Origin: Rhodobacteraceae bacterium HLUCCO07
Lineage (GTDB): Bacteria; Pseudomonadota; Alphaproteobacteria; Rhodobacterales; Rhodobacteraceae
DNA length: 64,000 nt
Assembly: GCA_001314705.1 (NCBI GenBank)
Contig: LJSU01000009.1
Coordinates: forward strand, 248,001-312,000
Direction: 5' to 3'
Shown: piece after piece, positions 1 to 64,000 of the stretch
Position numbering within the stretch: the stretch's first letter is position 1
How the letters are laid out: the number at the start of each line of letters is the position of its first letter
The notes under the pieces: generated by a model
The model's database searches: none
Told to the model about the DNA's origin: nothing
Seen by the model: only the letters and a program-made list of their open reading frames with translations
Program-made: the position numbers and the translations under genes

Positions 1-1302
1 TTCGAGCGATTGCGACGCGTTGAGGCGCGGATCGCATGCGGTGTGATAGCGATCCGAGAGCGACTCGTCGGTGACCGCGCGCACCCCGCCGGTGCATTCG
101 GTCACATCCTGGCCGGTCATCTCGAAATGTACCCCGCCGGGCACCGTGCCTTCGGCCTTGTGGGTGGCAAAGAACTCGCGCACCTCGCGCAGCACCAGGT
201 CGAAGGGTCGGGTTTTCAGCCCGCTGGCCGACTTGATGGTATTGCCATGCATCGGATCACAGACCCAGACCACGTTCGCGCCCTCTTCTTCGACCGCCTT
301 GATGAGGCGCGGCAGGTGTTCACCGACCTTGCCGGCGCCGAAGCGCGTGATCAGCGTGAGCCGCCCGGCCTCGTTCCCGGGGTTGAGCTTGGCCAGCAGG
401 CGCTTGAGATCGTCCACCTCCATGGTGGGGCCGCATTTGAGCCCGATGGGATTGAGCACACCGCTCAGGAACTCGACATGCGCGCCATCGGGCTGGCGGG
501 TGCGATCCCCGATCCAGAGCATGTGCCCGGACCCGGCGAGCCATTTGCCGGAGGTCGAATCCACCCGTGTCAGTGCCTCTTCGTATTCCAGCAGAAGCGA
601 CTCGTGGCTGGTGTAGAAATTGACCGTGTGCAGCGCCGCGGAACGGTTCGAGTCCACACCCGCCGCCTTCATGAAATCGAGCGTGTCGGAAATGCGGTTG
701 GCCATCTCGCGATAGCGCGCGGCGTTTTCGGTCTCGGTGAAGCCCAGCGTCCAGCTATGGACCTGGTGCACATCGGCATAACCGCCTGTCGAGAACGCGC
801 GCAACAGGTTGAGCGTCGCCGCGGACTGGGTATAGGCCTGAAGCATCTTTTTCGGGTCGGGGATGCGCGCCTCGGGCGAGAAATCCAGCTCGTTGATGAT
901 GTCGCCGCGATAGCTGGGCAGTTCAACGCCCTCGACCACCTCGGTCGGCGCAGAGCGCGGCTTGGCGAATTGCCCGGCCATGCGCCCGACCTTGATCACC
1001 GGCACCTTGGCGCCATAGGTCAGCACCATGGCCATTTGCAGCATGACCTTGAACGTGTCGCGGATCGCATCGGCCGAGAACTGTTCGAAGCTTTCGGCGC
1101 AATCGCCCCCCTGAAGCATGAACGCCTCGCCGCGCGAGGCGGCACCGAGCTGTTCCTTGAGGCGCCGCGCCTCGCCGGCAAAGACGAGCGGCGGATACTG
1201 GCCGAGCTGGGCTTCGACCGCCTGCAACTCGGCTTGATCCGTGTAATCCGGCATCTGGATGCGCGGTTTGGCGCGCCAGCCGGATCTTGTCCAGTCACTC
1301 AT
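1..1302 (-). CDS. 3-deoxy-7-phosphoheptulonate synthase, class II (plant-type DAHP synthase); C-terminus cut by window start
   Basis: Reverse-strand reading gives [22 protein letters not shown]...[12 protein letters not shown]...GDCAESF...DPMHGNTI...[18 protein letters not shown], typical of class II DAHP synthases. Confidence 0.93.
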
Positions 1303-1490
1303 TGTCTTTCTCCGGGTGTCTTGCGTTACGGTCACTTCATATACAGAACCCGGATCGCGCTGACCATACGCGAATCGCCGCCTCTTGACGTGGCGGTCCG
1401 GGTCTGCCCAAGTGAACAGCAGCGACAGGATTTGCCGTTTACAGCACGTGACCACGCGCCCGAGGCGGAGACTACGAAAGAGACGAGTTG

Positions 1491-2495
1491 ATGGACGACC
1501 CTCGCCAGACAATCAAGCTTGAAAGCGTGCCCTCCAAGCCGCGGCGTTTTATCTTTGTGCTGCTCGACCAGTTCACCCTTTTGTCATTCGCCAGCGCCAT
1601 CGAGGCGATCCGCATCGCAAACCGGATGTCGGGACGCGAGCTTTACGAATGGAAGCTGGCCGGCGAAGGTGGCGAGATGGTGTCGTGCTCGGCGGGCACC
1701 AGCTTTGCGCTCGACATGGATCTTGGCGAGGTCACGCGCGATGACACGATCCTTGTCTGCGGCGGGATGCGCATCCAGACCGCGACCACCAAGAAGCTCG
1801 TGTCATGGCTCAGGCGCGAGGCCCGCAAGGGGCCGGTGATCGGCGGGCTGTGCACCGCGGGTTATTCGTTGGCCAAGGCGGGGCTTCTGGATGGCAAGCG
1901 TGCTACCATCCACTGGGAAAACCAGGACAGTTTCACCGAGGAGTTCGACGAGGTGACACTGACCAAGTCGGTGTTCGTGGTCGATGGCAACCGCATGACC
2001 ACGGCCGGGGGCACATCGTCCATCGACCTCATGCTCAAGCTTATCGCAGACGACCATGGCGAGGAACTGGCCAATGCGGTGGCCGATCAGTTGATCTATT
2101 CCTCGATCCGTACCGACCAGGACACGCAACGCCTTTCGGTGCCCACGCGGATCGGGGTCCGGCATCCGAAACTGAGCCTTGTCATCCAGAAGATGGAGCA
2201 GAACATCGAGGAGCCGATCAGCCCCTCGATCCTGGCCCGCGAGGTGGGGATGAGCACACGGCAGCTCGAACGGCTGTTCCGGCGCTACCTCAACCGTTCG
2301 CCGAAACGCTATTACATGGAACTGCGCCTGCAAAAGGCACGCAACCTCTTGATGCAGACCGACATGAGCGTGATCAACGTGGCGCTGGCCTGCGGGTTCG
2401 CAAGCCCGTCGCATTTCTCGAAATGCTATCGCGCGCATTACGACACCACGCCCTATCGCGAACGCGGCAGCCACGCGACGCGGCTGTCGATCTGA
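1491..2495 (+). CDS. GlxA-family transcriptional regulator (DJ-1/PfpI-like N-terminus, AraC HTH C-terminus), GbdR-like
   Basis: ORF with [24 protein letters not shown] and C-terminal AraC HTH ([34 protein letters not shown]...[15 protein letters not shown]). Confidence 0.88.
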
Positions 2496-2572
2496 CCGAA
2501 CGCACGGCTTTTGCACCATGGCGCTCATTGTGACCGCGCTGCAGTCGCTGCGGCGATGAAATGCAACAGCCC

Positions 2573-3679
2573 CTATTCCGGGCGAAGGCGATAGATCGTG
2601 CCATTGCCCTCGGAGACGATCCAGAGCGCGCCATCCGGCCCCTCGCGCAGGTCGCGCACGCGCGCGGTTTCGCGGCTCTCGATCCGCCCGACCTCCTCCT
2701 CAGCCCCGGGGGTCAGGACCGCGACATGATCGAACTTGAGCGAACCGACGAAGTGATGCCCGCGCGCGGCCGGCCAACCGTTGCCGGAGTGGATCACCAT
2801 CCCCGAAGGCGCGATGGACGGATCCCAGTAGAACTCGGGCTGCTCCATGCCCGGTTTGGACGTGCCTTCACCGATCTTGCCGCCGGAATAATGGCGGCCA
2901 TAGGCGATGACCGGCCAGCCGTAATTTGCACCGCGCCGAACGCGGTTGATCTCGTCCCCGCCGCGCGCGCCGTGTTCGTTGACCCAGAGCTGCCCCTCGG
3001 AATCGAGCGTGGCGCCCTGCGGGTTGCGGTGGCCATAGGACCAGATCTCGGGCTGCGCGTCCGACTGCCCGGCAAATGGATTGTCGGAGGGCACGTCCCC
3101 GTCGCGCGTCACGCGAATCACACTGCCATTGTGACGCGCGCGATCCTGTGCGGATGGCCGGTCGCCCCGGTCACCGATGGTGAGGAAAAGCGTGCCATCC
3201 GGCGCCTCGACGATCCGGCCACCGAAATGCTGTCCGCCGGATGACCCCGGGGCCATTTCAAAAATCACCCGCAGATCGCGCAACCGGTTCTCGTCGAGCT
3301 TTGCCACGGCAAGCGCGGTGCCTTCGCCGTCGCGCTGGGCCTTGGCAAAGCTCAGGAAAACGGTGCTGCTTTGTTCAAAATCCCGCGCGATCGCGATATC
3401 GAGCAAGCCGCCCTGCCCGCGCGCGGCGATGTCAGGCAGGCCGCTGACCTGCTCGCGGGTGCCATCGGGCGCCAGAAGCCAGAGACGACCCGCGCGTTCG
3501 GTAACGAGCATTCGCCCATCGGGTAGAAACCCCAGCGACCATGGCACCCGAAACTCCTCGGCCACGGTTTCGATCAGCGCCGGCCCCAGCGGCGTGTCGA
3601 TGCGGCGCTCTTCGGCCCCGGCGGGTGCCGCCCACCAGAACACGGACATGATACCGAGAATGGCAATGAAAAATCGCAT
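2573..3679 (-). CDS. PQQ-dependent sugar dehydrogenase (glucose/sorbosone dehydrogenase family), secreted
   Basis: Signal peptide MRFFIAILGIMSVFWWAAPAGA; motifs FLPDGRMLVTERAGRLW, YGHRNPQGATLD, EHGARGGDEINR, GANYGWPV. Confidence 0.9.
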   Translation of the reverse strand: MRFFIAILGIMSVFWWAAPAGAEERRIDTPLGPALIETVAEEFRVPWSLGFLPDGRMLVTERAGRLWLLAPDGTREQVSGLPDIAARGQGGLLDIAIARDFEQSSTVFLSFAKAQRDGEGTALAVAKLDENRLRDLRVIFEMAPGSSGGQHFGGRIVEAPDGTLFLTIGDRGDRPSAQDRARHNGSVIRVTRDGDVPSDNPFAGQSDAQPEIWSYGHRNPQGATLDSEGQLWVNEHGARGGDEINRVRRGANYGWPVIAYGRHYSGGKIGEGTSKPGMEQPEFYWDPSIAPSGMVIHSGNGWPAARGHHFVGSLKFDHVAVLTPGAEEEVGRIESRETARVRDLREGPDGALWIVSEGNGTIYRLRPE

Positions 3680-3847
3680 GACGATCCCCCTTTCGGCGAC
3701 TGATCCTAGCACGGTCGCGACCGCGGTGCGTCAACGTTCACGTGAGTGAAACAATTGCCTTGCGGAATGTCGCCTTAATGCTTTTCTTTTTTCGTCAGCC
3801 GGAATAGGCTTTGCACCGGACTTATCGTTCCAACATGGGAGAAAATC

Positions 3848-5044
3848 ATGAAGAAACTGATTGCTACCACCGCAGCGACGGCGCTTTTTGCCGGTGCGGC
3901 ACATGCCGAAGAGATCAAGATCGGCGTCCTTCTGGGCTTTACCGGACCGATCGAATCGACCGTTGCGCACATGGCCCCCGCGGCTCATCTGGCGATCAAG
4001 GAAGTCAGCGACAGCGGCCTTCTGCTCGACGGCGCGACCGTTGTTGGCGTCGACGGCGACACCACCTGCATCGATTCCTCGGCCGCGACAGCCGCCGCCG
4101 AGCGGTTGATCACATCGGACCGGGTCAAGGGGATCGTCGGTGGCGACTGTTCGGGCGTGACCGGTGCGGTGCTCAACAACGTGGCGGTGCCCAACGGTGT
4201 CGTGATGATATCGCCCTCGGCGACGTCGCCGGCGCTGAGCCACAAGAACAACGAGGATGAAGGATTGTTCTTCCGCACCGCGCCCTCTGACGCCCGCCAA
4301 GGCGTCGTGATGGCGGAAATCCTGATGGAAGAAGGCATCGAAGAAGTCGCCGTGACCTATACCAACAATGACTATGGCAAGGGTTTGGCCGACAGTTTCG
4401 AGGCCTCGTTCAAGGAGATGGGTGGCACGGTGACGATGAGCGCCGCGCATGAAGACGGCAAGGCCGACTACTCGGCCGAAGTCAGCTCGCTGGCCTCGGC
4501 CGGTGGCGAGCGCCTGGTTGTTGCGGGATATGTCGACCAGGGCGGCGCCGGTATCGTGCGCTCGGCGCTCGATAGCGGGGCGTTCGAGACCTTCCACTTC
4601 CCCGACGGGATGATGTCGAATGCACTGGTCGAGAATTTCGGCGACGAGATCAACGGCTCGACCGGCCAGCACCCCAGCCCGACCGAAGAGCTGGTCGAGC
4701 GGTTCAGCGAGGTCGCGGAAGCCTCGGGCGGCGATTGGGATCCGACCACGCCCTTCACGCCCGAAAGCTATGACGCCGCGGCGCTGATTCTTCTTGCCAT
4801 GCAGGCGGCCGGATCCTCCGATCCGAGCGACTACAAGGAGAAGATCATGGACGTGGCCAATGCCCCGGGCGAGGAGATTCAGGCCGGGGAACTGGCCAAG
4901 GGCCTGGAAATTCTCGCCGACGGCGGCGAGATCGACTATGTCGGCGGCACCGGTGTCGAACTGATCGATCCCGGCGAAGCTGCAGGTCTCTTCCGCCAGG
5001 TGCTGATCAAGGACGGTGAAAACACCACCGTTCAGTTCCGCTGA
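3848..5044 (+). CDS. ABC transporter substrate-binding protein (branched-chain amino acid type)
   Basis: Signal peptide; EIKIGVLLGFTGPIES, periplasmic-binding type I fold; followed by ABC ATPases and permeases. Confidence 0.9.
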   Translation: MKKLIATTAATALFAGAAHAEEIKIGVLLGFTGPIESTVAHMAPAAHLAIKEVSDSGLLLDGATVVGVDGDTTCIDSSAATAAAERLITSDRVKGIVGGDCSGVTGAVLNNVAVPNGVVMISPSATSPALSHKNNEDEGLFFRTAPSDARQGVVMAEILMEEGIEEVAVTYTNNDYGKGLADSFEASFKEMGGTVTMSAAHEDGKADYSAEVSSLASAGGERLVVAGYVDQGGAGIVRSALDSGAFETFHFPDGMMSNALVENFGDEINGSTGQHPSPTEELVERFSEVAEASGGDWDPTTPFTPESYDAAALILLAMQAAGSSDPSDYKEKIMDVANAPGEEIQAGELAKGLEILADGGEIDYVGGTGVELIDPGEAAGLFRQVLIKDGENTTVQFR

Positions 5045-5061
5045 TCCAGCGATAGCCAACC

Positions 5062-5093
5062 GCATGCGGCCCGGAACCTCCCGGGCCGCATGC
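5062..5093 (+). repeat. Perfect 13-bp inverted repeat (GCATGCGGCCCGG-aacctc-CCGGGCCGCATGC), intercistronic hairpin
   Basis: Read directly; lies 18 bp after the SBP stop and before the ATPase gene; no T tract follows. Confidence 0.85.
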
Positions 5094-5142
5094 CACGATA
5101 ATCCGGCGGGAAACGCCGGGCACCTCCGGGGAGAGGGCACAT

Positions 5143-5931
5143 ATGATAACCGTTGACGACGTGCACAAGCATTTCGGCGGGTTCCATGCTGTTGATGGAG
5201 CAACGCTTGAAATCTCCGAAGGGTCGATCACTGGCCTAATCGGACCGAACGGCGCAGGAAAGACCACTCTTTTCAACGCGATCGCGGGCGTTCTTCCACC
5301 AACGTCCGGGCGTGTGACCATGTATGGCGAGGACATCACCGGCCTGCCCCCGCACACGCTTTTCCACAAGGGCCTGCTCAGGACGTTTCAGATCGCGCAT
5401 GAATTCAGTTCGATGACCTGCCGCGAGAACCTGATGATGGTGCCGGGCGACCAGTCGGGCGAACGCATCTGGAACACCTGGTTCGGACGCAAGCGCATCG
5501 CCGAAGAGGAACGCGCCCTGCGCGCCAGGGCCGACGAGGTTCTGGAATTCCTGACCATCGAACACCTGGCCGACCATCGCGCGGGCGAGGTCTCCGGCGG
5601 GCAGAAGAAGCTGCTCGAACTGGGGCGGACCATGATGGTCGATGCCAAGATCGTCTTTCTCGACGAGGTCGGCGCCGGCGTGAACCGCACGCTGCTCAAC
5701 ACCATCGGAGACGCGATCATTCGCCTCAACAAGGAGCGCAACTATACCTTCGTGGTGATCGAGCATGACATGGATTTCATCGACAAGCTGTGCGACCCGG
5801 TGATCTGCATGGCCGAGGGCAAGGTGCTGGCCCAGGGCACGCTGGACGAGATCAAGACCAACGAACAGGTGATCGAGGCCTATCTCGGCACCGGATTGAA
5901 AAACAAGGAAATGGCGGGGGCCGAGGCATGA
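5143..5931 (+). CDS. Branched-chain amino acid ABC transporter ATP-binding protein (LivG-like)
   Basis: Walker A GPNGAGKTT; signature VSGGQKKLLELGR; LivG-type length and order. Confidence 0.92.
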   Translation: MITVDDVHKHFGGFHAVDGATLEISEGSITGLIGPNGAGKTTLFNAIAGVLPPTSGRVTMYGEDITGLPPHTLFHKGLLRTFQIAHEFSSMTCRENLMMVPGDQSGERIWNTWFGRKRIAEEERALRARADEVLEFLTIEHLADHRAGEVSGGQKKLLELGRTMMVDAKIVFLDEVGAGVNRTLLNTIGDAIIRLNKERNYTFVVIEHDMDFIDKLCDPVICMAEGKVLAQGTLDEIKTNEQVIEAYLGTGLKNKEMAGAEA

Positions 5932-6764
5932 GCAATGGCGGCAACCCCTATCGCGATGACAGGGGCAACAAGGATCGCAGCATCACCAACCCGCATGGCT
6001 CCGGTGAAATCCCGCTGCGCGACAGTGGCAAGACGAGCCGCGTGGAGGGCGAAAGCCCGTTCCTGATCGGCGAGAACATGACCGGCGGCTATGGCAGGAA
6101 CGGGCCCGACATCCTGCATGATTGCACCATCGCGGTGAACCCCGGTGAGATCGCGGTGATCGTGGGCCCCAACGGGGCGGGAAAATCCACCGCGATGAAG
6201 GCGGTTTTCGGAATGCTCGACATGCGCGAGGGGCGGGTTCTGCTCGACGGCGAGGACATTTCGGCGCTGTCACCTCAGGACCGGGTGGCCAAGGGCATGG
6301 GGTTCGTGCCCCAGACCAACAACATCTTCACGTCGCTCACCGTCGAGGAGAACCTCGAGATGGGCGCGTTCATCCGGCACGACGACATCTCGGACACGAT
6401 GGAACAGGTTTATGACCTGTTTCCGATCCTCAAGGAAAAGCGCCACCAGGCCGCGGGCGAATTGTCGGGCGGTCAACGCCAGCAGGTCGCTGTAGGCCGG
6501 TCGCTCATGACCCGGCCAAAGGTGCTGATGCTCGATGAGCCGACCGCCGGGGTCAGCCCGATCGTGATGGACGAGCTTTTCGACCGGATCATCGAGGTGG
6601 CCCGTACCGGCCTGCCGGTCCTGATGGTCGAACAGAACGCGCGCCAGGCGCTCGGGATCGCGGATCGCGGTTTCGTCCTGGTGCAGGGGCGCAACGGGCA
6701 CACAGGCACCGGCAAGGAACTCCTGGCCGACCCCGAGGTCCGGGCGAGTTTCCTCGGTGGATGA
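5928..6764 (+). CDS. Branched-chain amino acid ABC transporter ATP-binding protein (LivF-like) with hydrophilic N-terminal extension
   Basis: ATGA overlap with the preceding gene; GPNGAGKST; LSGGQRQQVAVGRSLM; MLDEPTAGVSP. Confidence 0.9.
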   Translation: MSNGGNPYRDDRGNKDRSITNPHGSGEIPLRDSGKTSRVEGESPFLIGENMTGGYGRNGPDILHDCTIAVNPGEIAVIVGPNGAGKSTAMKAVFGMLDMREGRVLLDGEDISALSPQDRVAKGMGFVPQTNNIFTSLTVEENLEMGAFIRHDDISDTMEQVYDLFPILKEKRHQAAGELSGGQRQQVAVGRSLMTRPKVLMLDEPTAGVSPIVMDELFDRIIEVARTGLPVLMVEQNARQALGIADRGFVLVQGRNGHTGTGKELLADPEVRASFLGG

Positions 6765-7043
6765 GATGCGCGGGACGCATAATCGCCGCGCTCACGGCCG
6801 CCACGCAGGCGCCGGGCAAGGCCTGCGCTTTCGAAACCGGGCGTTTTGCCGCGCAACGCAACGGTCATGCCAGGTCAGGTCCAAAGATCGGGGCGCATTC
6901 CGGACGCTGCGGAGGCGCGCCGTGATGCGCGTGCTGGCATGGAATACGCGATGTGAGGGCGTGGTGCCTGCACGGAAAACCATAAACATGCAAAAGACCC
7001 GCGCGGCCATGCCGCAAAGCGGACCGACAAGGGAAGGAAGCCG

Positions 7044-8054
7044 ATGGAGATCCTGAACGCGTTCCTCGTGCTGGCCAATTTCGTTCTGATCCCGGCCATC
7101 ACCTATGGCAGTCAACTGGCGCTGGGGGCGCTGGGGGTGACGATGATCTATGGTATCCTGCGGTTCTCGAATTTCGCCCATGGCGATTCGATGGCCGTCG
7201 GTACGATGGTTGCCATCCTGTTGACCTGGTGGTTCCAGTCGATGGGAATCACTGCCGGGCCACTGCCCACCGCGCTGCTGGCGCTACCCTTTGCCATTGT
7301 CGTGACGATCGGGGTTCTGCTTGGCACCGACCGGCTCGTCTTTCGGTTCTACCGGCGGCAAAAGGCCAAGCCGATCATACTGGTCATGGCGTCGCTCGGG
7401 GTGATGTTCGTCTATAACGGGCTGGTGCGCTTCGTTCTCGGCCCCGACGAGCATCGCTTTGCCGATGGCGATCGCTTCATCATCTCGGTACCCGACTTCA
7501 AGGCGCTGACCGGGCTGCCCGAGGGGGTCGCCATCCGCACCACGCAAGGTATCACGGTGATCACGGCAGTGATCGTCGTGGCGGCGTTGTTCTGGTTCCT
7601 GGGGCGCACCCGCACAGGCAAATCCATGCGCGCCTATTCCGACAACGAGGATCTGGCGCTGCTCTCCGGCATCAACCCCGAGCGCGTGGTGATGTATACA
7701 TGGATGATCGTCGCGGGGCTCATCACAATCGCGGGCGTGCTTTACGGGCTCGACAAGAGTTTCAAGCCCTTCACCTATTTCCAGCTCCTGCTGCCCATCT
7801 TCGCCAGCGCCATCGTCGGCGGGCTCGGAAGTCCGCTGGGCGCCATTGCGGGCGGGTTCATCATCGCCTTTTCCGAGGTGACGATCACATATGCCTGGAA
7901 ACGGGTGCTGACCTATGCGTTACCCGATGAGCTTGCACCGTCGGGCCTCGTCCAGTTGCTTTCGACCGACTACAAGTTCGCTGTCAGCTTCATGATCCTG
8001 GTCATCGTGCTGCTGTTCCGGCCAACCGGTATCTTCAGGGGAAAATCGGTATGA
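7044..8054 (+). CDS. Branched-chain amino acid ABC transporter permease (LivH-like)
   Basis: Multi-TM ORF with GALGVTMIYGILRFSNFAHGD and ASAIVGGLGSPLGAIAGG. Confidence 0.9.
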   Translation: MEILNAFLVLANFVLIPAITYGSQLALGALGVTMIYGILRFSNFAHGDSMAVGTMVAILLTWWFQSMGITAGPLPTALLALPFAIVVTIGVLLGTDRLVFRFYRRQKAKPIILVMASLGVMFVYNGLVRFVLGPDEHRFADGDRFIISVPDFKALTGLPEGVAIRTTQGITVITAVIVVAALFWFLGRTRTGKSMRAYSDNEDLALLSGINPERVVMYTWMIVAGLITIAGVLYGLDKSFKPFTYFQLLLPIFASAIVGGLGSPLGAIAGGFIIAFSEVTITYAWKRVLTYALPDELAPSGLVQLLSTDYKFAVSFMILVIVLLFRPTGIFRGKSV

Positions 8055-9355
8055 GCGAGACATTGAAAAACACGCTTCTGTTCGCGACCGTCGCGGCGCT
8101 CATCATTCTCACCGGCTTCGTGCAAAGCTGGAACTCGGCCCTGTTCATCATCAACATGGGGTTGATCAGCGCGATCATGGCTCTCGGGGTCAATCTCCAA
8201 TGGGGTTTTGCCGGCCTGTTCAATGTCGGCGTCATGGGCTTTGTCGCACTGGGTGGGCTGGCCGTGGTGCTGGTGTCGATGCCGCCCGTGGGCGATGCCT
8301 GGGCCGCGGGAGGCGCGCAGGTCCTCATCGGGCTGGCTCTTGGCGCCGCGACGATCGCAGGCGGCATTCTGACCTATCAGAAAATGGCGCCGGGGCGGAG
8401 CCGCACGCTGGCCCTCATCGGCGTGCTCGGGCTGGGCTTTTTCGTCTTTCGGTATGTCTTTGACGCAGGTGTCGAGGCCATCGAGGGGGTGAACTCGGCG
8501 GGCACCGGCTATCTCGGGGGGCTGGGCCTTCCGGTGCTGCTGGCCTGGCCGGTGGGCGGGCTTCTGGCGGCCGGTGCGGCGTGGTTCATCGGCAAGACGG
8601 CACTGGGGCTGCGCTCGGATTACCTGGCCATTGCCACGCTGGGCATCGCCGAAATCATCATTGCCGTTCTCAAGAACGAGGACTGGCTGTCGCGCGGGGT
8701 CAAGAACGTGTCGGGCCTGCCCCGCCCGGTGCCATATGAGATCGAGTTGCAACGGGACCCCGATTTCGTCGCCCGCGCCGAGGGTCTGGGCCTCGATCCG
8801 GTGATCGCCTCGTCGCTCTATTCCAAGATGGGCTATGCATTGCTGTTTCTCGTCGTTCTGCTCATCGTCCTGTGGCTGGCGCAGCGGGCGCTGCATTCGC
8901 CATGGGGCCGGATGATGCGTGCCATTCGCGACAACGAGGTCGCCGCCGAGGCCATGGGCAAGGACGTGACCGCGCGGCATTTGCAGGTCTTTATCCTGGG
9001 CAGCGCGATCTGCGGCGTGGCCGGTGCGATGATGACCACGCTCGACGGGCAACTGACGCCAAGTTCCTATCAACCACTGCGCTTTACCTTCCTGGTCTGG
9101 GTGATGGTGATCGTCGGAGGGTCGGGCAACAACCTCGGCTCGGTGCTGGGCGGATTCCTGATCTGGTTCCTCTGGGTGCAGGTCGAGCCAATCGGCCATT
9201 CGCTCATGAGCGTGATCACCTATGGACTGGCCGACGATAACGCGCTGCGCCAGCACCTTCTGGAATCCGCGGCGCATATGCGGCTCCTGACCATGGGGCT
9301 CATACTGCTCCTGGTGCTGAGGTTCAGCCCGCGTGGCCTCATCCCCGAGAAATGA
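8051..9355 (+). CDS. Branched-chain amino acid ABC transporter permease (LivM-like)
   Basis: ATGA overlap with LivH-like gene; NLQWGFAGLFNVGVMGFVALG, LRSDYLAIATLGIAEII, VIVGGSGNNLGSVLGG. Confidence 0.9.
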   Translation: MSETLKNTLLFATVAALIILTGFVQSWNSALFIINMGLISAIMALGVNLQWGFAGLFNVGVMGFVALGGLAVVLVSMPPVGDAWAAGGAQVLIGLALGAATIAGGILTYQKMAPGRSRTLALIGVLGLGFFVFRYVFDAGVEAIEGVNSAGTGYLGGLGLPVLLAWPVGGLLAAGAAWFIGKTALGLRSDYLAIATLGIAEIIIAVLKNEDWLSRGVKNVSGLPRPVPYEIELQRDPDFVARAEGLGLDPVIASSLYSKMGYALLFLVVLLIVLWLAQRALHSPWGRMMRAIRDNEVAAEAMGKDVTARHLQVFILGSAICGVAGAMMTTLDGQLTPSSYQPLRFTFLVWVMVIVGGSGNNLGSVLGGFLIWFLWVQVEPIGHSLMSVITYGLADDNALRQHLLESAAHMRLLTMGLILLLVLRFSPRGLIPEK

Positions 9356-9438
9356 CCGGCGGGGCGCACGGCGCCCCGTCATTTCGAAGTCCCCCTGCGG
9401 AAGCTCGATCGCGATCTGATCGAGGAACCTTGGGCCGG

Positions 9439-11022
9439 TCAACGCCCCTTGAAGAGCCCGCCCAGGATGCCGCGCACGATCCGCCGTCCGGTAGTGCCGG
9501 TCAGTTCCTTCATCACCGTTCGGGTGAGTTGTTGGCTGATGCTGGCATCCGCGCGCGAAGATCGCGAGGATGATCGCGTGACCCGCGCACCGGAATAGCG
9601 CCGCGCCTGCCGGAATTCGCGCTCACGCTCCTCGGCCTCGCTCTCTTTGATCTCTGCCTCTTCGGCAGCGCGGGCCGCTGTGGCGGCGCGATCAGCCAGC
9701 ATTTCATGCGCCGAATGGCGATCCTTTGCCGTCTCGTACTTGCCTGCAAGCGGGGAGGCCGCGATCACCGCCGCCCGCTCGCCGGGTTCGATCGGCCCGA
9801 GTTGTGACGATGGCGGGCGGATCAGCGTGCGCTGCGCGATGCCGGGCACGCCCTTGTTCTCGAGCATGGAAGTCACTGCTTCGCCAACGCCGACCTCGCG
9901 GATCGCCTTCTCGATGTCGAGTGCCGGATTGTCGCGATAGGTCTGGGCGGCGAGGCGCAGGGCCTTGCGGTCACGCGCGGTAAAGGCGCGCAACGCATGC
10001 TGGACCCGGTTGCCAAGCTGGCCCAGCACCGTGTCGGGGACGTCCGCCGGGTTCTGGGTGACGAAATAGACGCCGACCCCCTTGGAGCGGATCAGGCGGG
10101 CGACCTGTTCGACCTTGTCGATCAGCACCTTGGGCGCGTCATCAAACAGCAGATGGGCCTCGTCGAAGAAAAAGACGAGCCTCGGCTTCTCGGGGTCGCC
10201 GATCTCGGGCAGTTCCTCGAACAACTCGGACAGAAGCCAGAGAAGAAAGGTGGCATAGAGCCGGGGGGCGCGCATCAATTCATCGGCGGCCAGGATGTTG
10301 ATCCTCCCGCGTCCGGCATCATCTGTGAGCATCATGTCGTCAAGATCGAGGGCAGGTTCGCCGAAGAAGCCCGCCCCACCCTGGTTCTCCAGCACCAGGA
10401 GCCGACGCTGGATCGCGCCGATCGACTGGGGTGCGATCATGCCATAGCGGGTCGAAAGGGTGGCGCGGTTTTCGCTCACCCAGACCAGGAGCGCCCGGAG
10501 GTCCTTGAAATCAAGGATCGGCAAACCTTCATCGTCGGCGAGCCGGAAGGCGATGTTGAGCACCCCCTCCTGTGCTTCGCTCAGGCCCAGCAGGCGTGAC
10601 AACACAAGGGGTCCCATCTCTGCAACTGTGGTGCGGATCGGGTGCCCCTGACGTCCGAAAAGATCCCAGAACGTGACGGGAAAGCCTTCGTAGACATAAT
10701 CTTCAAATCCGATCTTGCCCGCACGCTCGATGAAGGCATCGTGGTGCTTGAACCCCGCGCTGCCGGATTTCGCGAGACCGGCCAGATCGCCCTTCACGTC
10801 GGCCACGAATACCGGGACCCCCCGGGCCGAGAAACCTTCGGCCATGATCTGGAGCGTCACGGTCTTGCCGGTGCCGGTCGCACCGGCAATCAGACCGTGG
10901 CGATTGGCATGGCTCAGAAGAAGGCCCTGCTTCTGGGCATGATCCTGGCCGCCCCCGCCGATGAAAATTGCGTCGTCCAAGTTGCGTTGCTCTCTGTCGT
11001 CGTCAATGTGCCGCTTGACCAT
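9439..11022 (-). CDS. HerA-like/DUF853 family helicase-type ATPase (YjgR-like)
   Basis: [69 protein letters not shown]. Confidence 0.92.
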
Positions 11023-11061
11023 ACAAGCTTAACCACTTGGTGCCAGAATAATATCGACCCC

Positions 11062-11140
11062 GGGGCCGACGGTCCTCCCGGCCCCTCGGTCGGCTTCCTC
11101 CCTGTCAGACTGGCCGCGCCCTTGGGCGCGGCGCTTTTCA
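11062..11140 (+). ncRNA. Candidate small RNA A: GGGGCCG-acggtcctcc-CGGCCCC hairpin, CCTCCCTGTCAGACT, then intrinsic terminator
   Basis: Stem 11062-11068/11079-11085 with CCTCC in the loop; motif 11097-11110; terminator stem 11113-11121/11124-11132 then GCTTTT; intergenic; shares the CCTCCCTGT..GACT block with 48339-48352. Confidence 0.45.
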
Positions 11141-11199
11141 GGGGAAAATTTCCCGATTTTACCTGTTGACGCAACGGCTTGAACGACATAGCGTTCCAA

Positions 11200-11264
11200 C
11201 AATTACTAAGTCGGCCGGTCCGACGGGGAGCAAAAACGGGAAAGAGGCCGGCTGGCCTCTTTTT
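11200..11264 (+). ncRNA. Candidate short transcript ending in a second strong terminator hairpin
   Basis: TTGACG-N17-TAGCGT at 11166-11194, hairpin GTCGG-ccggt-CCGAC at 11210-11224, AAAGAGGCC-ggct-GGCCTCTTTTT at 11241-11264; no convincing ORF. Confidence 0.35.
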
Positions 11265-11447
11265 CATTTGGAGACCACATCTCGGCACGGATGATCCACG
11301 CGAGACATGTCATCCTGCGCTGCCGCTCACCACGCAAGAATTTGCCGCTCGGTACTTTGCAGGGCTTGGATTTGCGCTGACATGCCGGTCGCAACGTGCT
11401 AGAGCCTGCGTCAAGAAACACATCGCAAGACAAGACGGAAAACAGAT

Positions 11448-12089
11448 ATGCAAAAGCTTCTCTCCAGCCTCTCCCTTGCAGCATTCCTCGCATTGGCGCC
11501 TGCACTGCATGCGCAGGACACGACAACGGAACCGGCGAATGACGAGTCGGCGAATGACGAGTCGGCGGAAACCGAAGACTCCCCTCCACTGGCCGAAGGG
11601 CTTTCGATGGGTGAAGAGGATGGCCAGGGCCAGATCGAACCCTATGTGAAGGCCGAGCATGGAGACTGGTCGCTGCAATGCTTTCCCGTTGAAGACGACG
11701 ACGGCGAGGAGCCTTGCCAGTTGTATCAGCTTCTCAAGGATGAGATGGGGACCGATGTTGCCGAGGTGGCAATCTTCCGTCTGCCCGACGGAGGCCAGGC
11801 GGTGGCCGGTGCAACCGTGACCGTACCGCTTGAGACCCTGCTGACGGCCCAACTCACCGTCGCCATTGATGATGGCCAGAGCAAACGCTATCCGTTTTCC
11901 TTCTGCTCACCGGTGGGCTGTTATGCGCGGATCGGCTTTACCGAGGACGATGTCGCGGCCTTCAAAGGCGGTGCCAAGGCGACAGTGACACTGGTGCCCG
12001 CACCTGCCCCGGACCAGGAAGTCGTCCTGAAAATGTCGCTGTCGGGTTTCACCGCGGCCTATGACGAAGCCACCGTCATCGAGAACTGA
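11448..12089 (+). CDS. Invasion-associated locus B (IalB) family periplasmic protein
   Basis: Signal peptide; GDWSLQCF...CQLYQLL...CSPVGCYARIGF pattern typical of IalB. Confidence 0.85.
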   Translation: MQKLLSSLSLAAFLALAPALHAQDTTTEPANDESANDESAETEDSPPLAEGLSMGEEDGQGQIEPYVKAEHGDWSLQCFPVEDDDGEEPCQLYQLLKDEMGTDVAEVAIFRLPDGGQAVAGATVTVPLETLLTAQLTVAIDDGQSKRYPFSFCSPVGCYARIGFTEDDVAAFKGGAKATVTLVPAPAPDQEVVLKMSLSGFTAAYDEATVIEN

Positions 12090-12110
12090 GTCCCTCTGGA
12101 TCGGTGCAGG

Positions 12111-12139
12111 AAGGCCGCCCATGACGAGGCGGCCTTTTT
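12111..12139 (+). terminator. Intrinsic terminator after ialB-like gene
   Basis: AAGGCCGCC-catgacga-GGCGGCCTTTTT. Confidence 0.85.
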
Positions 12140-12167
12140 CGTCCGGTGTTTCCGGCCTTGGTGTTCT

Positions 12168-13376
12168 TCAGACTTTTTTCAGCGCCAGGACGGCGTTGAG
12201 ACCGCCAAACGCAAAGGCATTCGAGAGCGCCGCGTCGACCCGCGCCTCGCGTGCCACGTTGGGCACGACATCGAGCGCACATTCCGGGTCCGGCTCCTCA
12301 TAACCGATGGTGGGCGCGATGACGCCGTCGCGCAGCGCCATGATACAGGCCAGAAGCTCGACCGCGCCGGTGCCGCCGATGAGGTGACCATGCATCGACT
12401 TGGTGGACGAGATCATCAGGTGATCGGCATGGGCGCCGAACACGTCCGCGACGGCGGCGCATTCGGTCTTGTCATTGGCGGCCGTGCCGGTGCCGTGGGC
12501 GTTGATATAGCACACGTCCGATGCGTTGAGCCCCGCATCCTGAAGCGCGCCGGCGATGGCCCGTGCGGCCCCCTGTTTCGATGGCATCACGATATCGGCC
12601 GCGTCCGAGGACATGGCAAAACCGGCCACCTCGGCCATGATTTCCGCGCCACGCTTCCTGGCATGTTCGTAGTCCTCGAACACGAACACGCCCGCGCCTT
12701 CGCCCTGCACCATGCCGTTGCGATTGGCCGAGAACGGACGGCAGGCGTCGCGTGACATCACGCGCAGCCCCTCCCACGCCTTGACCCCGCCAAAGCAAAG
12801 CATGGATTCCGAACCACCCGTCACCATCACCGGCGCCATGCCATGGCGCACCATCTGGAACGCCTGTGCCATGGCGTGGTTGGACGAGGCACAGGCCGAG
12901 GCCACGGTAAAGCTCGGCCCCTTCAGATTGAATTCCATGCTGACATGGCTGGCCGCCGCGTTGTTCATCAGCTTGGGCACGACAAAGGGATGCACCCGGT
13001 TCTTGCCCTCTTCGTAGACCGTGCGGTAATTGTCGTCGAGCGTGGTCATTCCGCCGCCGGAATTGCCCAGAACCACGCCGGATCGCGCCGCCAATTCTCC
13101 GTGAAACTCCAGCCCCGCCTGCGCAATCGCCTCGCGCGCTGCGACCAGCGTGAACTGCGTGAAGCGGTCATAAAGCGATATCTGCTGGCGGTTGAAGATG
13201 CCTTCGGCCTCGAAGCCCTTGACCTGTCCGCCGATCTTGATCGCAAGCCGGTCGACATCGCGAATCTCGATCGGGCCGATTCCGCATCGTCCCTCGCGCA
13301 TCGCCTCGAGCGTCTCGGTCACGTCATGGCCAAGGGCGTTGATCGTCCCGGCACCGGTGATGACGACGCGCCTCAT
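12168..13376 (-). CDS. Beta-ketoacyl-ACP synthase (KAS I/II family)
   Basis: MRRVVITGAGTINALGHDV, TVASACASSNHAM active-site Cys, NAHGTGTAANDKTE, STKSMHGHLIGGTGAVE. Confidence 0.92.
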   Translation of the reverse strand: MRRVVITGAGTINALGHDVTETLEAMREGRCGIGPIEIRDVDRLAIKIGGQVKGFEAEGIFNRQQISLYDRFTQFTLVAAREAIAQAGLEFHGELAARSGVVLGNSGGGMTTLDDNYRTVYEEGKNRVHPFVVPKLMNNAAASHVSMEFNLKGPSFTVASACASSNHAMAQAFQMVRHGMAPVMVTGGSESMLCFGGVKAWEGLRVMSRDACRPFSANRNGMVQGEGAGVFVFEDYEHARKRGAEIMAEVAGFAMSSDAADIVMPSKQGAARAIAGALQDAGLNASDVCYINAHGTGTAANDKTECAAVADVFGAHADHLMISSTKSMHGHLIGGTGAVELLACIMALRDGVIAPTIGYEEPDPECALDVVPNVAREARVDAALSNAFAFGGLNAVLALKKV

Positions 13377-13383
13377 GCCCTGA

Positions 13384-13644
13384 TCAGTTCTTCTTTTCGG
13401 CGATCAGTCGCTCGATCCCTGCCACGATCGACGCGACGGAAGAAATGTCGAAATCGCTCTCCTCCGGTGCATTGGCATTGAACGGCACGGAGATATCAAA
13501 CGCCTCCTCGATCGCGAAAATGGATTCCACGAGCCCGAGACTGTCTATGCCCAGATCCTCAAGCGTGCTGTCCATCGTCACATCAGACGGGTCAAGCACC
13601 GCCTGTTCGGCAATGATCGCGACCACCTTGTCCTTCACGCTCAT
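13384..13644 (-). CDS. Acyl carrier protein (specialised paralogue)
   Basis: MSVKDKVVAIIAEQAVLD...LEDLGIDSLGLVESIFAIEEAFDISV; phosphopantetheine DSL motif. Confidence 0.9.
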   Translation of the reverse strand: MSVKDKVVAIIAEQAVLDPSDVTMDSTLEDLGIDSLGLVESIFAIEEAFDISVPFNANAPEESDFDISSVASIVAGIERLIAEKKN

Positions 13645-13747
13645 CACGCACGACCTCTTTGTCATTCCTGGCGCCCATGTAATGCCTTTGAACCCGAACC
13701 GGAACAAGGGATTTGCGACATTTGAATGACGCGGCCCCGCCCGGGGA

Positions 13748-14839
13748 TCACTCGCCCGCGTCCAGGGCATCGATCCGCGCCTTCATCGCGGCGAAATCCT
13801 CCATCATCCGGGGCAGCCGGCGCATGGCCTTGTAGATCTCGACATGCTGGTCCATCCGAACCGCAGGATACCCCAGCACGACACGTCCCGCGGGCACCTT
13901 GCTCAGGATCACGGACGCCCCGCCGGCGACCACACGGTCGCCCACGGTGGTGTTGTCGGTCACACCGACCTTTCCGCCCAGAACGACATGGTTGCCCACA
14001 ACGCTCGATCCGGCGACACCGACCATGCCGGCAAAAAGACAATCATGGCCGATCACCACATTGTGCCCGATATGGCCGAGATTGTCGATCTTGGTGCCGT
14101 TGCCGATCCGCGTGGCCCGGATCGTGCCCGCATCGACGCAGGTGTTGCAGCCCAGTTCGACATCGTCGCCGATCTCGACCGCGCCGAGGCTGTGAATCCG
14201 CACCCAGGATTGCCCCACGGCATCGACATCCGCGCCCAGGCTGTCGCGCGCCTGCTCGACCGCGTTGACCTCGGGGGTGACAAAGGAAAACCCGTCCATG
14301 CCAATGGTAGCCCCAGGATGGGCGATCAGGCGCGCGCCGATCCGAACACGCGGCCCGATCTTGACACCCACATGCAAGAGCGCATCCGCGCCTATCTCGC
14401 TGTCCGGACCCACATAGACCTGAGGTCCGAGCGTCGATCCCGCGCCGATCCGGACGCCGGCACCGATCACGCAATAGGGACCGATCGCCACATCGGCACC
14501 AATCTCGGCACCCTCACCGATGATCGCGCTGGGATGGATGCCCGGAGCGTAGCCCGGCCCCTTGTCCAGAGCGGCGGTCAGGCCAGCCATGGCAAAGCGC
14601 GGGCGGGCGGGAATGATCGCGGCCTCAAGCCCGAGCGCCTGCCAATCGGCCCCTTGCCACAGCATTGCGGCGCGCGCGCGCCCTGCCGACAGGCCATCGG
14701 CATATTTTCGACGCGTCGCCAAAGCCAGATCCGTCGGCCCGGCATCGGCCGGTTCCGCCACGCCGGAGATCTCGATCGAGAGATCGCCGAACGCCTCGGC
14801 CCCGATCGCTTCGGCGATCTCGCTGACGGATTGTCCCAT
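13748..14839 (-). CDS. lpxD: UDP-3-O-(3-hydroxyacyl)glucosamine N-acyltransferase (LpxD family)
   Basis: Left-handed beta-helix hexapeptide repeats (IGADVAIGPYCVIGAGVRIGAGSTLG...); HPGATIGMDGFSFV; GNGTKIDNLGHIGHNVVIGHDC. Confidence 0.9.
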   Translation of the reverse strand: MGQSVSEIAEAIGAEAFGDLSIEISGVAEPADAGPTDLALATRRKYADGLSAGRARAAMLWQGADWQALGLEAAIIPARPRFAMAGLTAALDKGPGYAPGIHPSAIIGEGAEIGADVAIGPYCVIGAGVRIGAGSTLGPQVYVGPDSEIGADALLHVGVKIGPRVRIGARLIAHPGATIGMDGFSFVTPEVNAVEQARDSLGADVDAVGQSWVRIHSLGAVEIGDDVELGCNTCVDAGTIRATRIGNGTKIDNLGHIGHNVVIGHDCLFAGMVGVAGSSVVGNHVVLGGKVGVTDNTTVGDRVVAGGASVILSKVPAGRVVLGYPAVRMDQHVEIYKAMRRLPRMMEDFAAMKARIDALDAGE

Positions 14840-14871
14840 GTACCTGTTCCCCCGTTTGTGCGGGGCCAGAT

Positions 14872-16488
14872 CTACCCCTGAACCGGCTGCAGTGTCACCC
14901 CCGCCCGGGACAGCGCATCCCAGATCGCTGCATCACGCCCATAGATGTCGCGACGATACTGGGTGTTGCCCTTGGCCCTGGTAAAGGCGGTGCGATAAAT
15001 CAGGTGAACGGGAACCGGCGTTTCCAGATTGACGCGTGTCTGCCGGCCCGAATTCAGGATCCTCTGGAAAAAGGGCTCCGGGTCGGCCTCTTGCCGCGAC
15101 AGCAGCTCATAGGCGAAATCGTAGGGATCGTTGAGCCGAACGCACCCGCTCGAATAGGCGCGTGTCTCGCGCGAGAAAAGATGCTTTTCCGGGGTGTCGT
15201 GCAGATAGATCGCATAAGGGTTGGGAAACATGAACTTGACGGTGCCAAGGGCATTGTTGCGGCTTGGCGGCTGGCGCAGGTTGAAGGGGAAATTGCCGGC
15301 GGAATAACGGGCAAAGTTCACCTGCCCCCGTGGAACAACCCGACCGCGCGAATCCACCACCTGGAGATGCCCCAGCGCATTGGGATTGTTCTGGAGTTGC
15401 GGCAGGTAATCACGCCGCAGAATTCCGCGCGGTACGGTCCAGTCGGGATTGATCTCGAGATAGGTCATATCTTGCGAGAATTCCGGGGTCTGCTTGTCGC
15501 TTCTGGTCGAGCCGATCACCGAACGGGTCTCGAAAGTCACGCTGCCATTGTCGACGATCCTGGCCGTGAAATCGGTGATGTTGACCAATATGTAGCGGTT
15601 GCGCGGGTCGATGTTGACCCAGCGTTCCCGCTCCATGGCGACATGGATGGATTTCAGACGCTCATCGACCCCACGATTGATTTCGGCCATGGTTCCGGGA
15701 CCGGCCACGCCATCGGGGGTCAGCCCGTGGTCGGCCTGGAACTGCTGCACGGCCCGCTGAACCCGGGCGTCATAGCTTTGCGACATCGACCGGCGCAGGT
15801 AGCCCATCGCTTTCAACCGGTCACGCAGCGCCACCACCTGTTCACCCGCGTCGCCCGGCTCGAGTGATCGGGCGGCCACGGTCCTGCCCCACCCGCCGCG
15901 GGCGGCAACACGCTCGAGTCTCAGCTTTTCCTTCATCAGACGGGCGTATTCGTGACTCTCCGGCGGCAGGGTGCGAAAGAAGTCGGCAGGATCGGATTGC
16001 GCGAAATCGGCGAGATATTCAGCCCCCTTTCGCACCGGCACATTGCGCTTGATGCCATTGTCGATGCGTGCAGGCACGAGCATTCCGGTTTCCATGTCGC
16101 GCGCGAGTCGCAGCAAGCGCCTCGACATCTCCACCTCGGCAAGCCCGCGATCGCGCGGGCTGCGCACCTGCGCAAGCTGCTCTCTCAAGCTCCCGGGGTC
16201 ATAGCGTTCGCTTGGCAAACCATGGATCGGAGCCGTGTCGATGGCCGCGAAGAGTTCCTTGCGCCGCTCGGCATCCTGTGCGGATGCGCTGGTCCAGATC
16301 GGGCGATAGTCATTATTCCGGTAAAATTCCGCCAATTCATCGTCACGCGCCGCGGCTTCGGCCACGGCCTGCTTGAAAGCCGTCACCTCGGACCGGGCCG
16401 CGCTGGCCACAACCAGGCACGCGAAAAGGATTGCGAGCCCAGCTGCAATGTGGACCCCGACCCGCGATTGCCGCCAAAGCGTTGTCAT
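14872..16488 (-). CDS. L,D-transpeptidase, YcbB/LdtD-like, with peptidoglycan-binding domain
   Basis: Peptidoglycan-binding domain (VQRAVQQFQADHGLTPDGVAGPGTMAEIN) and HDTPEKHLFSRETRAYSSGCVRLNDP YkuD motif. Confidence 0.93.
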   Translation of the reverse strand: MTTLWRQSRVGVHIAAGLAILFACLVVASAARSEVTAFKQAVAEAAARDDELAEFYRNNDYRPIWTSASAQDAERRKELFAAIDTAPIHGLPSERYDPGSLREQLAQVRSPRDRGLAEVEMSRRLLRLARDMETGMLVPARIDNGIKRNVPVRKGAEYLADFAQSDPADFFRTLPPESHEYARLMKEKLRLERVAARGGWGRTVAARSLEPGDAGEQVVALRDRLKAMGYLRRSMSQSYDARVQRAVQQFQADHGLTPDGVAGPGTMAEINRGVDERLKSIHVAMERERWVNIDPRNRYILVNITDFTARIVDNGSVTFETRSVIGSTRSDKQTPEFSQDMTYLEINPDWTVPRGILRRDYLPQLQNNPNALGHLQVVDSRGRVVPRGQVNFARYSAGNFPFNLRQPPSRNNALGTVKFMFPNPYAIYLHDTPEKHLFSRETRAYSSGCVRLNDPYDFAYELLSRQEADPEPFFQRILNSGRQTRVNLETPVPVHLIYRTAFTRAKGNTQYRRDIYGRDAAIWDALSRAGVTLQPVQG

Positions 16489-16819
16489 CAATGTCCCCGA
16501 ATCCGTTGTTATCACGCGAAATAATCCTGTCTTGCCCGGCCAATGGCATTCTGTCCATTCACAAACACGCCAGAACGCACGGGTGACGCCAGCTGATGCA
16601 ATCCCACAACTCACGCCCTCGCGCCAACGGCATCTTGGTCACAGCGCGGGAGATTTCAGCAAAATTCTGCCGACTCCCCTTGAATTGATACATTCCCATG
16701 CACAAGAGGGTTGGCCGTCGATTCGATCTATGCAATAAAAACCCCAATTCGGGGATGAATGGCGGGATACGCGTAACATCGCGTGAACAAACAGGTAGGC
16801 GACGGGACGGCGCTTTTAC

Positions 16820-17389
16820 ATGACTGATCAAAGCTCTATGGGCATTTCGAGACGTGGACTGCTCGGGATGTTCGCCGCAACAGCGATTGCGGCAGCACCA
16901 ACTTATCCAAAGGCAGCAGGGTTCCTTCGCGGTGGCGGAGACATTAGGCGGATCAAGATGTACTCGCCGCGAACCGGCGAGAAGATCGACATGATCTACT
17001 GGATCGAGGGCGATTACATCAGGGACGCGGTGGACGAAGTGAACCGCTTCATGCGCGATTGGCGCACCAATGATGTGAAGGCCATCGACCTGCGCACCAT
17101 CGACATAATGGCAGCATCGCACAACCTTCTCGACGTGACCGAACCCTACATGCTCTTGTCCGGCTATCGCAGCCCAAAAACCAACGCCATGCTGCGCTCG
17201 CGCTCGGGCGGCGTGGCCAAGAACTCGCTCCATCTCAAGGGCCAGGCAGCGGACCTGCGCCTGTCCTCGCGCTCGGTCAGCCAGATGGCGCGCGCCGCCG
17301 CGTCCTGCCGGGCCGGTGGTGTCGGACAATACTCGGGCTCGAATTTCGTGCACATGGATTGTGGTCCGATCCGCAGCTGGGGTCGGTAA
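16820..17389 (+). CDS. DUF882/YcbK-like M15-type peptidase, Tat signal
   Basis: MGISRRGLLGMFAATAIAAAPT Tat-like signal; GYRSPKTNAMLR...SLHLKGQAADLRL; HMDCGPIRSW. Confidence 0.9.
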   Translation: MTDQSSMGISRRGLLGMFAATAIAAAPTYPKAAGFLRGGGDIRRIKMYSPRTGEKIDMIYWIEGDYIRDAVDEVNRFMRDWRTNDVKAIDLRTIDIMAASHNLLDVTEPYMLLSGYRSPKTNAMLRSRSGGVAKNSLHLKGQAADLRLSSRSVSQMARAAASCRAGGVGQYSGSNFVHMDCGPIRSWGR

Positions 17390-17414
17390 CGCCCGACCAG
17401 ATGGTTTTTCCACC

Positions 17415-17447
17415 AAACGCCCGTGCCAATCGCGCGGGCGTTTTCCT
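17415..17447 (+). terminator. Intrinsic terminator after YcbK-like gene
   Basis: AAACGCCCG...CGGGCGTTTT hairpin with T run. Confidence 0.75.
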
Positions 17448-17543
17448 GTCCGGCATCCGGCCAGGGTTGTTGCCCGGCTGGCAATGCGGCCACGACAAGA
17501 TCAGGCACTTGCCCGCCCTGCCCTTGCAGAAAGGACGCATCCG

Positions 17544-18236
17544 ATGACACGACAGAACGAATACGGCCAGCCTATAGGCGACCCGGTTCCCGGCCCCTTC
17601 CCCCGCCCGCGGCCACCGCGCAGCGAAATGTCGGGGCGTTATGGCCGTCTCGTCCCGCTCGACCCATCCCATGCGCCGGCGCTTCACGCCGCCTACGTCT
17701 CGGCGCCGGACGGGCGTGGCTGGACCTACCTGCCAAATGGCCCCTATGAGCACGAGAACGACTATGCCGAATGGGTGGAGCAGGCCGCACGGAGCGATGA
17801 CCCGCTCCATTTCATCGTGCTGGACCGCGACGACCGCCCGCTCGGCACCGCCAGTTTCCTGCGCATCGACCCCGGCGCAGGCGTGATAGAGGTGGGCTTC
17901 ATCAACTTTTCACACCAGATGCAGCGCAGCCGCCTTTCCACCGAAGCGATGTTCCTGATGATGTCGCGCGCCTTCGACGACTTGGGATACCGCCGCTACG
18001 AATGGAAATGCGACGCGCTTAACGCGCCGTCGATCACGGCGGCGAAACGGCTGGGCTTTACCTATGAAGGCACCTTCCGGCAGGCCACGCATTACAAGGG
18101 TCGCAATCGCGATACCGCGTGGTTCTCCATCATCGACAGCGAATGGCCCGCCATCCGCGCCGAGTTCACCCGCTGGCTCGACCCCGGCAATTTCGACAAT
18201 GATGGCCACCAGATGATCCCGCTCAAGACAAGATAA
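17544..18236 (+). CDS. GNAT N-acetyltransferase (RimJ/RimL family)
   Basis: MTRQNEYGQPIGDPVP...GTASFLRIDPGAGVIEVGFINF...RRYEWKCDALNAPSITAAKRLGFTYEGTFRQA. Confidence 0.92.
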   Translation: MTRQNEYGQPIGDPVPGPFPRPRPPRSEMSGRYGRLVPLDPSHAPALHAAYVSAPDGRGWTYLPNGPYEHENDYAEWVEQAARSDDPLHFIVLDRDDRPLGTASFLRIDPGAGVIEVGFINFSHQMQRSRLSTEAMFLMMSRAFDDLGYRRYEWKCDALNAPSITAAKRLGFTYEGTFRQATHYKGRNRDTAWFSIIDSEWPAIRAEFTRWLDPGNFDNDGHQMIPLKTR

Positions 18237-18377
18237 TGGCCCGGAACACAAAGAACCCATCGGGCGCAAGCCGGCATCGCGCAGCCTCCGGCTGGCCCCA
18301 AGTGCCGCCGCGTCGCGCTTTACCAGGCCCACGCCATGCCTAACCTGCCGCGGGGGAAAGCCGAGGGAGGAAACCCG

Positions 18378-19826
18378 ATGTCCATCTATACCGAGAACGA
18401 CGCCACCGGTCTTGCCGCGCTGGTCGCCACGGGCGATGTCACGCCCGATGAGTTGCTCGACGCCGCGCTGGAACAGGCGACGGCGTGGAACCCGCATCTC
18501 AACGCCGTCGTGCACATGCAAGAGGATGTGGCGCGTGCAAAGATCCGCGACGACCTGCCCGAGGGGCCATTTCGCGGCGTGCCATTCCTGATCAAGGATC
18601 TGGGCTGCGAGGCAATGGACTTTCCCACCAGCAACGGCTCGAAACTTTGCGAAGGGATGCGCTGGACTTACGATTCGACCCTTTTCACCCGGTTTCGTGC
18701 CACCGGCCTCAACACCTTCGCGCGCACCACCTCGCCCGAGTTCGGCGTCGGCCCGGTGACCGAATCGCAGGTCTATGGCGGACCCACCCGCAACCCGTGG
18801 AATCTCGACCATACATCGGGCGGAAGCTCGGGCGGCGCGGGGGCCGCGGTCGCCGCCGGGATCGTGCCGGCCGCGCATGGCTCGGACGGGGGCGGGTCGG
18901 TGCGCATTCCCGCCGCGTCAAGCGGCCTCGTGGGCTTCAAGCCCACCCGCGCGCGCCTGCCCATGGGCCCGGGCACCGGCGAAGGCTGGGGCGGCATGGC
19001 GATCGACGGGGTGTTGACCCGCTCGCTTCGCGACACCGCCGCGCTGCTCGACGCGGTGGCCGGACCCGAATCCGGCGCCCCTTATGCCGCGCCCGCGATG
19101 GAGGAAAGCTATGCCGCCGCCATGGCACATGATCCGGGCCGCTTGCGCATCCGCATGGTCACCACCACCTTTACCGGTGGCGCGGTCGATCCAGAATGTG
19201 TGGCAGGCGTCGAGAAAACCGCGAAACTGCTCGAAAGCCTCGGGCATGAAGTGGAGCCATGGGCGCCCGAACCCGAACTCGACGTGCCCGCGATGATGTG
19301 GGCCTGGACCAGGATCGTGGCCTGCGGCACGGCAGGACGGGTGGCGAACATCCTCGGCGACCGCCCGCTCGATCCGGCGATGGTCGAGGGCGTCACGCGC
19401 GGCGCCATCGCCTATGCCAGGACCGTGAGCGGTGTGGACTACCTCGACGCGGTGGGCCGCATCCACGCCTTCGGCCGCCGCATGGCGCATGTGTTCGACA
19501 CCTGCGACATCATTCTCTCGCCCACGCTGCGCGAACCGCCCTGCAAGGTCGGATATCTCAAGCCCGACAATGATGACTGGGCCGAGTATCGCAACGGGGA
19601 CGACAGCGTTTTTGCCTATTCGCCTTTCACCGCGATCTTCAACGCCTCGGGCCAACCCGCCGTCTCGCTGCCGCTGCACTGGGCAGGCGATTTGCCGGTG
19701 GGCATTCATCTCGCCGCACCGTTCGGAGCGGACGCGCGCCTCATGTCGCTTTGCGGCCAGATCGAACGCGCCGCCCCATGGGCCGGAAAACAGATGGAGG
19801 TGATCCGCCGCGGCCCGCCCGCATGA
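18378..19826 (+). CDS. Amidase (amidase-signature family)
   Basis: GGSSGGAGAAVAAGIVPAAHGSDGGGSVRIPAASSGLVGFKPTR signature; SD GGGAGG before ATG at 18378. Confidence 0.93.
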   Translation: MSIYTENDATGLAALVATGDVTPDELLDAALEQATAWNPHLNAVVHMQEDVARAKIRDDLPEGPFRGVPFLIKDLGCEAMDFPTSNGSKLCEGMRWTYDSTLFTRFRATGLNTFARTTSPEFGVGPVTESQVYGGPTRNPWNLDHTSGGSSGGAGAAVAAGIVPAAHGSDGGGSVRIPAASSGLVGFKPTRARLPMGPGTGEGWGGMAIDGVLTRSLRDTAALLDAVAGPESGAPYAAPAMEESYAAAMAHDPGRLRIRMVTTTFTGGAVDPECVAGVEKTAKLLESLGHEVEPWAPEPELDVPAMMWAWTRIVACGTAGRVANILGDRPLDPAMVEGVTRGAIAYARTVSGVDYLDAVGRIHAFGRRMAHVFDTCDIILSPTLREPPCKVGYLKPDNDDWAEYRNGDDSVFAYSPFTAIFNASGQPAVSLPLHWAGDLPVGIHLAAPFGADARLMSLCGQIERAAPWAGKQMEVIRRGPPA

Positions 19827-20000
19827 AATTTCCGCGACAGACCCAACATCTTGTTGCGGTGCGGCATGTCACCCGCTAGAGAGGCGGCACAGATGCGAAT
19901 GACGCGGTTTGCATGACTGATGCGCGGGGCCGGTTGCCGAAAGGGGACTGGCCCCGTTTCATGATAGCGCCGACAGTTTGGCCCCGGCCAAGTGCCATGC

Positions 20001-20056
20001 AAAAAGAAGAAGGCGCCAGATGCTCAGACGCGGTCCTTGCATGATCTGACGCCTTC
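20001..20056 (-). terminator. Minus-strand intrinsic-terminator-like hairpin
   Basis: GAAGGCG/CGCCTTC plus CAGAT/ATCTG stem with one mismatch, followed on the minus strand by TTCTTTTTGC. Confidence 0.55.
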
Positions 20057-20577
20057 CCCTGAACAATCACCCCTTGCAGGGCCCTGTTCGGATGCTTTGG
20101 CCCTTGCGAGCCGCGGCAAGCGGGATCAGGGTTTGCACCCCGTCCCCCCAAACCGGCCCGGAACCACGAGGTTGCCCCTTGCCCCGACCGGCCAACGCGA
20201 TGGCTTTCTGCGCTGCCTTCAAACTGCCCCCGAAAGGGCCGTGATTCGGCCAGCGTCCCTTGGCTCTCAACACGGGCTATGGTTCGGTGTAACCTATCCC
20301 TCGCCCGCTCCAGCCCCGGAAGACCTCCGCGCCCCGCTCCAGGTCTTGCGACCCTTTGCGTTATCATCAGGCTGCGCCCCAACACCCGAGTCGGGCAACA
20401 GAAAAATGACGGGCGGATGAAATTTCTTGGGGATAACTTGCTGGAATTGCGCGGGGATTTCCTGTGGAAGAACCGGAATTCCCATGTGTTTCGGCAGGGT
20501 TGCAGGGAACGGTCACGCCCACGGCAGTTCAAGGCGCCAAATGCCAGCGAGAAGAGCCGTTTCCGTCGATCCTGCCG

Positions 20578-20814
20578 TCAGGAAAGCCCCTCGGGCGCCT
20601 TCACGTATTGACCATCCTTCCAGTTGGGGTCTTCACGCCGCACCTTGCGGGCATTCCAGATCCCGGCCGGAACGCCGATGACAAGCCCCAGCGCGCCGGC
20701 GGTGGCAAAGGCCCAGGGCGAATACCACCCCGCAACGAAAAAGACGATCAAGGCTGTGCCCGTCAGGCAAAACACCCAGATCACACCAAGAATTGCTTTC
20801 CATCCATATTTCAT
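20578..20814 (-). CDS. Small two-TM hypothetical membrane protein
   Basis: 78-aa ORF MKYGWKAILGVIWVFCLTGTALIVFFVAGWYSPWAFATAGALGLVIGVPAGIWNARK with two TM-like segments. Confidence 0.7.
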   Translation of the reverse strand: MKYGWKAILGVIWVFCLTGTALIVFFVAGWYSPWAFATAGALGLVIGVPAGIWNARKVRREDPNWKDGQYVKAPEGLS

Positions 20815-20875
20815 GGCGACCTCCTTTCGGTTCGCGCCAGGAAGGCATCGCGTGCCCGCGATCCTGTGTTTCGGC

Positions 20876-22678
20876 TCACCCGTCCATCTTCAGGGCCGAA
20901 ATGAACGCCTCCTGCGGGATTTCAACTTTCCCGAACTGGCGCATCTTCTTTTTACCAGCTTTCTGCTTGTCGAGCAATTTCTTCTTCCGGGTCGCATCGC
21001 CGCCATAGCATTTGGCGGTCACGTCCTTGCGCATGGCCGAAAGCGTCTCGCGCGCGATGACCTTGGCGCCGATGGCCGCCTGGATCGGGATCTTGAACAT
21101 GTGGCGCGGGATCAGTTCCTTGAGCTTTTCACACATCGCCCGGCCACGCATTTCGGCGCGGTCACGGTGAACCATCATGGCCAGCGCGTCCACCGGCTCG
21201 TCATTGACCAGGATCGACATCTTCACGAGATTGTCCTCGCGATAGCCGATCATCTCGTAATCGAAGCTGGCGTAACCCTTGGTCACCGATTTCAGCCGGT
21301 CGTAGAAATCAAAGACCACCTCGTTGAGCGGCAGGTCATAGACCGTCATCGCGCGCCCGCCGACATAGGTCAGATCAAGCTGGATACCGCGGCGTTCCTG
21401 GCAGAGCTTGAGCACATCGCCGAGATAGTCGTCGGGTACCAGGATGGTTGCCTTGATGCGCGGCTCCTCGATGTGATCGACAAGGCTCATGTCGGGCATG
21501 TCGGCGGGGTTGTGCAGATCCTGCCGCGTTCCGTCCCGGTGATAGAGGTGATAGATGACCGAGGGCGCCGTGGTGATCAGTTCGATACCATATTCGCGCT
21601 CCAGCCGGTCGCGCACCACTTCGAGATGCAGAAGCCCCAGAAACCCGCAGCGAAAGCCAAAGCCGAGCGCGGCGGAGGTCTCCATCTCGTAGGTGAAGGA
21701 GGCATCGTTGAGCGCCAGTTTCTCGATCGCGTCGCGCAGATCCTCGAACTCGTTGGCATCGACCGGGAACAGGCCGCAGAACACGACCGGCACCGAGGGT
21801 TTGAAGCCCGGCAGCGGTGTGGCGCAGGGGCGTTTCTCATGCGTGATCGTGTCGCCGACACGAGTGTCGCGGACCTGCTTGATCGAGGCATTGAGATAAC
21901 CGATCTCGCCCGGTCCCAGGGCGGCGACATGGGTCATGGCGGGGCGATAGACGCCCACGTCATCCACGTCGTAGGTGCCCCCCGTTTTCATCATGCGGAT
22001 GCGGTCGCCCTTTTTCAGGGTACCGTCGATGATGCGAACGATACATATCACGCCGAGATACTGGTCATACTTGGAATCGACCAGCATCGCCTTCAGAGGC
22101 GCGTCCGGGTCGCCGCCATGGGGCGGCGGCAGGCGCGTGACAATGGCTTCGAGCACGTCGGGGATGCCGAGGCCGGTCTTGGCCGAGATTTCCACCGCGT
22201 CGGAGGCGTCGATGCCGATCACGTCCTCGATCTGTTCGCGCACCCGGTCGGGTTCGGCGGCGGGCAGGTCGATCTTGTTGAGGACCGGCACGATCTCGTG
22301 ATCGGCCTCGATGGCGGTATAGACATTGGCCAGCGTCTGCGCTTCGACACCCTGCGTGGCGTCAACCACCAAGAGCGATCCCTCGACCGCGCGCATCGAG
22401 CGGCTGACCTCGTAGGCGAAATCGACATGCCCGGGCGTGTCGATGAGGTTGAGCACATAGGTCTGACCGTCCCGCGCGGGGTATTCGATGCGCACGGTAT
22501 TGGCCTTGATCGTGATTCCCCGCTCGCGCTCGATATCCATCGCGTCGAGCAACTGCTCTTTCATGTCGCGTTCGGCGACCGTGCCGGTCAGCTGGATAAG
22601 CCGATCGGCCAGCGTGGATTTCCCGTGGTCGATATGCGCCACGATCGAGAAATTGCGGATATGCGAAAGCTCTGTCAT
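20876..22678 (-). CDS. lepA: Elongation factor 4 (LepA)
   Basis: [43 protein letters not shown]-terminal [39 protein letters not shown]. Confidence 0.98.
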
Positions 22679-22886
22679 GGCTTGCATATGAAAGGGTTTT
22701 GACCCGCGGTCAATAGCGTGCGCCCGCACGGGCCTGCCGCCCTTCCAACCCCTTCATCTTGCCCCAAATACTCCGGGGAGCGCGAGGGGCTGGCCCCTCG
22801 CATCCAACCTTACCACCGCACAACGCCGCGTTCCTCTTTCCCTCGCCTGCGTTCCACGTCACCATCCCTGTCAAAGGAGACCCGAC

Positions 22887-23861
22887 ATGATCCCCTACAA
22901 CGTCCTTGACCTCGCCCCGATCCCCGAAGGCGGCAGCGCGGCAGACGCGCTGCGCAATACCGGCGATCTTGCCGTTCACGCCGAAAACCTCGGTTACAGC
23001 CGCTTCTGGCTGGCCGAACATCACAACATGCCCGGCATCGCCTCGTCCTCGACCGCCGTTCTGATCGGTCACGTGGCCAGCCGCACGACACGCATCCGCG
23101 TGGGTTCGGGCGGGATCATGCTGCCCAACCATGCGCCGCTGGTTGTGGCCGAGCAATTCGGCACGCTGGCCACGCTCTACGGTGACCGGATCGACCTTGG
23201 CCTCGGGCGGGCGCCGGGCACCGACGGGCGCACCGCGCACGCGCTGCGCCGCGGCCGGATGGAGGACAATTTTCCCGAAGAAGTGATCGAGCTTCTGGGC
23301 TTTCTGAACCCGGCCCAGCCGGGCCAGCCGGTGCGCGCGATCCCGGGCGAAGGCACGCAGGTGCCGATCTGGATCCTGGGTTCCTCGCTTTTCGGCGCAC
23401 AACTGGCCGCGCATCTGGGTCTGCCTTACGCCTTCGCCAGCCATTTCGCCCCGGACGCGCTCGAAGCGGCCTCCCGCACCTATCGACAGGGCTTTCGCCC
23501 CGGGATCACCGATGAACCCCGCTTCATGATGGCGATCAACGTCTTTGCCGCCCGGACCGAGGCCGAGGCCCGGCTCTTGCGCTCGTCCCAGCTTCAGGCA
23601 TTCGTCAACCTGCGCAGCGGACGCCCCGGCCCGCTGCCCGCTCCGCGCGAGCAGGTGTCCGGCAGCCCGCAAGCCATCGAAAACGCCGAGGCCGCCTTGC
23701 GCATCGCCGCAGTCGGCACGCCCGATCAGGTCCACACAAAGCTGCGGGCACTGATCGACCGCCACTCCCCGGACGAGGTGATCCTGTCGGGCCAGATCCA
23801 CGACCCGGAGGCCCGGATGCTGTCCTTCGACCTCGCGGCGCAGGCGATGCGCGCGATCTGA
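22887..23861 (+). CDS. LLM-class flavin-dependent oxidoreductase (luciferase-like)
   Basis: [59 protein letters not shown]. Confidence 0.93.
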
Positions 23862-24003
23862 AGGGGCCGTGACGCAAACCGGCAGACGGCCAGCACGGAA
23901 ACGGCAAGGACGCGGGGTCGGTCAGAGCTTCAAGACCGAGCCGACCCGAGCCGGGTCATTCGGTCCGAAAGCGTTCCGCTGACATGGTGCGCTGCGTTCC
24001 GCC

Positions 24004-25737
24004 TTATGGCTGAGCCGCCTGCATGATCGCGCTGACCGGGGTCAACGCGATGTCCCGGGCGCGATCTTCCAGCCCCCAGAGCACCAGCGCCGACACCGTG
24101 TCGGCCCGCAACCGCCCGACCATCACGACGCCGTTCTCCTCGCCTTCCGCCTTGAGCGCGGCATAGTTGAGAAAGCGCCTGATAACGCGGGGCTCTTCGC
24201 CCTTGGCATCGAAGTCACGGAAAATCGACGCCGCCGGAACGCCCGCCCTGACAGCGAGCTTCCGGCCGGTGTCGAGCCCCTTTGGATAAAGCAGGAGGCC
24301 ATGACCGGTCGTCTCGGCGATTTCCGTGACTTGCGTGACGATTTCCCGGCTTGACTGGATACCGTCGCCGGGGGCTTCCATGACGCCCACCGCCTCCGGT
24401 ACCCGTTCAAGCAAGACCGGCATCGCCACTTCCACGTCTTCTGCCCGAGCGCCCTCGGGCAGATCGACAAGCGCAAGGACCTCGAAGCCTGCGTCCCGGT
24501 AAAGCGCCATCCGATCCCGCGCATCAGGACGACTGGCATCAACCGCGAAACTCAACGCATAGGGAAAGTCCGACAGGGCTTCGATGTCGATACCCGAGTC
24601 GGGGTCGTCGATGAGAACGATTGCCATTCTTGGCTTGTCTTCAATGTCGTCAAATGGCGCGCTGAATCGCTGGATCGGAGGCTTCGACGTCGGCTCGGCC
24701 GTTTCCGGTTCCGGCGCGGGCGTTTCGCGCAATGCCGGCGACCGCGCCGCCGTGCCGATCATCGGTCGATTGGACGTCGTGGCGGACTCGTTGCGTTCCG
24801 TCAACCGCGTTGCCGGCCTTCCGATCGTGATGACGGGATCGGCATCCCCCCCGCCGCTTTGCGATGCATCCGGGCGTTCGACCCTGTCTTGCTCTTCCTC
24901 GTCGGTTCCGTTCGCCCCGGGCATGGTTCCGGCGCCGTCATCATCCCCGCGCTTCTCTGCTTCCGGTTCGGCCAGGGGTGCAGGGCGCGGCTCATCGGTC
25001 TCCGGCTCCAGCACCGTGGTCGAAGCGTTCGGGCGTGCCGGCGCAGGGTCCACCCTGATCGCCAGTTCTTCGGTTGCAGGCGTCGCCTTGTCCCGCGGCG
25101 CGGTCACGGCATTCGGGTTGTCGGAAGTCCGTTCCGTTTGCGAAAGCGTGGTCGCACCCTCTGTCGCACGATCGGACAGCGTGGGTTTCCCGGGGGCCTC
25201 GCTCAGAACGGAAGGGGCCTGGGGCTCGGGAAGGTCAGGCAAGGCAAGCGCGATTGCCCCGGTTTCGGCCTCGGGCGGCCGGGAGAGGGACGGATCTGTC
25301 GTGACCGAGGTCTCCTGCAATGGCACCGTGGGCAATTCGCCCGGCAAAGCGAGGAGCGGCAGCGCGTCGCGCGCGATCGGCACCGCCGGCGCGTCACCCC
25401 CCGGCGGAGGGGACGCCCCGGATCCGGGCTGGTCAGTTTGAGGAAGCTCGGCCGGTCGAATGCCGCCTGCATCGACCGATGCCGGGTCATCCGGCATACT
25501 CGCCTCGAGCCGCTCCTTGCCGGGTGTCCGCGGGCCGGATTCGCCGGTCGGAAGGTCTGCCTGCGCGTCCTGGTCCGGGCGACCGGGCTCGGCCCACGCC
25601 GGCCCCTCCGATGCCACCGCGTCCGGTTTCGGCAGATCCGGCAGATCGGGGGTGCCAATCATAAGCGACAGGCCCACCGCGCCCACGGTCGCAACAACCG
25701 CGCCCATGGCAATGCCGCTCAAAAACCCCCTTACCAC
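24004..25737 (-). CDS. Divergent polysaccharide deacetylase family protein (YibQ-like) with long low-complexity linker
   Basis: N-terminal TM anchor, about 300-aa Pro/Glu/Ala-rich region, C-terminal MAIVLIDDPDSGIDIEALSDFPYALSFAVDAS...LYPKGLDTG. Confidence 0.8.
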   Translation of the reverse strand: MVRGFLSGIAMGAVVATVGAVGLSLMIGTPDLPDLPKPDAVASEGPAWAEPGRPDQDAQADLPTGESGPRTPGKERLEASMPDDPASVDAGGIRPAELPQTDQPGSGASPPPGGDAPAVPIARDALPLLALPGELPTVPLQETSVTTDPSLSRPPEAETGAIALALPDLPEPQAPSVLSEAPGKPTLSDRATEGATTLSQTERTSDNPNAVTAPRDKATPATEELAIRVDPAPARPNASTTVLEPETDEPRPAPLAEPEAEKRGDDDGAGTMPGANGTDEEEQDRVERPDASQSGGGDADPVITIGRPATRLTERNESATTSNRPMIGTAARSPALRETPAPEPETAEPTSKPPIQRFSAPFDDIEDKPRMAIVLIDDPDSGIDIEALSDFPYALSFAVDASRPDARDRMALYRDAGFEVLALVDLPEGARAEDVEVAMPVLLERVPEAVGVMEAPGDGIQSSREIVTQVTEIAETTGHGLLLYPKGLDTGRKLAVRAGVPAASIFRDFDAKGEEPRVIRRFLNYAALKAEGEENGVVMVGRLRADTVSALVLWGLEDRARDIALTPVSAIMQAAQP

Positions 25738-25861
25738 GTCCTCGCCCTCTTTTTCCTGCTCGATGGGACAGTGCGCCCCTTGACGCTACGCCCCAAGCCT
25801 GAGCAAGTATATCGCGACCCGGGGCGGGGTCTCCAGCCCCAATGACAACAAGTTGGGCAAG

Positions 25862-26443
25862 ATGCTGCTGCTGATCGACAATTACGACAGTTTTACCTAC
25901 AATCTCGTGCATTTTCTCGGGGAATTGGGGGCCGAGGTCGTCGTCAGGCGCAACGACGCGCTGGACACACAGTCGGCCATGGCAATGAACCCGTCGGGAA
26001 TTCTGCTTTCGCCCGGGCCATGCGATCCGGATCAGGCCGGCATCTGTCTTGAAATCGTGCAGGCCGCGGCCGAGACCGGCACCCCGCTTCTTGGCGTTTG
26101 CCTGGGCCATCAGGCAATCGGACAGGCCTTTGGCGGCAAGGTGGTGCGCTGCCACGAGATCGTGCACGGCAAGATGGGGTGCATTCGGCATGATGGCAAG
26201 GGTGTCTTCCACGGCCTGCCCAGCCCGTTCGAGGCGACACGCTATCATTCGCTCATCGTCGACCGCCAGAGCCTGCCCGACACGCTGGAGATCACGGCCG
26301 CGCTCGAGGACGGAACGATCATGGGCCTGCAGCATCGGTCATTGCCGATCCACGGGGTGCAGTTTCACCCCGAGTCCATTGCCTCGCAACATGGACATGC
26401 CCTTCTCAGAAACTTTCTCGACGTGTTGAAGGTTCCGGCATGA
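25862..26443 (+). CDS. trpG: Anthranilate synthase component II (glutamine amidotransferase)
   Basis: [45 protein letters not shown]. Confidence 0.97.
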
Positions 26444-27462
26444 GCGATCGATTGAAACCCCTGATCGGAGCCGCGGCCGACCGGCCGCTGACACGTGACG
26501 AGGCCGAAACCGCCTTCGCGATCCTGTTCGAAGGCGATGCCACGCCCAGCCAGATCGGCGGTGTTCTGATGGCGTTGCGCACCCGCGGTGAAACGGTCGA
26601 GGAGTATACCGCAGCGGCTTCGGTCATGCGGGCCAAGTGCCACCGCGTCCATGCGCCGGAGGGCGCGATGGACATCGTTGGAACCGGTGGCGACGGAAAG
26701 GGGACACTCAACATCTCGACCGCGACCGCCTTCGTGGTCGCCGGCGCAGGGGTGCCCGTTGCCAAGCATGGCAACCGCAACCTGAGCTCGAAATCCGGTG
26801 CGGCGGATGCCCTCTCGGCCATGGGGATCAACGTGATGATCGGCCCGCAACTCGTCGAAAAGGCCCTGGACCACTGCGGGATCGCCTTCATGATGGCGCC
26901 CATGCACCATCCCGCCATGGCGCATGTCGGCCCCTCACGGGCGGAGCTGGGAACACGCACCATCTTCAACATTCTCGGGCCGTTGACCAACCCCGCCGGG
27001 GTCAAGCGGCAGCTGACCGGTGTATTCGCGCGCGATCTCACCCGGCCCATGGCCGAGACTCTCGGCCAGCTGGGAAGCGAGCGCGCATGGCTCGTGCATG
27101 GATCCGACGGCACCGACGAGATGACGATCACCGGCCTGACATGGGTTTCGGCGCTGGAAGAGGATGGCAGCATCCGCGAGGTCGAGCTTCACCCCGAGGA
27201 TTTCGGCTTGCCGGTGCACCCGTTCGAGGCCATCATCGGTGGCAGCCCGGAGGAAAACGCCAAGGCATTGCGCGGGCTGCTTGCAGGTGAAGCCTCGGCC
27301 TATCGTGACGCGGTTCTGCTCAATTCCGCGGCAGCGCTGAACGTGTCCGGGCGCGTCGACAATCTGCGCGACGGCGTCGAAATGGCGCGAGAGAGCATCG
27401 ACTCGGGTGCGGCCAGGGCCAAGATCGAAGCGCTCGCGAGAATCACGACGGAGGGCCAATGA
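26440..27462 (+). CDS. trpD: Anthranilate phosphoribosyltransferase
   Basis: [50 protein letters not shown] overlap with trpG. Confidence 0.98.
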
Positions 27463-28271
27463 CCGCAACCATCCTCGACAAGATCAAGGCCTACAAGCTT
27501 GAAGAGATCGCTGCGGACAAGGCCGCAAAGCCTGTCGACGTGATCGAGTCCGAAGCGCGCGAGGCGCCGTATGTGCGCCCGTTCGCATCGGCCCTGTTCG
27601 ATGCCTCACGCGAAGGCTATGGCCTGATCGCCGAGATCAAGAAGGCCAGTCCCTCCAAGGGGCTCATTCGCGAAGATTTCGACCCGCCTGCCCTTGCGCG
27701 GGCCTACGAAGCCGGCGGCGCGACCTGTCTTTCCATTCTGACGGATGCGCCGAGTTTTCAGGGAGACAAGACCTATCTGAGCGAGGCCCGCGCCGCGGTC
27801 GAGCTGCCCGCGCTGCGCAAGGATTTCCTTTATGACCCCTATCAGGTGATCGAGGCGCGCGCGCTCGGGGCCGATTGCATTCTCATCATCATGGCAAGCG
27901 TGTCGGACGCGCAGGCGCTCGAACTCGAGGCGACCGCCCAGGAATGGGGCATGGACGCCCTGATCGAAGTCCATGACGAGACCGAGCTTGAACGCGCCGA
28001 GAAGCTGGAATCGCGCATGATCGGCATCAACAATCGCGACCTCAACACGTTCGAGACCTCGCTCGACACCACGCGCCGCTTGTCCCGCATGGTCCCACCC
28101 GATCGCCTGATCGTTTCAGAAAGTGGCCTCTATTCGCCCGACGACCTGGCCGATATCGCGCGGTTCGGTGCGCGTTGCTTCCTGGTCGGGGAAAGCCTGA
28201 TGCGGCAGGACGATGTCGAGCTTGCCACGCGCGATCTGCTGTCCCGCCCGCTCACCCCGGGAGGCGCCTAG
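27459..28271 (+). CDS. trpC: Indole-3-glycerol-phosphate synthase
   Basis: [59 protein letters not shown]. Confidence 0.98.
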
Positions 28272-28274
28272 ACC

Positions 28275-28751
28275 ATGGCTGAACTCACCCATTTCGATGC
28301 CCGGGGCGACGCCCACATGGTGGATGTCACCGACAAGGACGAAACCGACCGCGTCGCGCGCGCCCGCGGTTCGGTGCAGATGGCGCGCGCGACCTTCGAC
28401 CTCATCTCGGAAGGCCAGGCCAGCAAGGGCGACGTTCTCTCCGTGGCGCGTCTGGCCGGTATCATGGGCGCGAAACGGACAGCGGATCTGATCCCGCTCT
28501 GTCATCCTCTGCCGGTGACCAGGGTCGCGGTGGATCTCACGCTCGATCCGGACCTGCCCGGCGTGCAGATCGAGGCGACCGTCAAGACCACGGGCAGGAC
28601 CGGCGTCGAGATGGAAGCGCTGACCGCCGTCTCGACTGCCGCGCTCACCGTTTATGACATGGTCAAGGCCGTGGACAGGGCCATGGTGATTTCCGACATT
28701 CGCGTCGTGATGAAGGAAGGCGGGAAATCGGGCCGCTTCGTCGCCCCATGA
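28275..28751 (+). CDS. moaC: Cyclic pyranopterin monophosphate synthase
   Basis: [68 protein letters not shown]. Confidence 0.97.
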
Positions 28752-29920
28752 TCAGCGTCGACGAAGCCCTCGAAAAGCTCTTTGCCCTCGTGTGCCCGAC
28801 CGCCCACGAATCTGTCCCCCTTCTCGAAGCCGCAGGTCGCGTTCTGGCCACCGATGTGACGGCCCGCCGCGATCAGCCCCCGTTCGCGACCTCCGCGATG
28901 GATGGCTATGCCGTCATCAGCGAAGAGGCCGATCTGCACGCGCAATTCAAGGTCATCGGCGAGAGCGCGGCCGGGCACCGTTTCGCGGGCGAAGTCAAAC
29001 CCGGACAGGCGGTGCGCATCTTTACCGGGGCGCCCCTTCCCAAGGGGGCAAGCCGCGTTGTCATTCAAGAGGATGTCGAACGGCGCGCTGATCTCATCAC
29101 GATCACCGACTCGCAAACCGGCGGCACGAACATCCGCCCACAAGGCGACGATTTCAGGGCCGGAGATGTGATCCACGCCCCGCGCATCATCGGTCCGACC
29201 GACCTCGCGCTGCTGGCAGCGATGAACATTGCCCACGTCCCGGTTCATCGCAAACCCGTCGTGGCGCTGATCTCGACCGGCGACGAACTGGTCATGCCAG
29301 GCGAGGACCCATCACCCGACCAGATCGTCGCGTCCAACAGCTTTGGCCTCTATGCGATGCTCCGCGACTGGGGGGCGGAACCGCGCCTGCTCCCGATCGC
29401 GCGCGACAATCGGGAAAGCCTCGAGACCGCGTTCCGGCTTGCCGAAACGGCGGATCTCGTCGTCACGATCGGCGGCGCATCGGTCGGCGACCATGACATG
29501 GTGGGCGATGTCGCCGAAACCATGGGGCTGGAAAGATCCTTCTACAAGATCGCGATCCGTCCGGGCAAACCGCTCATGGCCGGGCGGATGGGCAATGCCG
29601 CGATGGTCGGTCTGCCGGGCAATCCCGTCTCCGCCATGGTCTGTGCGCGGGTCTTTCTCGCCCCGATGGTCAGGTCGATGCTGGGCATGAAGGCCGAACG
29701 CGCGGAAGAGAAGCGGGCCGTTCTGACGCATGATCTGCCTCGGAACGGGCCACGCGAACATTACCAGCGCGCGGTTGTCGAGAACGGACAGGTGACCGTC
29801 GCCGCGCGCCAGGACAGCGCCCTGCTTTCGGTCCTGGCCGACGCCAATGCACTGGCCGTGTCACCGCCCGACGCCCCGGCTCAACCCGCCGGGAGCGAGA
29901 TCCGCTACATCTCGATCTGA
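28748..29920 (+). CDS. moeA: Molybdopterin molybdenumtransferase
   Basis: [51 protein letters not shown]. Confidence 0.97.
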
Positions 29921-29957
29921 TCGGGCACCGCCCGTCGAAGCCCTAGATGGCGGGCGG

Positions 29958-29986
29958 TTGACACAAAACGGGAACATGTATAGAAC
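29958..29986 (+). promoter_or_regulatory. lexA promoter (TTGACA-N17-TAGAAC) overlapped by SOS box GAAC-N7-GAAC (29972-29986)
   Basis: GAACATGTATAGAAC matches the alphaproteobacterial LexA consensus and lies 36 bp upstream of the lexA start. Confidence 0.9.
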
Positions 29987-30021
29987 AAAGTGCATCAGTC
30001 GTCCGAAACGGAGACAGGCCA

Positions 30022-30720
30022 ATGCTGACCCGCAAACAACTCGACCTCCTGGAATTCATCCACAAGCGCGTTCAGCGCGACGGCGTGCCACCGTCATTCG
30101 ACGAAATGAAAGAGGCACTGGATCTGCGCTCGAAATCCGGCATCCACCGCCTGATCACCGGCCTGGAAGAGCGTGGGTTCATCCGACGTCTTGCGCACCG
30201 GGCGCGGGCCATCGAGATCGTCAGGCTTCCCGACAGCATGAGCGGCGACAGCGCCGGCTTTCATCCCAGGGTGATCGAAGGGGACCGTCAAGACATCGGC
30301 AAACCGGCAAATGCAATCGGTGTCGAAGCGGTCGAAGCCTGCGAACTGCCCGTCATGGGCCGAATTGCCGCCGGCGTTCCGATCGAGGCGCTTCAGCACG
30401 CCACGCATAACGTGGCAGTGCCGCAGGCGATGATACGTGGCGGGCAGGAACATTACGCGCTTGAGGTCAAGGGCGATTCGATGATCGACGCCGGCATCAA
30501 TGACGGCGACGTTGTCATCATTCGCCAGACGCCGACCGCTGACAATGGGGATATCGTGGTTGCGCTGGTCGAGGATCACGAGGCGACACTGAAGCGCTTT
30601 TTCCGGCGTGGGAACGCCATCGCGCTCGAGGCGGCCAACCCTGCGTATGAAACGCGCGTTTTCCCCGATGACAAGGTCAAGGTCCAGGGGCGCCTCGTCG
30701 GGCTGATCCGCACCTATTGA
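30022..30720 (+). CDS. lexA: Transcriptional repressor LexA
   Basis: [45 protein letters not shown]; peptidase part [21 protein letters not shown]. Confidence 0.98.
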
Positions 30721-32738
30721 CGCAAACCGCGCGTGTTCCAGAGGCGATCACCGGTGTAATCCCGCGTGGTCGTCATCATCGCGTGGCCCTCCCGCCCGTC
30801 AAGGCGCAGCGCCACGGCCCCGGTGGCCCGCATGCGCTCGGGATCGAACGTGTCACAGGCCAGATCCTCGGGCAGGTCCGCATTGCTCACGACGATCTCG
30901 CCTTCGGTGCAGCGCAGCTCGGCCGACGCACGTTTGCCCGTCACGTGGATGATGCGCACCGGGTTTGCGGCGGTCACGGCCTTCCATTTCTTCGCCGCCG
31001 CATCCTGGCTGATCGGGGTGCCATCGTTTTCCAGCCAGTTGGTCGCGACGAAACCGGCGCCGCGGGCCTTGCTCAGGGCGCGCCCATCCTCGCCCATTAC
31101 CCCCACCAACGCACCGCCTTCGGCGATCAGGACGTCAGGTCTTTCGACCATGGCCCATGCAACCACCGACACCGCGACCGGACCGAGGCCGACAAATCGC
31201 AGGCGCCCCTGCCACAGGAACAGGATCAGGAAGCCGAAGGCCATCACCGGCAGGACGAACCAGTCCGGACTGGGCACCGCACCGCGTGACCCTTCGATTC
31301 CGGTCACGGTATGTGCCACGCCGAGGATCCAGTCGAGCCCGGCACCGGCAATCGACAAGGGCACGCCATCCAGCCCGAGCGGCAGCAGAAGCGCAGCGCA
31401 GACCAGTGCCGGGATGATCAATGTCCCCATGAGGGGCACCGAGATGAGATTTGCGATCAGCCCGAGATGGGCCGTCTGATTGAAATGTGCCGCCCCGATC
31501 GGCCCGGTCGCCGCCCCGGCCACGGACGAGGAGATGATGACGGCCATGACTGCACGGCTCCAGGAGGCCCGGCCAAGGCTGAACCGCGCATCGCGAAGCC
31601 AGCCGAAGACCGCGACAAGAGCGGTGGTCGCCGCGAAGGACATCTGGAAACCCGGACCGAGCAGGGCTTCGGGCCGCAGGATCAGAATGATCGTCGCCGC
31701 GAGGCCGACTGCACGCAGGGAGATCGCGCGCCGATCGGCAATGACCGCCAACAGCGCAACCGCGACCATGACAAAGGCGCGCTCGGTCGCAACATTTCCC
31801 CCCGAAAGCGACAGGTAAGCCGCAGCGAACACGAGCGCGATCACCGCCGCGATCTTCTTGCCGGGAAAACGCAATCCCAGGGGCGGAACGGCCGCAAGCC
31901 CGACCCGGACAACCGCAAAGACGAACCCGGCCAGAAGCCCCATGTGCAGGCCGGAAATCGCCAGAAGATGCGCAAGATTCGACGCCCTGAGCGCCTCGAG
32001 CGTATCGGGCCCCATGCCTGCCCGATCACCGGTCATGATCGCCGCGGCGAAGGCCCCGGTCTCGCCCGGCAGGCGGGCCTGGACATGCTGCGACAACGCA
32101 AGGCGCGCCCGCAACAGGAGCTTTTCCGAGCCGGCCGGCTCAAGCAACAGGAGCGGCGTGCGCGCATAGCCCACCGCACCCAGCTTCTGGAACCAAGCGT
32201 GGCGCTGAAAATCAAATCCGCCGGGCTCGACCGGGCCGCCGGGCGGGGAAAGAAGCGCTGTCACGATGATCGTTGCACCGGGAAGCGGGGCCGATCCATC
32301 GGGTCCATGCAGCGATATGCGCATGCGCTCCGGCCGCCGCTCCGGCGCAAGGCGCGCCATGACGACCTGATCGAGCGTGATGCGCGTCGCGCCGCTTCCC
32401 GAACGGTCAATGCCGATCACCCGACCCTCGACAGGCCCGTAATAGCGCCAGCCGAGGACAGGATCTTCGAGTATATGCGTCCTTGTCATGGCCAGAGCGA
32501 ACCCGAAAGACACAAGGACCGCCGCCCAGATGAATGGCGCCCAGAATGCACCCGCATACCGCGTCAGCAGCGCCCCGAGGACCACGCCGCAGGCAATCAC
32601 CGGCAGGACAAGGCGGGGCGGCTCGACCTGAAGCCCGAAATACAAGCCGATCCCGAATGCCATGCAGACGGGAACCCAGGGAAAGAGGTGCCCCCGTTGC
32701 GCGAGAACAGCGGCTTCTATGCGCCCCCCGAGCGGCAT
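30714..32738 (-). CDS. comEC: ComEC/Rec2 family competence DNA-channel protein
   Basis: Large multi-[26 protein letters not shown]4131-like N-terminus. Confidence 0.92.
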
Positions 32739-32814
32739 GGCTTGTCCTTGTCTTGGCGGATCATTAGACAGGCACCGAGCCTATCCAGCCATGGTTACCG
32801 AAAGATTAACGCCC

Positions 32815-34218
32815 ATGACCGAAGATGTCGTCACACGCTTTGCCCCGTCGCCGACCGGATTCCTGCATATCGGCGGTGCGCGCACGGCCCTGTTCAACTG
32901 GCTCTTTGCGCGCGGGCGCAATGGCAGGTTCCTGCTTCGGATCGAAGACACCGACCGGGCACGTTCGACCGTCGAGGCGACCGAAGCGATCCTCAAGGGG
33001 CTTTCATGGCTCGGGCTGGAGCATGACGGGGATGTCGTGAGCCAGTTCTCTTGCGCCGAACGCCATGCCGAGGTCGCCCGGACGATGCTGGAGACGGGGC
33101 AGGCCTACAAGTGCTTCTCAACCCAGGAAGAGATCGAAGCGTTCCGCGAACGTGCCCGCGCAGAGAAGCAATCGACGCATTTTCAAAGCCCGTGGCGCGA
33201 TGCAGACCCGGCCACGCATCCGGATCGGCCCCATGTCGTGCGCCTGCGGGCCCCGCGCGAAGGCGTGACCGTCATTCGCGACAAGGTCCAGGGCGATGTC
33301 ACGATCCGCAATGACCAGCTCGATGACATGGTGCTCCTGCGGTCGGATGGCACGCCGGTCTACATGCTCGCGGTTGTTGTCGATGATCACGACATGGGCG
33401 TGACCCACGTCATCCGGGGGGATGACCACCTCAACAATGCGGCCCGACAACAGCTGATTTACCAGGCCATGGGCTGGCACGTGCCGGTCTGGGCGCACAT
33501 TCCCCTCATTCACGGGCCAGACGGAAAGAAACTGTCAAAGCGGCATGGTGCGCTCGGTGTGGAGGAATACCAGGCTATGGGATATCCGGCGGCCGGCCTT
33601 CGCAATTATCTCGCCCGCCTGGGATGGAGCCATGGAGACGATGAGTTCTTTACGGATGCGCAAGCCATAGAATGGTTCGATCTCGAAGGGATCGGACGTG
33701 CCCCTGCCCGCTTCGATTTCAAGAAGCTCGAGAATATCTGCGGAATGCACATGGCCGCATCGGATGATGCTGCGTTGCTGCAGGAGTTGCAGGCCTTTCG
33801 GGCCGCAACAGGGCAACCCGCCTTGCCGGAACGGAAAGTTGACTTGCTTCTCGCGGCCATGCCATTCCTGAAAGAGCGCGCCAAGACCTTTCCGGAACTC
33901 ACTGAAAAGGCGGCATTTGTTCTTCAGGATCGCCCGATTCAGCCAGATGAGAAAGCAGCCGGTATTCTCGATTCTGCATCCCGTGGTATACTGGGTGAAT
34001 TGACGCCGCATCTGCAAAATGCTAGCTGGTCGCGTGCTGATCTGGAACACGTCATGACCCGGTTCGCAGAGGAAAAGGGTACAAAATTCGGCAAGCTCGC
34101 GGGTCCGCTCAGGGCCGCTCTGGCAGGTCGGACGACAACGCCCAGCGTTTTCGACATGATGCTGGTTCTGGGGCGCGAAGAATCGCTGGCCCGCCTGTCC
34201 GACGCCGCCAAGACATGA
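32815..34218 (+). CDS. gltX: Glutamate--tRNA ligase
   Basis: [37 protein letters not shown]. Confidence 0.97.
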
Positions 34219-34302
34219 ATGGCTTTAACCGTAGTGAAAGCCGAAAAGCCATAGTATAGCCCCAAGCGGTACGCGCCGGGGTTACTTCAGGAAGGAAGAA
34301 GC

Positions 34303-35598
34303 ATGACTGATAGCAGCAAGACCGCGACACTGACCATCGACGGCACATCCTACGACTTGCCACTGCTTTCGCCGACGGCCGGGCCGAATGTCATCGACAT
34401 CAGGAAACTCTATGCCGATGCGGGTGTTTTCACCTACGATCCGGGCTACACTTCCACGGCGTCCTGCGACAGCACCATCACCTTCATTGATGGCGCCAAG
34501 GGCGAGCTTTTGCATCGCGGGTATCCGATCGATCAGCTTGCCGAGAAATCGCATTACCTCGAAGTCTGCTACCTGCTGCTCTATGGCAATCTGCCCACGG
34601 CATCGGACCTCGAAGAATTCGAGGCGACGATCACGCGCCACACCATGATCCACGAGCAGATGCACAATTTCTTCCGTGGGTTCCGGCGGGATGCGCACCC
34701 CATGGCAACCATGGTCGGCGTTGTTGGCGCCATGTCGGCCTTCTATCACGACTCGACCGATATTTCCGACCCGCGCCAGCGCGAAATCGCATCGCACCGC
34801 ATGATCGCCAAGATGCCGACCATCGCGGCCATGGCCTATAAGTATTCGATCGGCCAGCCCTTCGTCTATCCGCGCAACGATCTCGACTATGCCTCGAACT
34901 TCCTGCACATGTGTTTCGCCGTTCCGGCCGAACAATACGAGGTGGACCCGATCCTGTCGCGTGCCATGGATCGCATCTTCATTCTCCACGCCGATCACGA
35001 GCAGAACGCCTCGACCTCCACCGTCCGCCTGGCCTCGTCCTCCGGGGCGAACCCCTTCGCGTGTATCGCCGCGGGCATTGCCTGCCTCTGGGGCCCCGCC
35101 CATGGCGGTGCCAACCAGGCTTGCCTCGAAATGCTCAAGGAAATCGGCTCGGTCGAGCGGATTCCCGAGTTCATCGCCCGGGCCAAGGACAAGGACGATC
35201 CGTTCCGCCTGATGGGCTTTGGCCACCGGGTCTACAAGAATTTCGATCCCCGCGCGAAGGTGATGAAGCAGTCCGCCGACGAGGTGCTCGACCTGCTCGG
35301 GATCGAGAACAACCCGGTGCTTCAGGTTGCCAAGGAGCTTGAGAAACAGGCGCTGGAAGATCCCTATTTCGCCGACAAGAAGCTGTTTCCGAACGTGGAT
35401 TTCTACTCGGGCATCATTCTCGAGGCGATGGGCTTCCCGACCTCGATGTTCACCCCGATCTTCGCGCTGTCGCGCACCGTTGGCTGGATTTCGCAGTGGA
35501 AGGAGCAACTGTCGGACCCGGCCCACAAGATCGGGCGCCCGCGTCAACTCTATCTCGGGGAAACGGCCCGCAACTATATCGACGTCGAAGACCGCTAA
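34303..35598 (+). CDS. gltA: Citrate synthase (type II)
   Basis: [66 protein letters not shown]. Confidence 0.98.
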
Positions 35599-35623
35599 GC
35601 GACAGACGCGATCAGGCTCGAAA

Positions 35624-35655
35624 GGCCCCGGGGTGTTCACCCCCGGGGCTTTTTT
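35624..35655 (+). terminator. Intrinsic terminator after gltA
   Basis: GGCCCCGGGGTG-tt-CACCCCCGGGGC followed by TTTTTT. Confidence 0.88.
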
Positions 35656-35669
35656 CATCGCGGAAAGCC

Positions 35670-36449
35670 TCAGCGACCCTCGAAATGCGCCTTTCGCTTT
35701 TCGAGAAACGCGACAACGCCTTCCATGAAATCTCGGCTCTTGCTCGCCTCCCCCTGAAGCTTTGCCTCGTTGACCAGCTGTGCCTCGAGATCATTGGCCC
35801 AGCTTGCGCGAATGGCGCGCTTGGTCAATTCATAGGCGCGCGTCGGCCCATCGGCCAGTTGCGCCGCCCGCGCACGCCAATGCGCCTCGAACGCGTCATC
35901 GGGCACCGCCTCCCAGATCATGCCCCAGTCATCCGCCTGCCGGGCGCTGATCTTCTCGGCGAAAAGTGCCGCGCCCATCGCCTTGGCCATTCCCATGGTG
36001 CGCGGAAGGACATATGTGCCGCCTGCATCGGGCATGAGACCGATCCGCGTGAACGCCTGAAGGAAATAGGCGCTTTCGGTGGCGATCACCACATCCGCCG
36101 CGAGGGCGAGGTTTGCCCCGGCGCCGGCGGCCGGGCCGTTCACCGCCGCGATGACGGGCAGCGGCGATTCGACAATGGCCCTGATCATGGGATTGTATTC
36201 ATCGCGCAGGCCCCGCTCGAGATCGAGCGCACCGGCATTGGCATCGCCCAGATCCTGGCCAGAACAGAATGCCCCCCCCGCGCCCGTCAGAACGATCACC
36301 CGGGCCCCGTCCGTCTCGGCGTGGTGAATGGCATCAGGGATCTCGGCACGCATCTGCGATGTCAGCGCGTTCATCTTGTCCGGACGGTCGAGCATGACAA
36401 CAGCAATGCTGTCAAACATCTCGAAGGTGATTTCCTTGTAGTCCACCAT
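35670..36449 (-). CDS. Enoyl-CoA hydratase/isomerase family protein
   Basis: VMLDRPDKMNALTSQMRAEI; GAFCSGQDLGD; AAVNGPAAGAGANLALAADVVIA. Confidence 0.93.
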   Translation of the reverse strand: MVDYKEITFEMFDSIAVVMLDRPDKMNALTSQMRAEIPDAIHHAETDGARVIVLTGAGGAFCSGQDLGDANAGALDLERGLRDEYNPMIRAIVESPLPVIAAVNGPAAGAGANLALAADVVIATESAYFLQAFTRIGLMPDAGGTYVLPRTMGMAKAMGAALFAEKISARQADDWGMIWEAVPDDAFEAHWRARAAQLADGPTRAYELTKRAIRASWANDLEAQLVNEAKLQGEASKSRDFMEGVVAFLEKRKAHFEGR

Positions 36450-36521
36450 CCGTCATCCTCTGCCAAGCGGTCGAGGGTCAATCAACCTCATTCAGACGGG
36501 TCGGCAAAGCGAAACCCCGCG

Positions 36522-36974
36522 TCACGTCTTCATGATTTCTTCAAGACGCCGGGCTTCCTGCTCGCTCAGGGTTTCCTCGCCGGGTGCCTTGGCTCTTGAC
36601 CGGCCGCGCAGATAGATCAGCCCGGCAACCCCCGCAAAAAGCAGCATTCCGGGCCCGGCCCCCCAGAGGATCCAGTTGCTCCCGCCAAAGCGCGGTTTCA
36701 GCAGGACATACTCACCATAGCGACTGACAAGGAATTCCTTGACCTCTTCGTTGTCATCACCTTCGAGGATCCGCTCGCGGACCATCAGCCGCATGTCGCG
36801 GGCAAGCTCTGCGTTGCTGTCGTCGATACTCTCGTTGCGACAGACCAGGCACCGCAGATCCTTTGACACCTCCCGCGCCCGCGCTTCGAGCGCGGGGTCA
36901 TCCAGGATCTCGTCTGGTTGGACCGCATACACGGGATGGGCAAACAACACCAGGATCAGGAGAATGGTCCTCAT
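36522..36974 (-). CDS. ccmH: Cytochrome c-type biogenesis protein CcmH/CycL
   Basis: LRCLVCRNESIDDSNAELARDMRLMVRERI...FLVSRYGEYVLLKP. Confidence 0.96.
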   Translation of the reverse strand: MRTILLILVLFAHPVYAVQPDEILDDPALEARAREVSKDLRCLVCRNESIDDSNAELARDMRLMVRERILEGDDNEEVKEFLVSRYGEYVLLKPRFGGSNWILWGAGPGMLLFAGVAGLIYLRGRSRAKAPGEETLSEQEARRLEEIMKT

Positions 36975-38938
36975 TCGGCAGGAACCCCTTGCAGACGTGA
37001 ATTCCTGGCCCCGGCAGCGACGCGATAGCGCCGGTCGGAAAGGCTCAGAAAGCCCCCGAGTGCCATCAGGATAGAACCGCCCCAGATCCAGTTGGCAAGC
37101 GGCTTGATATAGACGCGCATCGCCCAGCCACCCGACTGTTGCGGATCACCGATCACGACATAGACATCCCGCAGAAAGCCATTGTCGATCGCTGCCTCGG
37201 TCGTGGGCTGCCCCGCGACCGGATAGACCCGCTTCTCGGGATGCAGGGTGGTTACGAGTTCTCCCCCGCGCGCGACGTCGACCGCGGCCATGGTGGAGAT
37301 GTAGTTCGGCCCCTGGACCTCCTCGACCTCTCTCAGGGTGAACTCGTATCCGCTGACGTCGAAGGTTTCGTCGGTCTGGACGACGCGAATGTCCTCTACC
37401 TCCCACGCAAGCAACCCGGCGATACCCGCCATCGTGACGCCGAGACCGGAATGCGCGACGGCCTTGCCCCAGTCGGAGCGCGGCAGTCGTGTCAACCGCT
37501 GAAGTCGATTGCGCCCGCGCCCGGCACGCGAAAGCAAATCGATCACGGCGCCGGCCATCAACCATGTGCCCAGCATCATGCCGATCGGCCCCATGGCGCT
37601 GCGCCCCGATTGCACCGCCCATACCAGCGCCGCCACCGCCACGGCCAGTGCCAGCGCCGGCCACAGCGCGCGGATCGTGCGCCCGATCCGGGCGCGCTTC
37701 CACGGCAACATGGATCCGATTGGAAGTATGATCCCCAGGATGATCATGAAGGGCGTGAAGGCCTGGTTGAAGAACGGCTCGCCGACAGACAGCTTGCGCT
37801 CGAACAGCATCTCGCTGATCAGGGGCCATATCGTGCCGATGAACACGACAAAGGTCGCAACAACGAGCAGGATATTGTTCGCCACCAGCGCCGATTCGCG
37901 GCTGACCAGTCCGAAAACCCCCTTTGCCTCCATGACGCTTGCCCGCGCGGCAAAGAGCGTCAGCGCACCGCCCACGAACAGCCCCATGATCAGGAGCAGG
38001 AAGACCCCGCGATCCGGATCGGTGGCAAAGGCATGAACGCTTGTGAGAACTCCGGAACGGGTGATGAACGCGCCAAGCAGCGAAAAGCCGAATGCGATGA
38101 TCGCGAGAAGAACGGTCCAGCTTTTCATGCTTTCACGTTTCTCGACCACGACCGAGGAATGCAGCAAGGCGACAGCGATCAGCCACGGCATGAAGCTCGC
38201 ATTCTCGACCGGATCCCAGAACCAGAAACCACCCCAGCCCAATTCGTAATAGGCCCACCAGCTGCCCAGCCCGATCCCGATGGTCAGGAACACCCAGGCG
38301 GCAAGCGTCCAGGGGCGCACCCACCGCCCCCACGCGGCGTCCACGCGACCTTCGATGAGCGCCGCAACCGCAAAGGAAAACGCCATCGAAAGACCGACAT
38401 ACCCCAGGTAGAGAAACGGCGGGTGAAAGGCCAAGCCGGGGTCCTGCAGCAAGGGGTTGAGATCGCGCCCGTCAAACGGCGCGACATCCGTGCGCAGGAA
38501 CGGATTGGACGTGAACAGGATGAACGCAAAGAAGGCCGCGCCGATCGACCCTTGAACGGCGAGGATACGGGCCCGCAATGTCGGCGGCAGGTTGCCACCG
38601 AACCATTGTGCCATGGCCCCGAACAGCGTGACGATCAGCACCCACAGCAGCATCGAGCCTTCGTGATTGCCCCAGACGCCCGTGATCTTGTAGATCAACG
38701 GCTTGTCGGTATGGCTGTTGTTGACAACCAGTTGCAACGAGAAATCCGAGGTCACGAAAGCATAGGTCAGTGCAGCGAAGGCCACGACGGTGAGGAAGAA
38801 CTGCACATTCGCCGCGGGCTCGGCAAAGGCCATCCATCCGGGCCATCGCCGGTCCGCACCGACGAGCGGCACAACGGTTTGCATGCAGGCCGTCACGAAG
38901 GCCAGGATGAGGGCGAAATGTCCGAGTTCTGCGATCAT
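36971..38938 (-). CDS. ccmF: Heme lyase CcmF/NrfE family protein
   Basis: GVWGNHEGSMLLWVLIVTLFGA; WAYYELGWGGFWFWDPVENASFMPWL; multi-TM. Confidence 0.97.
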   Translation of the reverse strand: MIAELGHFALILAFVTACMQTVVPLVGADRRWPGWMAFAEPAANVQFFLTVVAFAALTYAFVTSDFSLQLVVNNSHTDKPLIYKITGVWGNHEGSMLLWVLIVTLFGAMAQWFGGNLPPTLRARILAVQGSIGAAFFAFILFTSNPFLRTDVAPFDGRDLNPLLQDPGLAFHPPFLYLGYVGLSMAFSFAVAALIEGRVDAAWGRWVRPWTLAAWVFLTIGIGLGSWWAYYELGWGGFWFWDPVENASFMPWLIAVALLHSSVVVEKRESMKSWTVLLAIIAFGFSLLGAFITRSGVLTSVHAFATDPDRGVFLLLIMGLFVGGALTLFAARASVMEAKGVFGLVSRESALVANNILLVVATFVVFIGTIWPLISEMLFERKLSVGEPFFNQAFTPFMIILGIILPIGSMLPWKRARIGRTIRALWPALALAVAVAALVWAVQSGRSAMGPIGMMLGTWLMAGAVIDLLSRAGRGRNRLQRLTRLPRSDWGKAVAHSGLGVTMAGIAGLLAWEVEDIRVVQTDETFDVSGYEFTLREVEEVQGPNYISTMAAVDVARGGELVTTLHPEKRVYPVAGQPTTEAAIDNGFLRDVYVVIGDPQQSGGWAMRVYIKPLANWIWGGSILMALGGFLSLSDRRYRVAAGARNSRLQGVPAE

Positions 38939-39028
38939 GGCTTTGTTTATAAACGCGGTGCGAGCCACGTCCAACAACAAACGCGCGAATTGCATGTTCA
39001 CTTTGTCGCGGGCGGGGCCGGTTCACCG

Positions 39029-39619
39029 TCAGCGCCCCATATCCGCTTCCCGCTGCCACGCCTGCAACGCCGGATTCGCCTCGGGCTCGATGATGTCCAG
39101 TTCAAGCTCCGCATCCGTGCCAGCGGCCGCCGCTCCGATTCCACCCGGCCCGCTTCTCGATTGCTCCAGCCGCTCAAGGTTGCTCAGAACCCTCGGAACG
39201 GTGGCGAGGGAATGGCTGATCTGGCGTTGGAACTCCTGGCCCTTGGCCTGGTGACGCGCCCCGAAATAAAAGCTCACGATCGCCCCCAGAAGCCACCATA
39301 GCGGCTCGGGCACAAGCGCGATCCCCTGCATGCGCGAGGCGAACCAGACCGGATCGACCATCGCCGCGATGAAAAGGCCGAGCGTCCCGAACGCAAGCGC
39401 CGGTCGTGGAAGCCGGTTGAGCCCGTCGATCATCCGGTCGAACAGGCCCTTCCTGGGCAGGGCGAACTCGCCACCGAACTGGGCCATCGCCCTGGCCCGT
39501 GTTTCGCTGTCGCGGCGTCCGGCCGCTTCGGCGTTCTCGCGAAACACCTCGGCGGCGGATTTCAAACCCCGCCCCCCATCGCCAAAGACCAGCGTCACGA
39601 TCCGTTCGATCAGTCCCAT
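39029..39619 (-). CDS. Holin family protein (3TM-holin-like)
   Basis: MGLIERIVTLVFGDGGRGLKSAAEVFREN...TM segments PALAFGTLGLFIAAMVDP and LWWLLGAIVSFYFGARHQAKGQEF; overlaps the endolysin ORF. Confidence 0.8.
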   Translation of the reverse strand: MGLIERIVTLVFGDGGRGLKSAAEVFRENAEAAGRRDSETRARAMAQFGGEFALPRKGLFDRMIDGLNRLPRPALAFGTLGLFIAAMVDPVWFASRMQGIALVPEPLWWLLGAIVSFYFGARHQAKGQEFQRQISHSLATVPRVLSNLERLEQSRSGPGGIGAAAAGTDAELELDIIEPEANPALQAWQREADMGR

Positions 39620-40221
39620 GATTCGACCCTTTGGCGAAACTCTTCGCGGCTCAGATGGTAGCGTGGATCGATGAACTCCTCCGCGCGCCTGATCCAGCCG
39701 CCCTTGCCCCCGGCACGGCTGCGCGCGAACTTGCGCGACGCCGGGCGATTGTCGGCAAGCCGGAAATAGTAGTTGCGGCGCGCGATCCCGTAACAATCGA
39801 CGAAATGGTGCGGCGCGGCTTGCGCCGCGTCATGCGCCGCCCTGGCGGTGGCCGGTCCGATCACCCCGTCCACGGCAACCGCATGGCCCATCTGACGCAA
39901 CAGGCGTTGCAGGATTTTCACGGCATTCGTACCGGCATTGACATACATGTCGAACACGCTGGGCCAGAGTGCCTCGGGCAACAGGTCGATCCGCGGACGC
40001 TCGAAATAATGCGCCACGAATATGTCCACGGCCTGCGCGCGCCCCAGGCGCCGGACATCGGCCACATCCACGTCCCCATCCCTGTCGAGATCGAGGCCCA
40101 GCCGGCGCATGGTGTGGATGGTCACGCCATGGTTCGTGGCGCCACCGGGGTCGTCATCATCGCTGACAAAGCCACCCTCGCGGGTCACGATCTCTTCGGC
40201 GATCTCTCGAACGGTACGCAT
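39610..40221 (-). CDS. Holin-associated N-acetylmuramidase / GH108-type endolysin
   Basis: VREIAEEIVTREGGFVSDDDDPGGATNHGVTIHTMRRLG catalytic EGG motif; VDGVIGPATARAAHDA peptidoglycan-binding-like part. Confidence 0.88.
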   Translation of the reverse strand: MRTVREIAEEIVTREGGFVSDDDDPGGATNHGVTIHTMRRLGLDLDRDGDVDVADVRRLGRAQAVDIFVAHYFERPRIDLLPEALWPSVFDMYVNAGTNAVKILQRLLRQMGHAVAVDGVIGPATARAAHDAAQAAPHHFVDCYGIARRNYYFRLADNRPASRKFARSRAGGKGGWIRRAEEFIDPRYHLSREEFRQRVESWD

Positions 40222-40268
40222 TTTTCTGACCTCTCACCGGTTTCGGCAAGAAGCCTGCTGGCAACGGG

Positions 40269-40283
40269 TTAACGCCGCTTTTA
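40269..40283 (-). promoter_or_regulatory. Possible CtrA-like site (TTAA-N7-TTTA, one mismatch to TTAA-N7-TTAA) upstream of endolysin
   Basis: TTAACGCCGCTTTTA read directly; 48-62 bp upstream of the endolysin ATG and overlapping the ccmE stop. Confidence 0.3.
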
Positions 40284-40727
40284 GCTATCGTTCGGTTCCT
40301 GATAGACACCCTGCTCCTTCAGGGCGTCGACCACTTCGCGAGGCATGTAGGTCTCGTCATGCTTGGCAAGGATCTCCGAGGCCTGGAACTCGCCCTTCAC
40401 ATAGCGACCGGTCCCGACCATGCCCTGGTTCTCGGCAAAGAGATCCGGCAAGACCCCGGCATAGGTCACCCGGATCGTTTCCCCGCCATCGGTGACGTTG
40501 AAACTCACCCGTTCCCCCTGGCCACGCACGATGCTGCCCTCCTCGACCAACCCGCCGATGCGGATGGTCTCGGTCTCCGCGGGCGGTTCCATCATCACCT
40601 GCGTGGGCGACATGAAGAAGTTGATGCCATCACGCATCGCATAACCGATCAATCCGGTGGATATGACCAGGGCAACGGCGGCCAGCAAAATCACCTGCAC
40701 ACGGCGTTTCTTCTTCAGGCCCTTCAT
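40281..40727 (-). CDS. ccmE: Cytochrome c maturation heme chaperone CcmE
   Basis: MKGLKKKRRVQVILLAAVAL; YVKGEFQASEILAKHDETYMPREV (heme-binding His region). Confidence 0.97.
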   Translation of the reverse strand: MKGLKKKRRVQVILLAAVALVISTGLIGYAMRDGINFFMSPTQVMMEPPAETETIRIGGLVEEGSIVRGQGERVSFNVTDGGETIRVTYAGVLPDLFAENQGMVGTGRYVKGEFQASEILAKHDETYMPREVVDALKEQGVYQEPNDS

Positions 40728-40751
40728 GGTTCAACCTCGCTCGTGATCCCG

Positions 40752-41780
40752 TCAAGGGAAACAGGGGGCCAACATCAGCCCTTGTGTCTCTTCCAGACCT
40801 AGCATCAGATTGGCATTCTGCAAGGCCTGTCCGCTGCTACCTTTTGTCAGGTTATCCAGCGCCGCGACCACGATCGCCCGGCCCGCGATACGGTCTCCGG
40901 TCACACCGACATGACAGAAATTGCTGCCGCGGACATGGTGCGTGCTGGGCGTCTCGCCAAAGGGCAGGACCGTGACAAAAGGTTCTGCATCATATGCAGC
41001 TGCCAGAACCTCATGCACCTGCCGGGCATCGCCACTCACATACCCCGTTGCCAGTATCCCGCGATTGGCCGGAATCAGGTGCGGCGTGAACTGGATCTTC
41101 ACCTCACGTCCCGCGAGCCTTGAAAACTCCTGGTCGAACTCTCCCAGGTGGCGATGGGTGCCGCCCACGGCATAAGCGTTGTAACCCTCGGACATCTCGG
41201 CATGAAGCAGGTTTTCCCTGAGGCTCCGCCCGGCCCCCGACACCGCGCATTTGAGATCGAGAATGATATCGTCGAGCCCGATCACGTCCGCCGCGATCAA
41301 CGGGCGCAGCATGTATTGCCCCGTCGCGGCATTGCAGCCCGTGCCCGCCACCAGCCGCGCCTTGCGGATCTCGTCACGGTAAAACTCGGTCAGGCCATAA
41401 ACCGCTTCCTTCTGCATCTCGACGGCGCCATGCGGATTGCCATACCACTTTTCATACGCCTCCGGATCACGGAGCCGGAAATCCGCGCTCAGATCGACGA
41501 TCCGCAGGCTCTTGGGCAGGCCCGATATCACCTCCTGGCTGGTCTTGTGCGGCAAGGCGCAGAAACACAGGTCGATCCCGTCAAAGTCGATCTCGTCGAA
41601 ACCGACCATGTCGGGCAGATCGAGATGGCGCAGATGCGGAAACACCTGCGCGAGGCTCTGCCCGGCCTTGGAATGCGCGCCGAGGGCCGCAACTTCCATG
41701 CCGCCATGGGTCGCGATCAGCCGGATCAGCTCGGCCCCGGTATAGCCCGAGGCGCCCAGGATGGCGATTTTATGGGTCAT
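40752..41780 (-). CDS. argC: N-acetyl-gamma-glutamyl-phosphate reductase
   Basis: [50 protein letters not shown]. Confidence 0.97.
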
Positions 41781-41835
41781 GACAAACCCCTTTTCATGTT
41801 GTCTGGTGATGTTGTGACGAAAAAGCGTGGAAGGC

Positions 41836-42648
41836 TCAAGCGGCCTCGAACTCGATTCGTCGTCGCAGGAACTGCGTGGCGCGGCTGCTCACGGTTTTCG
41901 GATCGCCCGTGGTCAGGAACCGTGCACCCCCGCCCTGTCCGAGCATGTCGGGATGGCGCGCGATGTAATCGGCAAGGCTCTCGGCCACCAGGCTGGCCTG
42001 GCTGAACACCCTGACCCCGGGGCCAAGCGCCGCCTGGAATTCCTTTTCCAGCAGCGGGTAATGCGTGCAGCCCAGCACCGCCGCCTGCGGATCGGGCATC
42101 TTGCGCCTGAGCGCATCGACATGGGATCTGACCAGCGCCTCGGCGAGGATCATGTCACCTTCCTCGATCGCGTCCACGAGCCCGCCACAGGCCTGCGTCT
42201 CGACATCCACACCGATGGCGCGAAAGGCCAGTTCGCGCTGAAACGCGCGGCTCGACACGGTGGTCGGCGTGGCGAAAAGCGCCACGTTGCTGACCGCGAC
42301 CTCGCGCGGCGGGGAATTGTCGCCCCATTGCCGCTCGGTCAGCGCCTCGATCAGCGGCACGAAGACCCCGAGCACCCGCTTGTCGCGCGGAACCCAGTTT
42401 TCCTGCATCCGCCGCAGGGCCGCGGCGCTGGCGGTGTTGCAGGCCAGGATGACAAGGTCACACCCCTCGGCCCAAAGCCGCTCGACCGCCTCGCAGGTCA
42501 GTTGATAGATGTCATCGGGATCGCGCACGCCATAAGGAGCATGGGCATTGTCGGCCATGTAGACGAAAGGCACATCCGGCAGCCGCTTGGTCACCGCGTC
42601 CCAGACCGTCAGGCCACCCAGCCCGCTGTCGAATATCCCTATTGCCAT
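41836..42648 (-). CDS. murI: Glutamate racemase
   Basis: [46 protein letters not shown]. Confidence 0.96.
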
Positions 42649-42662
42649 CTGCCCTGCCCGGG

Positions 42663-43541
42663 TTACGCGCGATAATTCTCTTCGAATTCGAACCCGCATT
42701 CGGACGAATCCAGCGGCCTCGGGGACAGGTCATAGGTGGATTTGCGCAGGAAATCCATCATTGCTTTGGCATCCCTGGCACGCCCGTCGAGAGCGTTTCG
42801 GCAAATCGGTTTGCCGATCACCACATCCACATCCGTGTCCACCCGCGCGCGGAACTCCTTGATCAGAAGCCCCATGCGCAGCGTGTAATGCAGGTGGCTG
42901 GCCAGTTGGAAAAGCCGGCTGGTCGAACCGTCGAAGAATATCGGCACGACCGTGGCGTTGGACTTGGCGACCATGCGCGCGGTAAAGGCCCGCCAACCGG
43001 GGTCGAGCGGTCGCGAAAACGGCCGCGCGGCGGTGCTCACCGTGCCGCCCGGGAAAACCCCGATCGCACCGCCCTGATCGAGATAGCGCAGCGCTTCCTT
43101 TCGCGTCTCGAGGTTGAGCTGGATCGCCTCCCTGGTCCCGTCAAAGGAAATCGGCAGGATCACCCGGTTGAGGTCTTCGGCCTTGCAAAAGACATGGTGC
43201 GCGAGGATTCGGAAATTGCCGCGCGCACGGTTCAGGATGTGCCCCATCATGAGCCCGTCGAGAATCCCGTAAGGATGATTGGCGATCAGGATCAACGGCC
43301 CGTTCGCCGGGATATTGGCAAGACTTCCCTCCACCACGTTGAGCCGAAGGTTGTAACGCTCGACGATCACGTCCCAGAAATCCCGCCCCGAGGAGATCTC
43401 GCATTCATAGCCCTGCGCACGCCGGATGAGACCGATCCGCCCGGTGACATTCTCCATGATCCGGATCAGGGCGCGCCCGGCACGTGTCTCGGCAGAATGC
43501 GCATAGGAAATGTCACGGGCAATGTCGCGCTGTCTCATCAC
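42663..43541 (-). CDS. Lysophospholipid/1-acyl-glycerol-3-phosphate-type acyltransferase
   Basis: [18 protein letters not shown] (NHPYGxxD), [11 protein letters not shown], acyltransferase fold. Confidence 0.88.
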
Positions 43542-43682
43542 TCGACTCGGCTTGAGCGGGTTCGGTTCGGGCCGCCACGCTCATGGCGGCGGCCGGGGCA
43601 GGATACGAACCGACCATGACAGTTTCATGTCGCCGGGCCATGTCATGGCCCCCTGCCCGCGCGGCGCAGTTGCCCGGCCCTG

Positions 43683-46600
43683 TTATTCCGCCGCCTGCAC
43701 GGCGCGTTCGGGCGCGCCATTCAGCAGCCCCAGGATCTCCTCGCGCCGCTGCGCCGCCTTCTCGGCATTCGCCGCCTTGACCGGCCCGAACCCGCGCACC
43801 TTGAGCGGCAATTCCGCAAGCTCCGCGATCAGGTCACGGTTTGACCCGTCCACCCGGGGCAGCCACTCGGCCATGTCGGCCTCGTATTGCGCGATCATCG
43901 CACGTTCCGCCTTGCGTTCCTCGCTGCGCCCGAACGGGTCGAGCGCCGTGCCGCGCAGACGCTTCATGCCCGCCAGCAATCTGAACCACTTCACCATGCC
44001 GGGCCCGAATTCACGCTTGATCGGTCGCCCGTCCGATCCTTCTTTCGACAGGATCGGCGGCGCGAGGTGGAAGGACACCTTGAAATCGCCGTCAAACTCC
44101 GACTTGGCTTTCTCCAGCGTGCTCAGGTGAAGCCGCGCAACCTCGTATTCGTCCTTGTAGGCCAGAACCTTGTGATATCCCTTCGCAACCGCTTCCTTGA
44201 GGCGTGCATCCTCCACGCCATCGACCAGTCTGCGATAGCGCTTGGCCAGCCGGTTGCTCTGATAGGCCCTGAGATGTTCGGCCCGAAACGCGATGCGCTC
44301 CTCCAGTGTCTTGGGCTTGTCGACGACATCCGGGCTCAGCAGTTTCTCAACCTCCTGCGGGTGCAGAACCGCCCAACGCCCGATATCGAACGCCCTGAGG
44401 TTGCCCTCGATCGCAGTGCCGTTGAGGCGGATCGCATCGGTGATCGCCTCGCGGCTCACCGGGATGAGCCCCATCTGCCACGCTCCGCCGAACACCATCA
44501 TGTTGGAAAAGATGCTGTCGCCCAGCGTGACCCGCGCCAGGTCCGAAGCGTCGAACAGGCTCAGACGCTCGCGCAGCCGCGCCTGCAACTGCACTTCCAG
44601 CCGATCCACCGGGATGCGGAACTCGGTGTCTCGGGCAAAATCGCCGGTGATGATCTCGTGGCTGTTGATCACCGCCCCGGTGCGCCCCGTGCTGGTCAGG
44701 CCCAGCGTCTTGGCCCCGGCACTGACCACCAGGTCGCCGCCAATGAGCGCGTGCGCCTCGCCCGTGGCCACGCGCACCGCGTTGATGTCACCGGGCGCGT
44801 TCGCGATGCGCACGTGGATATGCACCGCGCCACCTTTCTGCGCCAGCCCGGCCATTTCCATCATGCCCGCGCCCAGCCCGTCGATCTGCGCCGCCTGCGC
44901 CAGAACAGCGCCGATGGTCACGACCCCGGTGCCACCGACCCCGGTGATCACCACGTTATGGGTGCCGTCGATCGCGGGCAGCTCCGGCTCGGGCAGGTCC
45001 GGCAGATCGAGCTCGGTCGTCGCCTCTTTCCTGACCTTGGCCCCTTCGAGCGTCACGAAACTCGGACAGAACCCCTTGAGACACGAGAAATCCTTGTTGC
45101 ACGAAGACTGGTCGATCGCGCGCTTGCGGCCCAGCTCGGTCTCGACCGGGACGATCGAGACGCAATTCGACTGCACCCCGCAATCGCCGCAGCCCTCGCA
45201 GACATCGGTGTTGATGAACACCCGCTTGTCGATATCGGGAAAGGTGCCGCGCTTGCGGCGGCGGCGTTTCTCGGCAGCACAGGTCTGGATGTAAAGAATG
45301 GCCGATACACCCTTGTATTCACGGAACTTCTCTTGCACCGCATCGAGATCCGCGCGCTCGTGTTTCTCGATCCCGGCCGGGAACTCCGAGAAATCCACAT
45401 CCTCTTTCTGGTCATACACGACGGCCACATGCTCGATCCCGAATGCCTTCAATTCGCGCGCGATCTGATGCGCCGAGAGTCCGCCCTCGTGGGTCTGCCC
45501 GCCGGTCATGGCCACGGCATCGTTGTAGAGGATCTTGTAGGTGATGTTCACACCACTCGCGACGGCCGCGCGGATGGCCTGAAGGCCCGAATGGTTATAG
45601 GTGCCGTCGCCCAGGTTCTGGAACACGTGGTCGCGCGTCGAAAACGGCGCCTCGCCGATCCAGTTGGCGCCCTCGCCGCCCATATGGGTGTATCCCAGCG
45701 TCTCGCGATCCATCCATTGCGCCATGAAATGACAGCCGATCCCGGCATAGGCCCGGCTGCCCTCGGGCACCTTGGTCGAGGTATTGTGCGGACAGCCCGA
45801 GCAGAAATAGGCAAGGCGCGTGGTGATTTCCTCGGCATTGTCGGCGCGCCTGGCTTCGTCCAGCTCGCTCAGCCCGGCCTTGATGCCATCCGTGGCGCGG
45901 CCTTCCTCGATCAGGATCTTGCCCAGCTTCTCGGCCACCATGACGGGATCGAGCGCCCAGCGGGTCGGGAACAGCTCTTCCCCGAACTGGCCCTTTTTCC
46001 AGCCATAGACCCGCCGCCCCTTGCGGTTGTCGAAAATCGCTTCCTTGATCTGCACCTCGAGGAGCTTGCGCTTTTCCTCGACCACGATGATCAGGTCGAG
46101 CCCCTCGGCCCATTCGTTGAACCCCTTCATGTCCAGCGGCCAGACCTGGCCCACCTTGTAGGTGGTGATACCCAGCCGTTCGGCCTCGGCCTCGTCGATC
46201 CCCAGAAGCCCGAGCGCATGTTCGAGGTCGAGCCAGTTCTTGCCATGGCTCACCAGCCCGATCTTCGCGCCCGGCTTGCCCCAGATGCGCTTGTCGATCT
46301 TGTTGGCATAGGCGAAGGCCTCTGCCGCAAAGCGCTTGTGGTCGAGCAGCCGCGCCTCCTGGTCGATCCGGTCATCAACCAGCCGGATATTCAGCCCGCC
46401 CTCGGGCATGGCGAATTCCGGCAGGGCAATCTGAACGCGATCGGGCCGGCCGTCCACCACCGCGGTCGCCTCGACCGTGTCCTTCATCGTCTTGAGACCG
46501 ACCCAGACCCCGGCAAAGCGCGACAGCGCGATCCCGTATATCCCGTAGTCGAGAATCTCCTGCACACCGGCCGGGCTCACCACCGGCATGTAGACATCGA

Positions 46601-47090
46601 CCAGTGCCCATTCGCTCTGGTGCAGCACGGTCGAGGATTCGCCAGTGTGATCGTCACCCATCGCCATCAGAACCCCGCCATGCGGGCTGGTGCCGGCCAT
46701 GTTGGCATGGCGCATCACGTCGCCGGTGCGATCGACCCCCGGCCCCTTGCCGTACCAGAGGCCGAAAACACCGTCGAACTTGCCCTCGCCGCGCAATTCC
46801 GCCTGCTGGCTGCCCCATAACGCCGTCGCGGCCAGATCCTCGTTCAGCCCCGGCTCGAACTTGATGTCATGTTCGGTCAGTATGGACTGCGCACGCGCCA
46901 TCTGAAGATCGACCGCCCCGAGCGGCGATCCGCGATAGCCCGTGACATACCCGGCAGTGTTCAGGCCCGCCTGCATGTCGCGTTGCTTCTGCGCCAGCAT
47001 CAGCCGCACAAGCGCCTGTGTCCCGTTCAAGAGAACCTGCGACTTTTCAAGGTCGTACCTGTCCTGCAATGTCACCTGTTGCTTGCTCAT
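43683..47090 (-). CDS. Fused indolepyruvate ferredoxin oxidoreductase (IorA-IorB type)
   Basis: 1135 aa; TPP/pyruvate oxidoreductase domains, FINTDVCEGCGDCGVQSNC 4Fe-4S motif, ITGVGGTGVVTIGAVLAQAA gamma domain. Confidence 0.95.
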   Translation of the reverse strand: MSKQQVTLQDRYDLEKSQVLLNGTQALVRLMLAQKQRDMQAGLNTAGYVTGYRGSPLGAVDLQMARAQSILTEHDIKFEPGLNEDLAATALWGSQQAELRGEGKFDGVFGLWYGKGPGVDRTGDVMRHANMAGTSPHGGVLMAMGDDHTGESSTVLHQSEWALVDVYMPVVSPAGVQEILDYGIYGIALSRFAGVWVGLKTMKDTVEATAVVDGRPDRVQIALPEFAMPEGGLNIRLVDDRIDQEARLLDHKRFAAEAFAYANKIDKRIWGKPGAKIGLVSHGKNWLDLEHALGLLGIDEAEAERLGITTYKVGQVWPLDMKGFNEWAEGLDLIIVVEEKRKLLEVQIKEAIFDNRKGRRVYGWKKGQFGEELFPTRWALDPVMVAEKLGKILIEEGRATDGIKAGLSELDEARRADNAEEITTRLAYFCSGCPHNTSTKVPEGSRAYAGIGCHFMAQWMDRETLGYTHMGGEGANWIGEAPFSTRDHVFQNLGDGTYNHSGLQAIRAAVASGVNITYKILYNDAVAMTGGQTHEGGLSAHQIARELKAFGIEHVAVVYDQKEDVDFSEFPAGIEKHERADLDAVQEKFREYKGVSAILYIQTCAAEKRRRRKRGTFPDIDKRVFINTDVCEGCGDCGVQSNCVSIVPVETELGRKRAIDQSSCNKDFSCLKGFCPSFVTLEGAKVRKEATTELDLPDLPEPELPAIDGTHNVVITGVGGTGVVTIGAVLAQAAQIDGLGAGMMEMAGLAQKGGAVHIHVRIANAPGDINAVRVATGEAHALIGGDLVVSAGAKTLGLTSTGRTGAVINSHEIITGDFARDTEFRIPVDRLEVQLQARLRERLSLFDASDLARVTLGDSIFSNMMVFGGAWQMGLIPVSREAITDAIRLNGTAIEGNLRAFDIGRWAVLHPQEVEKLLSPDVVDKPKTLEERIAFRAEHLRAYQSNRLAKRYRRLVDGVEDARLKEAVAKGYHKVLAYKDEYEVARLHLSTLEKAKSEFDGDFKVSFHLAPPILSKEGSDGRPIKREFGPGMVKWFRLLAGMKRLRGTALDPFGRSEERKAERAMIAQYEADMAEWLPRVDGSNRDLIAELAELPLKVRGFGPVKAANAEKAAQRREEILGLLNGAPERAVQAAE

Positions 47091-47141
47091 CTCGCGCCTC
47101 CCGTCTCTTTCGTGCTGAACTTGACGTCAACACCGCTCCAT

Positions 47142-47163
47142 TCCGAAGCATATCCGAAGCATA
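47142..47163 (+). repeat. Perfect 11-bp tandem duplication TCCGAAGCATA x2
   Basis: Read directly in the divergent intergenic region. Confidence 0.9.
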
Positions 47164-47171
47164 AGCCTTAT

Positions 47172-47196
47172 GTTAGGTCATAATATGTGACCTAAC
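47172..47196. promoter_or_regulatory. Perfect inverted repeat GTTAGGTCA-taatatg-TGACCTAAC, likely operator
   Basis: 9-bp perfect arms, 7-bp AT-rich spacer, between divergent genes. Confidence 0.7.
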
Positions 47197-47297
47197 AAAG
47201 GGAAAATTCCAATCGCCGCCCACGATTCTGTGAGGATAGGTCTGCCATTGCATGGCGTTTCATGCGATTAAGGCTCAGGTTACGGAAAGTTGCGGAC

Positions 47298-48203
47298 ATG
47301 GATTGGGACAAACTCAGAATATTTCACGCGGTGGCCGACGCGGGATCGCTCACCCATGCCGGTGATGCGCTCCATCTGAGCCAGTCTGCGGTCTCCAGAC
47401 AGATTCGTTCGCTCGAGGAGACCTTGAACACCACCCTCTTTCACCGCCATGCGCGCGGGCTGATTCTCACCGAACAGGGCGAGCTTCTGTTCGATGCGAC
47501 CCGCGCGATGCTCAAGCGCCTCGACGCGGCCACCGCGCGCATACGCGACAGCGAGGACGAGGTTTTCGGCGAGTTGCGCGTGACCACGACCACCGGGTTC
47601 GGCACGCTCTGGCTCGCACCCCGCCTGACCGCCCTTTACGAGAAATACCCCGAACTCAAGATCGACCTCATGCTCGAAGAGCGTGTGCTCGACCTTCCCA
47701 TGCGCGAGGCCGATGTCGCCATCCGCATGAAAGAGCCCTCACAGGCCGATCTGATCCGCAAACGGCTCATGAGCGTCCGGATGCGGCTCTACGCCTCGCC
47801 CGAGTATCTCGCCCGCGCGGGAACGCCGCAATCCCTCGACGATCTGAGCAGGCATCGCCTGATCTGTCAGAATGTCGGCGCCACCCAGGTCGGCGCGGGC
47901 GCCACGCTGGTCCAGGCGCTCTTGAGCAACGAGATCTCTTCGCTGCTGACCGTGAACAACTACTACGGTGTGCTTCAGGGCGTGCTGCATCATCTGGGGA
48001 TCGGCGTCCTGCCCGATTACGTGATCCAGGAGTTTCCGAATCTGCAACAGGTTCTGCCCGAGGTCGACTCGGGCGACATACCGGTCTTCCTCGCCTATCC
48101 CGAAGAGTTGCGACAATCCAAAAGGATCGCCGCATTCCGCGATTTCGTGCAGGAAGAGATCACGATCTATCGCAAACGCGTTAAAAATCAGGCGGCTGAG
48201 TAA
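47298..48203 (+). CDS. LysR-family transcriptional regulator
   Basis: MDWDKLRIFHAVADAGSLTHAGDALHLSQSAVSRQIRSLEETLNTTLFHRHARG. Confidence 0.96.
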   Translation: MDWDKLRIFHAVADAGSLTHAGDALHLSQSAVSRQIRSLEETLNTTLFHRHARGLILTEQGELLFDATRAMLKRLDAATARIRDSEDEVFGELRVTTTTGFGTLWLAPRLTALYEKYPELKIDLMLEERVLDLPMREADVAIRMKEPSQADLIRKRLMSVRMRLYASPEYLARAGTPQSLDDLSRHRLICQNVGATQVGAGATLVQALLSNEISSLLTVNNYYGVLQGVLHHLGIGVLPDYVIQEFPNLQQVLPEVDSGDIPVFLAYPEELRQSKRIAAFRDFVQEEITIYRKRVKNQAAE

Positions 48204-48297
48204 CAGGTTAACCAGATATGCGCCTCCCGCATATCGGCCATGCTGCGGTCGCAGCATCATTGGGCTTGAACGTGCAGGATGCGCCACTTATTTGAAC

Positions 48298-48386
48298 TTC
48301 TGACGGTGATGTTCGATGGTTATCGCATCACTTTCATACCTCCCTGTTGGACTTAGGCCGAGCTTAGTGCTCGGCCTTTTTTTTTC
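48298..48386 (+). ncRNA. Candidate small RNA B: nested hairpin, single-stranded UUUCAUACCUCCCUGUUGGACUU, intrinsic terminator
   Basis: GTGATG-tt-CGAT-ggtt-ATCG-CATCAC stem 48306-48331; CCTCCCTGTTGGACT 48339-48353; terminator AGGCCGAGC-ttagt-GCTCGGCCT-T(9) 48355-48386; RpoH-like CTTGAAC-N12-CCACTTAT upstream (48265-48291). Confidence 0.6.
48355..48386 (+). terminator. Strong intrinsic terminator
   Basis: Perfect 9-bp stem, 5-nt loop, run of T. Confidence 0.93.
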
Positions 48387-48511
48387 GTGATGCCATTTGC
48401 ACCCATTGGCCCCAACCGGTAGGGGGCAATGGGCCGCGAACGGGCCGTTTTGCCGCATTTTCGATCACCCGGAATACGTCATGCGTCCGATGCGTCGCCA
48501 CCCGACAACCA

Positions 48512-48542
48512 AACGAAAAGGGCCACCCGAAGGCGGCCCTTT
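48512..48542 (-). terminator. Intrinsic terminator of rplM-rpsI operon
   Basis: Minus strand AAAGGGCCGCC-ttcg-GGTGGCCCTTTTCGTTT. Confidence 0.85.
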
Positions 48543-48561
48543 GCAAAAAACGTCGAAACGC

Positions 48562-49053
48562 TCAGCGCTTGGAGAACTGGAAGCTCCGGCGCGCCTTGCG
48601 CTTGCCGTATTTCTTCCGCTCGACCACGCGGCTGTCGCGGGTCAGGAAGCCCGCGGCCTTGAGCGCGCCGCGCAGGCCCGGATCATAAAGCTGAAGCGCC
48701 TTCGAGATGCCGTGCTTGACCGCGCCGGCCTGGCCCGAAAGCCCGCCGCCCTTGACGGTCGCCATCACGTCGAACTGGTCTTCCACGCCGGCCACCGAAA
48801 ACGGCTGGCGCAGGATCATCTGCAACACGGGACGGGCGAAATACTTGCCCATTTCCTTGCCGTTCACGACGACCTTGCCCGAGCCGGGCTTGATCCAGAC
48901 GCGGGCCACCGCATTCTTGCGCTTGCCGGTGGCATAGGAGCGGCCAAATTCGTCGCGCACGGGCTCCCGCGGGGTTTCGGCTTCCGCAACGGGCGTGGCG
49001 GCCGCTTCGGCCACCTGGCCCAGCTCTTCGAGCGAGTTCACTTGATCGGTCAT
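48562..49053 (-). CDS. rpsI: 30S ribosomal protein S9
   Basis: [27 protein letters not shown]...[24 protein letters not shown]. Confidence 0.99.
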
Positions 49054-49058
49054 CTCTC

Positions 49059-49520
49059 TCAGCTCCGCGTGTTTTTCTTGTTCATGGATTTCACATCCAG
49101 CACATCGGGATTCTGTGCCTCATGCGGATGCTCGGCCCCGGCATAGACGCGCAGGTTGGTCATCTGCTTGCGCGACAGGCGATTGCCCGGCAACATGCGC
49201 TTGACCGCCTGCATCACCAGCCGCTCGGGATGCGCGCCTTCGAGGATCTGCTCGGCGGTCCGGCTCTTGATCCCGCCGGGATAGCCGGTGTGCCAGTAAT
49301 GCACCTTGTCGGTGCGCTTCTTTCCGGTCATCTGCACCTTGTCGGCATTGATGACGATGACATTGTCGCCCATGTCCATATGCGGCGTGAAGCTGGCCTT
49401 GTGCTTGCCGCGCAGACGCGTGGCGACGATCGAGGCAAGACGACCAAGAACAACGCCCTCGGCGTCGATCAGGATCCATTTCTTGTCGATATCCGCAGGC
49501 GTTGCAGAAAAGGTTTTCAT
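49059..49520 (-). CDS. rplM: 50S ribosomal protein L13
   Basis: [47 protein letters not shown]...[13 protein letters not shown]. Confidence 0.99.
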
Positions 49521-49595
49521 GTTTGAAACCCCATTATCGTGTTTCGGTTGATCGCTGAACCGCCCTCGTCTGGCGATGGCGGGCGTGATGGGCGG

Positions 49596-49623
49596 GTTAT
49601 ATACAGGCCATGATCCACGTCAA
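49596..49623 (-). promoter_or_regulatory. Likely sigma70-type promoter of rplM-rpsI (TTGACG-N16-TATAAC)
   Basis: Minus strand CTTGACGTGGATCATGGCCTGTATATAACC, 76-103 bp upstream of rplM. Confidence 0.65.
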
Positions 49624-49688
49624 GCGGATTAAACCTCGAAAAAACACGCAAAACCAATGTCTTGCAAATAAGGTATTTATTTACCCCA

Positions 49689-50594
49689 TCATCCTCGCCG
49701 ATTTTCCCGCCACATGATCAGCGCCCCCGCCCCGACGATCAGCAGGACGCCGGGAAACAGCGTGTCGACCGGTGTCTCGCCAAAGACCAGCCAGCCAAGG
49801 ACAAAGGCGCTCAGGATCCCGAAATACCCGAACGGGGCCAGGATCGAGGGCGCCGCGCTGCGATAGGCCAGCATCATGAACAGAACCCCGATTCCGCCCA
49901 GCACTCCCATCACGAAGATCAGCCCGGCATCGGCCAGGCTGTGCAGCGGACTGAACTCGGTGGTGAACGCGGCCAGTATGATCGCGCCCACCGCGGCGGC
50001 GGCCGAGGAATAGAGGTAGAGCAACCCGTTCGACACCTCCGGCCCGAAAAACCGCACCGTCACCATCGAGAGCGCATAGCAAAGCGCCGCACCGACCGGC
50101 AACAACCCGGCCAGCGAGAACGCCTCGGACCCCGGCTTGAGGATCAGCACCACACCCACGAAACCGACCAGAAGCGCGCCAACCCGCCATGGCCCCACCC
50201 GCTCGCCCAGCAAAACGACGGACAAGAGCACGACAAACAGCGCGTTGGTCTGTCCCAGCGTCGCCACCGTGGCCAGTTCCAGCCGCGCCAGCGCCGAGTA
50301 GAAGAAGAGCTGCGCCAGCGCCACGGCAAACCCTCGCCCGACCGCCAGCGGCCAGTTCTCGATCCTGAGCGACGACCCGCGCAAGCGCAACTCCCCGGTC
50401 CAGATCAAGAGCGCCAGCGACGGCACGATCCCAAGCACGTTGCGATAGGCCGAAAGCTCCGGCGCGGCATAACGCGCCGACAGCACCCGCACCAGAAGGC
50501 TCATCACGTCGAAGCACAGGATCGCCAGCAAAAGCAGGCCAATCGCCTTGAGCGCCCGCCGAAACTCGGTCTGATGAAGTGTCTCCAGGCTCAC
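49689..50594 (-). CDS. EamA/DMT family transporter
   Basis: Ten TM-like segments; GTG start with GGAGG SD at 50594; LGILAFLV-type DMT repeat pattern. Confidence 0.88.
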   Translation of the reverse strand: MSLETLHQTEFRRALKAIGLLLLAILCFDVMSLLVRVLSARYAAPELSAYRNVLGIVPSLALLIWTGELRLRGSSLRIENWPLAVGRGFAVALAQLFFYSALARLELATVATLGQTNALFVVLLSVVLLGERVGPWRVGALLVGFVGVVLILKPGSEAFSLAGLLPVGAALCYALSMVTVRFFGPEVSNGLLYLYSSAAAAVGAIILAAFTTEFSPLHSLADAGLIFVMGVLGGIGVLFMMLAYRSAAPSILAPFGYFGILSAFVLGWLVFGETPVDTLFPGVLLIVGAGALIMWRENRRG

Positions 50595-50844
50595 CGCGCG
50601 CCTCCTCGCCCCATCAAACCCGATCGCCCGGCAGGGGCAAGGCAGGCGCCCCGGATAAGGCCCAAAGCGACGCAACGGAACACCGGCAAGCGAAAAAATC
50701 ACCCCCGCCCCCATTTCTCCCTTGATCGACTCGGGCACACCGCATAAGTGCGCCTCACTTTCGGGACCGATCCCAACTTCGATGGCATCGGGGGGGCGCT
50801 AAGGGACCGACTGGATTCAATCTGCTGGAAAGAAGGGGAGCGCC

Positions 50845-51369
50845 ATGAAGGACGCCAACCTCTTCCAACTGGGGATCGGTCTGGAAACAGGCGCCCATGA
50901 GGAAGACACCGCCCGCGGTCTCGATGCCGCGAACGACGCCGGGCCCTTTGCCCGTGACATTTTCGACAACAGCCGCGATGACCATTTCATCCGCCGCGAC
51001 GGGTCCGTCTTTGCCGGAACCCATCTCATCATCGAGGTGGTGAACGGCACCGGCCTCGACGACGAGGCGCGCATCGGGCAGGCGTTCCGCGATTGCGTGG
51101 ACACCTGCGGCGCGACGCTCTTGCACATCCACACCCACAAGTTTTCGCCGCAAGGCGTTTCGGGCGTGGCCGTGCTCGCCGAAAGCCATATCTCGGTCCA
51201 CACCTGGCCCGAGATAGGCTATGGCGCCTTCGACGTCTTCATGTGCGGCGACGCCCGGCCCTGGCTGGCCGTGGACGTGCTCAAGGCGGCGTTCGACACG
51301 TCCGATGTGCGTGTCCGCGAACTCAAACGCGGCGAAGGCGTGGTCTCAGAGGCGGGGGTGGCGGCATGA
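50845..51369 (+). CDS. speD: S-adenosylmethionine decarboxylase proenzyme
   Basis: GTHLIIEVVNGTGLDD; LAESHISVHTWPEIGYGAFDVFMCGDA (autocleavage ESHISVHTWPE). Confidence 0.96.
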   Translation: MKDANLFQLGIGLETGAHEEDTARGLDAANDAGPFARDIFDNSRDDHFIRRDGSVFAGTHLIIEVVNGTGLDDEARIGQAFRDCVDTCGATLLHIHTHKFSPQGVSGVAVLAESHISVHTWPEIGYGAFDVFMCGDARPWLAVDVLKAAFDTSDVRVRELKRGEGVVSEAGVAA

Positions 51370-52211
51370 GCGACTGGTCAACCGAAACCCTCCACGCCGA
51401 TTACGCGCAATCCCTGCGCATCGACCGCCTGCTTTACGACAGCGAGACCGAACACCAGCGCCTGCGCGTCTTCGAGAACCCGACCTTCGGGCGCGTGCTC
51501 ACCCTCGACGGCGTGGTGCAGACCACCGAGGGCGACAACGCGATCTACCACGAGATGCTCACCCATGTGCCGATCCTCGCCCATGGCGCGGCGCGGCGCG
51601 TGCTGATCGTGGGCGGCGGCGATGGTGGCATGGCGCGCGAGGTGCTCAGGCACAGAACCGTCGAACAGGTCACCATGGTCGAGATCGACGCCGGCGTGGT
51701 GGAATTCTCCAAAGAATATCTGCCGGGTCTCAGCCAGGGCGCCTTCGACGACCCCCGGCTCGATCTCGTCATCGCCGATGGTGCCGATTTCATGAAGACC
51801 ACGTCCGGTGGCTTCGACGTGATCATCGTCGATTCAACCGACCCGATCGGCCCGGGCGAGGTGCTCTTTACCGACACCTTCTATGGCCATGCGAAGCGCG
51901 CTCTGGCCCCGAACGGCATTCTCGTGACGCAAAACGGCGTGCCCTTCATGCAGCCCGATGAGCTCACCAACACCATGCGCGCCTTCCGCGCGCTCTTTGC
52001 CGATGCCACCTGCTACCTCGCCACCGTGCCCACCTATGCCGGCGGGCCGATGGCCTTCGGATGGGGCACCGACGGCGATGCGCGCAGCACCCCGCCCGAC
52101 GTGCTGCAAGGCCGCTTCGACGCCGCCGCCCTCACCCCCTTCTACTACACCCCCGCCGTGCACCGGGCGGCCTTTGCCCTGCCCGGCTATGTGCAGCGGC
52201 TGATCCCGTAA
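51366..52211 (+). CDS. speE: Polyamine aminopropyltransferase (spermidine synthase)
   Basis: TLDGVVQTTEGDNAIYHEMLTHVP; VLIVGGGDGGMAREVLRH; ATGA overlap with speD. Confidence 0.97.
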   Translation: MSDWSTETLHADYAQSLRIDRLLYDSETEHQRLRVFENPTFGRVLTLDGVVQTTEGDNAIYHEMLTHVPILAHGAARRVLIVGGGDGGMAREVLRHRTVEQVTMVEIDAGVVEFSKEYLPGLSQGAFDDPRLDLVIADGADFMKTTSGGFDVIIVDSTDPIGPGEVLFTDTFYGHAKRALAPNGILVTQNGVPFMQPDELTNTMRAFRALFADATCYLATVPTYAGGPMAFGWGTDGDARSTPPDVLQGRFDAAALTPFYYTPAVHRAAFALPGYVQRLIP

Positions 52212-52502
52212 GGCGGGACAGGGGGGAGGCGAACAGAGTCCACCGATGCCCAACGAAAGGGCAACACACGGCCGCGGTCGGGTGCTCACAACATCGGCGC
52301 AGCGCAGTTTATCCCGCAACGTCATCCCCTGCCCGAAGCGATGCGCAACCCCTCGAAAGCACCCGGCCGGGGGGCGGCCGTGTGCTGCCCGGGCGGCTGC
52401 GCCGCTGTTCCGGGCGGGGCGCGTTGGGTAAAGCGCTGAACCCGCATGCAGACGCCAAAGCCCCCGCGCGATCAAAGCCTGCACCGATGCGCGTGACACG
52501 CA

Positions 52503-54431
52503 TCACTCCCGCCTGATGATCCCCGTAATCGCCGCCGCGCCCACGGCGGTGACGATCCAGCCCGAGATGGTCAGAAACCAGCGCAGCCACCAGAGGGTCG
52601 CGCCCCATGGCCCACGATTGGTGGACGGGGTCCATGCCGCCTCCTGCCCGATCGAGACAATCGGGATCACGACATCCACAGCATAGGCGAAACTGCTGAA
52701 CGTTTCATAATCGCGGCCCTTGCCTGTTCCCGCGGCCCAGTCGCGCGCCGGGTTGGCACTGCCGCCCTCGGCCAGGGCCTGCCAGTCGCGCGTTGACAGA
52801 ATCACGTCAGAGTTGGGCGCAAAGTCGCCCTGCTCATAGGCCAGATGCGCGACCATCCAGCCAATGCCGATCAACAGCACCAGGGCCAAGACAAAATTGA
52901 ACGGGCGATAGCCATAGCCGACCAGGTGCCGCGCCATGCGGTCCTTGATCTGCAGCCATGCGATCCGCATCCTGATACGCGCGTTGTGCCAGAATATCTC
53001 CTCGCGAAACCCCGCCTGTGCGCGGGCAATCTCGGTGGGGTGGGTCTTGTCCTTCTGTGCCTCGGGCCACGAATCGTGAAAAAGAATGAAGCGCTCCAGA
53101 AGGCGGCTGGCATGACCCGCATCGACGCCGTCCCTTTCTTTCAGTTGCTGTCTGACCGCTTCAACGCTTGCCTTGTCTTGCGCCTTGCTCAGCCGCGACA
53201 CCAACCGTGCCAACCGACTTTGGAAGCGCAGGCTGCCCCGCTCGTGGCGGCGCTGTCGCTTTTCCTTCTCTATCAGAACAACCCGCCGCTGCTCGTCATG
53301 CCCCATCCGTTTCAAGGCCGAAGCGAGCTGTTCATAGGGCTGCGGGCTGAAGCCGTCGTCATAGGCATATGCCTTTTCCAGCCATTCAAGCCGCATCTGC
53401 GCGTCCAGCGGCCCGTGGATGATCTGATACGCGAACCCGTCCAGATATGCGCGGTGCACCATGACCCAACTGGCGGCATCGTCCATCAGGCTTTGCGCCT
53501 TCGCGCCGGCAAGGGTGAGACTGCCGTCGCAATGTTCCACGTCGTGCCAGAGAAGAGCATTCACCTCTGCGCTTTGCGCGTTGAGCGCATGTCCCCCTGC
53601 GTTCTCAAAGCGGCCGCCCTTGCAAGCCAGCTGCCCGCCGATCACCGCGCCCGAAAGGCTGACCTCTCCCTTGGCCGCAAACCCTTCACTGAGGAAGACA
53701 TCGCCTTTCACCGCTGCACCCTGCGCGTTGAGCGCATCTCCCCCTGCGTTCTCAAAGCGGCCGCCCTCGCAAGACAGCTGCCCGCTGATCACCGCGCCCG
53801 AAAGGCTGACCGCGCCCTTGGCCGCAAACCCTTCACTGAGGAAGACATCGCCTTTCACCTCTGCGCCCTCAGCGTTGAGCGCTTTTCCCCACGCATTTTC
53901 AAAGCGACCGCCCTTGCAAACAAGCTGCCCGCCGATCACCGCGGTTGCAAGGCGGACCTCGCCCTCGGCCACAAACCCACCCCTGAGGAAGACACCACCT
54001 TTCACCTCTGCGCCCTGCGCGTTGAGAGCGGGGCAGATGCTGCCGTTCAAGGCCAGCGTGTCCAGCCGTGCATTGATCGCGTCGATCGGCTTTTCAAAAT
54101 GACAGTTGAGAATCACTGTCACGCCAGCGGCCCTCACCAGCGCCAGATCGAGCGCGCCGGTGATCCAGGCGCCGATAAGACCCACACCCAAGTCGTGCAG
54201 ATCGCAGGCGTCACAGCCGCCCTTGATCAGGTAGCGCAAGAGGTCCGCGCCCACATCGCGGGCCGGGCTGGGGCCTGCGGGGCGCGTCCCGTCGCCGAGT
54301 ATGCATTCCCGCCCGGCGCGGCAGGCCGCGACCAGCGCCTTCTCGGCCTCCGTGCAATTCCCGCTCGCGACGGCGGCTTGCCAATCCGCCCAGGTCTGGA
54401 TGCGGCGGGGGGATCCGGTCTGCTCGCTCAT
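52503..54431 (-). CDS. Repeat-containing (beta-helix-like) protein with C-terminal transmembrane domain, function unknown
   Basis: 642 aa; three 49-aa tandem repeats LNA(Q/E)GAxVKGxVFL..GF.A.G.V.L...VI.GQL.C.GGRFENA; C-terminal TM segments FNFVLALVLLIGIGWMVAHL and LTISGWIVTAVGAAAITGII. Confidence 0.85.
   Translation of the reverse strand: MSEQTGSPRRIQTWADWQAAVASGNCTEAEKALVAACRAGRECILGDGTRPAGPSPARDVGADLLRYLIKGGCDACDLHDLGVGLIGAWITGALDLALVRAAGVTVILNCHFEKPIDAINARLDTLALNGSICPALNAQGAEVKGGVFLRGGFVAEGEVRLATAVIGGQLVCKGGRFENAWGKALNAEGAEVKGDVFLSEGFAAKGAVSLSGAVISGQLSCEGGRFENAGGDALNAQGAAVKGDVFLSEGFAAKGEVSLSGAVIGGQLACKGGRFENAGGHALNAQSAEVNALLWHDVEHCDGSLTLAGAKAQSLMDDAASWVMVHRAYLDGFAYQIIHGPLDAQMRLEWLEKAYAYDDGFSPQPYEQLASALKRMGHDEQRRVVLIEKEKRQRRHERGSLRFQSRLARLVSRLSKAQDKASVEAVRQQLKERDGVDAGHASRLLERFILFHDSWPEAQKDKTHPTEIARAQAGFREEIFWHNARIRMRIAWLQIKDRMARHLVGYGYRPFNFVLALVLLIGIGWMVAHLAYEQGDFAPNSDVILSTRDWQALAEGGSANPARDWAAGTGKGRDYETFSSFAYAVDVVIPIVSIGQEAAWTPSTNRGPWGATLWWLRWFLTISGWIVTAVGAAAITGIIRRE
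53586..54026 (-). repeat. Three tandem 147-bp coding repeats (49 aa each)
   Basis: Aligned by eye within ORF 52503-54431; period 147 bp. Confidence 0.88.
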
Positions 54432-54672
54432 GACATCCTCGCCTCTTCTTGCCCTGCACTATGGCGGCTGGCGGGCAAAACTCAACAAGTGGTTGAACGC
54501 GGGGGCGCTGCAACGGGGCCGCACGTCCCGATCCCATTGACGCCCGACCCCCTCTACCCGCGCGCCCCGTTAACCCTTGCCCGGTTAACAAATGGTTGAT
54601 TCACGCGGCAGCCGGGCGGCAGCCGGATGTCATACGCATATCACCCCCCTTTTCCGGGCGGTGATTCGAGTG

Positions 54673-55098
54673 TTAACCGCCCCCCGGCGGCAGCGAATAG
54701 GTGAGCGAGGCGCGCGCCACCGGGGCCGCCTCGCCTTCCGAGAAAATCAGCACGTCGCCCACCGCCAGCACCCGCCCGAGCTTGAGCAGACGGCACCGCG
54801 CAACGAGGTCCGCCCCTGCCGCGGGCTTGCGCATGAAGTCGATCGTGGCATTGGTCGTCACCGCCAGTGCCTTGCGCCCCACCATGGCCAGCGTGATCGC
54901 GTAAACCGCGCAATCTGCTAGAGAAAACATGCTTGGCCCCGAGACCGTGCCACCCGGCCGCAGGTGCCGTTCGGCCACCTTGAGCCGCAGGTCGACCTCC
55001 ATCTCGGCCAGCCGATCCACCGCGAAATCGCTCCGCACCTGTGGAAAGACCTCCTCGAGATAGGCCATCAGTTCCTCGGCATTCATTTGCAGCGGCAT
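54673..55098 (-). CDS. PaaI-family hotdog thioesterase
   Basis: HLRPGGTVSGPSMFSLADCAVYAITLAMVG...TTNATIDFMRKPAAGADLVARCRLLKLGR. Confidence 0.88.
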   Translation of the reverse strand: MPLQMNAEELMAYLEEVFPQVRSDFAVDRLAEMEVDLRLKVAERHLRPGGTVSGPSMFSLADCAVYAITLAMVGRKALAVTTNATIDFMRKPAAGADLVARCRLLKLGRVLAVGDVLIFSEGEAAPVARASLTYSLPPGGG

Positions 55099-55156
55099 GT
55101 CTTCCCTCCTCGCCCATTCCGCCTTAGGATTGCCGTCAAACAGAGGGGAGAACAAG

Positions 55157-55942
55157 ATGGCTCTGCTGGAACGCAACGACACTGGCACCGTGGCACGGCT
55201 GCACCTCAACGACCCCAGCCGCCTCAACGCCCTGTCCGACGAGATGCTCGCCGCGCTGCAATTGCAATTCGACGCGCTCAAGGAGGACAGCTCGATCCGC
55301 GCCGTGGTTATCTCGGGTGAGGGCAAGGCGTTCTGCGCCGGCCATGACCTCAAGCAGATGCAGCAGGGCCGCCAGGCCGAGGACGGCGGGCGCGCCTATT
55401 TCAAGGATCTCTTCGACCGCTGCACCCGCGTGATGATGAGCATTCGCGAAATGCCCCAGCCCGTCATCGCCATGCCCCACGGCATCGCCACTGCCGCGGG
55501 CTGCCAGCTGGTCGCCTCCTGCGACATGGCCGTGGCCGCCCAGGGCACGCGATTTGGCGTCAACGGTGTGAATATCGGGCTGTTCTGCTCGACCCCGATG
55601 GTGGCGCTCTCGCGCAACGTGCCGCGCAAGCAGGCGTTCGAAATGCTCACAACCGGTGAGTTCATCGACACCGACCGGGCCCTTGCCATCGGCTTGATCA
55701 ACCGCGTCGCTTCCCCCGACGCGCTCGAGACCGAGACCCTGGCACTGGCCGAAACCGTCGCATCCAAGCTTTCGGCGGCCGTCACGATCGGCAAGCGCGC
55801 CTTCTACGATCAACTCGAAATGACCCTGGAAGGGGCCTACGCCCACACCGGGGCAGTGATGGTCGAGAACATGCTCTGGCGCGATACCAACGAAGGCATC
55901 TCCGCCTTCATCGAAAAGCGTCCGCCAGACTGGCAAAGCTGA
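55157..55942 (+). CDS. Enoyl-CoA hydratase
   Basis: RLHLNDPSRLNALSDEMLAAL; GKAFCAGHDLKQM; MPHGIATAAGCQLVASCDMAVA. Confidence 0.94.
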   Translation: MALLERNDTGTVARLHLNDPSRLNALSDEMLAALQLQFDALKEDSSIRAVVISGEGKAFCAGHDLKQMQQGRQAEDGGRAYFKDLFDRCTRVMMSIREMPQPVIAMPHGIATAAGCQLVASCDMAVAAQGTRFGVNGVNIGLFCSTPMVALSRNVPRKQAFEMLTTGEFIDTDRALAIGLINRVASPDALETETLALAETVASKLSAAVTIGKRAFYDQLEMTLEGAYAHTGAVMVENMLWRDTNEGISAFIEKRPPDWQS

Positions 55943-56335
55943 TTCGCAATGAAATCGCGCCGCTCGCGCTGATTGTTTCCAGAATACTGCCCAATTTTTT
56001 CCATATTCATCATTGTTCTCCTTTGTTCAAGGATGTTAACGAAGATTCAACCACGGGCATGAACGATATGGTTGCCGTCATGCGCAAGTGGGTCACCGTC
56101 GGCACCCCGTCTCTCCAGGCCTCTCTCTCAGGCCGCCGAACTTCTGGAACCGGTGACCCACGCGGTCCTTCCCGATCTCCCGATTTCAACCGTTCCCTCG
56201 GGATGCGATCTGTTTGACGAGCCGGTCCAAGCGGGTCGAACCGATTTCGGACGACCACCACCGGCAAGACACCATGATCGGCTACGCCTCAGCCGGCCCT
56301 TTCCAAAGCCGGGCCGATACCCTACATCGTGCCAC

Positions 56336-57691
56336 ATGACAGAAACGCTCAATATCATTGGCGGCGGGCTCGCAGGCTCCGAGGCCGCATGGCAGGCCGC
56401 ACGCATGGGCGTGCCCGTTATCATTCACGAAATGCGCCCCGAGGTTGCGACCTTCGCTCACAGAACCGGCGATCTGGCGGAAATGGTCTGTTCGAATTCG
56501 TTCCGTTCGGATGACAGTGATCAGAATGCCGTGGGCCTCCTGCATTGGGAAATGCGACGGGCGGATGGGCTCATAATGGCCATGGCCGACCGTCACCGAC
56601 TACCCGCAGGCGGTGCGCTGGCCGTCGATCGTGACCCTTTTGCCCGATCGGTGACCAACGCGTTGCTCGATCATCCACTGATTGCGCTGAACACAGGCGA
56701 GATCACTGCCCTGCCCGATCAGGGCCACTGGATCATTGCCACCGGGCCGCTCACATCCTCCGCACTTGGCGCCGCGATCCAGGCCGAAACCGGGGCCGAC
56801 CGGCTGGCATTTTTCGATGCCATTGCCCCCATCGTCTATGCCGATAGCATCGACATGAACGTGGCCTGGCTGCAATCACGCTATGACAAGGGCGAGACAG
56901 AGGCGGAACAGAAGGCCTATCTCAACTGTCCGATGAACCGCGATCAATACGAGGCTTTCATCGACGCTCTCCTGGCCGCCGACAAGACAGAGTTTCACCC
57001 GGGCGAAACGGCCGGTTATTTCGACGGCTGCCTGCCGATCGAGGTCATGGCGGAACGTGGTCGCGAAACCCTGCGCCATGGCCCGATGAAACCGGTGGGG
57101 CTCACCAACGCGCACAAGCCGGATGAAAAGCCCCATGCTGTGGTACAACTGCGCCGCGACAACGCGTTGGGCACGCTTTACAATATCGTGGGCTTCCAAA
57201 CGAAAATGAAGTATGGCGCGCAAGCATCTGTTTTCAAAATGATTCCAGGGCTTGAAAATGCCAGCTTCGCACGCCTTGGCGGCATCCATCGCAACACGTT
57301 CATAAACTCTCCCACGCTCCTGGACGAGCGGATGCGCCTGCGCTCGAAACCGCATATCCGCTTTGCCGGTCAGGTCACCGGGGTCGAGGGTTATGTCGAA
57401 TCGGCCGCCATGGGCCTTCTCGCTGGGCGCATGGCCGCCAGCGAGATACTCGGCCGCGATCTGCTCCCGCCACCGCCGACAACAGCCACGGGGGCCCTGA
57501 TCACTCACATCACCGGCGGCGCCGACGCGAAAACCTTTCAGCCGATGAACGTCAATTTCGGCCTCTTTCCCCCTGTCGAGGGCCTCAAGGGCGGGCGGCG
57601 CGGGCGCAAGGACCGCTACCAGGCCTATACCGGCCGCGCCAAGACAGACTGGCAGGAGTGGCTCAGTCACTGCGTGCTGGACGCGGCGTGA
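56336..57691 (+). CDS. trmFO: Methylenetetrahydrofolate--tRNA-(uracil(54)-C5)-methyltransferase TrmFO
   Basis: [58 protein letters not shown]. Confidence 0.97.
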
Positions 57692-57713
57692 TCCGACCGC
57701 TTATACTCACCGC

Positions 57714-58328
57714 ATGTCCAAGGAATTTCTCGACAAGGTCTATGAACTGACCGAAGGCGGCGATAGCCGCGCACTCTATGCCGAATGGGCCGAAACCTAC
57801 GAGGCCGAAATGACTGCCAACGGGTATGCGACACCCGCGCGCATCGCCGACGCGCTCGCAAGGTTTGCAAACGATAAGTCAGCGCCGCTGCTCGATTACG
57901 GATGTGGCACGGGCTTGTCCGGCCTCGCGCTCCAGAACGCCGGGTTCACGGTGATCGACGGCATCGACGTGACCGCGGAAATGCTGGCCATCGCGCGGCA
58001 GAAATCGGCCTACCGGAACCTTGCCCTGGCCGACCCGGCACAGCCCGCACCGGTGACGCCCGGCGCCTATTCGATGATCACCGCCATCGGGGTCATTGGC
58101 ATCGGCGCGGCGCCGCTTTCGCTTTTCGACGAGTTGATGAGGGCATTGCCGCGCCACGGGCTTTTCGCCTTTTCCTTCAATGACCACTCGCTTGAACAGC
58201 CCGAGTATGAGGCCAAGATCATGGAGTGGACCGATGGTGGCGCCTCGCGCTTGCTGTGCCGGGAGCATGGCGATCACATCCCAGGACAAGACCTTAAGTC
58301 CAACATATATATTCTTGAAAAAGCGTGA
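57714..58328 (+). CDS. Class I SAM-dependent methyltransferase
   Basis: PLLDYGCGTGLSGLALQNAGFTVIDGIDVTAEML (motif I). Confidence 0.9.
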   Translation: MSKEFLDKVYELTEGGDSRALYAEWAETYEAEMTANGYATPARIADALARFANDKSAPLLDYGCGTGLSGLALQNAGFTVIDGIDVTAEMLAIARQKSAYRNLALADPAQPAPVTPGAYSMITAIGVIGIGAAPLSLFDELMRALPRHGLFAFSFNDHSLEQPEYEAKIMEWTDGGASRLLCREHGDHIPGQDLKSNIYILEKA

Positions 58329-59203
58329 ATTTCCGAACCCGCTTTGCACCATCTCCAACCGGTCCCCTGCATCTGGGCCACGCCTACTCGGCCATGCTCG
58401 CCCAAGATCTGGCGCAACGGGCTGGAGGTGAGTGCCTGCTCAGGATCGAAGATATCGACCAAAGTCGTTCACGCCCTGAATGGGAGGCGCAGATATACGA
58501 CGATCTTGAATGGCTGGGCCTGACCTGGCCGCAACCGGTCATGCGCCAATCCGACCGGCTGGACAGTTACCGCGCGACCCTCGCGCATTTCTGGTCGCGC
58601 GGGTTGCTCTATCCATGCACCTGCAAACGGCGCGACATCGCCGCCGCGGCCAGTGCGCCGCAGGAAGGTGGCGCCCCTCTGATCGGACCTGACGGAATGG
58701 TCTATCCCGGTACGTGTCGACCGGGGCACCCGCCTTCGGGTCCACGACCTGATGCCGCGCTGCGCCTCGACATGGCCCGTGCCACGGCGCTGCTTGCCGC
58801 CCAACCGATGCACCCACCGCTCGCCTTTCGCGAAGAGGGATCAGGCCCAAGTGGCGAAACCGGCCTGATCGGTATCCCTTTCGACTGGCTGCTCTCCAAT
58901 GTGGGTGATGTCGTGCTGGCACGGCGCGGGATGGCGGGATCCTACCACCTGTCGGTCGTGCTTGACGACGCTGCGCAGGGCGTCACTCATGTCGTGCGCG
59001 GCGAGGATCTGTTCGGCGCAACCGCGATCCATGTTGTCTTGCAACGGCTTCTGCATCTCCCCACGCCAATCTATCACCACCATCGCCTGATCCGCGACGA
59101 GAACGGCAAGCGCCTTGCCAAGCGCGACAACGCCCGTGCCATCGCCACTTACCGCGCCGAGGGGCGCACACCAGAGGAGCTTCGTTCGATCGTCGGACTC
59201 TGA
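58325..59203 (+). CDS. gluQ: Glutamyl-Q tRNA(Asp) synthetase (GluQRS)
   Basis: [23 protein letters not shown]; short (292 aa) lacking anticodon-binding domain; GTG start overlapping previous stop. Confidence 0.95.
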   Translation: MNFRTRFAPSPTGPLHLGHAYSAMLAQDLAQRAGGECLLRIEDIDQSRSRPEWEAQIYDDLEWLGLTWPQPVMRQSDRLDSYRATLAHFWSRGLLYPCTCKRRDIAAAASAPQEGGAPLIGPDGMVYPGTCRPGHPPSGPRPDAALRLDMARATALLAAQPMHPPLAFREEGSGPSGETGLIGIPFDWLLSNVGDVVLARRGMAGSYHLSVVLDDAAQGVTHVVRGEDLFGATAIHVVLQRLLHLPTPIYHHHRLIRDENGKRLAKRDNARAIATYRAEGRTPEELRSIVGL

Positions 59204-59255
59204 TCCGAATGGCCGACCTGCATGCTGTCAGGCAGAGACCATCACACCATTCTCA

Positions 59256-60299
59256 TCAAGTGATCGCATCTTCCTCGAAAAGCGGATCTTCTTCGAGTTG
59301 GGACGAAAGAAATTCGAGTGTCTCTTCCACATCATCCATGTCGGAAACCTGCGCCAGATGAAACACCGCGTCCCCCTCGTTCACACTCGGAAACACGGTT
59401 CGACCGACGATCAGTCCGGCACGGTCCGAAACCACGGGGATTTCGACTTCGCCAAACGGATCCGACACGACGGCCAGGGTCTCGCCTTCCTCGATCATGT
59501 CGCCTTCCGACCTGAAGGATCTCAGCAATCCCCCCTGTGGAGCCCTGAGCCAACGACTTGACACCGATACGAGTGGTTTGCGCCGCGGTTTCGCGATGCC
59601 TTTCGAGGGCAACATGCCCTGATCCCGCAAGACCCGTAGAATGCCGCTCACACCGGCCCGAACGGCCATCTCGTCAAAACGCAACGCCTCACCCGCTTCA
59701 TAAAGCAGGACATCGACCCCCGCCTCCTTGGCCGCCGCACGCAATGATCCTTCGCGAAGCTGCGAATAGAGGATCACCGGCGCCCCGAAAACGCCAGCCA
59801 AGCGGGATGTCTCGCGGTTGTCCGGTGAAATCCGGATCTGGGGCAGGTTCGTGCGATGCACGGCCGCCGAATGCAGATCGATTCCAAGGTCGCATCGGCC
59901 GACAATCTCTTCCATGAAAAGATGCGCAAGGCGTGACGCAAGCGATCCGCCCTCGGTGCCGGGAAAGCACCGGTTGAGATCACGCCTGTCGGGCAAATAC
60001 CTGGAATGGCTCAGAAATCCGAAAGCATTGACGATTGGAATGGCGATCAGCGTGCCACGCAGGCTTTTCAACCCGGGCAGCCGCAACAGGCGCCGCACGA
60101 TCTCGACCCCGATGATCTCGTCGCCATGCACCCCCGCGCTCACGAACACGATCGGCCCATCTCGCCTGCCATGAATGACATGGGCCGACATCGTGACCGG
60201 CGTGTGATCCGACATCACGCTGACCGGAAGGTTGATGGTGCGGCGTGTGCCTGGGGGCACACTCTCCTGGCCAATCCGAAAAGCCGCGCGCTTCACCAT
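59256..60299 (-). CDS. Succinylglutamate desuccinylase/aspartoacylase (AstE/AspA) family protein
   Basis: VFVSAGVHGDEIIGVEIVRRLL; NAFGFLSHSRYLPDRRDLNRCFPG; IDLHSAAVHRTNLPQIR (zinc site). Confidence 0.93.
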   Translation of the reverse strand: MVKRAAFRIGQESVPPGTRRTINLPVSVMSDHTPVTMSAHVIHGRRDGPIVFVSAGVHGDEIIGVEIVRRLLRLPGLKSLRGTLIAIPIVNAFGFLSHSRYLPDRRDLNRCFPGTEGGSLASRLAHLFMEEIVGRCDLGIDLHSAAVHRTNLPQIRISPDNRETSRLAGVFGAPVILYSQLREGSLRAAAKEAGVDVLLYEAGEALRFDEMAVRAGVSGILRVLRDQGMLPSKGIAKPRRKPLVSVSSRWLRAPQGGLLRSFRSEGDMIEEGETLAVVSDPFGEVEIPVVSDRAGLIVGRTVFPSVNEGDAVFHLAQVSDMDDVEETLEFLSSQLEEDPLFEEDAIT

Positions 60300-60458
60300 T
60301 CGTCATTCCCCTTCTAGCGAGCCCCCGGTTTCATCCTGTCACCGGTCGAACGGTGCGACACCTCTCAGAAACCCTCGGGCGTGCTCTGCCTATCTGAATT
60401 GCATGTTGCCTCTCACCGTCCTCCGAGACCACGCGCGCACCCGACGGCCAATCCTCGC

Positions 60459-61598
60459 CTAGACACCGATCAACGGCAAGCGGCCACTGGCAAATGGGCT
60501 GAGGCGTTGCGGCCCATCCTCGCGGATGACGATGTTCTCCTCATGCACCATGAATATGCCCTCTGCCGTCTCGATCGCGGGTTCAAGCGTGATCACCATC
60601 CCCGGCTCAAGCTCGGTATCGTCCCGCGCCGTCAGTGAAAGCCCCTCGGTCAGTTGCATCCCCAGCCCGTGACCCAGCCGCCCGGCGGTTTCGCCCGCCC
60701 CCACGATGCGGGCCATCGCCGCCCATACATCACGCGCCCGCGCCCCCGGCCGTGCCACCGCTTCTCCCGCCTCGACAGCCTCGACCAGATGCGCCCAGGC
60801 GGCCTCGGCCCTCGGATTGGCCTCACCGATGGCGAAATTCCGATCGAAATCACAGAAGTATCCGTCCCACACCGCCCCGGTATCGAGCATCAGAACATCA
60901 CCCTCGGACAGTGGCGCTTCGTCGGCGGGCGAAATCACGTCCGCATAGCCCAGCGGCCCCGCCCCGCCCGCGACATAAGGCACCCAATCCGCTCCCTCCT
61001 CCAGCAGCAGGCGCTGAAAGCCGCGAAACACTTCCGTCATGGCGACACCCGCACGCGCCACCTCGCCGATCCGCGTGAAAGCCCGGCCAGCAATGGCACA
61101 GCTTTGAGCGATCTTGGCGATCTCGGCTTCGGATTTTACCGCGCGCAGATGCGCCACGATCCCGTCATCGTCACCGAAATCGATACCCACACCCTGCAAC
61201 CGCCCGAAATCGGCCAGCGGCATCCGCAGATGAGTCTCCGGGCCCGACGGAATACCAACCTTCCCACCGCGCGCCACCTCGTGCAGCGTCTTGCCCAGAA
61301 GGCTCACCCCGTCATCGACGGGGTTGGGTGCGGTCCATGTGCGGATATCGCGCAGCCATGTCCGCCCCATCAGCGCCGCCCCGATCGAAGGAATAACCGC
61401 GATCGGATCGCCCACCATGGGCAAAACCACGAACCACGGGCGCGACGGGCTCTCCCAGAACCGGGTGATAAAGCCAGTAAAATAACGAATATCGGGCTCG
61501 GTCGTAAGCAAAAGTGCCGAAAGCCCCAGCCGGTCCATTGCGGCCTGCGCACGGTCGACCCGCGCGCGATGCTCTTCCTCGGAAAATCCACGCATCAT
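60459..61598 (-). CDS. M24 family (Xaa-Pro peptidase-like) metallohydrolase
   Basis: LLLTTEPDIRYFTGF; MLDTGAVWDGYFCDFDRNFAIG; GRLGHGLGMQLTEGLSL; ATGA overlap with upstream gene. Confidence 0.92.
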   Translation of the reverse strand: MMRGFSEEEHRARVDRAQAAMDRLGLSALLLTTEPDIRYFTGFITRFWESPSRPWFVVLPMVGDPIAVIPSIGAALMGRTWLRDIRTWTAPNPVDDGVSLLGKTLHEVARGGKVGIPSGPETHLRMPLADFGRLQGVGIDFGDDDGIVAHLRAVKSEAEIAKIAQSCAIAGRAFTRIGEVARAGVAMTEVFRGFQRLLLEEGADWVPYVAGGAGPLGYADVISPADEAPLSEGDVLMLDTGAVWDGYFCDFDRNFAIGEANPRAEAAWAHLVEAVEAGEAVARPGARARDVWAAMARIVGAGETAGRLGHGLGMQLTEGLSLTARDDTELEPGMVITLEPAIETAEGIFMVHEENIVIREDGPQRLSPFASGRLPLIGV

Positions 61599-62611
61599 TC
61601 CGCCGCCTCGCTCAGGATGCACAATACCCGCGCATCCGGCCCCAAAGGATCCATCGCCAGAAGCGCGGCCAGCCCCGCCCCACCCGAGGGCGTGGTCTCC
61701 AACCCCGCCCCGGCCAGTTGTGGCATTGCCGCCGCCGCGTGCTCTTCGCTGATCGTGACGAAGGTATCCGCATCGCGCGCCAACCCCTTGAGCGCGATCA
61801 GCGACGGCTCCTTGCAATCCAGTCGCCCCATGGCGGACACCGGCCCCGCGGTCACAACGGCACGCCCCGCCCGCACACTCTCGGTCAGCGCCGGTGCCGC
61901 GACAGGTTCGACCACGATGATCCGTGGATAATCACCCCAGGCCGCGCGGAACAAGGCGGCACAGGACGCCGCCAATCCACCCACCCCCGCCTGCAACAGG
62001 ATATGGGTGGGCGGCTCGTCCATCGCCTGCACGACCTCGCCAGCCAGCGCCAGGTATCCCTCCATCACCCGCAACGGCTGGTCGAAATAGCCCGGCCACG
62101 AGGAATCCGACAACAGCGCCCATTGGTTTTCTTCTGCCGCCTGCAGTGCCGCAGTCATGCTTTCCTCATATGTGGTTCCCGCACGCACCACCTTCGCACC
62201 GATCCCGCGCAGGCGCTCGGCAAAGGCTTCGGGCACGGCCTCGCTCAAATAGATCACCGCGCGCGCACCAAAGGCCATGGCCCCCGCGGCGACCGACAGC
62301 CCGTGATTGCCCGCGCTCGCCGCGACATAGGTGCGGCCCCGCACCCGACCCTCGACAGCATCTCGCGCGATCACATAGGCCGCACCGAGTGCCTTGAAAC
62401 TGCCGAGACCCATCCGCGCGCGCTCGTCCTTGACAAAGACCTCGCCTGCGCCGGCAAAACCGTCGCGGCGGACCAGCGGCGTTACATCGTGGAAGGGACA
62501 GCGCGCCAACAATGCCCCAACTGCCTGCATATCGACACTCGGCCAGGGCACATCGGCCATGCCCTCCAATTCGAGGCCCCTGCCCCGCCACGGATTGTAA
62601 AGTCGTTGCAT
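61595..62611 (-). CDS. Pyridoxal-phosphate-dependent lyase, diaminopropionate ammonia-lyase-like
   Basis: [23 protein letters not shown] (PLP Lys), [28 protein letters not shown]. Confidence 0.88.
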
Positions 62612-62814
62612 GCTCCATTCCTTTTACGTTCTGCCAGTCTTGGGCTTTTGGGCGGCCATCGCAACCCCGCAACGCGCGCTCTGCACGGACGCCCTGGAAA
62701 CCGCCCCACCGGCGCCACAAACCGCGCGCTTGCCCCCTTCCATGCCCCGCCCCCTTGTCGTATGACGACGCCAGTCGAAGGACACAGCGCCGGAACCCCG
62801 GGGGAAACGCGAAA

Positions 62815-64000
62815 ATGACCGACCCAGCCATCACCGAAGATCTGATCGCCGCACATGGGCTCAAGCCCGACGAATACGCCCGCATCCTCGAGATCATCGG
62901 GCGCGAGCCAACTTTCACCGAGCTGGGAATCTTCTCGGCAATGTGGAACGAACATTGCTCCTACAAATCCTCCAAGAAATGGCTGCGCACCCTTCCGACC
63001 GAGGGCCCACAGGTGATCTGCGGGCCGGGCGAGAACGCCGGCGTGATCGACATCGGCGATAACCAGGCCGTGATCTTCAAGATGGAAAGCCACAATCACC
63101 CTTCCTATATCGAGCCCTACCAGGGCGCGGCCACGGGCGTGGGCGGCATCCTGCGCGATGTTTTCACCATGGGCGCACGACCCATCGCCGCCATGAACTC
63201 GCTTTCCTTTGGCGAAGTTGCACATCCCAAGACAAGGCAACTGGTGCATGGCGTGGTCGAAGGCATCGGCGGATACGGCAACTGCTTCGGCGTGCCCACC
63301 GTGGGCGGAGAGGTGCGGTTCGATCCGGCCTACAACGGCAACTGCCTCGTCAACGCCTTTGCCGCAGGTCTCGCGGATGCGGACAAGATTTTCTACTCTG
63401 CCGCCTCCGGCGTCGGTATGCCGGTGGTCTATCTCGGCGCCAAGACCGGGCGCGACGGCGTCGGCGGCGCCACCATGGCCAGTGCCGAATTCGATGAATC
63501 GATCGAGGAGAAACGCCCCACCGTTCAGGTTGGCGACCCCTTCACCGAGAAACGCCTGATGGAGGCAACGCTGGAATTGATGGCCACCGGTGCGGTCATC
63601 TCGATCCAGGACATGGGCGCGGCGGGCCTCACCTGTTCGGCGGTCGAAATGGGCGACAAGGGGGGGCTGGGCGTCAAGCTGCAACTTGATGACGTGCCCC
63701 AGCGCGAGGCCGCGATGACGGCCTACGAGATGATGCTCTCGGAAAGCCAGGAGCGCATGCTGATGGTCCTGCGACCCGAGAAAGAAGCCGAGGCGCGGGC
63801 GGTGTTCGAGAAATGGGATCTCGATTTCGCCATCGTCGGCGAAACCATCCCCGAAGATCGTTTCCTTATCCTGCATGGCAATTCGGTCATGGCCGATCTG
63901 CCGCTCTCCAAGCTCTCCTCCGAAGCCCCCGAGTATGATCGACCATGGGTCGAAACCCCACCCACAGACCCGCTCGACCCCGAAAGTGTACCGGGGGTCG
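62815..64000 (+). CDS. purL: Phosphoribosylformylglycinamidine synthase subunit PurL; C-terminus cut by window end
   Basis: [66 protein letters not shown]. Confidence 0.98.

Follow-up and report, generated by a model that had tools for sequence, protein, structure and literature searches.

What small RNA may be encoded behind the LysR-type regulator gene ending at position 48203 of the window (the whole 64,000-nucleotide stretch of the Rhodobacteraceae bacterium HLUCCO07 genome that was analysed), and which mRNAs could it regulate? A preliminary description had proposed a conserved, stress-sigma-type, anti-Shine-Dalgarno small RNA, and this proposal is supported by conserved pairing and an invariant CCTCCCTGT. 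The element is almost certainly an orthologue of SorY (RF02651, formerly RSs1543) of Rhodobacter sphaeroides, as evidenced by the covariance model, the gene order behind the same LysR gene and the invariant seed. With a probability of about 0.8, judged from sequence comparisons, SorY acts, in the manner of AbcR, as an anti-Shine-Dalgarno silencer of transporter mRNAs, for which both the pairing and the LysR control are predicted. The name SorY and its published physiology in R. sphaeroides are already known. New are the absence of takP from most family genomes, the seed complement before putative solute-binding-protein genes, and a predicted LysR-type operator with parallels in trxB-LysR-sRNA arrangements. 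SorY is present in about 95% of the sampled family genomes, yet it has been studied in one species and on one target that most relatives lack.

Identity and structure of the small RNA

An Rfam scan, which the preliminary description had suggested as a check, was run at a lax threshold. The SorY model RF02651 matches positions 48303–48384 over its full length (model positions 1–83 of 83) with 66.3 bits and an E-value of 2.8e-13, below the curated cut-off of 111 bits. Among 299 family genomes a single one, which appears to be R. sphaeroides 2.4.1, exceeds this cut-off, which thus reflects a narrow seed alignment rather than the identity of the RNA. There (genome G046), the SorY match at 1,632,645–1,632,727 reaches 115 bits; the genome is taken to be strain 2.4.1 because these coordinates fit the mapped SorY start at 1,632,642 (PMC6238624). 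Matches to RF02651 at E ≤ 0.001 are found in 285 of the 299 family genomes, although some of them may be SorX. A model built from the family would detect SorY nearly everywhere.

The sole match in the window above its cut-off is to SorX (RF02784), at 48327–48382 with 48.9 bits against a cut-off of 46.6 bits, and the element could on this ground be taken for a SorX paralogue, the SorY score being 66.3 against 111 bits. The SorY model, however, scores higher and covers the full length, whereas the SorX model is aligned to the element with its 5' hairpin deleted. The true SorX of this genome lies elsewhere (C19:70751–70822, minus strand, 77.8 bits), behind an OmpR-type response regulator gene as in R. 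sphaeroides. The window element does not lie in the 3' UTR of an OmpR-type gene; its neighbour is the LysR gene, which is common to SorY and the window element. The SorX-paralogue reading, the least probable of the alternatives weighed here, is already contradicted by gene order and score. SorX of R. sphaeroides (RSs2461) resembles the element in its seed, ACCUCCCUGUUGGAC, and in its terminator, but it is processed out of the 3' UTR belonging to an OmpR-type gene (PMC6238624), has a different 5' hairpin and targets potA. SorY of R. sphaeroides shares with the element the LysR neighbour, the length, the hairpin-seed-terminator layout, an identical seed and an RpoH-type promoter; the window element differs in its diverged 5' hairpin, its score below the Rfam cut-off and the absence of takP from its own genome. 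Other RNA families (suhB/MmgR, Hrs12, Betaproteobacteria toxic sRNA and others) give weak Rfam matches, which were rejected: all of them fall below cut-off and are based mainly on the CCTCCCT-terminator part.

The window contains a third SorX-like element at 11057–11138 on the plus strand (28.4 bits, E-value 7e-5 in a local scan), comprising TTCCTCCCTGTCAGACT and a terminator and adjoining a HerA-like ATPase gene on the opposite strand; weak SorX matches of 26–35 bits occur in many relatives too. At 11177–11270 (plus strand) a CTTGAAC motif is followed about 60–90 nt later by a terminator (AGAGGCCGGCTGGCCTCTTTTTC), so that a further small RNA is possible there, and Rfam gives no match for this segment.

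The predicted SorY transcript extends from about 48300 to 48384 on the plus strand, its 5' end being set by alignment with the mapped start at 1,632,642 in R. sphaeroides (PMC6238624); the resulting length of about 85 nt agrees with the 85–90 nt estimated in the preliminary description. The structural elements described there are likewise in place. The 5' stem-loop (48301–48336, plus strand) contains the nested hairpin formed by GTGATG (48306–48311) and CATCAC (48326–48331) enclosing CGAT (48314–48317) and ATCG (48322–48325). It is followed by the unpaired segment TTTCATACCTCCCTGTTGGACTT (48332–48354), within which the single-stranded seed TCATACCTCCCTGTTGGACT with the anti-Shine-Dalgarno core CCTCC occupies 48335–48354 of the plus strand. 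An intrinsic terminator (48355–48385, plus strand), comprising a 9-bp stem (48355–48377) and a T run, is kept in all orthologues listed and is among the best terminator-like sites of the region.

A 94-nt stretch covering the element folds at −32.8 kcal/mol, compared with −19.0 ± 3.2 kcal/mol for shuffled sequences (z −4.3; none of 200 as good), and 98% of 128 orthologues fold at least 1 SD better than their shuffles (median z −2.7), though the sequence of the 5' hairpin varies. Its pairing is conserved: native arms of the 5' hairpin give on average −14.7 kcal/mol, against −9.4 kcal/mol for arms swapped between species. In a set of 16 closer sequences, pairing is intact in 95% of pair cells and both sides have changed in ten; the covariation score is not reached by any shuffle, the number of compensated pairs in this test being modest. 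RNAalifold did not recover the 5' hairpin from 65 diverse orthologues, owing to its misalignment by MAFFT; the hairpin was assessed instead by single-sequence folds, arm swapping and the closer 16-sequence set. The single strand UCAUACCUCCCUGUUGGACU is invariant in all 65 aligned orthologues, a set that was picked for carrying the seed core, so the unbiased figure is that obtained from the LysR loci (75 of 79, see below). The absence of stem covariation and of motif conservation, which had been named as grounds for abandoning the small-RNA proposal, is thus not observed: the stem pairing is kept through sequence change and CCTCCCTGT is invariant.

The LysR gene, promoter and putative operator

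The LysR-type regulator gene directly upstream of SorY (47298–48203, plus strand) encodes a protein of 301 aa, and orthologues 71–83% identical to it precede SorY in R. sphaeroides and relatives, the regulator at the R. sphaeroides SorY locus being 79% identical. No NCBIfam equivalog scores above cut-off for this protein; among solved structures, 9hh1 is a full-length LysR relative. A set of 80 LysR orthologues was gathered without using the RNA, the records that name a genus belonging to Rhodobacteraceae and relatives. At 75 of the 79 loci having downstream sequence, CCTCCCTGT followed by a terminator is found within 600 nt after the LysR stop codon, the RNA being located 111–302 nt downstream of it; at a 76th locus (L165) CCTCCCTGT is farther away. 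In the window the LysR-SorY pair is flanked by a divergent indolepyruvate ferredoxin oxidoreductase-like gene (43683–47090, minus strand) and by convergent rpsI-rplM (48562–49520, minus strand). The other loci compared for gene order showed no rpsI in their flanks.

The RpoH-like element reported earlier, CTTGAAC (48265–48271) separated by 12 nt from CCACTTAT (48284–48291), was found as described. Alignment with relatives additionally defines the −10 element as CTTATT (48287–48292), located 18 nt after CTTG, so that the predicted RpoH-type promoter CTTGAAC...CTTATT occupies 48265–48292 of the plus strand. It is conserved in orthologues: the pattern CTTG-N16..20-C[CA]TA is present in 89 of 128 orthologous upstream regions against 1.0 expected, and 84 of the 89 have the N18 spacing, which is also that of the window form, CTTG-N18-CTTA. 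SorY of R. sphaeroides is RpoHI/RpoHII-dependent (PMC5036791, PMC8307010).

The RNA lies on the same strand as the LysR gene and, in relatives, 111–302 nt beyond its stop codon; this would also fit a mere 3' untranslated end of the LysR mRNA with its terminator and no promoter of its own, and SorX itself is released from a 3' UTR. The conserved promoter of fixed spacing just before the predicted start makes this very improbable, as does R. sphaeroides SorY, which has its own mapped start site and undergoes no processing.

The region between the LysR gene and the promoter contains the palindrome ATGC-N7-GCAT (48218–48232), which forms the core of a second conserved block upstream of the promoter. 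This palindrome has the T-N11-A form of LysR-type sites. It is present at 101 of the 128 orthologous loci against 0.2 expected, and other spacings give no comparable count. It is likely bound by the upstream LysR protein, and a control of SorY by the neighbouring LysR through this putative operator is favoured, at somewhat lower confidence than the silencer role. Another conserved dyad, CATGCTGC...GCAGCAT (48239–48257), is located between the palindrome and the −35 element, in columns −26 to −8 before the −35 that are conserved in 110 aligned orthologues, and may also have a regulatory function. The palindrome differs from the published VtlR box GCAT-N3-TG-N3-T, a point against the AbcR-like reading; that box was itself considered as the SorY operator and rejected, being found at 14 of 128 loci (0.7 expected).

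Predicted targets of the seed

SorY of R. sphaeroides is transcribed from its own RpoHI/RpoHII-dependent promoter, is induced under singlet-oxygen stress, remains unprocessed and binds Hfq; it lowers takP and thereby limits malate uptake. In R. sphaeroides the takP start region has the sequence GTCCACAAGGGAGGAATG, and the solved structure 2HZK/2HZL confirms the protein behind it as TakP. This region pairs with the seed (GTCCAcaAGGGAGGaATG) at −24.2 kcal/mol, a value reached by one of 200 shuffles keeping the CCUCC core, the candidate pairing site being GTCCACAAGGGAGG. A scan with GTCCAACAGGGAGG at up to 2 mismatches places takP among 26 sites in the R. sphaeroides genome. Of 101 family genomes, however, only 13 contain TakP and the other 88 lack it; the HLUCCO07 genome has no TakP orthologue at E ≤ 1e-120. 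TakP therefore cannot be the general target. The nearest TakP relative looked at in this genome is 28% identical, with a start region whose pairing does not surpass that of shuffles.

Target scans were carried out as pattern searches. Exact AACAGGGAGG sites in the HLUCCO07 genome occur solely opposite SorX and SorY, on their antisense strands. Three of the sites fetched from this genome precede start codons; the genes concerned encode a family-5 peptide-binding protein, a binding protein of the TAXI type and a small protein. The start region of the peptide-binding-protein gene (C8:193879) reads GTCCAACAAGGAGTGAGACATG, and its duplex with the seed has an energy of −20.1 kcal/mol, which none of 200 core-keeping shuffles equals. 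Orthologues of this protein occur in 44 of 61 genomes. In 29 orthologue start regions, CCAACAAGGAG is kept at 76–100% per base while the flanks are mostly at 34–55%, and CCAACA is present in 18 of the 29 against 0.5 expected. Since takP is missing, this gene appears to be the best target candidate in the HLUCCO07 genome. The takP and TAXI genes were rejected as conserved targets: the extended site is not retained in their orthologues, which makes part of the regulon species-specific or a product of chance.

The extended pattern TCCAACA[AT]GGAG-N3..9-ATG has 60 matches in 121 genomes, whereas its reversed control has none and an extension shuffled around an unchanged Shine-Dalgarno core has 11. 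Thirty fetched motif matches yielded 23 ORFs of at least 90 aa, of which 20 encode solute-binding proteins; by inspection, none of six control ORFs of at least 90 aa looks like one. Fourteen of the 20 transporter genes are orthologues of a single peptide-binding family, and the other six encode a PotD-like protein (R. sphaeroides), a glycine-betaine-binding protein, a sugar-type binding protein, a further peptide-binding protein and two TRAP proteins. Pfam searches covered these six plus a single member of the fourteen, and the remaining thirteen were assigned by their start sequences. In R. sphaeroides a strict seed-complement site (G046:C4:1026029–1026049, minus strand, locus L318) precedes the potD-like gene, which follows the permease genes in a pot-type operon; the published SorX target is potA. 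SorX carries the same seed, so these targets are not assignable to SorY alone, and the two RNAs probably share targets.

Together, these patterns make it probable that the seed acts on solute-binding-protein start regions. The invariant strand could instead owe its conservation to Hfq binding, RNase E access or a role in the terminator, the element still being SorY but with a few targets of its own in each species, such as takP in R. sphaeroides. This would fit the loss of the takP complementarity in TakP orthologues, the TAXI site not kept in orthologues, and a strand common to SorX and SorY whose published targets nevertheless differ. It is an unlikely explanation, since the extended reverse complement is strongly enriched at transporter-gene start codons and the site is kept in one transporter family across genera; a site for Hfq or RNase E would predict neither pattern.

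In the proposed mechanism, with the seed as an mRNA-pairing element, the exposed strand CCUCCCUGUUGGACU would pair with the Shine-Dalgarno sequence and the preceding 7–8 nt (consensus UCCAACA[A/U]GGAG) of mRNAs for periplasmic solute-binding proteins. Such pairing would block their translation and lead to less nutrient import during stress, while the neighbouring LysR would control SorY through the ATGC-N7-GCAT operator. The conserved seed, target class and operator define a testable general circuit in which stress and a LysR signal would shut down nutrient import. If this is true, the takP effect in R. sphaeroides is a local case of a broad transporter regulon.

Relation to AbcR and other known RNAs

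The gene order at the SorY locus has parallels outside the family. In three other alphaproteobacterial families, SorX-model matches are located 177–234 nt behind a LysR gene whose product is 49–51% identical to the window LysR and which adjoins a trxB-like gene; ATGC-N7-GCAT is present between the LysR gene and the sRNA at these loci too. In Agrobacterium, the AbcR genes are downstream of the LysR gene vtlR, which itself lies behind trxB (PMC7486931). In Sinorhizobium meliloti, AbcR1 transcription is driven by LsrB and that of AbcR2 by RpoH1, the latter from CTTGAA-N16-CCTATAT; the two RNAs silence transporter mRNAs through anti-Shine-Dalgarno motifs (PMC8844928). This arrangement suggests that trxB-LysR-sRNA is one module across alphaproteobacterial families.

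AbcR1 and AbcR2 (alpha-r15) of Sinorhizobium, Agrobacterium and Brucella resemble SorY in several respects (PMC8844928, PMC7486931, PMC3712013, PMC5461406): a LysR gene, lsrB or vtlR, adjoining or upstream in Sinorhizobium and Agrobacterium, an RpoH1-type promoter (AbcR2), anti-Shine-Dalgarno motifs, Hfq binding in Sinorhizobium and periplasmic transport-protein targets of the kind predicted for SorY. Unlike SorY, they are about 115–120 nt long, carry CUCCCA and GUUCCC motifs in the first hairpin and behind it, and are often tandem. The Rfam matches to the window up to an E-value of 1 include no AbcR family, if indeed Rfam contains one. NfeR1 of S. meliloti is likewise stress-induced and silences solute-binding-protein mRNAs via anti-Shine-Dalgarno motifs, but it is 115 nt long, has three identical motifs and is not Hfq-bound (PMC8844928). 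The anti-Shine-Dalgarno class named in the preliminary description thus stands, while the CcsR kinship suggested there has to be revised. CcsR1–4 of R. sphaeroides are also stress-sigma-controlled and Hfq-bound, but they are co-transcribed with ccaF1, have other targets and do not appear among the window's Rfam matches. Functionally, the element stands closest to SorX and, as judged from gene order and predicted targets, to AbcR.

On balance, SorY may be the Rhodobacteraceae counterpart of the LsrB/VtlR-linked AbcR RNAs. The two would then represent one ancient alphaproteobacterial module, in which a redox-type LysR gene adjoins an anti-Shine-Dalgarno RNA that silences nutrient-binding-protein mRNAs, from rhizobia to roseobacters; this reading is favoured, if less firmly than the LysR control of SorY itself. 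If true, the singlet-oxygen RNAs SorX and SorY form an RpoH-controlled branch of the AbcR-type module. If correct, it also joins the literatures on the Rhodobacter singlet-oxygen RNAs and the rhizobial AbcR RNAs, which no open-access paper found mentions together. Tandem SorX/SorY-like matches about 170–220 nt apart, recalling tandem AbcR1/AbcR2, are present in some relatives (G001:C9:60608–60866, G302:C398:4967–5215 and G303:C183:9526–9823).
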